A stretch of DNA of 64,000 nt from Rosa chinensis (taxonomy: Eukaryota; Streptophyta; Magnoliopsida; Rosales; Rosaceae). Of this stretch, positions 1 through 64,000 are shown piece after piece. Location: assembly GCF_002994745.2 (NCBI RefSeq), contig NC_037092.1, forward strand, positions 86,280,398 to 86,344,397. The letters run 5' to 3'. Made by a program: the position numbers and the translations under genes. The notes beneath the pieces were generated by a model. It was not told the origin of the DNA, did not search any database, and worked only from the letters and a program-made list of their open reading frames with translations. Numbering within the stretch: the stretch's first letter is position 1; every line of letters begins with the position of its first letter.

Positions 1-1706
1 TGTGAGGATGACTCCTGCGCCGCTGGCCTTGGCGCTGGCGGAGCCGTCCACATGCAGGTTCCAATCTGATTGTAGGGGAGCTGGCTCCTTAGCGGTGACC
101 ATTTCCGTCCCGGGCTCATTCTCCGTGCTGGGACTGGGCTGGCGCTCAGTGAGCTCGGCGATGAAGTCCGCTACCGCCTGACCCTTCATGGCGGTTCTTG
201 GCTTGTAGTCTATGTCAAATTCACTGAGCTCGATGGCCCACTTGCTGAGGCGCCCTGAATGTTCAGGGTTCTGCATTACCTGTCTCAGTGGTTGATTGGT
301 CAGCACGTGGATTGTGTGCGCTTGAAAATACTGGCGGAGGCGCCTGGCGGCAACGATGAGCGCAAGAGCTAGCTGTTCTAAGGGTGGATACCTTGTTTCT
401 GCCCCGTTCATGCCCCTGCCGGCGTAGAAAACTGGGAGCTCGTCCTGTCCCTCCCGCCGGACAATGGCGCAACTCACCGCTGATACCGATACTGCTAGGT
501 ATATGAACAGTGTCTCTCCTTGCACAGGGATAGAGAGTAGTGGGACTGCCGCCAGGTAATCCTTCAAGCCTTGAAACGCCGCCTGACATTCTGGGTTCCA
601 GTTGATGACTTTCTTGTGAGTTGTTTTGAGGAGTTTGAAAAATGGGGCACACCTGTCAGTGAGCCTGGAGATGAATCGAGAGAGGGCGGTTAACTTGCCT
701 TGGAGGCATTGGACGTGTACCTTATACTCAGGGTCTGCCAGGTCGAGTATGGCCTGCACCTTGTCCGGGTTAGCCTCGATGCCTCGTTCACTGACGATAT
801 AACCCAGAAATTTGCTGGCGGTGACGCCAAAGAAGCATTTTTCTGGGTTGAGGCGCATGCCATAGGCCAGGAGGATGGTAACTATGATCTTGAGGTTTGC
901 CACGTGTCCGCTGGCTTTTATACTCTTGACCAACATGTCGTCCACGTAGACCTCGATTATCTTGCCCAAATGTTCAGCGAACATAGCATTCATCAGCCGC
1001 TGATAAGTTGCTCCGGCGTTCTTCAGACCGAAAGGCATAACATTGTAGCAATAGAGGCCCTTGTCGGTGGTGAAGGTGGTACACTCCTGATCGCTGGGAT
1101 GCATCTTGATCTGATTGTAACCGGAGAAAGCGTCCATCATGCTGAGGAGTTCATGCCCGGCGGTTGCGTCAACCAGCTGATCAATGCGTGGGAGAGGGAA
1201 ACTGTCCTTTGGGCACGCCTTGTTGAGATTTTTGAAGTCGACACACATCCGCCACTTGCCGCTAGGCTTCTTGACCATGACCAGGTTGGAGATCCATTGG
1301 GGATAGATTACCTGGCGGATGAATCCAATGCCCTGGAGTTTGGCGACCTCTTCTCCTATGGCGAGGTATTTCTCCTCGTCGAAGGCCCTTCGCCTCTGCT
1401 TGATGGGATGGAAGGATGGCTTAATGGTTAGTTTGTGTGTGATGATTTCGGGAGAGATACCTGGCATGTCCGCATATGACCATGCGAAAACGGCGGCGTT
1501 GTCCCGCAGGAATTGAGTAAGTTCTGCGGCTATTTCTGGGTCTAGCTGAGCTCCTATGCGGACTGTCCGCTCTGGGTGCTCGTCAGAGATGTTGATGACC
1601 TTCAACGATGTTTCAGGATTGACCGGTTCCTTCCTTACGTATTTCTCCTCCTCATCCCTAGGATCCTCGAAGATATCCGGTGGCGGTGCCTGATTTCCTA
1701 CCGTTA
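1..1706 (-). CDS. Gypsy pol: reverse transcriptase and RNase H (partial, open at both ends)
   Basis: The minus strand is open without a stop from the CACTA insertion to the window edge. It reads an RT domain with the catalytic YVDD box at 948-937, preceded by fingers/palm motifs such as WRMCVDFKNLN and KMHPSDQECTTF and by MPFGLKNAGATYQ. It then continues into the RT-connection/RNase H region (QYFQAHTIHVLTNQPLR) and a second RNase H-type segment beginning WNLHVDGSAS near position 1-50. The product copies the element RNA into DNA and removes the RNA strand. Upstream coding sequence lies at 8517 and beyond, across the inserted CACTA element. The integrase would lie left of the window. Confidence 0.88.
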
Positions 1707-1729
1707 GGACACTATGCCAAAAGTGGTAT

Positions 1730-2290
1730 CAGACGACAGACAGAAACTGTTGTCTGATTTGGAGTGCCACCGTTGTAGAGGTGACCGCTGTCTGATGAAA
1801 AATCAGACAACGGTGGAACACAGTTGTCTGAGAAACATACAGACAACGTGTATGTGTTAAACATGTTGTGTGATACTCGGCAGATGGCTTGGCAGGTGGC
1901 TCGGCAGATGCCAAGCGCAGCTGCGCGGCAGTTGCGGCGTTGCCTTCAGACAACAGTTCTAGTGTTGAAGCTGTTGTATGTTGAGCTTCTCAGACAACAG
2001 ACTTTTATTTTGTGTGTTGTCTGACTGATATTCAAACTTCAGTTCTTGGACTATATCTGTTGTCTGATTAACTTTGGGACAACATAATTCAATTTATTCC
2101 GTTGTCTGATTAACTTTGCGACAACAGAGTTTAATTGCTTCTGTTGTGTGAGTGTAGATTAGAAGACAGTGATTTGTTAAAAACTGATGTGTGATATGAA
2201 TGATTGCAGTGTAGTTTGTCCCCATTTTTGGGCATTCAGACAACAGGCAGTTATCATTATATCTGTTCTGTTGTCTGATTATTTGAACAT
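1730..2290. repeat. Subterminal repeats of CACTA 1, left end
   Basis: This stretch is dense in TGTTGTCTGA, GTTGTCTGATT, CAGACAACA and degenerate forms on both strands. Such clusters are where CACTA transposition proteins of the TNPA type bind in studied elements; binding here is inferred. Confidence 0.85.
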
Positions 2291-2597
2291 ATCCCATTCC
2301 TGAATTAAATTGTGCATTTGATCCATTTACATACTAAATATAAACATTGCAAACTATCAAATATAAACATTGCAAACCACTAATCATTGAACCCAACATT
2401 TTAAACAAGAAAAGCATTCTAGTGCATGCCCATCTACTTGGGACATCAAAAAGCTGATACATATATATCCACTGTTCCAAAACATGCAACATATGGTGCA
2501 TGACAATGTACCAGCAGAGAAGCACAAAAAAAGATGCTTTCCTTAACAAAAATGGACCAACAACAAGCGCGCTACTTCATGGCTCATGCACATATGT

Positions 2598-2683
2598 GTT
2601 GACAACAAACTTCCCCCACTCATTTCGCACTTGATCAATATCCGCTTGGGTGTATTCGTTGCTGCCTCTCCTCTCCCACTGAA
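2598..2683 (-). pseudogene. Unrecognised terminal exon inside CACTA 1
   Basis: After a plausible acceptor (TTTCAG, minus strand) an open stretch of about 28 codons, starting WERRGSNEYTQADIDQV and ending VVNTYVHEP, runs to a stop. I do not recognise the family. It may be the 3' exon of another captured gene or a remnant of the element's own gene. No splice partner could be assigned. Confidence 0.35.
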
Positions 2684-3018
2684 ATTAGTTTATTATATCA
2701 AAAGGATTAGTTAATCATTTTGGTGAATGAGGCATGACATGATAACAAAGTTATGAGAAACTGAGTCAAGTGACTATATTTACTTAGCTGCATATGAACC
2801 GTTACTGACATTTTACAAGAATGTAGAGAAGTTATGATCCATATCTCTTCACTTCACATAATAAAACACATTCCGATTCCACAATAAACAGGAGGAAACC
2901 TGAAAAGAAAGAATAAAGAAGGTTGGATGTAACAATGCTGTTCACGACAGAGCCAACAGCTTTTGTTGCCAGTAAAGTAAAAGTCAGAAAGATAGAAGTG
3001 AAACAGGTAGCAACTAAC

Positions 3019-3193
3019 CTTGACTTCCGATTTTTTGACAGTCTTTATCATGAATCTATCATCCTGAGTCAAGTAAAAGAAGCTGCCCCTCTTCCCTGGA
3101 GAAGAAAGCTCCCTAAGAGCATCATTCCTGCAAATGGCCAGCATATAATCTGCAGGATCTACTTGGTATAACTCCCCTCAAACGCCTGAAATA
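3019..3193 (-). pseudogene. Captured exon of a phosphatidylinositol-4-phosphate 5-kinase (PIP5K)
   Basis: The minus strand encodes [20 protein letters not shown], then [20 protein letters not shown] and TVKKSEVKV. This is the N-terminal part of the plant PIP5K catalytic domain with its glycine-rich nucleotide-binding loop (SSPGKxGSFFY). It is flanked by an acceptor near 3194 and a donor (AAG/GTTAGT) at 3018. Full-length plant PIP5Ks make PtdIns(4,5)P2 at the plasma membrane and are several hundred residues long; only about 55 codons are here. A stop/frame lesion precedes the VDPADYM segment, so this copy cannot make a kinase. Its setting inside a CACTA element indicates transposon capture. 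Confidence 0.82.
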
Positions 3194-3199
3194 CCCAAA

Positions 3200-4815
3200 G
3201 AGAATTAGTAACAGAAACTTATGGAAGACTCACAGCAACAGAAGAAACAAACACTTGCAGTATAATTCAGCACTCAATGCTAGTTAAAATGTAGTGTTCT
3301 TAGTCAGTATTCGATTAAATTAACCTCTCAGATAAGAGATGATCATCCAACAATAACTAACCGATATCCATCTGAATAAGCTAGAGGCTAAAGAAATCAT
3401 AGACATCCATGATCATCCAACAATAACCAACCACCAAAACGTTTCAAATGAGCCCGAGAAGGAGAAGAAATCATAGACATCCCTCTCGGCTGCTTTAGTT
3501 CAGCAACATATGAAACTAAATAATTGCTGCTCTAAAAAGGGACCAAAACGGAGGCAGCAGAATAACTTCTGGAGCGATTAGCTCCAAAAGCATGTCCAAA
3601 TTCACTTTCTAGTGACTTCTTCCTCAACTTTGCATATTCCACGGATGGACTCTCACCATGCACACTGGTGAAACCCGTGGAAAAATTGCATAAGAGAAGA
3701 CAAAGTTAACCAAACAATGCAAAAAAAAAAAAAAAAAGGAGGCTAAGTATTATGGTCTCCACATAAATTTCATGGCATGGAGCTGCACAATTTTGAACTA
3801 GTAAGTTAAGAACTATGTGTGCTGTCATGATAATCTAAATCCCTTGTGCATAAATGCATGTTGATTATAAACAATATATAAAAGCCAAACAAAAAGAACA
3901 CTAATCACAGCCTGTCCCCAAATGTTTTTTTTCTTTTCCAGTAAAGCAAATAAGATATAATAGAGAATGAACCAGACCTTGAGATGGCTAATTTCACTTT
4001 AACAACCTGCATTGTTTATGCTTCAGAATAGCTAGTTACAACATCAAGGAGGACGACATCATATTTCACAAAGAGGGTTTTCTAATCAAAGAAAAACCAT
4101 AGAAAGACTTGAGACTCGGATTTGAAACATATCAAGTACCAATATTAATTAATAGTTTTCTAGAAGAACCAACATCTCCTTAACAAAATATTATTTGCAA
4201 ACTAAATAAACATCTCCTTAAGTTTGACATTATCAAAATTCACCAACAATTACATGTTTTTGGATCCTGCATACTTCCAACTAGTTTTCAGGTATTATTT
4301 GCATTTGATTATTAGGCATGAAGAAGATATGTTGCAGATACTAGACACACATAACCATGAGTATATGAGGACATGACTTTATATACCTTCTCTAATCATA
4401 TGTAGTTCAATCTGTAAACTATACTGCAATATAATATTGGAGAATTATATGCTTTTATTGGTTTTGTAAACTCCCCAATTCTTCCCATGCACAATTTTAA
4501 AATCAGTCATACATTGAATGTCAACCTGCTAAGAGCATCACCTCGAACGACCGTAGCTAATTAACTAAATGTCTAAATCAGTAAACCAGAATTCTAGCAA
4601 GCATCTCCAAAACTTTCAAATCACTACAAAGACTTGCTGAATGTTTCCAGTAAGCAAGATTAAAGTGAGGCCAATTCTAAGTTATGCTATGCATCAGAAA
4701 AGTATTGTACCCCAACCAAAACTTGGAGATCCATCATATACAATCAAACACAGTAGAATAATTCATAGTGAAAGCCAACAAAAGACTATATGAGAGAAAG
4801 AACATTTAGTAGCAA
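3200..4815. other. AT-rich interior of CACTA 1 without a recognised gene
   Basis: No coding segment I can recognise. It is probably intron and flanking sequence carried along with the PIP5K and SUN fragments. It contains an A-run near 3721 and a short duplicated phrase (GATGATCATCCAACAATAAC-like) near 3340 and 3410. Confidence 0.5.
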
Positions 4816-4821
4816 GATTAC

Positions 4822-4981
4822 CTCTTTGTTCATCACCATGACTAAATCATAAGCTGATAAGGAAGACAAACCCCCACAGAGCAAAAATTAAAGATAGAGA
4901 CACCTTATACAAGCGGCTCCTTCCAGTGGTGACTTTTTCCAAAGCTCTTTGATGCAGAAGAGCTCTACGGGACCTCTGCAT
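4822..4981 (-). pseudogene. Captured first exon of a mid-SUN (SUN3/SUN4-like) protein
   Basis: From an ATG at 4981 the minus strand reads MQRSRRALLHQRALEKV, then TTGRSRLYKVSLSLIFALWG and a hydrophobic run, followed by FSHGDEQR and a donor GTAATC. This matches the basic N-terminus and first membrane helix of plant mid-SUN proteins, which reside in the nuclear envelope/ER membrane and join LINC-type complexes. Only this exon is present; no SUN domain follows. A TGA stop at 4849-4847 interrupts the membrane helix. Assignment rests on recognising the conserved N-terminus and should be confirmed by alignment. Confidence 0.72.
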
Positions 4982-5711
4982 TGCACATTAATCCAATCCA
5001 TGCCACTGCTGACCTCTGGAAAAATAGAGGAATCAGTACCTTGTATGAGAGAAAACACGGACTTGACTTGGCTTCTACTCTCCAAAAGAAAAAGATAACC
5101 CAGAGAGCAGCCACTGCAAGCTTAAAATTTTTCAACATTTCAACCAATTCGATGTGAAAGACTAAAACCAAATTAAAGATTTCACCTCTAGTTTGTTTTT
5201 CTTCCCAATCACTCATGCATATGGAGGGAAAGAATAAACAAAATAATAATAATAAATAAATAAAACTAAAAATTAGATCCAATCTAACATGAAAATTCAT
5301 AAACACACAATAAGGAAGCACTGCCAAGTTTCTGAATTACCCAGACCCAGTAAATCATGAATCACAGAGAAAAAGGATAAAGCAAAAACAACCGGTCAAT
5401 AATATTTGTTTGCAGAATAGAGATACACTCATTGAATAAAAGCTTACTTAATCAACAAAAAGCTCATGTTCTATGAAGCAACCACGCCAAAAAAAAAAAT
5501 TGCAGAAACCAAAGAGTTACTTGGAGTGACTTCATTTAGCGCAGGGAGAGATAGAAACCGAGGAGGACTAAACTTGCAGACTTTGAAATCAAGTTTCAAA
5601 GGAAAAGTTGCAGACTTTGAAATCAAGTTTCATATACAAAGAATTGAATTGATCTTTAGTACAGTTTGTAATACATGATTTCAATATTGTTCCTAGGCAT
5701 GATAAGCTTAC

Positions 5712-7200
5712 CAAACAAAGCATGTGCAAGGCTATTGTTCTCCATGTATTCATATACCAAAAGTAACTGATTTGCTTCAATACAACATCCATACAATCTC
5801 ACGACATTTGGATGCTGTAAACCAGAAATCATGCCTATTTCGTTCACAAATTCTCGATTTCCTTGCTTTGATTTTGCAGATAATTGCTTTACTGCAATTA
5901 TAGTACCATCCAGTAGTATTCCCTGCATCGAATAGTATTAATTTTCAATTATGATAAGATGCCTACCAATAAGGAAAGCAGTTGAATAAACACCAAAATA
6001 CTAAAAGCAAGAAAGATGGAGTTTTATGGTACCTTGTACACAGATCCAAAACCACCTTCCCCAATTTTGTTTACAGGATCAAAGTTATTAGTGGCAGCTT
6101 TTATTTGCTTGAAGGTGAAAAAGCCAGTTTGCAGATCCAGTCCTCTCAGAGCTGTCCATCGAACAAGGTTAGGAACTTAGGATATTGGTAATGTATTGCA
6201 AATTCATAAATTTCTTATCACATAGTATCCAACTATTTATTACATGAAATTAAAAAATATATATATAAAGTAAAAAATATATGAACCAATGCACCGCTAC
6301 TACCGCTATTAATGTAGCATGGTAAATTAGTATCACCTTCTTCTCTTGATGTCTTCTTATCCAGACAGCCTCTCCACCAAAAAATGCTTAAAATCAACAG
6401 AATGAGGCACAAAACCGAAGCTCCCACCACAATAAATACCCATGTCTTGCTATCATGAGGAGGCTTGAACTCTGAAAAATTAATGAAAATCAATAAACAG
6501 ATGATCAACATAGAGTATAAGCTCAGATTATAGGATATGCAGCCATACATTGGGTATAACAGTCGAAAACAGAATTGTCTTGGGATGTTATAAAAAATCA
6601 AATTTATATGGAAATTTCTTAAAGATTAAACTTAGTTAGAAAGATGACGAAGAAAACGATAAATTAGTATTAGTATGTTAAAAATATTGCATATAGTCAT
6701 GTGCTTTGAAGTAAACAGACTCCCATCTTCTTCCACAATTCTGTTTCTAGTATTTTACGATCTATCACAATTTAAGTTTTAGTTGCTTCACTTGCTTGTA
6801 TGTTTCAAACAAGTCAAAAAAAAAAAAAGAGAGAGAGAGAGAGAAAGAGACAGAGAGTTCAAATGAGGAAAATACCTGATTCTATAGAGAGAGCTGAAAT
6901 AAGGGGACCATATACTCCTCTGTTTGGGGAAGCTGTTGTCCCTTTCCCAGACCAATGAAATCGGATCTCTAAAGTTTTCTTCTTAACCTCAACTGCTTTA
7001 AATTCCCAGATGACTGGCTTATCAACCCCTTGGGCATCCTTTTCAATGTCGAAATCGTTCAACACTAACTTCTCCTGTAACAAATGCAAACAATCAGAGA
7101 TCGTTGTAGCCTATAGAGTGCATAAACAGTATGAGTGGCTACCTGAATATAAACATCGAATATCCGTCTTCCAAGACTAGAAAAAGATCTATTGCCTCTG
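5712..7200 (-). pseudogene. Captured segment of an LRR-malectin receptor-like kinase (LRR-RLK VIII-2)
   Basis: Five minus-strand exons with GT..AG borders are visible in gene order. At about 7143-7200 is a malectin piece (SLGRRIFDVYIQ). At 6876-7074 is the malectin-like end (EKLVLNDFDIEKDAQGVDKP, then WSGKGTTASPNRGVYGPLIS). At about 6342-6471 is the transmembrane exon (KTWVFIVVGASVLCLILLIL). At 6033-6151 is the kinase start with the glycine-rich loop [11 protein letters not shown]. At 5712-5922 are the invariant lysine in IIAVKQLS and the hinge LLLVYEYMENNSL. The layout matches subfamily VIII-2 LRR kinases. The LRR ectodomain and the kinase after subdomain V, including the catalytic HRD and DFG, are missing. 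It is a truncated passenger of the CACTA element. Confidence 0.85.
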
Positions 7201-7599
7201 ATTATAATCTCCGAAAAGTAAAGCTTCAAATTTATAAAACTCAACAAAATCCCCAAAATTTCCCAAATCAGTGACAAACAATGACAAGAATTGAGAAAGA
7301 GCGAACCAGAGATAAAGAATGCCTAGAAAGCTCCAGTTACATGGTCATGCAAGCTTCGAACTTTGCCCAGCTGAATGAAGAATAACTTTGTAGATGAAAC
7401 ACAATTCCTTGGAAGAAAAATAAGAAACAAAAGCTCAGATCGGTGATTCAGAACTCACAAATCCTTCAAAGACTTGTATTCCACAGATTAGTGAATTACC
7501 TATGACTCAAAAGCTCAAAGTTTCTCCGAAACGGCGGTCTTGAGGAACCGATGCTGTTCACTGTCTTCGAGCACGTACAAGAGCTGGCCTGACTCGAAA

Positions 7600-7815
7600 A
7601 AGATGGAGGACGAGGCGTCGAGTTCTGCTTGGATTCGAAGAACCAAGAGGATGAAGAGGAGGAATAGAGCGAAGAGGAGGCGTAGAACGAAGAGGAGGAA
7701 CAAGAGCTGGATGGAGGACGAGGTGTCGAGTTCTGCTTGGATTCGAAGAACCAAGAGGATGAAGAGGAGGAATAGAGCGAGGAGGAGGCGTAGAACGAAG
7801 AGGAAGAATAGAGGC
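7600..7815. repeat. Two-copy tandem repeat, about 108 bp, purine-rich
   Basis: A unit beginning GATGGAGGACGAGG(C/T)GTCGAG and running through a GAAGAGGAGG-rich stretch is present twice in tandem (starting about 7602 and 7709). The arginine-rich frame it produces is a by-product of composition, not evidence of a gene. Confidence 0.8.
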
Positions 7816-8039
7816 TGTCGAATAGTTAGGGCCAGTCAATTTTAGTCCAAATTTGTCTAAGTGTGGGAAACAACTTTTCATCCCCGCGTTTTCTTTAAAA
7901 AAATTTTAACTTAGCCGCTTTGCGTTTTCGCAAAAATTTAAATCAAACCTTAGACGTTAGGGACATGTTAAATTTGAGTTAAGGGAGCAAGGAGGGAAAA
8001 TCCCCGCCTATGTGCAATCAAAGTAGCAATTTTGACGTT

Positions 8040-8490
8040 AGGGACATACATTTCTCATTCAGACAACACAAATAAGCCATTCCGTTGTAGGAGCTTAAAT
8101 CGTGTACCAACATTTCACTCAAATATTGGCCTTTTTGGGGCTACTCACTCACATTTTGGGGTACATGTGATTTTCTTCCAAACTTGCACAACGGAAACAA
8201 AAAAATGCGTTGTATGTTATTTTGCAACTTACTCTCATACAACATATACAACAATACTGTTGTGCAAGGTGAGTCAAAATTTCAACCCAAATTTGAGCAA
8301 GGTGAGGGGGAATTTTTTTTTACATTCAGACAACAGACAAATCTTTAAAACTGTTGTACAATAATCTTGGACCCAAAAAAATTGATGTACGACCTCCTTA
8401 TACAACGCCAATCTCATTAAACCTGTTGTGTGAAGCACTTTCAGTGATCACACAACGGAAATTTTTTTTTCGTTGTCTAAAAAGTGTAGT
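8040..8490. repeat. Subterminal repeats of CACTA 1, right end
   Basis: Repeated CAGACAACA, CTGTTGT and CACACAACGG-like words near the right terminus mirror the left-end cluster, as expected for the transposase-protein binding region of a CACTA element. Confidence 0.8.
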
Positions 8491-8516
8491 GTGATGCAGT
8501 TTTTGGCATAGTGGGA

Positions 8517-9399
8517 TTTCGTGGCGGCGGGTTGACCGCGCAATGGTGGTAGAGTAGCATTCTCGTGCCAGTTGCTGACTTCCCCTGACACAGCCTGTGC
8601 CGTTGGGTGTGGGGAACTTCATGAGAAGCATGTATCCGGCGATGATGCATTTGAGCTTGTTGAGTGCCGGCCGTCCTATGATGGCGTTATACGAACTGAA
8701 ACAGTCCACAATTATAAATTCGGTATGTACCTCCGCCATACATGGACTGGAGCCGATGGTTAACCGCATGTAGTCAGAGCCCAGCGGCTGAGTGATATCG
8801 CCGGAGAAGCTAAGCAACGGCTCATGGTCTTGTAGTAGTTTCTTGTTCCGCTTAAGGCTGTTGTAACAACCGCTGAATATGACATTGACAGCAGATCCGC
8901 TATCCACCAAGATTCTTCCTACTGACCATCTGTCGAGAATGGCATCGATCAGGAATGGGTCGTCATGGGGTAGATGCACCCCTCGCTCCTCCTCCTCTGA
9001 GAAGGTGATGGGCTCCCAACCAGACTTTGGGAGCTTGGTGGATCTCTCGTAGCGGATGTTACAGACTTCCTTTGGGTGATTGGCGCGTGCGTAACGCTTT
9101 CTTGCCCTGTGAGACATGCTGGTGATTGGAGCCCCGCCGTCGATGGTGTTGATGCGGCCCAGTGGCTCAATGTTGGCAATCACAGGTGGCGGTTGGCGCA
9201 CCTTGAATTGATCCATCTTGCCGTCCCGGTATAGGGTCTCAATGGTTGTTTTGAGAGCGTTGCAACTGTTGGTATTGTGACCGCTGTCCTCGTGGTACTT
9301 GCACCACATGCCGGTGTTTCTTGGCTTACCCTTTTTGGGGAATCTCGGCGAGGGTGGCGGTGGTATCTGATCCTTGCATTGATTGTAAATCTCCTCGTA
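8517..9399 (-). CDS. Gypsy nucleocapsid zinc knuckle and aspartic protease (interrupted)
   Basis: The minus strand reads YEEIYNQCKDQ, then a zinc-binding motif CKYHEDSGHNTNSC, a spacer and an aspartic protease with the catalytic ILVDSGSAVNVIF signature and the downstream IIGRPALNKLK motif. The protease cleaves the polyprotein. The segment follows gag in the same frame but is separated from it by one TAG codon at about 9402-9400. It is cut at 8516 by the CACTA element; translation beyond that point enters transposon end sequence. The frame resumes in phase in the RT segment left of 1707. Confidence 0.85.
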
Positions 9400-10878
9400 C
9401 TAGGCTGTGAGGACGGTGAACACTGCATACCGCTGAGAGGATTCCGTCTGCTTGTTGCGATTGTCCCCCTGGGATTGGCGGTTGCCCTTGTAGTGGTTGT
9501 CTTTCTGCCTCTTGCTTTGGTAACCGCCCTGCTGCCACTCCCTCTTCTTGTCAGCTGGCGGTGCAGTGGGGGCTTTGCTGGCGGTCTCTTGATGGCTGGA
9601 GGAGGGTTGAGATGACTTTGTTGGTGTTGCTGGTGGCGGTGGGGTTTCTCCATATGTGATAAACTCTGCCTGGGCATGAATGACCGCCTCACTCATAAGG
9701 TGATCATACGCCGCATTTGGATGATTGTAGTTGAGGTGATATAGGAATGGTCCCTTGAGGAGTCCCTGCTTGAAAGCCGCCGAAGCCATTGTTTTGTCGA
9801 GATCGCGGCACTGAGATGCTGCCGCTCGCCATCTTGTGACGAATGCCTTCAATGATTCGTCCCCTCCCTGTCTGACGCCAAACAACTGGCTCGTGTTGTG
9901 ATGACCGGCGGACAACAAGATGAATCGAGAGAGGAAAGCATGAGATAATGCGTGGAATGAGTCGATGGACCCTGGCGGACACTCGAAAAACCAACTCATT
10001 GCCTCACTATCCAGCGTTTCGCTGAACAAGTGGCACAGGGTGGCGTCATCAAATCCCTTGTTGTTGGTGACCTTCTTGAACGTGTCCATGTGGACGAAGG
10101 GATCGGTCTTACCGCTGTAATGTGACATTTTTGGGGTCTTTGCAAACGCTGGTCTGACGGCTTGCAAAATTGTGGCGGTGAATGGGCCTGGCCTGGACGC
10201 GAAGAGTGGGTTTGGGGCTGGCGCCGGGGTGCCTGCCTCCGCCAGGATTAATCTCCGTTCTAACTGTTGCATCCTCTCCAAAATTTGGGTGGTTGCGTCG
10301 CCCGCGGGGCCCGCTCGGGCGTTCCGCGGATCGAACCCCCGACCGGGAATGGGTAGATTACCCTCAGTCCTTGTTCTAGTCCTCGAGTGGTGGGCGCGCA
10401 GTGATGACTCCGCCTCCTGCTCCGGCAGGTGTGGGATAGGGGGTGGTCCCATTCCTGCCAGCTCAGGTGGGCTTAGCGGTACCTGCATTTGCACGATGGG
10501 TCCTATACCAGCGGTAGGCCGGCTGTGTCTGGTGCTGTGCGACTGCTCACTTCGTGCAGGGTTGGCGTTTGCGCCCAGCGTTCGCCTTAGCTCGTCGAAA
10601 CGTGTCATCAGCGTGGCCACTTGGTTTTGGGCCTCCGCCTTCTCCTTGCGTTCCTGCTCGCGCTCTCTGTTTGCTTTGTGGAGGTCCGCCAGCGCCAATT
10701 CATATAAGGCGGTGAGGTCCTGACCTGGGGGACGGCTGCTGCTTGGATTTGTTTCACCGCCTGGGTTGACCGGGGTGTTGAATAGTGCACGGTTGATGCT
10801 TACCGCTGGGCGGGCGGGTTGGGGAACGGCGGACTGGTCTGCCTGCTCCCCGACATTTCCCCCGCTACCGTTAGTCAT
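9400..10878 (-). CDS. Gypsy Gag (capsid) protein
   Basis: A 492-residue open frame starts MTNGSGGNVGEQADQS. A charged, coiled-coil-prone stretch with HKANREREQERKEKAEAQNQ occupies residues of about 70-115. The Retrotrans_gag domain follows from roughly residue 240 (KMSHYSGKTDPFVHMDTFKK, AMSWFFECPPGSIDSF, ESLKAFVTRWRAAASQ), and the end is a basic, glutamine-rich tail. Gag forms the cytoplasmic particle that packages element RNA. The frame ends at TAG but continues open after it into the zinc knuckle and protease. Either this stop is a late mutation or it is read through; the sequence alone cannot decide. Confidence 0.87.
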   Translation of the reverse strand: MTNGSGGNVGEQADQSAVPQPARPAVSINRALFNTPVNPGGETNPSSSRPPGQDLTALYELALADLHKANREREQERKEKAEAQNQVATLMTRFDELRRTLGANANPARSEQSHSTRHSRPTAGIGPIVQMQVPLSPPELAGMGPPPIPHLPEQEAESSLRAHHSRTRTRTEGNLPIPGRGFDPRNARAGPAGDATTQILERMQQLERRLILAEAGTPAPAPNPLFASRPGPFTATILQAVRPAFAKTPKMSHYSGKTDPFVHMDTFKKVTNNKGFDDATLCHLFSETLDSEAMSWFFECPPGSIDSFHALSHAFLSRFILLSAGHHNTSQLFGVRQGGDESLKAFVTRWRAAASQCRDLDKTMASAAFKQGLLKGPFLYHLNYNHPNAAYDHLMSEAVIHAQAEFITYGETPPPPATPTKSSQPSSSHQETASKAPTAPPADKKREWQQGGYQSKRQKDNHYKGNRQSQGDNRNKQTESSQRYAVFTVLTA

Positions 10879-10913
10879 GGTAACTGTGATGGGATGACCT
10901 TCTGTTCAAGGAT

Positions 10914-10931
10914 TCCCACAGACGGCGCCAA
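10914..10931 (-). promoter_or_regulatory. Gypsy primer-binding site region
   Basis: On the minus strand TGGCGCCGTCTGTGGGAA follows the LTR end directly. TGGCGCC matches the 3' end of plant tRNAs used by Tat-type gypsy elements (tRNA-Asp or -Arg type); the exact primer was not checked. Confidence 0.7.
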
Positions 10932-11342
10932 TGTTAATGTCTAAAAGTCTAGCGGTAGCTGGACCTTAGCTAACGCTGATCCGGCAGGCGGATCGATACC
11001 TTTGTTGTGAATGGTTCCCGTTACCTGCCAAATAAAATATAATGGGCGTCAGAGGGAGACCGCGCCGGGCGGTCTTCAACTCTCCGATGCCTAAGTTAGT
11101 CAATGTATTTATGTTGACAAAGTAACAGTAGGTAAGTATTGAATGCGTAATAAATGAGGAGAGAGGAGAGGACCTTTTATAGGTGAGGAAGAGGATGATC
11201 TTCTCCTTGTTTTCGATGTGGGACTGATGGTGCTTCAGTTCCCAGTTTCAGTAGCTTCTGATGCCATCTTGACACGGCGCGTGGCGGCGCGTCGGCGGTG
11301 CTTTGGGGTTGATCCGGGGCTCAGGCGGTAACCCGGCTAACA
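10932..11342 (-). repeat. 5' LTR of the gypsy element
   Basis: It is bounded by TGTTA at 10932 and TAACA at 11342, giving about 411 bp with short inverted ends. It contains a minus-strand TATA-like CTATAAAAGG near 11173-11183. It abuts the primer site on the gag side. The partner LTR lies outside the window. Confidence 0.75.
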
Positions 11343-11419
11343 GTCTTTTCGTCAGTCACTCATATGGTGGGCGTTGGTACCCCCGGCGGTACCATGAGCG
11401 TGGCTCATTATAGCTAATT

Positions 11420-11693
11420 ATGCTTGCAAATGGACATGCATGTACAGTTACATTGTGTAAAGTTTCCAGAACAAGTTTGATGTCATCCACAAGATTACCT
11501 TCAGCCAAAGCTTCATGTTGGGGATTAGAAATGTCGTGCTTTGCTTGTAGGCAGTCCATCTCAACAATAACGTTACTGGCATATAAAGTATGGAGTAGCT
11601 GCACACCCTATTTGATGGCTTGCAACTCCACCTATTTTGGAGACTACATATTAGAGACTGGGACAGCAAATGCAGCTCGGAATTGTCCGCTGT
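11420..11693 (-). pseudogene. LINE fragment: C-terminal half of RNase H domain
   Basis: The minus strand encodes VELQAIK, then VIVEMDCLQAKHDISN and LETLHNVTVHACP. This is the second half of the RNase H (RVT_3) domain found at the end of plant LINE ORF2, including the conserved E (ELQA) and D (EMDC). The first half lies at 24170-23996, on the other side of the solo LTR 11694-23995. In-frame stops show it is dead. The right-hand neighbour sequence 11343-11420 is of uncertain origin. Confidence 0.75.
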
Positions 11694-12987
11694 TGTAATA
11701 CCTCAAAAATTCATTATTAATTTCTTGGAATTTCTTGGAATTAATAAGGTGTTCGTTAGTAGGATTTCGAGGTTCGAGGGTTGAGCGAAAGTGTTTTACA
11801 CGAATAATTACTCGAAATGTTTTATTTTCGAGGAGTCAAAGGGTTGACGTATTATTCGTTGAGTTTCTCCGAAAACTGCCTTCATGAGAGTCGTAGAGCG
11901 CGTCGATACGAGTTCGTGGATATACGGAATGCATGAATCGGAGATCGTATGAGAAAATTATGGTCAATAGAAGTTTATGGTATTTTTGGAAATTTCTATA
12001 AATAAGATTTTCTGTTTTGGGAAAATCAGATTTGTATTTTTGGAAACTTTCTAAAATCGGAAACCCAAAAACGCTCCGTTCTCTCGACCCGACCAGGACC
12101 TGGTATTCCCACCCCGCCGGAACTCGCTGCTCCGGCAACCACAAGTCACGACACCGACCCAGATATGTTCCTCTCCTCTGTCCGGTCCTCCCTACGGTGG
12201 TGGCTTGCATCGATTCTCACCTAAGGCAGCGGATCGAAGGGGCGAAGTCGAGCGACGTTGGACTTGATCGGTTCTCCGATCTTTGGCGATGGCTAGGCTT
12301 GAATCCGATCTCATTTTGCTCATGGAAGCATCCTCGTTCGATCCTTAATTGGTGGTGGGTTTGTTTGATTTTCAGTGTGGAGCTGCAACACACGGTGAAC
12401 AATGTATTTCGGCTTGCGGCGGTGATTTAGGCCAAATTGGCTCAAGTCCCAGGTATTAAAGTTTATCCTCATTGTGTAAACTCCATTTTGGACAGTTGGA
12501 TCAAGCTGGTTTGAGTTTGGCAAGGCGGCGCGTCTGGCCATGTCTGGGACATTTTCTCACTTCAAAATCATATACTCGTCGATACGGGAATTTTGATATA
12601 TGATTTGTAGCATTTGGAAATCGTTTGAGCATGTTAGGATTTTTAACGGTTTCGATTATCTCTGTTTTCGACCCGTGAGGATCCAATTGTTGGATCGACT
12701 TATAGTTTGAACATATCGATCCTAGAAGTATTCAGGAGACTTTGGGTGGTCTCGGATGAAGTTTCGCCTCGATTGGTGTTATTTTCAGTGTTTTAGTTCA
12801 AACGAGGGTTCAAACTTTAATCGCTTTGTGATTCTTGTACTAAGTTGAGACCTGTTTTACTAGGTGATTGACGGAGAGTGTTCTGTAATTTATCTCGGCT
12901 GAGAAGACGCAGGGGAATTTAAAGGTGAGTAAATATCACGGGGTTGATTTATGAACGGAGTTACTTTAGTATTCGAAATTATTTATT

Positions 12988-14208
12988 AGGACTAATATCA
13001 GTTTACTCTCCTGAGGTTAGGGGTCGTCATCATGTTAGTCCCTCTAGTTTCAATTTAATCAGTAACACCCTTGTACTCTCCAAATTCATCAGCCGTGTCC
13101 AATTTTTGGACCTCCGTCCAAATTGGCCGTTAAATCTGTTATGTGGGCCCCACTTAGGGGGTAAAATGGTAATTTTGAACTCCAAATTAAAAAAAAAAAT
13201 TCTGTTTTTTTTTCCTTTTTTTATATATATTTTTTTATTATAAATTTTGTCTTCAACCTATATACCACAAGTTATATTAGGTTTATAAAAACAAAAAAAA
13301 TACTCTAGGTGTTTCTTCGTTTTTTTTTCTCCTGTTTCTTCTTCTTTTTTTTTAATATTTTTAATATTTTTTATTTTTATAAATTTTTTCTTCAACCTAT
13401 GCACCACAAATTATAATAGGTTTATAAAAAAAAAAAAAAATACTCTAGGTGGTTAAAAAGTCGCTCGCTGGTCTACGATATTTGTGATATATCTCCGATA
13501 AAGCGAAAATTTTTAGGATATATCTGTAAAATATATCTATAAAATATAATAGGTTTATAAAGTGAAGAATAATATGTTATATCCCCAATAAAGTGAAGAA
13601 ATATCTGTAAAATATGATTAAAAAAATAAATACATATATTTCTTCACTTTATTGGGGATATATCCTAAAATTCTTCGCTTTATCGGAGATATACCACAAA
13701 TATCGTAGACCAGCGAGCGAAGAATTTTAGGATATATCCCCAATAAAGTGAAGAAATATCTGTAAAATATACAAATATTTCTTCACTTTATTGGGGATAT
13801 ATCCTAAAATTCTTCACTTTATAAACCTATTATATTTTACAGATATATCCTAAAATTCTTCGCTTTATCGGAGATATATCTCAAATATCGTAGACCAGCG
13901 AGCGACTTTTTAACCACCTAGAGTATTTTTTTTGTTTTTATAAACCTATTATAACTTGTGGTGTATAGGTTGAAGACAAAATTATAAAAAAAATAAAAAT
14001 AAAAAAATTTGGAGCTCAAAATTACCATTTTGCCCCCTAAAAGGGGCCCACATAACAGATTTAACGTCCAATTTGGACGGAGGTCCAAAAGTTGGACACG
14101 GCTGATGAATTTGGAGAGTACAAGGGTGTTACTGATTAAATTGAAACTAGAGGGACTAACATGATGACGACCCCCCTAACCTTAAGGGGGTAAACTAAAA
14201 TTAGTCCT
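12988..14208. mobile_element. Foldback-type element with very long inverted repeats
   Basis: Ends AGGACTAAT and ATTAGTCCT are flanked by a perfect 7-bp duplication ATTTATT (12981-12987, 14209-14215). Almost the whole 1.2 kb is an imperfect palindrome. For example, the TTAGTCCCTCTAGTTTCAAT region near 13035 and the TAAAAAGTCGCTCGCTGGTC region near 13455 each have an inverted partner in the right arm. The centre near 13640-13800 has further short inverted copies of an ATATCCCCAATAAAGTGAAG phrase. No coding capacity. Confidence 0.85.
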
Positions 14209-14384
14209 ATTTATTAAATTGTGAAATCGTTTTTGGAAATAAATATTTATTTTAAATTATATGAACTTGATCGTCAACGGTTCATAGGTAAGTAAAATGA
14301 AGTTTTATTATAAAAAATGATTTTTCACGTGTTTTGTATTTGTGAAATATAGTTGATATTAGTAGTATTCCTGAGCGGGTGACT

Positions 14385-14432
14385 GCATGTGTGTGTCTGT
14401 GTGTGTGTGTGTGTGTCTGTGTGTGTATACGT
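14385..14432. repeat. TG/CA-rich microsatellite
   Basis: Imperfect (TG)n run with TCTG interruptions. Confidence 0.9.
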
Positions 14433-15464
14433 GGAATATATATATTGGTGCAGTTGTGTAATGAGGTGGAATTAACATGTTTTGTGAGTTTGATGTTGCT
14501 ATTATTGTGATTTAATTTTCTATGGAAATGAATGAATTTTGGTTATTTTGAATGGAAACAATTATATTATTGACGTTTCGTATTTGAGAGTTTTACTTGT
14601 CAATTTGTGCTGGTGGTTTTAGGGGTGAAAACAATATTTTGAAATTGATTTCTATATTTTTTTTGATATGGGAGTTGAGCTTTGAAAACAATATTTGTTG
14701 CAGTCAATTATATTGTTTTTGAAAGTGTTGAGGTTGTCTAACATTTTGAGTCTTGAGTGACTTTTTAAATGTTTTAGTCTCTGTATCGAGGGTCTTTGTA
14801 CTGAGGGTCATAGTAGTGATCGAGGGTGGGTTATCAAAACCATGCCCTTGGCCGGGGTATAGTTACAATTCAATTAAAGCTCTAGTCTATCTGCCATTGT
14901 ATGTCATGGGGGGTAACAAGTAGGTTACTTGCAAATCATGAGTACGTGTTTTTAAAAGAGAGTTTGGGGTGTATTATTTCTTTTAATTGTCCGAGGAGGG
15001 ACTTGGTTTCATATTTAAATTATGTGTTATAGTTAAATGATTTTGTAACTTTAGTGATGTATGTTATCCTTAAGAGGTAAGGATGTCGAGTTTGAAAATG
15101 AATTATTTTATGTGATCGTTTTAGTTGAGTTCAAGGGGTGATTTCTTGGCTTCAGTATGAGTCTTTTGATTTTCTTATTTATTTTCCTTTTTCATTTCTA
15201 TTGTTTGAATTTAATGTAATCTCCTGAACTAAACTATATACATGGATTACTATGATTTCTATTGTTTGATTTTAATGTAATCTCTTGAACTAAACTATAT
15301 GTAGGAGTTGCTATGATTTGAATTGTGTGATTTTAGGTGATCTCATGAACTAATTTTCTATGTAGGGATTACTAATTTTTACCTTGTGTGATTTTAAGTT
15401 CAGTTGTGTTTTGTGGAGTTAAATGTCGTTGCTTTAATTTACCTCATGACACTACTACAAAAAG

Positions 15465-16150
15465 GTCATCAGACGACGGTGGATTTCTGTTGTCTGATGA
15501 CCAAGCTGACCGTGGTCTAAGTGAGTGTTGTGTGATTGGAAAATCAGACAACGGTGATTTCACCGTTGTGTGATAATAGTTTGCTCAACAGAAATACCTA
15601 TTTCCGTTGTGTGAGTTCTGCGCAGCATGTGCCTGGCATGGCATGTACGGCGATGCCTCGGCACATTCAGACAACAGAAGATGAAATTTTGCCGTTGTCT
15701 GAAATTCATAACACACAACAGGTATGGCTTATTCTTTGTTGTCTGAGATTCATAACACACAACGGATATAACTCATTCTTTGTTGTCTGAGATTCATAAC
15801 ACACAACGGATATAACTCATTATTTGTTGTCTGAGACTACTAACAGACAACAGATATTATTTGTTGTCTGAGGTAAGTAACACACAACTGAAGTAAAATG
15901 ATCTCCCTTGTCTGTTGATTACTCAGACAACAGTGATCATTTTATTTCTGTTGTGTGTTATGAATCTCACACAACAGAATTTTGTTTTCTTTTGTTGTTG
16001 GTTGTTAGTTCACACAACAACTATATTTGGTTATCCGTTGTGTGAATACTGTAATCAATTGGGTACCAACTAGTGACTGTTGTAGGAGGAGCCTCAATTT
16101 TAAACTCTTTTACATTCATACAACACATTGTTTTGTATTGTGTTGTATGA
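15465..16150. repeat. Subterminal repeats of CACTA 2, left end
   Basis: Dense array of CAGACAACA, GTTGTCTGAGATTCATAACA and CACACAACGG words. Several longer units of about 50 bp repeat in tandem between 15700 and 15880. Confidence 0.88.
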
Positions 16151-16431
16151 CTAACCCTTGAACAACAAGAAGAATATCGATATAAATGTTTGTCCAGAAT
16201 AATGCTCAATATATTACCATATAAACAATACTCTAATCCATATATATCATTCAAGTACCATTATTCAAGCACCGATACATTCAAGTAACAAGATAATGCA
16301 CCAAACAAGAGCATTCTTAGCTAGCTACACATGAATAAAAAAACATTCCTATTCTTGATGGCTCTTAACCTTCAGCTGCCATTCGCTTCTACAAAACCTC
16401 GAATGTCTCACTCATCATCTCCTGCTAACCC

Positions 16432-16694
16432 CATTGCGCATGGCTGCACAAGTGCTAAAAGTCTTGCCAGCAGCTGCCAATCCTCCTAGTGCAAACCAGG
16501 TACCATATGTGAAGCAAACTCCCCAATCTCCATACCTGTTCAAATGTTTATAAGAGTTTACTTATTATTCAAGTTCTCCATTTTTTTTCCTGTACTAGGT
16601 GAAGCCAAAGAAGGATGCACAATTTGCTAAATCAGAAAATGGCCACATCCTAAATAGGAAGAAAGTTGTGCATGGAATCCTCAATGAAAAGTAA
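16432..16694 (+). pseudogene. Unrecognised two-exon fragment inside CACTA 2
   Basis: The plus strand reads [20 protein letters not shown] then a possible donor. After an acceptor near 16600 it reads VKPKKDAQFAKSENGHILNR and KKVVHGILNEK with a stop. I do not recognise the protein. Splice sites are plausible but the fragment could be chance. Confidence 0.25.
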
Positions 16695-17336
16695 TCCCAC
16701 ATGTTAAGTGTATTACCTTGCCATTTTATTTTCTTTATCTGTTCATTTTATTTCATGTGTTCCCTGCCCCTGCTTGGAACTTGAGGGCTTTCAGAATTTA
16801 GGAATTAAAAAGAGACTTAAGGCAATCCCAGGCACCTCTTTTCTATGAGGTAGAGGCTAGGATTTTCACTCCTTTTTAATAGGAAAATCATATGAAAACA
16901 GGAAGTACTATCAAAATGTGCCAGCAGTCCACAGAATATGAAAACTCTACTTCTCTTTACAATTAACAGGATACAAAAAACATGATGATCAACAAACACC
17001 ATCAACCAAAAAGTACACAAAACAAGACCACCAAACTGCAAACAATCATAGACCTAAGAAAATCCAATAGACAAGGGGACAAATTAAAACTGAATCAAAA
17101 CTCAGACTGTTAAGGAACAACTTGAAGGGGGCAAAAAAAAAAAGCCTCACTTATATATCAACTGCCACTGCTGACAATGTAGGATATTCTGGTTAGAAAT
17201 TGAACGTACTCTCTTTGAAAGAAATAGGTAGCTAATCGAGCCATCTAAAGTTCATGAGACATTCAAATATTCTCATAAAAATGCTCAGCTAAATGACAAC
17301 ATTTACTAGTACTGAGTCATTATTGTACCTGGAATA

Positions 17337-18340
17337 ACTTGCACTTGAATTCCTTGCTGTTGCAAAAAATCCGTCTCCTCTCCACCCCTTCTAAACAACA
17401 AACAATAAATGTTACCAATTCCACATGTAAGGAATCACCATAACTTTTTGAAGATAAAATCTAAGAACTCACCAATGGATCCCCTCCTTTTAGTCTGACA
17501 ACAGTAGCTCCAGCTTCAGCAAAACTCAGTAGCAATTCATGTATCTCCTCCTGAAATGCGAGGATCAAATTACTTACCGGTTCCACAAAATCCCAATCTA
17601 TTAAACTTTACAATCATTATCACAAAATAAAATGTTTTAATTCGAATCCCAAAGCAATTCATAAAACTTTACAATCATTACCACAAACCGGAATGCCCAA
17701 TTCACCCAGTTACACAAATATTAAAATTTACAGTTGGGGAAAGCACCCAATTAGAAATCAAAGCAAAATTTGGTCTTGGCTAAATATAAGAGATGGTAAT
17801 AAAGATTAGAGCTTCACCTGGGTTCTGCTATGGTACCCAGCAGTCTTGCCCACATAGACAGGTCGAGCATCAGAGGCAACAAAATCCAACACATCATTGG
17901 ACACCAACCTATCATACAGCCTTCAATGTCAGGAGTTCAAGGTCCCCAGGCCCAGGCCCACTAAGAAGACATTTCCAGGCCCACACGTGCCTCCACCACA
18001 CCCTTCTTCCCTCTCTCTCCTCTCTCAACACCTGAAGCAGCTTTCTCAGCTCTGGTAGCTGCAAGGCAATGTCATTTTGCCTTGTGAAATCAGAATCAGC
18101 ATCACAATTAGGAAGGAGAGAGCATAGAGTAGTTTCCTCCAATTGGTTATTGTATAGCCGCTGGTCTCTCTGGTACCTCTCAATAGAATGCTTCTCTGTA
18201 AAAGGAGAAGTACAAGAAGGGGAGTTGAAGTGTAGAGAGCAAAGGGGTTGAGGGTTTAAGGAATTGGGTTTTCCGAAATGGGTGGAAGAAAGAGATTGAA
18301 GCCTACTGACAAGAGCAATGATTTAGACTGGAATGGAAGA
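17337..18340 (-). pseudogene. UPM1: Captured fragment of uroporphyrinogen-III C-methyltransferase (SUMT)
   Basis: Minus-strand exons in order: a transit-peptide-like N-terminus (SLSSTHFGKPNSLN; CSLLPNCDADSDFT), the SAM-binding start VGPGPGDLELLTLKAV, then DRLVSNDVLDFVASDARPVY / VGKTAGYHSRTQ (about 17818-17945), EEIHELLLSFAEAGATVVRL / KGGDPL (about 17473-17551) and GGEETDFLQQQGIQVQVIPG (about 17337-17395). Plant UPM1 methylates uroporphyrinogen III in plastids for siroheme. The C-terminal half is missing. An ATT stands where the initiator ATG would be expected (ATT GCT CTT). A small deletion between TLKAV and DRLVSN shifts the frame. Introns are retained, so this is a DNA-level capture. Confidence 0.83.
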
Positions 18341-18369
18341 CAGTTAGTGAATGGAGGACAGTTAGTGTT

Positions 18370-19840
18370 TGTGTTTATCTGTAGAAGCAAGAGAAAAGGT
18401 CTATACTCATAATCTCAGTAACGTAAACCAATAAGAACCACCAACAACCAAATTGATAAGCTAAACTATGTCGAGAAACCAAAGCATTACTTGCAGGTCA
18501 ATTTAGTAATGGGAACCATATTGTGATGCCTTTAAAAAATATGAAAGCAGTCTGATAGAAATTATTTTCCAGGTTAATTCTTATGCAGCTAATCCTAAAA
18601 TTGTTATAGTCTAATATGCCCTAATGATGTCCAGAATCCCTATACCTCTTTATCAACGCCATATTTAACATCTGAAAATCGTAGAAGATATGATTTTTAG
18701 AAAAAATGAAAATATATGTTCCTGCAGAATTCCAACAACTCTCTTTGGTACTCCAGCAAGCGCAAGAAAAAATTTGCAATTGTTTTTTTCTACGCATCAA
18801 CTATGAAGTTGAAAATGAACTGGGAAACTAAAATCTAACTGAACGTGAAACAATGAACTTTTGAGAATCTATGAACATCACCTACTTTGCCTAACCGTCT
18901 TTCCAAAACTATGAAATCTTAAGTTGATTACAGATTTACAGGAACTCATAATCGAAGGGTTTGAACTCTGTTCAGCCAAAAAAAGACAAAGAGAATAGTC
19001 CTATTTTAAACAACCATCTCTACACCAAATGGCTAACTGAATGCATCAACTAAACAGAACTAAAGTGCGAGAGAGAGAGAGAGAGAGAGGCATTGTAATA
19101 TTAATTACCGGGAAACTATTCCACTGTAAATGCTTGTACCACCAGTGCCTGCAAGTCAAGAATATATATCCAATGAAAATCAAACTCAAGTGATGTTAAA
19201 AAAGACCTAATCGTTTGTCCAATATACGATTTAATCAACACAAACTGACCGATTTAGTTTAATCAATCAATTTCAGTAACCCATAGAAAGAAAATTCAAA
19301 CAAATTATAGATCGAGAAGAGCAAAAATTACTCACTGACCATTAGTTTGAACTACTTGTAGTTCTAGCCACACCTATGCATCTGCAAGATTGCTGAGATT
19401 TTTCTTTCATGCACATTGACCATCATATATCAAATGTCAAATGAAATCAGGTGCTCTACGTACCTTTTCTGTGGTGAAAAATTGGGAGGTCTTTTCAATT
19501 TTTGTGCTGTTGTACGAAATCTTTGATTAGTTAATTTGAAACAGGAATTTGAATTGTCACACACAGAGCAAAGAAAGAAAAGTATGAAACTTTATCACTC
19601 ACTCAACAACAGGAAGACACACAAACATGGTACCACAAAAAGCATCATAAGTTGATGACAAAGTCTTGTGCAAAGAGTAGTTTGGTTACTGAAGAATGTA
19701 GTAAGAAAACACTTTCAACAAAAACAAGTAGCATTCTACCTAAATATTTCAGCTTCCTAATCCTCGCAAAGATATTGAAACAATGCCTTAAACTCTATAA
19801 TGTATGTTGAGTCAAAAATGCAAAGTAAAGCTTTCAGCAG
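18370..19840. other. CACTA 2 interior between the two captured genes
   Basis: AT-rich, with an (AG)n run at 19068-19089. A possible short minus-strand exon near 19460-19500 (KRPPNFSPQK) is followed by a donor-like GTACG. No gene recognised. Confidence 0.4.
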
Positions 19841-19859
19841 AAGCAATTATAGACTAAAG

Positions 19860-21852
19860 CTTTCACATTTGCATCAGCATAAAACCTACACGTAGCAGGT
19901 ATAGGTGTGTATCTCATACCTGATCGAGTCCCTTGATTCAAAGGGGAGGGCCGGACTGCGTAAACAATATCTGCCAGTGTAATTAATAGTGCATACCCAA
20001 CTAGTGAGCTGCGTAAAGACAAGCTTGCAAACATCACGAATCGCAGTCAGCATTGCTAGATGTGCGCCAACATGAATCTGGTTTGTTGCATTCTCGTACA
20101 AACCCTTGAAAACCTGTATGAAGATTAGTAAAGAAAATTTATAATCAATGGACGTTATTTAAAGCAGTTGCTCAAAACACAACAGGCAGTTGCTCAAAAC
20201 ACAACAGAGAAACTCCATAAACAATCAAGCTAACTCACAATTATCTTTATAGGCGAACACATGAAAAAAAAAAGCTTCTTCGAAAGAGTAGCACTGACCT
20301 TTTGAGCCACAGCCAAGGCGGCCTCATCTCGACTAACACATCTGAGTATAATATCAGGCACTTCACCAATGACTCCCTAGATTGACATTTATGTTAGTGG
20401 ACATGTAGATACGAATGTATAAATGCAAGTGAGTACAAAATGGAGAACTCTCCAAGTAAATGGGAGCCTATATATGGGAACAAAGAAATACAGTACCTGG
20501 ATTTCTGATTCTCTAGCATCGTTAGTCACCAGAGCTTCCAACTGAAACCATTACAGAACATGGGTCAGGCTAAGATTGCATCATTACATACTAAAATAAA
20601 AAGGCAAAATGGAAATATTTATACGTGAACTGAGTATCCTTTGCAAATCCCATATAATGTATTGATGGTTGCTATGTGTCATTATGCAAATTCAAATCCA
20701 CGTTTACTGAAGTGTTTGGCTGTGCAATGCCTTTGTCCCCTTCTCCAATCCCCCCTCTCAAAATAGAAGAGGATAAAGAGTGCCAACCCAATTTGGGTAA
20801 TGTTACATACATGAAAATGAATGATATGCCAGACAGGGACCAAACACAACACTTCTGGAACCTTTATAAATAGACCAAGAACCCATCCCCAATACAAATA
20901 GGACTAGACAAACATCAGATAAGTAAAAGCTAAAAAGGTTGACCTTCTGTGCAACAATCTGGTATTTTTCCAATGCAGCCCCTGTGGTGAGGGAAGGTTC
21001 TGAGAGACTTCCAAGACGTTCAGTTACAGCAGGTGAAGGTGGTGGCTGTGAGGACACTCCAGATTCCTGGAAACAAAATAAAAATTTGGGCAACAGAGAA
21101 AACATGAAACTTAACCACCCTACAATCATGAAAGAAGTTTCGTCAACCTTTACAGCATCAGATGACTCTACAGAGTGCAGCTCAGGGGCAGAAGCAGCAG
21201 AAGGAAATGAGGCAACAACAGAATCATTTTCAGAACTATGCTGGGAAACACCATCAGCCGCCCCAACATGAATAGATGAAGCACTCTTACACATAATACT
21301 GTAATGTCAAACATTTAAGCAATTAATACTTCATCATGCAGTACAGAACTATAAACACCAACCTAAGATGGAGGGCAGAATTGGATTCCATCGCTTCATC
21401 TAATGGACGAGAAACAGCTTCAAATTTGCTTCCAGGTCCTGGTGAGTAGTCCGTGTTAAGTTGTCCGGATGCTGAACCATATGTGCTAGTGAGACCAGTA
21501 CTACCAGATGAAGCTGTGGTAGCAACTGGCAGAACGTGCGAACTTTGAATAGATTGGTTTTGCCAGGGAAGCCGAACAAAATCCTACATCATTTAGATGG
21601 TGTAAGAAGAAAAGAACCACAAGGCATTCTTCAAAGGAGAAGATCTCCCAAGTAAAAGGTAGCATCTTACCTCATAAACTCGTTGCTGAGAAAGGGACAA
21701 ATGACCAGGTTTAGGGCGGAGAGCTTCTGGCACAACACCCATAGAACCTTGTGGATACATGTTTGCATCAAAATAGGTTGCACCAACACCTTCTCTCTTT
21801 CTTCTTACTGAAAGCTGCGGACCTATTTCCCCGTCAATTGTTGCTACCGCCT
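19860..21852 (-). pseudogene. NOT1: Captured fragment of CCR4-NOT complex subunit 1 (NOT1)
   Basis: Consecutive minus-strand exons encode typical plant NOT1 text: VATIDGEIGPQLSVRRKREG and VVPEALRPKPGHLSLSQQRV (about 21670-21852), FVRLPWQNQSIQS (21540-21590), PELHSVESSDAVK (about 21150-21292), a serine/proline-rich piece with ALEKYQIVAQKV (about 20940-21068), LEALVTNDARESEIQ (20497-20541), VIGEVPDIILRCVSRDEAAL (about 20297-20380) and GLYENATNQIHVGAHLAMLT then RDVCKLVFTQLTSW (about 19990-20113). NOT1 is the roughly 2,400-residue scaffold of the cytoplasmic deadenylase complex; only a central slice is here. It is a passenger without the gene's ends. Confidence 0.85.
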
Positions 21853-22286
21853 GAAACCAATAAAACACCATTAAACGACAAAATAATTGAAGAGAGATGT
21901 CATCTAAATACAAGAATGATTTAATCTACTAAAATTAGACCTGATTTAATTTTCAAGGCTCCAAGAATTCAGAAGAAAAAAATTCTCATATGAAATTTAA
22001 CAACTGAGATCAATTGAACTGTTGAACAATTATGAAGACTGGATGTAAATTAGCCAAACCAAACGCCCCCCCCCCCCCCGGGCTGGATCTTCCTTGCCCA
22101 AAGTCTCTCTCTATTGTATGGTTCAAGCAATACGAGTTAAAAAAAAAAAACAGAAATTATCCACATTCATGGATCTATCATGATTATACAGGTGCCATTG
22201 CTTGAGGGAAGAAAAAAGAACAAAAGGAAAAAATAAAAAACAAGAAGAAAAAAAGCAACTTGAATTCAGTAGATAGAAAAAAAATA

Positions 22287-22409
22287 CAGTACCTGGATTT
22301 CTGATTCTCTAGCATCGTTAGTCACCAGAGCTTCCAACTGAAACCATTACAGAACATGGGTCAGGCTAAGATCGCATCATTACATACTAAAATAAAAAGG
22401 CAAAATGGA
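22287..22409 (-). repeat. Second copy of the NOT1 LEALVTNDARESEIQ exon and flanks
   Basis: About 120 bp matching 20495-20617 almost base for base, including the exon and the adjacent intron through TACATACTAAAATAAAAAGG, lies about 1.8 kb upstream of the original in gene orientation. It is an internal duplication within the captured fragment. Confidence 0.85.
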
Positions 22410-22429
22410 AACAGCGACTAAGGGCTTAA

Positions 22430-22830
22430 TTCTTCCTCCTCCTCTCTCTTCCCCATGATAGTCCACCAAAGAAAACCAAATAGATTCTTATACTTTTTAT
22501 CTTTACCTGGTTAGTGCCGAATAGCAGAGACCTAACCCAGCACCTGTGGATGCCACAACAATTATTGACGTGAATATTGGCAGAGGAGGCTAGGTTATGG
22601 GCCACGAAGCCGGAAAATCCTAGGGAGATGCGGATCGCCATAAGAGCAAATTGAAATAGGAAGGTGAAGATTTTGGTATAGTGCAGTCTCGAAGACGAAG
22701 AAAAACGACCTAGAAAAGGGTAACAACAGCCAGGGAATGCCATTTTGTAGCAAAAGACGGCGAAATGGAGATGGTAGAGTAGAATTGAAGGTTGATATTC
22801 AAATCGGAGAAGCAATTGGATGAGATGAAG
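22430..22830 (-). pseudogene. Unrecognised coding-like segment near right end of CACTA 2
   Basis: The minus strand contains ALMAIRISLGFSGFVAHNLA and RCWVRSLLFGTNQ followed by a donor-like GTAAAG. It looks like the N-terminal exon of a small plant protein, possibly another captured gene. Family not recognised. Confidence 0.35.
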
Positions 22831-23995
22831 ATTAGGGGATTTGAAATTTGAGGGTTTTGGATGAGAGGATTAAGGGAAAGCTCTGAGCTTTTGGCTCAGA
22901 CTGAGAGAGGGTTTGAGAGAGAGGACTGAATGTGGAGAGAGCATCGACAGGTTAGAGAGGACTGCTGGGTTTTGTTTTGTTTTGCTTTTTTCTTCCGAAC
23001 ACGATGTGGCAATTAAACCTAGCAAAATGTTCTCAAAGTTACTCCCACAACAGAAACTGAAACAAACAGTCGTCTGAGTGTACTACATAAAATCAAAATA
23101 CCAAAACATGGAGGGAAACATACCGCCTACAGCATTTTCACTCAAAATATTGCCGCCTATGTTCCCACTTCACACAACAGAAATGTATAACTTCAGTTGT
23201 CCAATTTCTACAACTTGCACTTTGTTTACCTAGTGAAACACATTCAAGCAAGCTTCCTCAAAATTTGGCTTCTAGTTTTCAATCACACAACGGAAATCTC
23301 AGGCACAGTTGTACCAAGTACCCCAAATTTCAGATTTCAAGCGGCAACCAAGAATCAAGAGTGGAGGGAAATCTGCCGCTAAATTTTTCATGACTCAGAC
23401 GACGGATAATACTTAATTCCGTTGTGTGATGTAGTTCTGATAAAAAAGTTATCACTTTGTTGGCATTCACACAACAGAATTCAACCAACACCGTTGTATG
23501 ATTAAACTGACTTCAACACACAACAGATGATTTGTGTTCCGTTGTGTGATTAGTTTTGTGTGATTAACTTTTTGTACTAGTGTGAGTGGAGAAATTATAT
23601 GCATGCGTTGTTTAAGTCATTTTGTTTGTTGTTGCAACCCGGTGCACTATTCCATGGTGAAGGGTTTTTCCTATAGGTCAGGGTAATAGGGTTGAGGCCG
23701 CAGCTTCTTGTCGCAGTAGTATTAGGTTTAGAACCTATTTTGTTTATTTTATTTACTGCTATTTGTAGTATGCTCCTGGTGAGCGTTTACATTCACTTTG
23801 ATGCTTTCGAGTTTATGTAAACATGTGGTGATGTAATATGTGACTCTAGAGAACGAGTCGGTATTGACATTTGTGGGCACGGTTGTTTTATTGCTTAGAT
23901 TAAATTGAAAAAAATTGCTATGTTTTTCTGGGCATTTGATTGAGTTATCGTGTTTCAAATTTTGAATTTCTTCATCCAAAATTCGGGGCATTACA

Positions 23996-24400
23996 CCTGT
24001 CATCTCTCAGTATACCACCTACTCCACCATTGCAGCTGTTAGGTAGAAAACTGCCATCAGCATTAAGTTTCCAACATCCCTGCTCGGCCGGCTTCCAAAC
24101 TGCTCGATTTCTTTGCTTGGGACACGGGTCAATATTCCATGCTCGGTGGAACTCCTCCAACCAAGCCATAGAGCTAGTCAGAATTTGTTCTGCAGTTTGT
24201 CTTTTGTTCTGCCGTAGATTAGTGTTTCTATTCTTCTACAAAGCCCGCAACACCATTAGCATTTGCTCAAAGATTTCATTGCTCATGTGTAGTGCTCTTT
24301 CTAACATCCATTCTTTGAAATTGAGGTTAGGCAACAAACTATTGCGAAGATTAAAGATTGGTGAAGATAGTATAGAGGAAGCTAAAGGGCACTTATAAAG
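23996..24400 (-). pseudogene. LINE fragment: zinc-finger/linker end and N-terminal half of RNase H
   Basis: The minus strand reads CPLASSILSSPIFNLRNSLL and EWMLERALHMSNEIFEQML, typical of the segment after the zf-RVT region of plant LINEs. It continues to VWKPAEQGCWKLNADGSFLP and GGVGGILRD, the start of the RNase H domain with its first catalytic Asp (NADGS). It continues across the solo LTR into 11693-11420. Stops and frame changes show it is inactive. Confidence 0.82.
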
Positions 24401-24894
24401 TGTTTCTGGTGACTTCTCTGGGTACGTTAGGCAGAATGCTATACCTCCTAGCGGGTACCAAGATAACTCCAAGACCCTGTCAAAGTGAACGCACAACGTT
24501 AGAGGTATAAACTGTACGGACGGTTTGTGCCTCTCCGATGCCGAAGTCAGGTTCGATTGCTAATTTGACAGAGTAACAATAATGAAGAAGAAGTTATTAC
24601 CTTTATGAAGGTGGTTGAGTTTGGCTTATATACTGGAGCATGGGAAAGAGGTTTCCCATCTCTTCAATGTGGGACGCAGGTCCGCAGGTTGCAGGCTAAC
24701 ACAGGCTTCTGGTGTGTACCTTGACTAGCCATATTGGGAAGAGTAGAGACCCGTATTGCCCCAGGTGCCGACCATAATGAACGTTGTCCAGCTGGGTGCC
24801 AGCTTCGACCCATGGTCTGGCATGTAGGTGGTCCTGCGGGGTCTTGGTGGCAGTATCAAACCTTTTGACAGTCAAGTATTCGCTAGTATGTACA
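24401..24894 (-). repeat. LTR (left copy) of the non-autonomous element
   Basis: Matches 27067-27568 over its length with scattered substitutions and small indels, indicating an old insertion. Confidence 0.85.
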
Positions 24895-25068
24895 AGTCCC
24901 CCAAGTTCCCGTTCAAGATGTTTCTTGAGTGGGGACTTGATAAGTTCTAGCACGAGGTTTAGTAGATACCGTTCCCATATGGAGTCCCCCAAGTTCCCGA
25001 TGAAGGAATATCTTGATCGGGTGTAAATTATGTGGCCACTGTAGGTAGCTAAGCTATAGTGATGTACC

Positions 25069-25470
25069 CGTTACGTGATGAGGGCTTGAGCCTATTGTAC
25101 CCAATGGGGTTGGACGAGGGCATGAGCCTCCGAAACTCGATAGGGTTGGATGAGGGCTTGAGCCTCTGGGACCCGATGTGGTTGGACGAGGGCTTGAGCC
25201 TCTGGTACCCGATGGGGCTGAAAGAGTACATGAGCCTCTTGTACTTGATGGGGTTAGACGAGGACTTGAGCCTCTGGTACCTGATGGGGTTGGAAGAGTA
25301 CTTGAGCCTCTTATACCCGATGGGGTGGGACGAGGGCTTGAGCCTCCAAACCTGAAGGGGTTGGATGAGGGCTTGAGCCTTTGGTGCCCAATGGGGTAGA
25401 TTTGGGCTTGAGCCTCTCGTACCTGATTAGATCAATGATGGCTTGAGCCTCTAGTAACCGTTGGCTCTAC
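25069..25470. repeat. Minisatellite, about 36-bp unit, about ten copies
   Basis: The unit resembles GATGGGGTTGGACGAGGGCT followed by TGAGCCTCTGGTACCC and repeats head to tail with substitutions. Because the period is a multiple of three it makes repetitive peptide frames in all registers; these are not evidence of a protein. Confidence 0.88.
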
Positions 25471-26189
25471 ACTTGTGTTTGTGGTGTGCTTGGGAGCCAT
25501 GTGTCACGTGGGTTCCCGAGTAAGTAATAAATGCACGTCTTTTCAGGTTCTGACTGTTGCGTGCATTGGTAGTGGAAAGGGTGCGTGGGACACGTGTCTT
25601 AATCTGACGGTTGGAGGCGTTTCCGTTCTGACGGTTCTGATACGTCCCCCCTTGAATTTAAGAGGGAAAAGGAACAGTTTGCTATATTCTTTGTTTTGAC
25701 TCTGCCTCAGTTGTTGTTGCCTTATTTTCTCTGCAAACCCGAGATTTGTGTCTAACAAGTGTCGTCGCTGGAGTTTGGGAGCTTGGCATATGCGAAAGGA
25801 GGCGTAACCATCAAAGCACACTTTGTTAGGTATGTGTCTTTCCCTTTTCTCCTCATTTGGAACTTTGTGAATGGTAGTTTCAGGGTTTTTGGTGTTGGGT
25901 TGATTTGTGTTTGCGTCTGTTGTGTAATTACGTATTGCTTGCATTATGCGATGGCTTGATTTGGTACTCAAAGTGAAAAGGATAGTCTAAGAAATTGGGA
26001 AGTGATTTGTACAAGGCGGTTAGGTTTGTGTTTGATTTATGGGTTTGAAAGGGTTTTAAATTGAAGTGCGGAGTGATTTGGACTTTAATGAAGCCCTAGA
26101 TCGAAAAACGTAGGCTGATTCCTTTTGCCCTTTGTTTCTGATTCTAGATACCGGTGCATAACTCAATGGGATAGTGTTTGTAGGCTAGT

Positions 26190-26515
26190 ATGGAATCAGG
26201 AACAAACACTGAGGCTGGGGGTGCGGGGTCTTCTCATCAAGTCGCTGCAAGGCTGGCTGAATTAGATATTGATCGGTATTTGGAAAGGACTATTCCATAA
26301 GGGAGTTCTAGGGCTGAGGATACCGCCTCCTCTGTTGGGGCGATGGCTAGTACTGAGGATGGTGGTGGTTCTGATAGTGGAGAGAGGACCACAAGGAAAG
26401 AGAAAGTTACGGTTGCCATACTTGAACGCGTGCCTAAACCGCGATACACGTTAGTGGAAGGGACCATCTGTAGTAGTATGACCATGAAGGAAATAACTTC
26501 GATGAGGCTTAGATA
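26190..26515 (+). pseudogene. Degenerate frame in the non-autonomous LTR element
   Basis: The plus strand reads MESGTNTEAGGAGSSHQVAA, then ELDIDRYLERTIP and a stop, then further open text (TRKEKVTVAILERVPKPRYT) with later stops. The N-terminal look is that of a plant retroelement accessory or gag-like frame. It is antisense to the inferred element direction. No family assigned. Confidence 0.3.
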
Positions 26516-27066
26516 AGGAATACCCCACGAGGTAGACTGAAGGCTGTTGGGTCTCGGTGAATTAGCTGCTAACCCACCCCCTGGGTGGGTGGCGCTTCAC
26601 GAGAACCATCTGCACTAAAGGCTATCGTTACCGTTGCCAAGGTGCATGCAGTACCTGCTACAGATGTTGAACTGTTGGAAATAAAATTAATTTAGAATTA
26701 TGTTTGAGAGTTATGGTGAAAATAATAGTAGAATTATGATGAGAATAATGGTGAGAGTTAGTGGCTTCATAGGTTATGGGAGTTAGAAAGGTTTAAGGTT
26801 ATTATAACAGTCTGATACTTATGTCCTTTGTAATTGTCATACTTATGTCATTGTCTAGTGTAAGCCTATATAAGTAGGCTAGTCTAGTTGATTAGTGTGT
26901 AGAGGAGTATTTTTTAGAAGTATCGTAAGAGTGAATTCCTTTATCAGGTATTTTGAGTCTCCTCCATATCTCTCTCTAGGAGCTTTGTACATGTCTTTGG
27001 ACTATACATCTCCCATATTGTGTCATTCATGCATCATAACTCCCTACCAAATTAGTTTTCATATTG

Positions 27067-27568
27067 TGTTTCTGGTGACTTCTCCGAATACGTCAGGCAG
27101 AATGCTATACCTCCTAGCAGGTACCAAGATAACTCCAAGACCCTGTCAAAGTGAACGCACAATGTCAGAAGTATAAATCATACCGAACGGTTTATGCCTC
27201 TCTGATGTAAAAGTCATGTTCTATTGCTAATTTGATAGAGTAACAGTAATGAAGAAGAAGTTATTACCCTTATGAAGGTGGTTGAGTTTGGCTTATATAC
27301 TTGAGAATAGGAAAGAGGTTTCCCATCGCTTCGATGTGGGATGCAGGTCCGCAGGCTGCAGGTTGCAGGCTAACACATGCTTCTGGTGTGTACCTTGACT
27401 AGCCGTACTGGGCAGAGTAGAGACCCATATTGTCGCAGGTGTCAACTATTGTGAACGCCGTCTAACTGCGTGACAACTCCGACCCATGGTCTGGCATGTA
27501 GGCGGTCCTGCAGGGTCTTAGTGGTAGTACCAAACCTTGTGACAGTCAAGTATTCGCTGGTATGTACA
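27067..27568 (-). repeat. LTR (right copy) of the non-autonomous element
   Basis: Partner of 24401-24894. It begins TGTTTCTGG and ends TGTACA next to LINE zf-RVT sequence. Confidence 0.85.
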
Positions 27569-27664
27569 CAAAAAACATGTGTATTGTTCTCATAAGGGTG
27601 TTGGCAGAGAAGGCAATGCATATCTCCTTCATATCCCTTTGTCTGCAGCTCAACTCTAGTTGGT
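27569..27664 (-). pseudogene. LINE fragment: zf-RVT zinc-binding segment
   Basis: The minus strand reads VELQTKGYEGDMHCLLCQHP then YENNTHVF, matching the C-x2-C...H zinc-binding segment (zf-RVT) downstream of LINE reverse transcriptase. It is only about 30 codons, bounded by two insertions. Confidence 0.72.
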
Positions 27665-30629
27665 TGTGGTGACCCGAGTGGGTATACCACAGCGCCGTAA
27701 TATTCAGCTAATACCGTAAACCTACCAACTTAATACTACAAGGTCTTTTGAAATATGAATTTTTTAGTAAATAAGAGACAAATAAAACTTTTAATTAAGA
27801 AAGGACTTTCGATCAACAACCCAATATTCAAATTAACAAGTCTGGAAAAGCTTCAAAATAAAGTGGGCATGTGCACTGTGACGCGTTAGGGCTTACATCA
27901 TAACTGAAATCAGAAGAGTTCAACAACAACAATAAAACAAAGAGTGAGGCACGCTCCCAGGTAGGCGGACCTCACGGAGTTCAACATTGAAAGAAAAGCG
28001 AGTAAATCAATAGAGTACCAAAAGGGAAGGACTTCAAGCAACAGGGACAGCAACACACGGACTCGACCAACAACCCACTTCTAGTCCAGATCTTCCGGAG
28101 TGACCTCGTTGTAACCTGAAATGTAGGAATGAGCATTTCATCCTCGCTAGCCCAATAGGGGCCGACCCAATCTTAGTTAGATTTGAAAACTAAAAAGTAA
28201 AACATAGGTACTAGAATATAGATTGCGCGCATTTGTAAAATCGAGAAAAACATATGCAAACAAAAACAACCATAGTTGTTTTTTTTTTTTCCCAGAAAAT
28301 CATATGCAGCATGCTTCACACAACTTGGAGCTCCGAGATACTTACCTGCCGCCTAATCTAAAACAATCGGTGACCGACCCGGTTCGTCATCATTCGAGAA
28401 CCGTATACTCTGTAGTCCTTGTGACTACAAGTAGTGAAAGTGTCTATTTTCTGGCCCTAAGTGTCCTATGACTGGTTCATCGTCAGTACTCACCATTCCT
28501 CGACGAATATAAGAGCACAGCCCCCTCCGGAGGTTCACGATTATTGACACCGTGGGATCCCTAGGAATCAACACGTTTAGGTCCCATTCACTTTCAGGTC
28601 ACAAGTACAAACATACAATGGGTACAGTATCTCAACATGCAAGTCTAGCCTCGGTTTTTCCAATCAGCAATTATCAGTTATGAAAACACAGGTATCACGA
28701 GGCATCGACTAATGAACAACCAAAAACGTACTTGCAGGCAACATACTATTATACTAGAGCATTCCACGTATATTGAAAAGCCTCTAACAAGGAAGGGATA
28801 GGTCACCCTACCTGGAAAATACTGACGTATTCCACACTCTGGTGCTTTCCGCTTAAGCTTCCTTAACGATCGTGTTTCCTGAGCCATTACTTAGTTTGTA
28901 AGTAATTATCCAGGTAAACATTATGATCAACTTTAAGTAATCGTGCATACTAAATCCTTTTATTTCAATGAGGCAATTTATTGTTTCTTTCAACTTTTAC
29001 CTTTACCAATTTGAGAAACTAACTTCTTTCTTAAAAAGGAAAATGTCGTTGTCGCTCCATTAAATTATTGCCAATCCGAGCAACTAAAGTCGAGTCGATC
29101 CTCTCGTTTTACGAGGTCGGTCAACTTTAGTCAACTCTCAGAGTTGACTTTTGACTTTTGACCAAGTATCCATTTATTTATCATTATTTCTTATTTATTA
29201 AAAATAAATAAGTAAATAATTATAAATAAAGTTTTACTTTTACTTTTACCCATTTACTCCTCCTTTTTCATCTTTTACTTTTACCGTTATTTTTACCTCC
29301 TCACTTTCACTTTTACCTTTTACCTCCTTTTTATCGAATTTACCTTTAATTTCACCTTCTTCACTTTTTACCACTTTACCACGGTAAAACTCATTTAATC
29401 CAACTTTCACCTATTTCTTTATTTTCTTTTTCCTCCAAAAACAAAGACTTTCTTTTCTTCCCCCTTTTTCTTTTGGTCTAAATTTACACAACAAAATCAC
29501 CAAATCTTCAACACCAATTTCCAATACTTTGAAAATTAAACCAATGAATTCCTACTAATTAAACCCTCCTCAAATATCCAATTTTCACAATTTTTCCATC
29601 AACAAAAATAGCTCAACAAAATCAAAATCAACCAAACAAATTCCAAAAATTCTAGGGTTTGTCCAAAACCCATTCCTTACCCTTTCTTCTTCAAAACGCA
29701 CGGCCTATTCCTCCTCCTTGGCCTTCTTCACCTACAAATCCATCCAAAATCAACATCACAACCAAAAACTCGAAACAATGTTGCATGGGATAGATCCTTA
29801 CCGCAAATCCTTGGCAAACCCGTAGCCTAGCCTCATGGTTTAAGGGAAAATCGGGTTCATGCACCAAAATCACAAATCAAAATTAAAAACTCGAATTTGG
29901 GATGAAATATGTATAGATCTGATGAATAGAGGCTAGATTAGGAGGAAGATTACCTTGACTTGAACCTAGAATGAAGAAATCACAAAAACCCCAAATTGGC
30001 TTCGGGTTCTAGGGTTTTTAGAGGATTGAATGGCCAAATTTCATGATTTTGGTTGGAGAAATGGGAAGAGGGATTGAAGAGGAGAAAATCTGGAAATTTT
30101 GGTGAGGATTGGGGTTCCGTCAACCTGCGGCAGCGCTGCGGAGAGGGAGTCGGATGAGAGAGAGGGAGAGCTGAAGAGAGAGAGAGAGAGAGAGGAAAGT
30201 GAGAAAATGATGTTTGAGGCTAGGGTTTGAGGGGATGTGTTGCTTTTATACCTCCCCCCTTTAATGAGTGCGAAAAGTCTATTTTGCCCTTCCTTTTGGG
30301 CCAAGTGGGCTTGGGCTGCTCCTATTTCATTTTTCTCTTAATTTCCCTCAAGCCCACTTCCGAAAGTACACTTCCGGAGGAGGGGTCCTTTTTATAGGTA
30401 AGGAACCCCTCTTATTTACATTTTCTTCAATGTTGGACAAAGAGTCCTATTTGTAGTCTTCAAAGCATGTTGTGAAGACAAGTTGGCATGGCCAGGAAGG
30501 TTGCTTCCCGGCGAGGTCTTGGCCGCTTCCGACTACCATGGGGTAGGTTGTATGTCAGGCTACGATATGCATGTCGTGGTTGGGCCCCACCATGGCTTGT
30601 GGGCCCCCTTTGGAGGGTGTTACTTATGC
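27665..30629 (-). mobile_element. Putative solo LTR, about 3 kb
   Basis: It starts TGTGGTGACCCGAG (plus strand) at 27665 and reaches GGAGGGTGTTAC near 30622, so in minus orientation it runs GTAACACCCTCC to CGGGTCACCACA, like the large solo LTRs elsewhere in the window. TTGGT occurs at 27660-27664 and 30630-30634 and could be the target duplication, which would place the end at 30629; the terminal bases are then non-canonical. Inside are a (TTTTAC)-rich stretch (29230-29350) and an (AG)n run near 30180. No coding capacity is recognised. LINE sequence flanks both sides. Confidence 0.55.
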
Positions 30630-30639
30630 TTGGTGAAAT

Positions 30640-31433
30640 AGCCAATTAGTCATGCTAGTGAGAGGTATCTACACAATACTTCTGAAAGAAGAAAGGTGAC
30701 ATACCATCCGAACTAGGGCTTTTCGATGGGTGCATCTGAAACGAGGCATCTTTAATTTCATCATCAGAATAGCTTTGTAACATAATCTCATTCATGTGAT
30801 CTGTGACTTTTGTTGGTGTGGCATTCAACACTTCCTGTAAGGCAGCATCATCTATGCCTTCAGTTGTAAAAATCCTTTAAAAATAAGTGTGCAAAATTTT
30901 ATGAATAACCTGTGGTTCATTCCGCCATTGACCATGCTCATCATTTAACCCCTTTACTGTATTGCGACTCCTTCGATTACTAGCTTTACAGTGAAAATAA
31001 GCTAAGTTTCTATCACCCTCCTTTAGCCATAACGCTCTAGAACGTTGTGTCCAGTATATGTCTTGATTAGTGAGCAACTGATTATAGTGTACATGGAGAG
31101 ATTTTTGTTCTTCATACAGTGGAGAGGAATGTGGCTGTCTCATTAGATCGCCTAACTTCTCTTGAATGACCCTCATTTCAATTTTTTGTTTATCAAAGTC
31201 AGTGGCATGCCATTGCATCAAGCTTCTACATGTGCAAGAAATCTTATGCCCCAATTGACGCAAGGCATTCTGGTTGTAGGACACGACCATTCTTGTTTGA
31301 TAATGGCATTACATTCTTCAAAACAAAACTGTCGCACCATTCTTTTTTGCGGCAGTTTTTAGCGCTAACTTCAATCAATAGAGGACAATGGTCGGAGTCA
31401 GAGGGATTAAGAGTGATTACTCTACTCAATGGG
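30640..31433 (-). pseudogene. LINE fragment: endonuclease end, linker and start of reverse transcriptase
   Basis: The minus strand first reads SRVITLNPSDSDHCPLLIEV, the SDH end of the APE-type endonuclease. After a frame change comes YWTQRSRALWLKEGDRNLAY with FHCKASNRRSRNTVKGL, the linker typical of plant LINEs. Finally come AILMMKLKM/DEIKDASFQMHPSKSPSS and FFFQKY, the start of the RT domain. The catalytic RT core that should follow is absent before the zf-RVT piece at 27664. Confidence 0.85.
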
Positions 31434-31438
31434 AAACG

Positions 31439-33515
31439 TTGTCTCTATTGTGGTTGATTTACACGCAATTTACGTGTGTTTCTAGCCCTAATTACCTTGA
31501 AATTAACGAATACTCAAGCATTATTTTGTAGTATTACTTTGTTTTCTTCATTTGTAGGAAATTATGATCAAGAGAGGAAAAAGACGAAAGAAGTAGCGAA
31601 TTTGAGCAAAAAGTCAACTTTCGACTAAAGGACGAAAAGTCAAGTGGTTGACCATCGGGTCAACCAAGTCAACTTGGCCCGATAGCATGAAGTCCAAGGC
31701 CCGAGACCAAAGAAGCACACAAATGAAGACCCAAGCCCATTTGTATTTAAATTTCAAATTCAAAATTGATGTAATGACAATAATAATTAGTGGACCACAC
31801 CTCACACACATCACACATGTGGATGAAGATATTTATTTGTGTTCACACTAGGCACACACTCACTTACACTTTTGCCCTCCGGTTTTCTTTTTATTTTCCA
31901 AAATGTTTTCTAAACTTCTAATTCTCTACATTTTTATTAGGTTGTTTTAGTCTTTTCATTTTACCATTTTTCTACTTGTTTTTGAGCCCTTGGATCTATG
32001 GTACAAGTCTAATCTTGACCCTTGAACCCAATGGGGTATTTAAGCACCTTTGCACACACATTTCACAAGCTGAAGACCCATTTTTCTACACCCTAGGCCT
32101 TTTGGCCGAATTTGGGACTTCTCTCCCTTCTCACCTTTTCTTCTCTTCTTCATCCCCCATTCTTCACATGTAAGCTTGCACAAGGAGGAGGCACACACAT
32201 TTCCGGTATCTAGGCCACCATCTCTACACCATGGCTTCATAAGGGTAGCAAGAGAAGCCATGAAGTTATGGCAATAGCTAGTGACAAGCTTTGCCTTAAA
32301 TTTCATGGATTTCTCCTCACTTTCCCTCTTCTTTCTCTCTCTTATTTCTTGCTTATGGTGTTGTTTGATGTGTATTGATATATATTTGTGTGTGACCTCT
32401 CATGGTTTTAGGGTTTTGAAACCTAAGTTTAGTTTTATATGGTTTTGTTGAGGAATTAATAAAATTGATGTTTATTCATATGATTTGTGTACTCTTTCTT
32501 TAATTTCTTCACTCTAGATGTATGGTTAGGTTTTCCCCTCCTTAATCTATGTTTGGTGTGTTGGAATTGGAATATTAAATTGGGAAATTTATATTTTAAT
32601 TTAGATTATGGCATGAGTATGGTGGAATTAATTTGCCCATTGCATATCTCTATTTCCATTTGGATTTCTTAGATTGTGGTTCTCAAGTCACCCAATTTTG
32701 AGTATTATTACCCTTGATTGTCGGAATAGTATTCGAAATTGTTGGGTAGGGTAATTGTTATCACAAGTACTCTTTTCGACCTTATTATTTGTGGTGATAG
32801 TTGCTAGAGTGTGTTACAATCGATTGTCGAAACCTAAAGCATTTAGTTTTGAGCACTTATGGCCCTAACAAGGCATAAGGTTTGAGACTAGTATAGGGTA
32901 GCCAAAAACTAAGTATTCTTTCTTCTTCTTGTTTTTGCTTAGGGTTTGACTACTATTTTATGACAATCAATTTAGCTTTCTTTTCGACCTCTTAATGCTA
33001 AATGGAAATCCAACAAAACATTTGAAGCATCATTTGAATTAATCATCGTCATTCCATATGATTTTAGATTTGTGTGGAGAATCTTGAATTCCATGGTGAC
33101 CCTTGATGCGATGCATCCCATCCTTCTATCTATCTTATTTTTATGTCGTAGTTAGTTAGTTTATTTATCATTTATGAAAATCCAAAAATATTGTGACTTT
33201 CCCACTACCATTCATTTGTAAATCCATGTGGGCGTGAGCATTACAAGCACTTTTGTGTGTTTCACGGCCCTATCTAGGCCTTGCTTGGTGCAAGGCCGTC
33301 TATGTGACTTTGTGTGATGCAAAGTTATGCTTGAATGAGGCTCGGTGCCTTGTTTAGCATTTTTTATATTTTTATTTGTTTGTGCAAGTGATTTTCGGTG
33401 ACCTAGAACCATAGGATTCTTAGCTAGCTCGTAATCCCCGAGGTACGATAAACCGGGACGTAAATACTTCCCATCTTTGATGAACGTGTTGATTGTTATG
33501 CGATAGGCGAATGAA
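31439..33515 (+). mobile_element. LTR-like insertion (probable solo LTR) in the LINE endonuclease
   Basis: The 2.1-kb segment is flanked by AAACG at 31434-31438 and 33516-33520, and LINE endonuclease sequence resumes on both sides. It is non-coding and reads like a long gypsy-type LTR, with a run of leader-like sequence after 31560 and a GGTACGATAAACCGGGACGT phrase near its right end. The extreme ends are not TG..CA, so the exact class is uncertain. Confidence 0.6.
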
Positions 33516-33520
33516 AAACG

Positions 33521-34210
33521 CTCAAATCAGTGGTGTTTGGAAGCCTCTGTCAAGCCTTTCTTTCTTATACCGGTTGTACCAAGTCTATCTATTGCCAACA
33601 TAACCCATATCGATAAAACCACACCTAGACATGGTATTTCGAAATTTAGCCATAGATGCCAATGCACGAGGTACTCCCCCTGATTTATCTTCTTGACACA
33701 TGATTTCATTAATATCCCCTGCCATGAGCCAGGGTAATAAACATGGTTGTGCTGCCAAGGTTTCATCAGTCTCCAAGTCTGGTCTCTACCTCCTCTAGTA
33801 GCTATGCCATAGATGCCTGTAAAGCGCCACAGATTAGTTCCCAGTTTGCCTATCACTGCATTGATATGGTTTGGCGAGTGCGTATGAAGATCCACACGCG
33901 TTTCATCATTCCAAAACAACGCCAGACCTTGAAAATCTTCCTCATGAGGCACACAAAAACCTCACTTAAAACCCATACTGCTTCTTAACAAGTCAATCAA
34001 ACCCTTCTTTTCTAGGGTTTCAGAAAGAAAAATAAGACTTGGTTTCTTAGCGTGCACGAGATCGATTAGTGCACGCTGTGTTTCAAAGTTGACAATGCCT
34101 CTACAATTCCATACAAGGACAATGCCTTGTAACATTCTGAAACACAAGCGATGCCGGCAAGGTAGACCGGCTTAAGGTTTTGGTGGTCGTACTGCAGACA
34201 GCGGCCTTAG
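33521..34210 (-). pseudogene. LINE fragment: APE-type endonuclease
   Basis: The minus strand encodes LVWNCRGIVNFETQRALIDL with PSLIFLSETLEKKG, the N-terminal endonuclease motifs N and E. After a frame change it reads WLMAGDINEIMCQEDKSGG and RCGFIDMGYVGNR, the GDxNE catalytic motif. It continues, across the 31439-33515 insertion, into the SDH motif at 31433. ORF1 is not seen, so the element is 5'-truncated near 34210. Confidence 0.85.
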
Positions 34211-34574
34211 GTTTTTTGGTTTCTTTTATATTTTACACATATTATTAAACAAAATAGATATAAATTAATATTTTAAAATTAAAAATATTTTGCTGAACTT
34301 TTCGACAAACTATTTGATGAAATCTCCAGAGTAATATACGTACATATTTTTCGCGTGCTATACACGTCTTGTATTTTACTCACCAAGCTCCTGCTACATA
34401 TTTTATAATATTTTTTTGCTATAATCTATGGCACGGTACTAGCCGGAGTTCCTGAATACCTTTCTTGTACGAGTCTTTTCAAATGTTTTATATTTTGATA
34501 TGTTAGGTTGCCTTTGTCTGTTTCAAATACTTGGAATTTTGAAATGTTTGGTTTGGATTGTTGTAGGGCTTTAT
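34211..34574. other. AT-rich gap between LINE and TRIM
   Basis: No gene or element boundary recognised. Confidence 0.5.
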
Positions 34575-34756
34575 TGTTAAACAGCGACAAGCGGGGCCCG
34601 TGACCCACCATTGTACCGATACTGTCCCAACTTAACCACCCGTTAGGTGTTGGGTTTTAATCACAAAAGGCCTCGGTACAATTGAGTGAGATCCACCCAC
34701 TTATAAGTTATATTTTATTTGTCACTTTTCCAATATGAGATCTTTCGTCTCCAACA
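34575..34756 (-). repeat. TRIM 3' LTR
   Basis: TGTTAAACAGCG...CTCCAACA; differs from the other LTR by a handful of substitutions. Confidence 0.9.
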
Positions 34757-34789
34757 CGCCCCCTCACGTGCAACCTAACTCTAGGTCTG

Positions 34790-35043
34790 CACGTGAAATT
34801 AATTAACAATCCAATTCCCACATTGGGGATTGGGACACAAATCTCAATATGAGACTTAGCCAATATAACAATCCAAGACCCACATTGGACACTTGATAAC
34901 AATCCAATCGAAACTTTAGGTCTGCACGTGAAATTAATTAACAATCCAATTCCCACATTGGGGATTGGGACACAAGTCTCAATATGAGACTTAGCCAATA
35001 TAACAATCCAAGACCCACATTGGACACTTGGTAACAATCCAAT
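34790..35043. repeat. Tandem duplication inside the TRIM interior
   Basis: A unit of about 125-130 bp (starting TAGGTCTGCACGTGAAATTA and including GACCCACATTGGACACTTG) is present twice head to tail. Confidence 0.85.
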
Positions 35044-35119
35044 CGGAACTTTCCGATGGCAATATAAGGAACCTAAATTCGGGCCCATGACAATTGGAGA
35101 CGCAATTGAAGAGAGACCC

Positions 35120-35131
35120 GCTCTGATACCA
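35120..35131 (-). promoter_or_regulatory. TRIM primer-binding site
   Basis: TGGTATCAGAGC on the minus strand, adjacent to the LTR; complementary to the 3' end of plant initiator tRNA-Met. Confidence 0.92.
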
Positions 35132-35313
35132 TGTTAAACAGCGACAAGCGTGGCCCGTGGCCCACCATTGTACCGATACTGTCCCAACTTAACCACCCGT
35201 TAGGTGTTGGGTTTTAATCACAAAAGGTCTCGGTACAATTGAGTGAGATCCATCCACTTATAAGTTATATTTTATTTGTCACTTTTCCAATGTGGAATCT
35301 TTCCTCTCCAACA
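35132..35313 (-). repeat. TRIM 5' LTR
   Basis: Starts TGTTAAACAGCG and ends CTCCAACA, 182 bp, next to the primer-binding site. Confidence 0.9.
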
Positions 35314-35689
35314 TTTGTAGCCTTGTTTCTATTTCCTCCATCAGAAAGGAAAAAAAAAAAAACAACTTTTTTGTTTCATTTTAATAATAAGAACCAAAAA
35401 GAAAAACAACTTTTTCTTTCTTCCTAAGAATAGATTAATTATCAACTTTTCTTTGTAGTCTTGGGTCAGTACCCATTCTGTTTCTCTTTTTGATTGGCTT
35501 TTGTACTACCTTGCTTTTTGTTAATCATTATGTGGTTTATGTTGTAAGAAAGGAACCAACGAGTTTGAGCTGGAAAATCAAAGTTTGTATTGCAGCTAAA
35601 CATTCAGATTAAATCCAATGCAACACTTCTTAAAATAGTTAAGCTTGTTAGGCTGAAAGGAGGCAGACGGATTGTACCTTGGGTTACTC

Positions 35690-36058
35690 CACCTAATGGT
35701 TGGTTGAAAGCTAATTTCGGATAGGGCTTTTGACAAAAATTCAGGAATGGGTGTTATTTGTGTTATTATTCGAGATTCAGAGGGTACCATTAGGGGGTGT
35801 GCACTAGAAAAATTTTCAATGTTTTTGGGCATGAGTTAGTTGAAGCAGTAGCTGGCAAGATTGCTTTTGAATTGGCAGTGCAACAAGGGTTAAGCTCTAT
35901 TGTCTTTGATTCTGATTGTCTTCAACTTGTCAATGCAGTGCAAGGGGTGAAGAGAATCTCTGAAGTTTTGGTAGAGGAGTTGATGACATCTACCTTGTTC
36001 TTTTTTCACTCGTGTATATAGAGTCAAACTCAGCTGCCCATAAATTGAGGGACGAAAT
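35690..36058 (+). pseudogene. RNase H-like (RVT_3) domain remnant
   Basis: The plus strand reads NGWLKANF, then (shifted) SGMGVICVIIRDSEGT, ELVEAVAGKIAFELAVQQGL, SSIVFDSDCLQLVNAVQGV and, after another shift, VYIESNSAAHKLRDE. This is the plant RNase H/RVT_3 domain with its catalytic E (E.AVA) and D (FDSDCLQ) and the C-terminal NSAAH motif. It is a LINE tail or a host RNase H-like family member; at least two frameshifts disable it. It lies just left of the big Mutator-like element and is therefore downstream of the resistance gene. Confidence 0.75.
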
Positions 36059-36559
36059 CACCAGTCTCAATTTAGCTGTCCCATTCTATCCCGTCCACTG
36101 TTATTCTGACACGTGTGAATCACTGTTAACCCATCTAACTCTGTTAACTCATTAAAAAACAAATAATACTAAAAATGAATCCAGCCATTCCATATGCTTC
36201 TTTACTTTTCTTTTCTTTTTCAATTTTTGGTTCAGCATTCCATTTGCTTCAAACCACCCTTTCTATTCTTCTGTAAAACTATGCTTACCATTCTTCCATT
36301 GTTCAATTTTTCTGATGGATTTGTTTCGCGCGGGCTTCATATCTAGTACATACCATCACTGCGGCCACCACCACTGTTGCTTAATTTGATCGGGAGAGGA
36401 TCCTCTCCTGAGCTCACTCCCCTCCTAACCTACCTAAGCTTTTTTCCCCGATGACGACATATGTCAAGTCTCATATTCAATGGTCTACATATCTCCTCAA
36501 CATAAAAAGTTACTGATTTTACAAAATATCCCTTTATAGTTTTCGTATGTATTCTCCGA

Positions 36560-36617
36560 TGCCAACTCTCTCTCTCTCTCGCTCCCTTCCCCTCCCCCCC
36601 CCCCCCCCCCCCCCCCC
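36560..36617. repeat. CT-rich and poly-C run
   Basis: (CT)n followed by about 25 consecutive C residues; length may be inaccurate in an assembly. Confidence 0.9.
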
Positions 36618-36702
36618 GTTCTCAGATATGAATGATGGTTTTAAATCGTATATAAGTGTCAACAGGGTCTAGGCATTTCGAAAGCCCCAGATCTTGGTAA
36701 AG

Positions 36703-39098
36703 TGTAATGCCCCGTACCTATTAGTTACTTTTTACCGTGGTTGACCGAGGAGTGACTTTTTCTTTAGTCCGGTAAATTAGGAAATTTCTTTGAGATTGTT
36801 TTAGTATACGAAAAATCGAGTTCGTGGACACGTAGTTTGTTTAAATCGGAATTTTTTTACGGGAAAGTTATGACTTAAAATGTGAGTTACTATTTTTAAC
36901 TTGGGTTTTATTTAAGTAGGTTTCCTTTTAGGGAAGAGAGAGAAAGAGAAAGTGACAGATTGAGGAAAAAAACGGGACAAGCCCGAGCTCTCCCCCTCCC
37001 TTTTCTTTTTCTTTCGCCGCCAGCCCTCTTCCACCAAAAATTGACGTCGTCCGGCCACCTCCGTGCACACCGCTCACCATGGCATGATCCTCCCTCCCTC
37101 CTTTACCTAGATATGTAAGTTTTTCACCTTGGGTATCATTAGTTTTTGAGTTTTGAAGAGAATTTGCAGAAAAGGGGAAAACCGGAGTTTGGCTCCGATC
37201 TCGGTTTTCCGGCGGTTTCCGGCCGAATTTCCTTGGGTTTTGGTTGTTGGTGAGTTGCTGAACATGTTGCTAACCTTGTTGCAGCTTGTTTTGAGCTGTG
37301 GAGGAAGAATTCAAGGTGATTGGGGACGTGAACAGTAGCATGAACAGTTGCATCCGCGTTCTTGAGTTTGGGTTTGAAATTCCGGCTTTTTCTGCTTGTG
37401 TTGGTTGTTGTTGCAGGTATAGAATTGTTGGGTGTGTTGTGGAGATGATTTTGAGCTAAATAGGTTGACCGGAATTGGATTTCACTTTTGAGTTGTGTGT
37501 TAAACTTGAGGTTGTTTGGTTTGAGATTTCTTGGAATTTTGGTGTGGTTATTGTTATTTTGGATATTATGGTTTATAAATTTTATGGGTAAATATCTTGA
37601 TAAACTATTATTAAGGTTATTGTGGAATTGTTCTATTTTGTTGAGGTATTTGGAGTTGAGATTATGATTTGGAAAAGAAAATTTAGAGAGGAGTTGAGAT
37701 TTAGAGTTGGAATTGTGAATGGGAAATAGGGAAAGTTGGGAAAGAATTTGGAAATTTTGGAGAGGATATTACGTTAGAATTTGGTGATTTAATATGGTTA
37801 AGGAATTGTAATTTAATTAGTTAAGTTATCGGAGCGATCCTTGTAAAGGTTAAAGATTAAATGAGGGCGTTGAATTGTAAGAAGATTTCCGTATTCAAGA
37901 ATTTTAATCCCAAATTGAAGTGTGGGAGTTTTATAACAATTTGTGAATAACGGATGATTATTCCGAGGGAAATGAGTTGTTGTTGAGAGTATTTCGTTAT
38001 TATGGTTAATTATATCCTATGCAATTGTGACAGGACGTACTGAGCCCTCGAGCGAGGAGGACACAGGCAGGCAGCAGGGTTAGCTGCGGGACTCACTTGT
38101 GAGTGGACCTTTATTTTTATTTAAATAATGCATGCAGCATGGTATTATGTTTTGAAATGTGATTTATGGAAAGAAAAGGATTAAAAATGAAACAGTTGAT
38201 AAGGAGGCCAGTTTGGCACATGCGTATCTTACCTAGTTGGCAGTCCCTTCTAGGTAATAGTCTAGTCGGCAGTCCCGTCCAGACTACAGCTCTGTTGGCA
38301 GTCCCATCCGATGCGTCATCTGGTTGGCAGTCCCTTCCAGATGACTTGAGGTAGTTAGTCGGCAGTCCCGTCTACTACCTGTGGCTAGTTGGCAGTCCCA
38401 ACTAATCACCGCCTCCTACTCCGGTTGGCAGTCCCTTCAGATGCGTCATTGGGTGGCAGTCCCTCCCCGATGGCATGAGATGCCTAGGAAGCATTCCTTC
38501 CTAGTCATCAAATGAGTTTCTTGGAAAAGGATTGAGTTGGAAATTTTTCATGAAGTCTCGCTGCATGATGGTTTTGTTAAAAAGAGAAATGGGGAAGCAT
38601 ACCATAAATTGTTTTGAATCTAGTTTCGGTTTTGTCCACTCACTCTAATGGATTTTATATGTTTTCCCCTGGGCCCTTCGTTTTCAAATGCCCAGATTTC
38701 AGATTAGCCGAGATTGCGTCCAGGCTCAAGGACTTTGGAAATCAGCGCTTCCGTTTTTGTCCGTAGGTTATTACTTAACCTACCTTGTATGATATCGGCT
38801 TAGTTTTAGTGTTGCTCTGATAAACCTTTTCTTTTAAGTTTGATGGATGTTGTCGCTTACGGAGGATTATGTTGGGATTTGAACTTTCCGGATGTAATAT
38901 ATATGCTTGGGTTGTAAATATGATATTGTAGGTTGAGTAGAAGTTAATGTTGTAATCATATCCAGGTTTGTGAAATTTTTTTTGGGTAGCCCATATTTAG
39001 GGGAGGTTCTGCCGAATTTTCGGTAGGATTTCGCTTAACGTGGGCCCCGCAGGCTCGTATCCAGGTAATTGGGGTGATTCCTGGGTCGGGTCCTGTCA
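36703..39098 (+). mobile_element. Solo LTR, 2.4 kb
   Basis: It starts TGTAATGCCCCG and ends GGGTCCTGTCA, flanked by a perfect TAAAG duplication (36698-36702, 39099-39103). It is non-coding, with a TTTATTTAAG TATA-like box near 36905. An internal array with the word GGCAGTCCC lies at 38200-38470. It resembles the 11694-23995 solo LTR in organisation. Confidence 0.88.
38200..38470 (+). repeat. Array of a GGCAGTCCC-centred repeat
   Basis: Eight copies of T(T/C)GGCAGTCCC(T/G)TCC-like words spaced roughly 25-45 bp apart, inside the solo LTR. Confidence 0.85.
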
Positions 39099-39860
39099 TA
39101 AAGCACCTGGAAAATGAAAGTAAGAATTAGATTTTATGAAATCCAAGCCAAATCTAGCTGAGGTAGATTTTGTTATCATTCATCGCTACCCAATCTCATC
39201 GCTTCCGTCGCCACAACTAAATCCAATTTGATTAAGCCCTCAAAAGAGATTGATAAGCAATCATTAAAGGAATAGCAGCAAACTGAAGCTGTGGAGAGCA
39301 CTACAAAGGGGAGCGATTTCAAATGCTACAGTGATGGGAAATTAAATAAAACCAATCTAATTCCAAGTCAAAAATCATGAAATTTTGAAGGCATGGGTGA
39401 ATTGAGAGAGGCTGAGGGCTTTGACCGCATTATTAATGAGTGATAAATTTGATCACATTCAATCTCTACCCATCAAGTATCTCATTGTTCATGATGAATT
39501 AATGCAAAAGAACATGACAAATTGGTATACAAATTACTATGATAGGTTCTACACAGCAACTTTGCCTTGGTATACATTTAACAACTGAGGTATTTGGCTG
39601 AGATTAGTGGTCAGAAACCTATTCAAGAAGTAGTTCTCTTGAGTCGCAACAACAGTAGCCAAACTCAACTTTTCCTCTTCTATCAGTCCTTCCACATCAA
39701 AACTTTAACGATCGAAAACCTTGGGATGAGTCTCTTCTTAAAACTGTAACACAATTTGTGGATTGAGACGAGTTTGGTAAATTGGGTTCGTTGGAAAACT
39801 GGTTTGGTAAATTGGGAGTCGCCGAAAAAGTGCAAGATTGAAACGTTGTGGCGCTTTTTT

Positions 39861-40918
39861 TTTTTTTTTTTTTTTTGAAAATAAGGGCCGGTGCAGCTGC
39901 CATCAAGCTTTCATTAATGAAACTGCTGAATACAATGGGGGGGACGTGAAGCCTAAACCCCGAACAATTAGTAACAAGAGAACATCCCGAATACCAAGAG
40001 GAGCCTCCACTAATCCTATGTATTCAAACATGCACCAACTAGCAAGAGTTGACATACCAGACATCTGGGCAACTCCATTTGCTTCACAACGGTGACATAC
40101 CGGAAAGATAAAGCTCATACAAAGCCATAAAACAATTAAACCTGCTTTCCCACTATGCTGCCGACCAGAACAACCTCCGGCGACACTTCATTTCATCCTA
40201 TCACTAGGGGGTTGCGTCCATTTGATTATAGATCGTCGTCGCTCCAAGACAGACAAAGCACTTTGAGTGCATACATAGGCATTCAGCCAGACCCTCCCTA
40301 TAATACCTTGATAGGGACTTATTTTAAGCAAAACTGAAAATAAACTTAAACCAAAACACGTAAAAAATAAAACCCAGAACTGAAAATGAAAGGCAGCCCA
40401 ACAAGGGCCCAAATATGTAGCCTAGGACCACCAACCAGCCCAACCCAGAAGCTCCCACCAGCCTGCAAGCCTCCAACCCGAGTGCCGCCGGCCCCGTGTC
40501 TCCCCCACACCACCGCTACCTCGTCGGCATCTACGACGACTACCGCCCAGAAATTTGAAACGCACTGGACTAGGATAGATTTTGGTTGAGATCGCTTTAA
40601 CACCAGATCAACGATCGCAGTCCCTTCCATCGCCGCATGCGCATTAGGCTGCCATAAACACCGCCACTCACCGCCCATGTTCCACTAACCCACTCCGAAC
40701 CACCGGGCACCACCACCTGCAAAGTCGCTCGCCATACAGCAACCCAGATCGAATTCGATCTGAATCGGATCCCCACACCTTCATACCATCATCCTGTTCC
40801 TGGTTTCTTCCACCCTCTTTGGACCCAGCGCTCAGCCATTGAGCCGCCCCTTGGCACGAGTCCCGTCCGACCACGCTCATCACCCTCTGTCGAGGCCCAC
40901 AGGCATGGAGGTGCAACC
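39861..40918 (-). mobile_element. LINE-type (non-LTR) insertion with 18-bp target duplication
   Basis: ACGTTGTGGCGCTTTTTT occurs at 39843-39860 and again at 40919-40936, bounding a minus-strand insert that ends in a T-run on the plus strand (a poly-A tail on the minus strand). Near the tail the minus strand reads HRCEANGVAQMSGM and SPPLYSAVSLMKA, like the end of a plant LINE RNase H/3' region. The remaining 0.8 kb is not typical LINE coding sequence, so the element may be internally rearranged or have a long 3' UTR. The perfect duplication suggests a recent insertion. Confidence 0.82.
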
Positions 40919-41095
40919 ACGTTGTGGCGCTTTTTTGGAGGAATGGAATTGTAACGTTTTGATTTTGAGAGAGAGGAAATATATGTGGGAAGGAGAGAGA
41001 TTGATTAATTGCAATTCGTCTGATAAGGAGGGAAGAACGTAAAGAAAAGAACATAAGAAAGAGAAAGGGGAGGAAAAGAAGAATTAGGGGTGGGT

Positions 41096-41245
41096 TCAGT
41101 TTATTTCGGTTCGGTTTTGAGCCAAAATTGAGAACCGAACCAAACTTAAACTTCAGTTCGGTTCGGTTTCGCATTTTTCAGAGTTCCAAACTGAAAACCG
41201 AATCAGACCAATAGGTTCGGTTCAGTTCGGTCTAATTTCGTTTTT
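41096..41245. repeat. TTCGGTTCGG/CCGAACCGAA-rich low-complexity tract
   Basis: Repeated TTCGGTT and AACCGAA words; a similar tract lies at 49750-49930 within the same large Mutator-like element. Confidence 0.8.
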
Positions 41246-41549
41246 TTTTAATAAAAATTATTTAAAACTTATGTTCTTTTTTGTTTTGTTTTTTGTTTTT
41301 TTTTTTTTCAGCCATGTTTGATAGTTACTATGAGAGACTCACATTAGTTAGTTCTCTTTCTATTTTGACTGGCCATTTAGGCCCCTTGCTCACCAATCCA
41401 CTTACAAAAATTATTCTGAAAACTAGGAATTTAGAAATCAAGGCCATTGGAGCCTTTTCAACATGGAAAAAAAATCAAGGCCAGGAGCCTTTTCAATATG
41501 GAAAAAATCCAGGCCATTGGAGCCTTTTTAATATGGTAAAAAAAAAAAA

Positions 41550-44500
41550 GGCAAAATAGTCAAATTACCCCCTAACTTTTCTCATAGCTGCCATTTTACC
41601 CCCTGACATTTCAATTTTGATTTTTCACACCCTAACTTTTCTAACTCTTGCCGATTCACACCCTACCGTTAATTTTTAGATTTTTCATCCAATTTCTCCG
41701 TTAACTTGTTGGGCATTTTCGTCTTTCCAATTGACACCCAAAAAAAAAATATTTAAGCATACGTTAAGTAAGAGTATGAGACTCTTTTTTTTTTCTTTTC
41801 TTGTCAAGAGAAATCAAACGACAAAAGCGAAGACATGAAGCTTTCATTGTAGAGATGAAGCGGTCTTTTCTTTTCTTTTCTGAATATGGAATGGAGAAGG
41901 TGAAGCTAAGGAATAATGGAGATGTTCCAAACTACTGTAAGTGACTAACCTCTAGATTTTTCCATGTCTTTGAGTTCTAGAGAATTTTAAATTAGGGTTC
42001 TCTGAAGACGTTGATTTAGGTGGACTGGTGTATGGATCCAAAACTCTATTCTTTTGTTTGGTTTGTTCAATATCAATTAGGGTTTCTCAATTGTCTTTTG
42101 TGTTGATCAAACAATTCAGACCAAAAAAAAAAAAAAATCAAACAGTTATACGAAAGAATATAGAGTTGAGAGTTGTTTATGTAAATTTGTGTGTTTCTTA
42201 ATCTAAAATATGCATAGGCTTGCAGTCAATAATGCAGGAGAAGACTTGAAGTCGTAAGTGAACTTTGTCATTCAGTTTCCTACTTCAATTGATTTTAGGG
42301 CCAGTCAACAACAACTAGACTACTTTATTTTAGGGTTCTGTTCATGCTTTAACAGTTAACTCCTTGGATTACAATTTTATGTTATCTAGGTCATTTAACC
42401 ATTCAAACTTACCCATAATGTGGGTTGATCAGCATTGCATTCTTGTTCTGCATATATATATAGTCATTCATTGTTATTTAATTAACTAATTAATTTTTTT
42501 TTTTTCCTTTTTTGTGTGTGTTTTCTACAGCTGATCCAGACAATTTTACTCTTGAAATTAGACATGGGGGTGTATTTTCTAGTGGAGAGTATGTGGGTGG
42601 TTCTGTATGTTGGGCAGACAACTATGACGTTAACTTATTTAGCAAGTGGGACTTGGCAGTAATTGCTAGAAATCTTGGATATGATATTGAGAGAATTCAA
42701 TACTTTTTCTACCATAAAACTGATGGTTTGGTAGAGATAGATAGTGACATAAGGGTTCTAGAGTGTTCACTAAACCAATCCACTAGATAAGTTTCTGTTG
42801 CCTATATTAGTGATTGCATAGTTTTGGATGAAACTCTTGCATTTAATGAAGAATCACAAGTTACTCATCATGTTCAAGCTGACAATGGAGCGGGTGCATA
42901 TGGGGATGATAAAGCGGATTATGATATAGGACTTGATGTTAATGTCTTGGCAGATAATGATTCGGACGGAGATTCCAGCAATGATGAAGATGTACTAGAT
43001 CCTGAAGATGCACAGTGGTTTGTGGATGAAGAATATGTTCAGAGCGATGAAGATATGAGGCAGTTCAAGAGTTGTGTTGTAGATGAAATTGAAGTTGATC
43101 ATCATGTGGAACCTGGAGAGGAGTCTGATGATTGGGCTATGGACAGCGATGATCTTGAGAGCCTTGATGAGAGTTCAAGTGATGAGGAGGTTAATGAGAC
43201 TGTTAAGTACATGAAGCCTAAGAAAAAGCAACCAAAGTTCAAGCAATATAGAAGAGATACTGACTTACAAGATCCATACTTCAAACTGGGTCTGGAGTTT
43301 CCAACTATGACACAATGTAGGGAGGCCATAAGAGAATTGTCTATCAAATCTGGAAGGCCACTAAGTTTTGACAAAAATGATTCTGACAAGGTTATAGTGA
43401 AATGTAAAGGACAATGTAAGGGAAGTTGTCCATTCAAAATATATGCATCTATGGTTGGGAATGGTCCTACTGTGAGGGTCAAGACTTATGAGCCATTGCA
43501 TCACTGCGGGAGGTCAAAAAAAATAAAGCATGCTACTTCTACTTGGATAGCAGACAGGTTTGATGAGGTCTTCAGATCCAATCCCAAAATAAAACCTAGA
43601 GACTTTATTCGAATGGTGGCTAAGCAGTACGGGATTGATGTTACACTTGATCAGTTTTATAAGGCCAAGGAAAAAGCTAAGAGGAGGATACAAGGTGGCA
43701 TTCAGGAGCAATATGCGGTACTAAGAGATTATGGTGAAGAATTAAAGAGACTTAACCCGGGCAGCACTGTTAAAATTAAAACTGAAATGACTGAAGAAGG
43801 GCCTGTATTTAAGAGAATATATATTTGTTATGCAGCTCTAAAGAAGGGTTTCATTGAAGGTTGTAGAAAAGTAGTAGGATGTGATGGGTGTCACATTAAG
43901 GGTCCATACAAAGGGCAGCTTCTAAGTGCTGTAGGGGTCGATGCAAATAATGGTATGTACCCGATAGCATTTGCCATCGTTGAAGTTGAAAATAGAGAGA
44001 CTTGGATGTGGTTTCTGGAATACTTTATTAATGATGTGGAGATTTTAAATGCGGGAAATGGTTGGGTCTTTATTAGTGACAAGCAAAAAGGTCTACTTGA
44101 TGCTATTGAAGAGTTGATGCCTCAAGCGGAACATAGGCATTGTGTTAGACACCTCTACAATAATTTTAAAGGTGCTGGTCACACAGGACTTGCATTGAAG
44201 CAAGGTATGTGGGCAGCTTCGAAGTCCACTACTGTTCCTTGGTTTGAAGAAGAAATGGACAAGGTATTAAGGCTGTGTAAAGATGCTCATGACTGGTTGA
44301 GAAAAAGGGCTGCAATTCATTGGAGTAGGTCGCATTTTAAAACTGAGGCCAAATGTGATATACTCCTTAACAATCTTTGTGAAGCATTCAATTCTGCCAT
44401 ATTGGAAGCAAGAGATAAACCTATCCTAACAATGCTGGAGAGGTTGAGAATGTACTTAATGCTGAGGATGGCAAAGCAAAGGGAGTTGAATTGGACACAA

Positions 44501-46864
44501 CCTGTTGGACCAAGAATATTTGGTATTATCGAGAAAAACAGAGAACTGAGTAATAATTGCTATGCTGAATCTTCCATTGGAGGCCATTTCGAGGTCACTC
44601 ATCTTCATGGAAGAAAATTTTATGTTAATATGGAGGATAGAACTTGTTCATGTAGAAAGTGGGACCTTTGTGGTATTCCATGTTCTCATGCAATGACTTG
44701 TCTTGGTTGGATGGATGCAAGTCCATATGATTTTGTACATAACCATTACAAGAGGGAGGCTTATGACCGAGCCTATGGTTACTTCTTTTGCCCAATGTCC
44801 AGTCAAGACTTGTGGCCTAAAACTGGTGGCATGCCGATTCTTCCACCACTCTATCACAAACAACCAGGAAGGCCCAAAAAGAGAAGAATTTTAGAACCAA
44901 ATGAGATTCCCAAAGGTGCAAAAAAGCTACAGAGATATCATGCCCCATCTAAGTGCACACTTTGTAAAAATGAAGGTCATAATAAGAGGACATGTCCTCA
45001 GGTATGTATTCTAACCTTTCATTTGTAGTATTGTACTATAACTTCAATATTAAATAAAATTTTCATGTAGCTTGTTCAACATTAAATTCCTTATGTTCTC
45101 AGAGAGGACAAGCACTAGAACCTCCTCCTCATGTTCCAGCGAGCGAAAATATGTACAAGGCAAGTGGAACAGCAAGAGGAAGGGCTAGAGGAACCGTAAG
45201 TTTAAAAGCCTCTTTGTTTAGTTTAATGTAAGTAATGGCTTTGGTGAATGATTTGAGAAATTGTAGTATCCTTACAGGGCACAAATAGAGGAAGAGGTAT
45301 TGGAAATTCAATTATGATGGAAGAAGCACAATTTGGACAAGGAACAAGAGGACAAGTTAGTCAATTAAGTCTATATACTAGCATACTTAACTTATGTTTG
45401 TTTGTTTAAATTTTTTATTTATTAATATTTTTTTAATTTTCACTTTTAAATTTGCAATGTACTGTAGGGAAGACATGGTGTTCAATATGTTAGAGTTGGG
45501 GGGACTAGAGGAGGAAGAGGCCAATTTGTTGCTCCAACAAGAGAAAGAGGACAGTTTGAAAGCTTTATTGGAAGGTCACAATCTACAAGTTTCGGTACTA
45601 GAGGAGGAGGACAAACATTTGCAAGTGCCGGAAGAGGAAGAAGCCAATTCATTGCTCCAACAAGAGGAAAAGGGCAACCTACAAGCTTTGGTAATGGTGG
45701 AGGACAAGCTCTCCCAGGTATTGAAAGAAGAAGGGGACAATATGTAAGTTCATTTAATTATTCAAAGAACTTTTATTTTGCGTTGGATTATGAGTATGAC
45801 AAGTTTTGGGTTAACATTGTATGTCAAAAATAAGCTAGTCTTTTTTTTTTTTTGGTTACAAAATAAGCTAGTCTTTTGCATTGCGGTATATGCTATGAAT
45901 CATCCTTAAATTTATGTGGAAACTCTTTTTATTTATTTATTTATTTTTCATTTTTAATACTGTCAAATAACAATATACTGAATTTTACTTTTATTGTCAT
46001 ACTTTGTTTTCTAGGTCAATCGTGCCACTCGTATAACTCAAGTGACAATGCATTCTACAATCAGTACTGAAGCTACCGCATCTCAACCAATTTCTAAAGC
46101 TAGTGACAATGCATTCTAATGCATTCTACACTCGTATTACTCCTGCCAACAACAACACACATTGGAAGCTATAGAATATAAATTAGTGGTCTTTGTTAAA
46201 ATTTCAAGTACGTGGTGAATCTATTAGGATATATAGTTTAACTGATGAAAGAACAGAACATTGTTTTAGTATTTGTCTTACTATTAGTTGAAGTGTTGAT
46301 TATGCCTTCATTATGGAAAACCAATGTGCTATCAAATTTAGCTCTTTAATTTAAGTGAAGGGATTATGTAAAAATTCTAGCATTGTTTTGTGTGAAAGTT
46401 AATCATGACTTGAATATTTGGATTTTAGACTTGATTATTTTGGCTGAGATAGCTCTAATTGTAATGAACTATTGAATGACTTATTATTCAATTGCGTTGA
46501 GGAACCAACAATTATGGTTTTGGTGAGAGGGAGTATGATTTACAGTTTTAGGGTTGATATCTTTTTTGTTGGTGTTAAGAGTTAAAAAAAAAATAAAAAA
46601 AATAATAAAAAAACCCTCATTTGTATGTATTGATATTCTTGAACAATTGGTTTGTTTAGTGTTTTTTTTTTTTTGGATGATGATTGGAAAGACGAAAACG
46701 CCCAGCAAGTTAACAGAAAAATTGGATGGAAAATCTAAAAGTTAACGGTAGGGTGTGAATCGGCAAGAGTTAGAAAAGTTAGGGTGTGAAAAATCAAAAT
46801 TAAAATGTCAGGGGGTAAAATGACAGCTATGAGAAAAGTTAGGGGGTAATTTGACTATTTTGCC
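41550..46864 (+). mobile_element. Autonomous-type Mutator-like element (MuDR family)
   Basis: Terminal inverted repeats of about 183 bp (41550-41732 and 46682-46864) begin GGCAAAATAGTCAAATTACC and match with only a few differences. Runs of at least nine A flank both ends, consistent with an A9 target duplication. The interior encodes a spliced MuDR-type transposase. It lies inside the larger MULE 36392-50082 but has unrelated termini. Confidence 0.92.
41891..46119 (+). pseudogene. MuDR-type transposase with one in-frame stop
   Basis: A likely first exon 41891-41936 (MEKVKLRNNGDVPNY) splices in phase to 42531. ORF text follows (DNFTLEIRHGGVFSSGEYVG), a TAA at 42788-42790, then an open frame to 45000. 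In that 734-codon frame are an acidic region (about 1-135), a MuDR DNA-binding-type domain (about 150-215), the MULE transposase domain with Asp in VGCDGCHIK (about 350) and FISDKQKG (about 416), a SWIM zinc finger CSCRKWDLCGIPCSHA (about 606-622) and a knuckle CTLCKNEGHNKRTC (about 709-722). Further exons (45103-45195, 45277-45355, 45468-45717, from 46015) add an RG-rich tail. The TAA sits between the N-terminal and DNA-binding parts; otherwise the gene looks intact. Confidence 0.85.
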
Positions 46865-47690
46865 AAAAAAAAAACTAAATACGTTACTAGAAAAAGATGA
46901 TTCTATTTAGACCTCTAGACTCCACTAATTTTTGTAACGATTTAATTCCTAATTTATAGAAAACTAAATAACAAAAACAAATATAGAAAATCCACAACCA
47001 ATTTTGTCTCCATCTTCTTCTCCCTCACCCTTTCTCTCACCTGGGTTTCTTATTAGCTATCAAATTAATGGTATGCCTATTCTTATATATATTCATAATC
47101 AAGACCCAATTGTTAGAATTTAATTATTGATTAGTAATTTGATATATATGTGACTGATAACTCTTCCCCTGCGTTTGCACCGTTCTTGAAAGTTTCAGCT
47201 CTAAGAACCAAGCTTCTTATTGAGGTTTGTGATCTTGTCTTGATTTTTCTCTTTATCTCTGCCACCATTCAAATTCAAGGAATACCCTTCATTTAGACAG
47301 TTGGTCATTAGTCCATTGCAATTGAGTTTCAAAAAAAATCATATTCCCATTGAACTTCATACCCAAAGCATGAATTAAATATCTAAACTTGGATTCTTGG
47401 AATATAGTACTATATGTCCTTCCTCCAAACGATTAAACAATAGGCTTAGGCTATAAGGATGTAACTAAGGATGTAGCCAGAACCCAGAGAAGTGGTGTGG
47501 AGGTCGACAAGAATAAAATAAAATATAAGGGGACAAGACTGGACGACTAAGGGAGAAATATTGAAGAGGATTTCCAAATAGTAAATGAGGAGGTCTAACT
47601 AAAACTACCCTACTACAATTATATCCTCTAAACAGCTGCAGATAGAATATAAATTTTGATAATTGGTTCTTGTTGCCTGCAAAGTGAGAC
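46865..47690. other. Interior of the large MULE, right of the nested MULE
   Basis: Mostly AT-rich. A short exon-like phrase near 47165-47225 (plus strand, SPAFAPFLKVSALRTKLLIE) is followed by a GTTTGT donor-like site; family not recognised. Confidence 0.3.
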
Positions 47691-47819
47691 AGAAAAATGC
47701 TTCAGCCCAAATACATCAGACAAATAGGAAGTTGATACCTGACATGCTTTGAGAGCTATAAGAGCTTGGTACAAAATTGCTTCTTGAAAACCAAGAACAT
47801 AAATAATTAAAGGAGGGAA

Positions 47820-48855
47820 ACATTACCTCAGAAACTTTATGATTGAGATGGTCCAAATCAACATCATCAGAGTAGGATAGTCTTGCTCCTGCAACTGCAC
47901 TCCACTTCTGCACATTCAATATATAAATACAATGCTACCATAACCAAACAAATGAAAAGAAAGTTAAGTACCATTATGCGACCAATAAAGCAATTATGTA
48001 TCCAATTTACTCACAGCACTCATCCATCCAATTCCAACAGCATTGCTTCCAAAATATATGAAGAACTAAAGAAAATGCTAAGCAGCAAGTACACAAGTGA
48101 AGACTTACAGTTTTCCAACCATCTCGGTTAAGAAAAAGCTAAGCAACAAGCACTTTTGTATACATCATCAGTTTCAACAGCAATCTGGGATTGATAGATA
48201 AGTATTAGAAAGGCAGAAATTTCGTATAAAACAAAACTTCTTTCAGAATAATCTGAGAGCATATAACAAAAATATTGAATGACCTGAACATATAACAAGA
48301 TGGTTATGGTGTACTGTAAAATGTATCCACCAAGAAAAATTGGGCTATGAACATATAACAACATATTGCAAGTACCATTAGCATCAATACTCCAAATAGC
48401 AGAACCCTCAAAATTGAAAACATAATTGAGATCAAATGATTCATAAATCTGAATCAAAGGATATCTGAATCAACACATGAACATAGGTAGAATTCATACC
48501 CAGAAATACAACTGAAATACTCAGATCTGGTCCTTAGCCATCTATCTGGTCTTCATTATCTTGGCTATCTCGATAACGTCATCAAGGCAGATGTAATAGA
48601 TGAGAGCGTGTAAGCAAAATTACACCTGTAATGATGGGCACTATCAATTTTCCAGATTTGTTATTCAAATTGATAGTTCCTTTACCAATAAAAAATTGCA
48701 GGGCCAAGCAAATATGATAAAAATGGGACGTTATGAACTCTCAAGAATTATGCTTCAAGAGCTCATCATAATTCCAACAATCAAGCTTAGCAGCAATTGA
48801 ATACAAAGAGATTACCTGGCTGAAAAGAATATCATAGGTGACAAAGTAAATCAAC
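47820..48855 (-). pseudogene. Unrecognised exon fragments inside the large MULE
   Basis: The minus strand at 47915-47830 reads QKWSAVAGARLSYSDDVDLD then HLNHKVSE followed by GTAATG, which looks like a real exon of unknown family. The rest of the segment up to 48855 has no convincing coding text. Confidence 0.35.
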
Positions 48856-48974
48856 TCGTCTCTGCAACATTTCCTTCCTTTGATATCACAAACTTGCTCT
48901 TAGTTCTTTGGGCCAGAAACAGACTGAACATTGAATACAGACCACTGAAGTACCAGGGTACATTGATGAAAATC
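48856..48974 (-). pseudogene. Patellin-like (SEC14 domain) exon fragment
   Basis: After an acceptor TTCAG the minus strand reads IFINVPWYFSGLYSMFSLFL then AQRTKSKFVISKEGNVAET and a stop. This matches the core of the SEC14/CRAL-TRIO domain of plant patellins, phosphoinositide-binding proteins of the cell plate and plasma membrane. Only one exon is recognisable, followed by a stop. Upstream exons at 49085-49146 (GKGEWTITPILHDATEVPV) and 49377-49637 do not look like patellin, so the transcript region may be a chimera of captured pieces. Confidence 0.75.
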
Positions 48975-49084
48975 TGAACCCAAAAACAAAAAACCCACAT
49001 CATAAACATCTCAAAAATCAGAGTCCCACAACATAATTAACAACCCAGGGATTTAAACTAGTAGACAAAAAGAAAGAAACTTAC

Positions 49085-49640
49085 AACTGGCACCTCAGTG
49101 GCATCATGAAGAATAGGAGTGATAGTCCATTCACCCTTGCCCTAGAGATTAACAAAACACAAAAAAACGTCAATTTCGAACAACAAAGTCAGAGAATCAA
49201 ACCGTCAAACAAGTAATCTGGGTTATGAAACGGTACTGAATCATGGTCAAGGATAACAGCAAAATCTAAGGACGAGAGCATGATAAAATTAACACACATA
49301 TGATCTAAAACATCAAAATAACAAAGTAATTCCAAAACATTTCAGATCTGAAACAGAAAATCAATGCAAGCCAGATCTAAGAGGCATACCTAGCTCGAGG
49401 TCCGCAGCCACCGGAACAGAGAGCTTCAGTGCGACGGACACTGACACCATGCTGGTGGAGATCAGCACGATCTTCAGAGAGAGTAACCAGTTGTTGCACG
49501 AACTCAGTCACATTTTTAGCGGTTGATAGGATCAAGAGCACGACATTTTCCGGCGAGAGTTTTGTTTTGAGAGGTTGGGGATTTGGGAGGCAAAGAGAGA
49601 GCGTGGGATTTGAATGAAATTGGAGCTGATGGACCAAGAG
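49085..49640 (-). pseudogene. Two exon-like segments of unknown family inside the large MULE
   Basis: At 49637-49386 the minus strand reads KLSPENVVLLILSTAKNVTE, then FVQQLVTLSEDRADLHQHGV and a GTATGC donor. At 49146-49085 it reads GKGEWTITPILHDATEVPV between an acceptor TAG and a GTAAGT donor. Both look like genuine spliced coding sequence; I do not recognise the parent gene(s). Confidence 0.4.
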
Positions 49641-49744
49641 GTAGGCTCTGGAGTATGATGAAGAAACTGAACAAAAAAGCTGTGAGAAACTATTTATATC
49701 GTGATATTAGAGTTTGGTATCTGACCTAAAGCAAAAACGACGTT

Positions 49745-49935
49745 GTTTTTACAGGTTCGGTTCGGTTTGGCTCAACTCGGTTTTTGACACCCTAAAACCG
49801 AAAACAGAAACGAACCAGTTCGGTTCAGTTCGGTTTTTTTTATTTCGGTGCGGTTTCTTTTCGGCTTATTTTTTTTCGGCTTCGGTTCGACTTTCAGCTC
49901 TGTTTTTTTCGGTTTTCGGCTTCGCGAACTCACCC
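49745..49935. repeat. TTCGGTTCGG-rich low-complexity tract
   Basis: Repeated TTCGGTT/TTTCGGC words; sister tract at 41096-41245. Confidence 0.8.
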
Positions 49936-50061
49936 CTAAGAACAGGAGAGAGAAACCAAAGAAACAAAGTGGATGTGAAGGAAAAGAGATCGACCATTAG
50001 ATCTGAGAAAAACACGTGTCGTCATCTTGTAAAAAACTTAAAAGGTTAGGAGGGGAATTTA

Positions 50062-53000
50062 CTAAGGAGAGGATCCTCTCCCAATTTGATCAGATGGTGG
50101 TAGGCTTGAGGGTGCAGTGGAAGACATATGACATGTATGGTCACCTCTGTATATTACTTCAAATGTTAAGGGATCATTGTCAAGCCTCTGAACTTCCTTC
50201 TTGGCTGGGCAATTGTATAAGTTTTGGTGGGTACACCTATAGTAGCCCCTAAATTCATTGAAACACATCATACAGTTAATTAATTTTACGCTTTGATAAA
50301 TTATTCTTTGTGAATTGCGTATATGAAATTAAAAAAATTTACTAAGTAGATGATACTTAAATTTCAAGATTACAAATACATAATTTAACATCAAGTTGAC
50401 GAATACGTGGAAAGAACTAAACACAATGTATCAAATTGGCTAAGTGCTAAAGAGATCAAAGGCAAGGGACCAAAATGCATGTTACTATCCATTGATCAAT
50501 TATAAGTTTGGCTATAACCCGGCCAATTGAAGATTTAGATTAAAGAATACATATGATCGACTATGATATTGAGGTAGACATTGTCATTTGACCAATAGAA
50601 CATTCTCAGGTCAATGCCCATCCTTGGCAGAAGTCTGCCCATTTACCAAGTATCTTGCAACTTTTGGGAATTAAAGATCATTTGACAATTAAGTTCCGGT
50701 ACAAACTAATTGATGTTGCTGACCAAGTCAATTTCTGGTCAACTCTTGAATATTTCATAAGGTAAAACCTAGCAGGAATAATATGACACTCACCAACTTG
50801 AATCAAATTGGTAAGAGCTTAATCTTCTAGGTAATCACTGAAGCTATAGCTAGCACACATAGCTTTCCTGGTAAAACCCAAAAAGTTCTTTGTAAAATGT
50901 AGAAGCTTGCTTACTTTTCAATTGAAAATGTCAAATTAATTTTCCATTTTTCAAACCAATACAATAGATGAAAACATAAATATAATCTTCGTTACAAAGT
51001 GAATTACATACCTTGGGAAACTGCAGCCCATGATCTCCTTCTGGCCGTATTTTCGCCAAGTGAAGCCATCATCCGGTGGGATTTCAGTACTCCCGATCTG
51101 AGGTGCCGGCACGGTCAATTTACGAATTTCCCCACGGTCCCTCCTACATGTTTAAGTAATTAGATGAATGTAAGAACACTAATCCACAGTAGCTCAAACT
51201 ATAGCCACAAATACAATACATGCACACATGAAGTTGCTAAGCAATTTACAGCTATCTAGCTCGTCTTGTACAGTAAAAGACATATGAACGTAGAAAAATG
51301 CATTCTATGTTTAAAGTCGCTATCCCAGAAGCAGAGCTAGCATGGTAATGCTACTCTACTTACCCAACATTTTTCCTCAATTCTTCTTCGCAAAACATAC
51401 CATGAAACCAGCCAGATATGATTTTTGTATCATAGCAAATGTCAATGCAACTTTGTGGGTGATAATTGAATTCATATCAAAGTAAGCTTTTATATTTAAT
51501 AAGAAGCTTTTATATATTTATTTATTATGATAACTCTATATTTCCTTGGGGTACTAATACATCTGTAATAACTAACCTTTTATATTTGTTTATTATGGCA
51601 TGGCCACAATTATATACAAGATCCAAGAAAACCAACATGACTCAGGTGGCGACCCATGTTGATCAGCTTTTCATACTTTGTTAAATAAAAAAGCAAAAGA
51701 AGAATGGTCTGTACAGACATACCTTCTCTTTACAATGTCCAATTGTTGTGGATGATTGAATTGGACTTTGTTCCTGCTATGGAAGCCAGACATTGAAAAC
51801 TGGGGGAACCTCTCCACAGTTTGATCAGATGGTGGTAGGCTTGAGGGTGCAGTGGACGACATATGACATGTATGGTCACCTCTGTTTATTACTTCAAATG
51901 TTAAGTGATCATTGTCAAGCCTCTGAACTTGCTTCGTGGCTGGGCAATTGTATGAATTTCGGTGGTTACACCTATAGTAGGCCCTAAATTCATTGAAACA
52001 CGTCATATAGTTAATTATAGGGTTTGATAAATTATTCTTTGTGAATTACGTAGATGAAATAAAAAAAAATTACTAAATAGATGATACTTAAATTTCAAGA
52101 TTACAAATACATAATTTAACATCAAGTTGACGAATACGTGGAAAGAACTAAACACAATGTATCAAATTGGCTAAGTGCTAAAGAGATCAAAGGCAAGGGA
52201 CCAAAATGCATGTTACTATCCATTGATCAATTATAATTTTGGCTATAACCCGGCCAATTGAAGATTTAGACTAAAGAATACATATGATCGACTATGATAT
52301 TGAGGTAGACATTGTCATTTGACCAATAGAACATTCTCAGGTCAATGCCCATCCTTGGCAGAAGTCTGCCCATTTACCAAGTATCTGCAACTTGTGATCA
52401 TGGGAATTAAAGATCATTTGCCAATTAAGTTCCGGTCAAAACAATTGATGTTGCTGACCAAGTCAATTTCTGGTCAACTCTTGAATATTTCATAAGGTAA
52501 AACCTAGCAGGAATAATATGACACTCACCAACTTGAATCAAATTGGTAACAGCTTAATCTTCTAGGTAATCACTGAAGCTATAGCTAGCACACATAGCTT
52601 TCCTGGTAAAACCCAAAAAGTTCTTTGTAAAATGTAGAAGCTTGCTGACTTTTCAATTGAAAATGTCAAATTAATTTTCCATTTTTCAAACCAATACAAT
52701 AGATGAAAACATAAATATAATCTTCGTTACAAAGTGAATTACGTACCTTGGGAACCTGCAGCCCATGATCTCCTTCTGGCCGTATTTTCGCCAAGTGAAG
52801 CCATCATCCGGTGGGATTTCAGTATTCCCGATCTGAGGTGCCGGCACGGTCAATTTACGAATTTCCCCATGGTCCCTCCTACATGTTTAAGTAATTAGAT
52901 GAATGTAAGAACACTAATCCACAGTAGCTCAAACTATAGCCACAAATACAATACATGCACACATGAAGTTGCTAAGCAATTTACAGCTAGTTAGCTCGTC

Positions 53001-56000
53001 TTGTACAGTAAAAGACATATGAACGTAGAAAATGCATTCTATGTTTAAAGTCGCTATCCCAGAAACAGAGCTAGCATGGTAATGCTACTCTACGTACCCA
53101 ACATTTTCCTCAATTCTTCTTCGCAAAACATACCATGAAACCAGCCAGATATGATTTTTGTATCATAGCAAATGTCAATGCAACTTTGTGGGTGATAATT
53201 GAATTCATATCAAAGTAAGCTTTTATATTTAATAAGAAGCTTTTATATATTTATTTATTATGATAACTCTATATTTCCTTGGGGTACTAATACATCTGTA
53301 ATAACTAACCTTTTATATTTGTTTATTATGGCATGGCCACAATTATATACAAGATCTAAGAAAACCAACATGACTCAGGTGGCGACCCATGTTGATCAGC
53401 ATTTCATACTTTGTTAAATAAAAAAGCAAAAGAAGAATGGTCTGTACAGACATACCTTCTCTGTACAATGTCCAATTGTTGTGGGTGATTGAATTGGACT
53501 TTGTTCCTGCTATGGAAGTCAGACGTTGAAAACTGGGGGCACCTCTCCACATACAAGTATTCCAGTAAAGGGCACTCAATAGCATTTCCAGTACTACCAC
53601 AGAACCTTGTGAACCTTGTGAGTTGTGGAAGCTTTATCAAAGTTAAGTTCTTCAATTCTGGAAAAACAATCATATTGTCTACTGTGTCCTTACTTGCTTC
53701 AATAATGCTGTCCAACATTGGGCAAAGCTCGACTGAAAGATCTCCCAAGTGCAAAAAACATTGAGCTACATCAGCTGTGAAGAGAGTCTCCAGTTCAAAG
53801 CACCTGGAAACTACCAAACTCTGAAGATTCCGGAAGACTGCACAATGAGCAGGACCATTCCATATCTTTATTAGTTTCCCTAGATTCTCCAATCTCATTT
53901 CTATCAATTCGGTCAAAATCAACTGTTTTGGCTCAAGCTCTTCACATCCAAAAATATATTTTAATTCATCCATCTCTTCACAAATCAGTTCTTTCAGATT
54001 TTGTAATCTCTGCAGCAACTGTGACGGGAGGAGTGCATCCACCAATTCATAGCAATGTTTCACCTTCAGTAACCTAAGATTGCATAGAGACCCAGGTGGC
54101 AATTCACCAACACATAACTCCTTCAGGCAATCCACTTGAATGAGATGCAACTCTTCCAAGTTTTGAAACACTGGTTCATTCCGAAAGCGTGTCACTGTGT
54201 TCATCAACACTTTCAAGTTCTCATTGGGCCCAATAACAGATAAATACTTCAGTGCATGTAATCTCCCGCAGTCAAATTCCACAAGAATGTTATCTAATCC
54301 CCAACACATTATGTACTGTAGTTTCTCTGCTTTCATTGTCACCACATTGATAAACCAACCCGGTAAGGCATTGATGCTTGTATCAAGAGTCAAGGCTCTT
54401 ACAAAAGCGGGTGAAGAACTTGAAACCAAGGACCCTTTTCTGATTGATGGGTCTCTGCTGATACAAATATCAAACTTTACCCAGTTTGGCTCAACCTCCA
54501 CATCTCTAGGCAAACATTTAGCATCAGATATGAAGACCTTCAAAACGTTTAGATATGACAAGCCAGTTAACTCATCAAACGCAACAATAATTTCTTCTCC
54601 TGCTCCCTCAACTTTACTCCTCCAGTCTGCAAAATTACACTGCATGTATAGTTCCTCTAACGAAGTAAGGTTGCATATCACTTCAGATGGAACATTATCA
54701 ACATAATCACCAGTGATGTCTAACATCCTTAGATGGTTCAAATCTCCAATTTCTTTTGGCAGTTCCACAAGAGGAAGTTCTTTCATACTAAGAATCTCAA
54801 GTTTTTTCAAGTTTCCGAGTATGGATATGTTATCTATGGTTGACAAGCAACCATCTAGATACAAGGTCTGGAGGTTGATCAAGATATTGAATGATGTGGG
54901 TAGTAAAGAAATTCTGGTTTGGCTTAGATCTAATACCCTCAACACATTCAGACTCTGAAAGAAACATTCTGGGATCACATTCAACCAAACATTACTTTGC
55001 AGAAACAAAATCAGGAGTTTCGGACATACCAACTCTTCAGGAAGCTTGCAAATTTTATTCCTAATTAGTGAGATAGCAGAGTAGCCGTCATGTGCACTAA
55101 TACTTGGCCATTCCTTTAACTGACAATCAGCTTGTACAAAAAACAGTGGGCCATCCTCGGATGACGAAACCCGTATGGCCACATCCCGAATGACATCATG
55201 CATCTTTACACATCCGTCCCGTTCAGATTTCAAAAGTAAGCCACAATCTTTAAGGTACTTGACCACTGAATATGCACTAGCTCTGGCATCATGCATTGTG
55301 CTGGAATCTTGAAACAATCCTTTCCCCATCCCATATTTTAGCAAGTCTTCAATTTGGATATCATAGTCTTCTGGGAATAGGCAACAAAGCAAAAAGCATG
55401 ACCTGGCATCATCAGATATTAAGTAATCATAGCTTAATTTTATACAATTGAACGCTACTTTCCCATCTTCAAGGTTGGCAGGTTGAGAAGCCTCTAGTCG
55501 TCGAGCTGCTTCTGTCCAGTCATCCAAACACTTATCACCAAGTGCCTTCGCAACTGCTATCAACGCAACTGGAAGACCAGCACATGCTCTAGCTACCTTC
55601 TTTGCAACATCACAAAAATTGGTTGATTCAAAAGACATTCTTGCTTTGTTCACAAATAAGGTCCAAGAATCTTCTTCTGATAAGACATCAAGAGAAATGT
55701 TTGACTGGCACTTCATGGCACAACAGACATTCTGTGTCCTTGTGGTGAGTAGGACTTTGGAATTGCATCTTTGAAGCTCGTGGTAGCTGGGAATTCCAAT
55801 GTTGGACAAATCTATTCTCTCCCAAATGTCGTCCAAGATTATAAGGATCCTATTTCCTCTCCTTATATTCTGCATCAATCTACGGGATCTTCCAATTTCT
55901 GTCTCCTCCTCGAACATAAAACCCAACATATCTGCCAATGTGCCTTGAATTTTTCTCAAGTTGGGGATTTTGGATACAACAGCCGTGATCACATGCTGGA

Positions 56001-57660
56001 ACATCCCATTATTCTGAACTGCTTCACTAACATGTTCAACCATGGTTGTTTTTCCAACACCTCCGATTCCGTAGACCCCAACGGCAGTGACCTTATCATC
56101 TGTAAGCGCCTTCATAACCTCATTCATGGCTGTTCTTCTTGATTCAAATGCTTCAAAATCTCCGGTGGACATTGTAAACTCAATTTCAATAGGGTGTACT
56201 TTACTGCACACAAAATCCACAATATTGTCCACAAGTTCTCTATCAGTCCTACAAGGAAGGAAGAATCAAAGGTCAAATAATCATCCATTATGAAAATTAA
56301 TAATATATCTAAAACCTGTAGTCTCATCATGATACTTACTTGTAAAGCTTTGCATGCCACCCAAAGAGACTGGCTACATGGTTTAAAACATCTATCAAGC
56401 GCTTCACCTTGTCTGATGTGTGTCGCCTAGAGCTTTCATGCTTATCGAAAGCTTCTCCAAAACTCCTCTTCCGGTACCGTACATCAGAGGGTTCCACATT
56501 ATAAAAAACTGGAAGAATTCTGCCCTGGTCTTCCATGCACTCACAGATTTTTGTAAGTTCATGCAAACACCAAGTAGAAGAAACGTAGTCTTGCGAGAGA
56601 ACAACGATTGCAAACCTTGATTTTTCAATTGCCTTTATGGAAGCGCCAGAAATACTATCCCATACTTGAAGATCTAGTTCATCCATGAATGCATTGATTC
56701 CTCTCTTTTTTAGACAATCGTATAAATGGGAAGTAAAACCCCTTCCAATATCTACACCCCTGAAACTCAAATACACATCATACTTCCACTCAACAGCTGA
56801 TGATGAAGAAGACTCCAACGGGTTTTTCAGGGTTATCTTGCCTCCGCCTCCCATCCCGTAGACCCCAACGGCACTGACCTCATCATCATCTGTAAGCCTA
56901 TCCATGGCTTGTGTTGTTTCTTCAATTACTTCAGGACCTCTCGTATTGATTTCAATAGGTTGTACTTTTTCGATTTCCACACCAGATTGTACTTTGTAGC
57001 ACACGGATTCCAAAATGGCTTCGACAAAATCTCTGTGAGTCCTACAAGGAAGAATTAAGGGTCAAATAATGGTCAGCTATATTAATAAGCACAAGTATTA
57101 TAACTCTTTAGTAATTGAGATAGCCAGTCTCATGATGCTTACCTGTAATCCCGTGTATTCAACCCAGGCAAACTGCCCACTTTTCTTAAGGCATCTCTCC
57201 ACTGCTGGACCTTCTCCGACGTGTATTGCCCATACTTTTCATAAATGGCGAAAGCATCTTGAAATTGCCCCCGTTGATTTCTTACATCAATAGGGTCGAC
57301 ATAATAAACTGGAAGAATTCTGGTGCCGTCCTCCATGATCTGACAAATCTTTGTAAGTTGCTCCAAACACCGAGCAGAAGAAGCATAATTTGAAGTCAGA
57401 ACAACAATTGCGAGCCTTGATCCTTCAATTGCCTCTAGGAGAGTGGGAGACATATCATCCGCTGCTTCAAGATCTGAGTCATCCATGAATGTTGTGATTC
57501 CCCTCTCTTGCAGCTGATAGTATAAATGGGACGGAAAACCCCTTAGAAAGTCAGTACCCCTGAAACTCAAAAACACGTCATACTTCCAGCGACGAGCTGT
57601 TGATGATGGTTCAGCTGATGAAGGAAGAGAAGCATCAGTTTTTTTAGGGATCGAGGCCAT
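50062..57660 (-). CDS. Chimeric NLR: TIR-TIR-NB-ARC(CNL type)-LRR-WRKY-WRKY
   Basis: Seven exons, all with GT..AG borders and compatible phases: 57660-57143, 57041-56340, 56248-53456, 52878-52747, 51983-51723, 51143-51012, 50248-50062. They total 4,725 bases, exactly 1,574 codons plus stop. Domains: TIR1 (about 25-160, WKYDVFLSFRG); a stray P-loop GMGGGGKIT (about 235-243); TIR2 (about 258-395, WKYDVYLSFRG); NB-ARC with P-loop GIGGVGKTT (about 466-474), kinase-2 LIILDDIW, GLPVALIAVAKAL, CFLLCCLFPEDYDI and MHDVIRD; LRRs (about 780-1310); then two WRKY domains, each WRKYGQKEIMGC with C-x7-C...H-x-C ligands (group III), split by the usual intron after FPR. The W ending kinase-2 and the RNBS-D text are of non-TIR (CNL) type. 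Such proteins sense pathogen effectors in cytoplasm/nucleus; integrated WRKYs typically act as decoys. An alternative start at 57720 adds 20 residues; 57660 (MASIPKK) looks more natural. Confidence 0.88.
50083..51817 (-). repeat. WRKY duplication unit A (distal)
   Basis: About 1.73 kb matching 51818-53551 at very high identity with a few small indels, carrying the last bases of a linker exon, intron, first WRKY exon, intron and second WRKY exon. It is truncated on its 3' side by the MULE at 50082. Confidence 0.92.
51818..53551 (-). repeat. WRKY duplication unit B (proximal)
   Basis: Direct tandem partner of unit A, offset by about 1,735 bp. The join near 51817/51818 (CTCTCCAC/AGTTTGATC on the plus strand) fuses the second WRKY exon to a copy of the PQFS..FHSRNKVQFNHPQQ end of the LRR exon, so the linker is itself duplicated. 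Confidence 0.92.
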
Positions 57661-57720
57661 TGAAAACACCCAGGAAGAAAAAACCGAGGTGTCGAGAACA
57701 GGCAAAGAAACCAAAAGCAA

Positions 57721-57941
57721 GGGGAATAATGGAAGAGAGACGATCTAAAATTCTAGGTCGACTCCGTGAGGCGTGAATACAAAGCCCCAAATTTTATCGC
57801 GTCATTGTTTATATTTTCAACCACAGATTTCATCTTATCGTGTCTTCAATATAGTGCAACTAGTCCTTGCTCCTTTTACAGTTTTACTCCAGTAAATATT
57901 TTTTCTTATCAGTAATATGACTGCCAATATCTTTAATTTGT
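57721..57941 (-). promoter_or_regulatory. Proximal upstream region of the NLR gene
   Basis: About 220 bp separate the longest reading frame from the copia LTR. A TATA-like AAAATATAAAC (minus strand) lies near 57808-57820, about 150 bp before the preferred start. No stronger core element seen. Confidence 0.4.
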
Positions 57942-58156
57942 TGTAGAGAAACTGAATTTGGGAGGAATTTGCTGTGTATTCTCATTGATAATAGGGGCCA
58001 CTTTATATAGAGGATTACAATGCATAGAATCTCAATCATACAAGGAAAGTAATTCTACATTGATTAGGATTCTAGATCCTTCTAATTAAATCCTATTACC
58101 ACTAGGTCAAGTAACCTAGAGTTTGGGCTAAACACAAATTAGGTTTTCCTTGAACA
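57942..58156 (-). repeat. Copia 3' LTR with TATA box
   Basis: It runs from TGTAGAGAAACTG to CCTTGAACA, 215 bp. On the minus strand TATATAAAG at 58009-58001 is a good TATA box pointing towards the NLR gene. It is preceded (minus strand) by the polypurine tract ACACAAGGGGGAG at about 58169-58157. Confidence 0.8.
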
Positions 58157-58599
58157 CTCCCCCTTGTGTTGCCCAAACGCGGTGCTTCTCTCGTTGCCTC
58201 GTTAAAAACCTTGCCGAGTAACAAAAACCCAGTGGGACAAAAATAACCTAGGTCGAAGGGCAAAAAGAGCACAACACACCCTTCACGATTCGAGACGAAC
58301 ATGTAAACATCTCCCCCTGATGACTACGATCATGGGAGTTCAGATAATTTCCGCAAGCCAATTCTTGCCACATGTTTCTCGAACATGGAATTGGGCAATG
58401 AATTAGTAAACAAGTCTGCCTCACTGTCCTCAGATCGAACCTAGTTCACTTTGATCTCGAGGAGTGTCTGTTGTTGCTGATTATGCTTGGTGTTGTCGGT
58501 TTTGATGTAGCCTTGCCTCATTTGTTCAAAAGAAGTAGCATTATCCTAAATGCTCGTAGGCTCATCTGTGGTAGACTTCAAACCACAATTGTTCCAACA

Positions 58600-61500
58600 T
58601 GCGTAATTATGAATCCAATCCATATTCATTCACAAACCACTTCATGAAGAGCAATGATCTCTGCATTGTTCGAAGATATAGTGACTACAGTCTGTTCTGT
58701 AGACCTCCAAGATATCACGGTCTTTTCCCATAGTGAACACTTAACCGGATTGGGAATGACCATTGTGTGGGTCAGAGAGATACCCAACATCAGCAAAACC
58801 TTCCAAAACACATGTCGTTTTGGGATGGGGATAGAGAACGCAGGCCAGCGTTGGCGGCGTTTTTGGTGTGTTATGGGTCCGAATCCATCATCTCTCTATA
58901 GGGATAGAACAAGCCTATATCATTCATACATCTCAAGTATCGAAAGATATCTTTTACACCAATCCAATGGCGTCGCGTTGGCGCAGAGCTATATCTAGCT
59001 AACAAGTTCATGGTAAATGGGATGTCCGGTCTTGTGCATTGAGCTAGGTACAATAATGCGCCTATTGTACTTAACTAGTGCATTTCTGCCCCTAGCGCAT
59101 CTTCGTCATCATCCTTCGAACGAAGAGGATCCTTTTCAGGATCAAGACTACGGACGATCATGGGGGTGCTTGAAGGCTTGACCTTGTCAAAATTCCTAAG
59201 CATCTATCGACACGATGCTCAAGTTCCAAACCGAGACATAATCGTATTCTCCCAAAATCCTTCATCTCAAACTCGGATTTCAAGTGTTCAGCGGTTTCCC
59301 TTAACTTTTTAAGGGCTTCTAATGAAGATCATGTCCAACATGAACCGCGATAGAATCCGAAACTTGTCATAGAAACACGTGGGCATATCCCTTCCCAATC
59401 AAGTAGTCACTTTAGTGAGCGTTTCAACCTCTTTGTAAACGCGCTCCATGGTCTAGAGCCACTTGATTTGGGTAAATGAAGTTCGCCATGAACCTTCATG
59501 TATATTCCGTATCTAGATCCCTATAGAGATACGTAGTGACCATATTTGTAAGCTACATGTTCAGTTATTCGGAAACTACCAAACTGACAGGGTAGTGGAG
59601 TGCAATGACATCCATTACGAGAGAATATGTCTCATCGTAGTCGATTCCAGGGCGTTTTGTGAGAAGCCTTGCGCCATAAGGCGAGATTACCATCTCTTTT
59701 TCTTACTACGCTTTCTAACGAAGACCCATTAGTCAACAGGTTTTATATTAGGAGATGTCGGCATCTCTAGCTCGAAAACCTTCCTCTTCGTTAGAGAATC
59801 CATCTTAACCTGGATCGCATCTTTCCATTTAGGCCAAATTTCTCTACGTTGGCATTCATTCATCAACGGAGCGTGGTTCGATATCATCTAACTCAAAAAC
59901 TCATGCGCAACAGAATACGCAACTATATCATCAATTCTGATGGAGTTTCTATCCCACGTCTCATGTACACTAGTGTAAGTTTCATAGAGCTCTTTATTCT
60001 CAGGAATAGGTTCTGACGTTGAGGCATCCCCCAACGATAACCATAACCCGGAAGATACTCATGAGACGGATTTTGAGTCTTGATGATCAAAGGATTGGAA
60101 TGTGCCAAAGTATCCTTCGAACCCACGGGCCTCTCCACGCATCCTAGCTGGGGCCATGGCCTGTAACGCCAGAGTGCCACTCTCTTTGGCATTGGCGCCA
60201 TGCCTACCTCCGTGTAGGGTGGCGCTACGTCCTCTCGTCCTTCCTTGCAGGCATATTTGCTGCATATTTGTGTGATCTCGTCACTTTAATAGGGATCAAG
60301 ATGAGACATAGTGGGGACAGACTACGACAATTCCTGTTGTTTCTGTTGAACATTCGGTGTTCTTATCTCCCCCTAACGACTGGAAGACTGTTTCATCAAA
60401 GTGACAACCCGCAAATCTAGCGGTAAAGAGATCGCCTTGCAAGGGCATTAAGTGGCGGACGATTGTTGGAGTCCCAAATCCAACGTAGTTGCCCATTCGT
60501 CAGTAAGGACCCATCATAAAGCGTTGTGGCAGCGCAATTGGCACATAAATAGCTCACTCAAATGTGCGTAAGTACAAAATACGTGTACCCAGTCACTAGC
60601 TGTAACGCAGAGGTACATTGAGTGGCGGTAGGTCGTAGACGAATTAGCATAGCTGCATGCGATATTGCATCACCCCAAGCGGATGTAAGAAGATTGGTGC
60701 GCATTACCAATGTTCGGACTACCATCGTAGTCATGTCCGCGAGACCAATTGGGTGTGTACATGGGAATGTGATGTCCAACATCAAGCCCATTGGAATATC
60801 CATCGAAAGTCTTTCGATGTAAACTCTCTAGCATAGTCAAATCCAATTGACTAAAAGCATGATTTGGGGAGTGAGCCCATTGTCATATGATATATGCTAG
60901 GAGTGTAGCATAAGCAGCATTTATAGGTGGACAATGGCACAACACGTGACCAGCGTGTTTGCGTGTCAACCAACATCATAAAATATTTAAGCGTTCGCAA
61001 GTTGGTTGAATTAATCCACAAAATCCCTATGGATTCTTTGTAAGAACAGAATGAGTAATGTCATATCCTTTGCATAAGACGGTCTCAGTCCTAATTTCCC
61101 TAAGAAAAAGGCTTAGTAAAACGAGCGAGAGGCTTTAGAAGCAACCAATGAGAATTTTGGTTAGGCCTGGGCGTCTGAAACGCTATTTTGAAGCAAGTTG
61201 GTGATTGCAGCATCACCTAGGGCGCCATCACCATGATGGACGCCATCCATGGAGTCATGGATAGGGACTACGCCAGCCCTAGGCTAGTGGTGGACGGAGG
61301 CGGTGCCCTAGGCAGCAGCGTCGGTCACACTTAGTCTAAGAATCAACTTTTGATTCATGCTTCATTTCGCTCGAGAGAAAAGATGTCCGTGTGAAGTCTT
61401 TTTGTAGACGGATCATCATATCATGACTAGGATGATCTATCATGTCGTGACAAAGCCAATATGTGTCTAAATCCAAGAGATCTTCTCTCATAACTTTATT

Positions 61501-61630
61501 GGATTTAATAGCTCGAATAGTGACATAAAGTCCACTAGAGAGACACATAAACTTCTCTAAGATGCGTTTTTGTTCGCAATCGTTAGAGGTAATGCAAAGG
61601 AACTCATTTCCGTTCTCTACATGCATTTTC
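58600..61630 (-). pseudogene. Copia pol remnants (integrase, RT, RNase H)
   Basis: Recognisable minus-strand pieces: LDLDTYWLCHDMIDHPSHDM (pre-integrase, about 61410-61480); integrase remnants between 61100 and 60300; LKSEFEMKDFGRIRLCLGLE (RT, about 59220-59290); YLAQCTRPDIPFTMNLLARY (about 58990-59050); ISWRSTEQTVVTISSNNAEI (RNase H, about 58640-58720). Immediately before the LKSEFEMKD piece the catalytic YxDD box is not preserved (the frame reads HVGHD). Numerous frameshifts and stops make it non-functional. Confidence 0.83.
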
Positions 61631-61943
61631 GCATGGAATTCATTGGCTATTCATAGGGTGCTATTTGCCCTAAGAGCGTAGAGAGTTTCTGTGACAAATG
61701 TAATCAAGGTGCCATTTGGCAAGTGAAACTTGGGCTATTCCATGTCCTTGAATTAATATTGATGGCCTAGCCATCGTAGTCACAAAGTCATATGCTCATA
61801 ATCAAAACGGAGTCATAATGAAAAGAACTCGAAATTTTATTCATAAGCCAATGGAATACATCATTGTTTCTATGATCAAAGAAAATCTAATCCAATAAAA
61901 AGTAATATGGCAATTGCCTACATCTCTTGGAAAATAAAAAGAC

Positions 61944-63023
61944 TTAATCAAAATCGCCAGTTTCTGGGTCTTGATCCTTGTAGTCTTCCACCCTTAGATC
62001 TAGATCACTATCTTGATCTTCTTGTGCCATGTAATTTGCTTCCCTTGCTTCACGATACGTCTTGTATGCGTTTGCAACATTCTGGGGTGCGGTACATGTT
62101 TTGGCCCAATTTTCAATTGATCCACATCGAAAACAAACATCATTATGGTCAGGCTCCCTTGATCGAGGCGCCATTGGGGCTCGATTTGGACGACCTATCC
62201 TCTTGGTGGCGTTACCACCATGGTCGGAGGCTCCGCCTCTCTCTCTCTTCACACGTTGACCTCCATGGTTTCGTGCACGCCTCTCTTGGCGATTTCCTTC
62301 CTCTTTAGGGCGAACATATGGACCAGAATTGTCCCTACTCCTAGGGTTTCACTCCTTGGGTCCTCCATTGGGGGCGCGATTATAGTTAGACTCCGGAATA
62401 GGCTTAGTTCCCACGGGTCTAGCATTATAGTTCTTCACAAGAATATTGTCGTGCTTTTCAGCTACGTTCATGGCGCCAATGAGCTCATAAAACCTTGTGA
62501 TACGTCCTGCATTTACATCAATCCGATAATTCTTTGAAATCATCAGTGCAGAGACGAGGAAGGTAGAGAGAGTCTTCTCGATCAACATCGTATCAGTTAT
62601 GGCTTGGCCACAAAACTCCATCAGAGACTTGATACGAAGAGCTTCCGAGTTATAATCAAGCACAGACTTGAAATCACAAAAGCGGAGGCTATGCCATCCC
62701 ACTTCTAAATCAGGAAGCAGGGAGTCACGCACGTTGCCAAATCCCTGCTCAAGTTCTACCCATAGCTTTCTTGGGTCTTCCTCATTGAGGTATTCATTTT
62801 GGAGCGCGTCATTCATGTGCCTTGTTATGAGGATTATGGCTTTAGCTTGATTTGCTTCAAAAGCAGTAGCTTGCTCAATGAAGAGCACGTTCTGACTAGG
62901 CTCTTGGATGGTTTCCAGAAGTCCTTCAGCCTTAAGATGTTGGCACACATCTCGGACCCACCTATGGTATCCTGCGCCATTTCTCTCGAGTAGAACAAAG
63001 TTCAACTTGTTCAGGTAACTCAT
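61944..63023 (-). pseudogene. Copia Gag with degenerate zinc knuckle
   Basis: From MSYLNKLNFVLLERNGAGYH the frame runs 225 residues to 62349, with copia Gag features (WVRDVCQHLKAEGLLETI, AKAIILITRHMNDALQNEYL, FCDFKSVLDYNSEALRIKSL). After a stop, a separate frame (62252-61944) carries CFRCGSIENWAKTC, a CCHC-like knuckle in which the His position is Asn. Upstream in-frame codons to 63191 are probably leader. Confidence 0.8.
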
Positions 63024-64000
63024 CCTGAAAAACAACACAAGATTAGGGTTAGTTTCGGAGCGAAAAAGGCTACCACAAAAAACTATTAAATTTCTGAGCG
63101 TAGTCGCTTCCAAGAAATTAGGAATTTTCTGAGCGTAGTCACTTCCAAGAAAATCCGATTCCAAGAGGGGTTTTGGATTAGATCGAAACAACGATGTATG
63201 TGGTCGATCGTTTTCTTCTCAACAAACTCTAAGTTTGGAGGACTCTACAAGCTCCAAGCTTGGAGTGAGCACGAACCCCCACAGTTCGGCTATTGGTCTC
63301 CCCTATGTAGAGAAAGGGGGGTAGAAGAAGGCAGGTTGCAAGTCCCCGAGAAAAGAAGAAAAGAATGAAAAAAAATTTCAAAAACGGGAACTTTTAGAAA
63401 AGTTTACCTTAAAAAGATTGCGGAAAAGTGGTTGCCGAAAATTTACTGTAGCTGCCAGAGTTACTGTAGCTGACCGGAAAGTCGCCGGAAGTTGGCCTGA
63501 AAAGTCGCCCGAAAAGTGGCTGGAAGTTGGCCGGAAAAGTTGACGGCGGTGGTTGACCGGAGGGTTGACCGGGGTTGACCAGATTGCTGACGTGGCACTT
63601 ATGCTGACGTGGCAGATGACTGGAGGCTGACGTGGCAGCTGACGTGGATGCGGATGACGCAAGGATGACGTCAGCTGGGTCCGGTTGTTGGGCTTCAGGC
63701 TGCTGGGCCTCAGGCAGCGACTTGGGCTCGGCTTGGGCTTCTCCTTTTTTTTTTTTTTTTTTTTTTCTCTCTTCTCTCTCTGCCGGTTCGGTTTCAACCT
63801 TTTCTGGTGGCCGGTTCGGATGATTCTAGGCTGGTTCCGGTAGAGGTTTTTCAGGTTCCGGGTTTCTGGGGTGGAGATGCTGCAGGAGGTCAAGTATGGC
63901 TACAGGAGGTGGTGAGGAAGACTTTGAACCGGGCAGGGGAACTTTTTGCTTCTTCCGGTGGCCGGTTCGGTGGTTTGCCGGCCGGTTCTGGAGATGGGGC
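63024..64000 (-). other. Copia leader region
   Basis: Non-coding, GC-rich in 63420-63720. It contains three TTGACC words (63550-63582), repeated TGACGTGG words (63586-63650) and a T-run near 63747-63765. No LTR or primer site identified before the window end. Confidence 0.5.

Follow-up and report, generated by a model that had tools for sequence, protein, structure and literature searches.

At one locus of Rosa chinensis a single predicted protein joins two TIR domains, an NB-ARC domain, leucine-rich repeats and two WRKY domains. The question raised is whether these parts form one immune receptor, to which class of receptor its core belongs and how the parts were brought together. The locus was analysed within a window of 64,000 nucleotides of contig NC_037092.1.

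Gene model and predicted transcript

The gene was located on the minus strand; its coordinates, 57660 to 50062 of the window, are those of the preliminary description. Splicing of the window DNA gave six introns, all GT-AG and all in phase 2, and a frame of 4,725 nt (1,574 codons and a stop) with no internal stop, which bears out the earlier claim of seven exons in matching phases forming a single open frame. The claimed order TIR-TIR-NB-ARC-LRR-WRKY-WRKY was likewise recovered from Pfam matches to TIR (two stretches, 7.6e-76), NB-ARC (2.4e-46), LRR_RPS2 (2.4e-28) and WRKY (two stretches, 1.4e-46). The motifs GIGGVGKT, LIILDDIW, CFLLCCLFPEDYDI and MHDV are present in the protein. The coordinates are summarized in Table 1. 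Rfam gave no match at gathering scores, and a MULE was observed at 42791-45025 of the window.

Table 1. Coordinates of the predicted exons, repeated units and alternative 3' end in the window
Feature	Position	Strand	Basis
Exon 1: start codon, N-terminal tail, TIR1	57143..57660	-	frame, Pfam, alignment
Exon 2: post-TIR linker, NB-ARC start ending in P-loop remnant, TIR2	56340..57041	-	
Exon 3: RPS2-type NB-ARC, winged helix, MHD, LRR; motifs intact	53456..56248	-	
Exon 4: first half of WRKY-a (WRKYGQK), WRKY55-like	52747..52878	-	
Exon 5: WRKY-a zinc finger, fused in frame to duplicated LRR-exon end	51723..51983	-	
Exon 6: first half of WRKY-b (WRKYGQK)	51012..51143	-	
Exon 7: WRKY-b zinc finger and stop	50062..50248	-	
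P-loop remnant GMGGGGKITL between the TIRs, residues 235-244	56828..56857	-	alignment
First unit of TIR, intron and NB-ARC start	56828..57606	-	DNA 67% identical to 56041-56806
Second unit of TIR, intron and NB-ARC start	56041..56806	-	
Tandem unit copy 1 (LRR end, intron, WRKY exon, intron, WRKY exon)	51805..53551	-	
Tandem unit copy 2	50071..51818	-	96.6% identical to copy 1
Alternative 3' end of isoform X2 (P0001), replacing exon 7	48892..49140	-	matched pieces

The predicted product is a single immune receptor built from parts of several gene families, and the gene model together with the annotation predicts exons 1-7 on one transcript. Over the first 1,513 residues, which correspond to exons 1-6, there is no difference from the annotated protein P0001 ('disease resistance-like protein DSC2 isoform X2 [Rosa chinensis]'). 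The C-terminal end of P0001 differs from exon 7, with pieces mapping to 49140-49105 and 48963-48892, and would deprive WRKY-b of its zinc finger. The use of this other 3' end would suit a gene-model artefact, in which the WRKY exons downstream of a TIR-NB-LRR gene are for the most part transcribed separately or left out of its mRNA, and the 1,574-codon mRNA is rare or absent. The homologues P0002-P0004 point in the same direction, as at the splice donor after RR that ends exon 3 they switch to other, short and WRKY-less tails. Such an artefact is nevertheless considered improbable: the introns are GT-AG and matched in phase without a stop, the annotated model spans exons 1-6, heptad and zinc ligands are kept in both WRKY copies, and the tandem junction, with an LRR end inside a WRKY exon, is in frame.

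Class of the NB-ARC-LRR core and its family

The NB-ARC domain alone was compared with PDB structures and scored 1.3e-33 with 9h2l and 2.3e-23 with 6j5t, which we take to be ZAR1, against 3.9e-10 with RPP1 (7crb) and 6.3e-9 with Roq1 (7jlv). In the NB-ARC trees, one of them subject to a long-branch warning, it grouped with RPS2/At4g27190-type CNLs and apart from canonical TNLs of related plants; P0142 (Argentina), P0143 (Rosa) and P0152 (Fragaria) formed a separate clade at 100/100. A tree constrained to unite every TIR-bearing NB-ARC among the 25 rows was disfavoured, with a moderate AU p of 0.025. A placement of the NB-ARC in the TNL clade was thus looked for and not found, and the CNL-type, RPS2-like NB-ARC claimed beneath the TIRs is upheld by the PDB scores, the trees, RNBS-D and LRR_RPS2. 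The protein shares an N-terminal TIR with canonical TNLs and lacks their TNL-clade NB-ARC with kinase-2 ending in D (LIILDDIW). With RPS2/At4g27190-type CNLs it shares the CNL-type NB-ARC and the RPS2-type LRR; the place of their N-terminal coiled coil is occupied by the TIR exons. An ordinary TNL whose kinase-2 had converged on W would fit the resemblance of TIR2 to the TIRs of the TNLs RPV1, RUN1 and Roq1, and is very improbable given the NB-ARC evidence above, RNBS-D, LRR_RPS2 and the CC-like starts of apple and pear relatives.

A TIR on an RPS2-type NB-ARC was found in 107 of the 119 other homologues among the matches listed, those named coming from Rosa, Fragaria and Argentina and mostly annotated as 'probable disease resistance protein At4g27220' and similar. 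The nearest NB-ARC was that of P0003 (86% identical). With its TIR joined to an RPS2-type NB-ARC-LRR the gene belongs to this Rosoideae family. The cross-class fusion of the preliminary description therefore stands as regards the TIR on a CNL-type NB-ARC and falls as an invention of this gene, since these 107 homologues share it. Judged from the sequences compared, a large family carries TIR plus CNL-type NB-ARC as an inherited trait. Of 117 NB-ARC stretches scanned with a kinase-2 pattern, 108 were scored as W, one as Q (P0010) and one as V, and seven went unmatched; by eye P0064, P0023 and P0112 end in W, and in the other five the stretch is partial or changed and the motif absent. In the stretches read, no kinase-2 ending in D was seen. 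No WRKYGQK-type heptad was present in the 107 listed TIR-bearing homologues, which sets the present gene apart from these family members, and the guest domains seen in relatives were kinase, EDR4-like and NAP.

The 12 listed homologues without a TIR on the NB-ARC include nine from Malus or Pyrus and two from Rubus. Eight of the ten non-Rubus ones were viewed, and their N-terminal starts appeared CC-like by eye; the Rubus models showed a clear (P0116) and a faint (P0101) TIR start. A tree that kept the TIR-bearing RPS2-type NB-ARCs as one group, with the TIR-less rows outside it, was disfavoured (AU p 0.021, again moderate), which may reflect damage in the TIR genes behind the two Rubus models. 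A single gain of the TIR in Rosoideae is likely, not proved. The open-licence literature yielded no description of a class with TIR on a CNL-type NB-ARC, Rosaceae included; 'TIR-CNL' in Trifolium is a subgroup name in the accessible part of its source (PMC10138078).

The two TIR domains

The active-site motif of TIR1 reads SARCLEQL (57378-57355, minus strand), with Gln in the position of the catalytic Glu and R replacing W, and that of TIR2 is intact (STWCLHEL, 56578-56555, minus strand) and keeps the Glu. The catalytic Glu was found in 91 of 93 single-TIR rows (two not scorable) and in 31 of 37 rows taken from proteins with more than one TIR (four not scorable); the remaining two rows, both with Gln, are TIR1 of this gene and TIR1 of Fragaria vesca P0006. 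The plural 'TIR signalling modules' proposed earlier is doubtful because TIR1 is without the catalytic glutamate. From these residues TIR2 is probably live and TIR1 probably dead. Where 90 of 93 rows with a single TIR have xG in the BB-loop, TIR2 has VW, and it may therefore be weak as well. A TNL without the catalytic Glu yet conferring resistance is on record in the available portion of PMC12856790, and Gln is therefore no proof of an idle TIR1.

TIR1 was predicted to fold as a TIR with a mean pLDDT of 78, its best PDB matches being the TIRs of ROQ1, RPV1 and RPP1. In the exon 2 piece residues 26-81 were predicted below pLDDT 50 and the TIR2 part was well predicted. A P-loop-like remnant between the TIRs was seen only in this gene and P0006 (and P0001), and P0006 has GTGGLGKS at its place. 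Simple internal duplication of the TIR unit was the initial reading and was given up, as TIR1 was nearest to the TIRs of P0002, P0003 and P0004 (80/67) in the 52-row TIR tree. This makes the joining of a neighbouring tandem paralogue as likely a source of the first TIR unit as internal duplication. Support for joining TIR1 of the gene with TIR1 of P0006 was no higher than 80/53, and no grouping of the two TIR2s was recovered, so a double TIR common to Rosa and Fragaria is not clearly borne out by the tree.

A decaying member of the family was also considered, in which TIR1 and the P-loop remnant would be relics, the capture of the WRKYs a neutral event, and immunity no longer conferred. TIR1 has lost the Glu, the preceding Trp and, by eye, one residue near the VDP motif, the TIR2 BB-loop is odd, and disorder is predicted for the linker that holds the remnant. 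Decay is still judged quite unlikely, as the NB-ARC, LRR, TIR2 active-site and WRKY motifs are intact across the open frame, and TIR1 is open, predicted to fold as a TIR and has its Gln in common with P0006. A dead copy may thus have stayed open for long.

In having two N-terminal TIRs before the NB-ARC the gene resembles dual-TIR NLRs (TTNLs). In cotton GhRVD1, which has this arrangement, neither TIR alone gave cell death; it differs in that it comes from a TIR-NBS-LRR cluster, and WRKY is mentioned 0 times in the accessible text (PMC10170703).

WRKY domains, origin and proposed function

The two group III-type WRKY domains described previously were confirmed by Pfam and by two WRKYGQK heptads and two C-X7-C-X23-H-X-C sites, with heptad and zinc ligands intact in both copies. 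In the WRKY tree, which held no WRKY row from P0152, P0169 or P0208, WRKY-a and WRKY-b fell inside the Rosaceae WRKY55 clade (98/98). A 237-aa query matched R. chinensis WRKY55 (P0153) with 92% identity over 41% of its length, and the homology begins within one codon of the splice acceptor. The gene thus holds only two exons' worth of this group III transcription factor, twice, on an NLR. The tandem repeat unit of about 1.7 kb takes in the LRR-exon end, and the sequences argue for an origin of both WRKYs from WRKY55, with duplication together with 1.7 kb of the gene.

WRKY55 of Rosa and Fragaria is identical across 82 aa; against this stretch WRKY-a has 11 differences and WRKY-b 7, with 4 common to both. 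Between the two WRKY copies 13 of 285 coding positions differ, compared with 29 of 1,335 in the introns (p 0.037), a modest coding excess that is open to explanation by relaxed constraint or gene conversion as well. Eleven of the 13 are non-synonymous and two synonymous (dN 0.051, dS 0.033), and the two introns of the unit differ unequally between copies (6/577 and 23/758). The WRKYs may act as an output or targeting arm, binding W-box DNA and bringing the receptor to WRKY55 target promoters, as the intact heptads and zinc sites and the near invariance of the WRKY55 domain among Rosaceae rows would allow. This is held to be unlikely: 11 and 7 changes in 82 aa are not what a domain constrained to bind a single DNA site would show, and the WRKY of Arabidopsis RRS1 acts as a decoy. 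RRS1 is an NLR whose C-terminal WRKY is bound or modified by effectors, according to the accessible part of PMC9528088. The present gene likewise bears a C-terminal WRKY with heptad and zinc site intact; RRS1 differs in being called a TNL, in its one TIR and in working with RPS4. No partner NLR was matched by the seven query proteins within the 64-kb window.

Published relatives are the RW2 R-protein-WRKYs, the Fragaria TTNLs and GhRVD1. In domain order and in its C-X7-C-X23-H-X-C sites the present gene agrees with the RW2 pattern, a TIR-NB-ARC-LRR protein bearing one or two WRKYs of group III; in the available part of PMC4350883 the RW2 genes of strawberry have one TIR, and no NB-ARC class is named. 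RcTNL23, a WRKY-bearing, pathogen-induced rose gene in the accessible part of PMC10045381, is a candidate for the gene studied here. P0142, P0143 and P0152 (Fragaria x ananassa) also combine TIR, NB-ARC, LRR and C-terminal WRKY, but on a TNL core (WHD_ROQ1, C-JID; P0143 scanned, the others by precomputed domains), and neither P0142 nor P0143 has its WRKY in the WRKY55 clade. Vigna P0138 and P0139 are alike in TIR start, RPS2-type LRR and C-terminal WRKY and differ in having one TIR, an NB-ARC weak in P0139 (1.2e-5) and not found in P0138, and WRKYs outside the WRKY55 clade. Malus P0117 shares the RPS2-type NB-ARC-LRR and C-terminal WRKY but has a CC-like N-terminus and a degenerate WRKY (WKNCGQ). 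This WRKY groups with those of P0142 and P0143 (95/94, on a long branch) and not with WRKY55, and the fusion is thus probably independent; an ancient shared WRKY fusion through P0117 was dropped on the same ground. In the open-licence literature no characterised gene of exactly this architecture was found, in accordance with what had been claimed.

The explanation considered reasonably probable is one NLR gene, assembled by shuffling between phase-2 introns, that would act as an integrated-decoy sensor with a CNL-type switch, TIR2 signalling and a non-catalytic TIR1. A TIR would have replaced the CC in Rosoideae, the extra TIR would have arisen by internal duplication or tandem-neighbour joining, probably before the Rosa/Fragaria split, and the WRKY55 exons would have been captured later. 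The WRKY55-derived baits would be engaged by a pathogen protein able to bind or modify WRKY factors, upon which the RPS2-type NB-ARC/LRR would release and oligomerise and TIR2 would produce NAD-derived signals for the EDS1-RNL pathway, with TIR1 as a non-catalytic assembly or restraining domain. More tentatively, and as a rather doubtful extension, the protein may be a sensor-executor pair in one chain, in which dead TIR1 restrains, live TIR2 executes and the WRKY55 baits trip release of the CNL-type switch. More broadly, it may represent a Rosoideae class that couples TIR enzymes to CNL switches and gathers immune-regulator domains between phase-2 introns.

With its many TIR-bearing members placed among the CNLs, the family offers a natural test of whether a CNL switch can drive TIR output. 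To this the gene brings two adjacent TIRs, of which one is probably dead and the other probably live, and its capture of WRKY55 points to a testable host target of rose pathogen effectors.

Gene model and class of the NB-ARC

The focal gene, a predicted immune receptor, consists of seven exons; each of its six introns is GT-AG and in phase 2, which makes the length of every internal exon divisible by three. The spliced frame comprises 1,574 codons plus stop. Pfam matches in its protein were two TIRs (TIR1, TIR2), an NB-ARC, an LRR of the RPS2/At4g27190-like CNL kind (RPS2-type) and two WRKYs (WRKY-a, WRKY-b). The preliminary description had claimed a single frame from seven phase-matched exons and the order TIR-TIR-NB-ARC-LRR-WRKY-WRKY; both were borne out, the former as a predicted model. 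Annotated Rosa chinensis isoform P0001 (disease resistance-like protein DSC2 isoform X2) shares 1,513 identical residues with the focal protein, corresponding to exons 1-6, and then uses a different 3' end. Annotation thus arrived at nearly the same gene, and the model is sound as a prediction. A second NLR was sought in the 64-kb window with seven query proteins, giving no match.

Features of the window
Feature	Position	Strand	Remark
Focal gene	50062-57660	-	7 exons
Pieces of the P0001 3' end	49140-48892		after exon 6
MULE transposase open frame	42791-45025	+	~5 kb past WRKY end of focal gene
Retrotransposon reverse transcriptase / gag frame	1-1728	-	Pfam
Retrotransposon reverse transcriptase / gag frame	9403-10905	-	Pfam
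Retrotransposon reverse transcriptase / gag frame	62352-63218	-	score under Pfam cut-off

All motifs of the NB-ARC are intact, and we take them to be of the non-TIR type. Compared alone with solved structures, the NB-ARC scored highest against CNL or RNL chains, among them 9h2l and 6j5t (ZAR1), RPP1 and Roq1 being far lower. Two trees, one of 61 rows built by a quick method (with long-branch warnings) and a second built from 25 rows by a careful method, placed it with RPS2-type proteins of Rosaceae, some of which, from Malus, Pyrus and Rubus, are TIR-less. A TNL-clade placement, named beforehand as the contrary outcome, was not obtained, the canonical TNL-WRKYs P0142 (Argentina), P0143 (Rosa) and P0152 (Fragaria) separating at 99 (61 rows) and 100/100 (25 rows). 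A topology forcing all TIR-bearing NB-ARCs together was disfavoured (AU p 0.025). Motifs, structure scores, both trees and this test support the claimed CNL-class NB-ARC beneath the TIRs.

The TIR and RPS2-type family

The homologue set comprised 120 listed of 497 passing proteins, or 119 once P0001 was set aside. Among the matches listed, 107/119 carry TIR with an RPS2-type NB-ARC and 12/119 do not; at least two full TIRs occur in 12 of the 107, and a WRKYGQK-type heptad was found in none of them (0/107). The organisms named for these TIR-bearing matches were Rosa, Fragaria and Argentina, while nine of the 12 listed TIR-less ones were named Malus or Pyrus and two Rubus. N-terminal starts were inspected for 10 of these 12, eight being CC-like as judged by eye; for Rubus, P0116 has a clear TIR start and P0101 a faint one. 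The proposed cross-class fusion holds as TIR on a CNL-type NB-ARC, but as a family trait not peculiar to the focal gene; the class mixing is real, but inherited. A TIR exon probably took the place of the CC in the Rosoideae lineage; the resolution of the TIR tree (52 rows) was too poor to identify the donor.

Some members, the near paralogues P0002, P0003 and P0020 among them, have further domains. In the close relative P0002 (Rosa chinensis LOC112164559, 2,561 aa), a protein kinase domain (residues 235-486) has a TIR on either side, with two NB-ARC-LRR units after the second TIR. The close relatives P0003 (Rosa sericea; Pfam match) and P0004 (Rosa chinensis; precomputed domains) have an EDR4-like N-terminal domain ahead of the TIR. 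A nucleosome assembly protein (NAP) domain occurs in P0020, where it is C-terminal, and, from precomputed domains, in P0023, P0050, P0054 and P0112.

A search of openly licensed literature turned up no description of a receptor class in which TIR stands on an RPS2-type NB-ARC. A Rosaceae study of 12 genomes reports that every gene, with no exception, grouped in the clade of its subclass (PMC9685399). Other reports list NLR-WRKYs for F. vesca and M. domestica (PMC4759884), a separate NB-ARC subclade of WRKY-associated NLRs in strawberry (PMC6778783), 24 TIR-TIR-NBS-LRR genes across six Fragaria genomes (PMC5806312) and WRKY in 3/96 rose TNLs (PMC10045381).

The double TIR

The two units of TIR, intron and NB-ARC start are 67% identical in DNA, and the P-loop that closes the first unit is dead. 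Within the set of multi-TIR proteins compared, a P-loop-like remnant at this inter-TIR place was confined to P0001 and Fragaria vesca P0006. The catalytic Glu, its position presumed from RUN1, Roq1 and RPP1 work, is kept in 91/93 single-TIR rows (the other two not scorable) and in 31/37 rows from multi-TIR proteins (four more not scorable); the sole two exceptions among scorable rows were the TIR1s of the focal gene and P0006, both with Gln. The shared remnant and Gln suggest, at sequence level, that the double TIR antedates the Rosa/Fragaria split, which the TIR tree backs weakly (TIR1s joined at 80/53, TIR2s apart). The same tree puts TIR1 close to the TIRs of P0002-P0004, so that joining of tandem neighbours would be as likely an origin as internal duplication.

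Both TIRs are predicted to fold as such, TIR1 with mean pLDDT 78 and the Roq1 TIR as top structural match, and TIR2 with mean pLDDT 73.7 after a low-confidence stretch; the BB-loop of TIR2 is without the usual Gly. One of the two is probably dead. Either of two systems could by analogy be a model: cotton GhRVD1, where neither TIR by itself gives cell death (PMC10170703), or RRS1/RPS4, where TIR-TIR contacts restrain signalling (PMC9528088).

The WRKY domains and related fusions

The two claimed tandem WRKYs were confirmed by Pfam. They lie in a tandem duplication of ~1.7 kb, in which a WRKY is fused in frame to a second LRR end. Both lie inside the Rosaceae WRKY55 clade (98/98; tree of 40 rows), and rose WRKY55 P0153, recorded on a contig of different length, showed 92% identity across 41% of the 237-aa query. 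Homology to WRKY55 starts at most one codon from the splice acceptor, and P0002-P0004 have the same LRR end up to RR and then short tails, which suggests a conserved donor; the WRKY55 exons were thus apparently joined phase to phase within the terminal intron. The WRKYs are probably a capture from WRKY55, the ~1.7 kb duplication giving the second copy later. The MULE is a possible vehicle for the capture.

Against 82 aa identical between Rosa and Fragaria WRKY55, WRKY-a has 11 differences and WRKY-b seven, four being common to both. The copies differ at 13/285 coding sites vs 29/1,335 intron sites (p 0.037), the intron differences being uneven (6/577 vs 23/758); this hints, at most, that the proposed bait evolves faster.

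A search with the C-terminal region gave 36 matches, of which only P0001 combines WRKY55-type WRKYs with an RPS2-type TIR-bearing core, unlike the TNL-WRKYs P0142, P0143 and P0152. The closest parallel beyond the family are Vigna P0138 and P0139, which like the focal gene have TIR, RPS2-type LRR and WRKY, whereas their NB-ARC is barely or not detectable. The remaining matches were LRR-WRKY or NLR-WRKY proteins from Asteraceae, Malvaceae, Beta and grasses. Fusions of RPS2-type LRR and WRKY in varied domain orders were observed in P0121, P0123, P0126, P0130, P0138, P0139 and P0144 (Asteraceae, Malvaceae, Vigna, Beta).

The TIR and RPS2-type family seems prone to domain uptake, which uniform intron phase would make easier. 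The design of the focal gene is unusually testable, and RPS2-type LRR with WRKY is a recurring partnership that deserves separate study.
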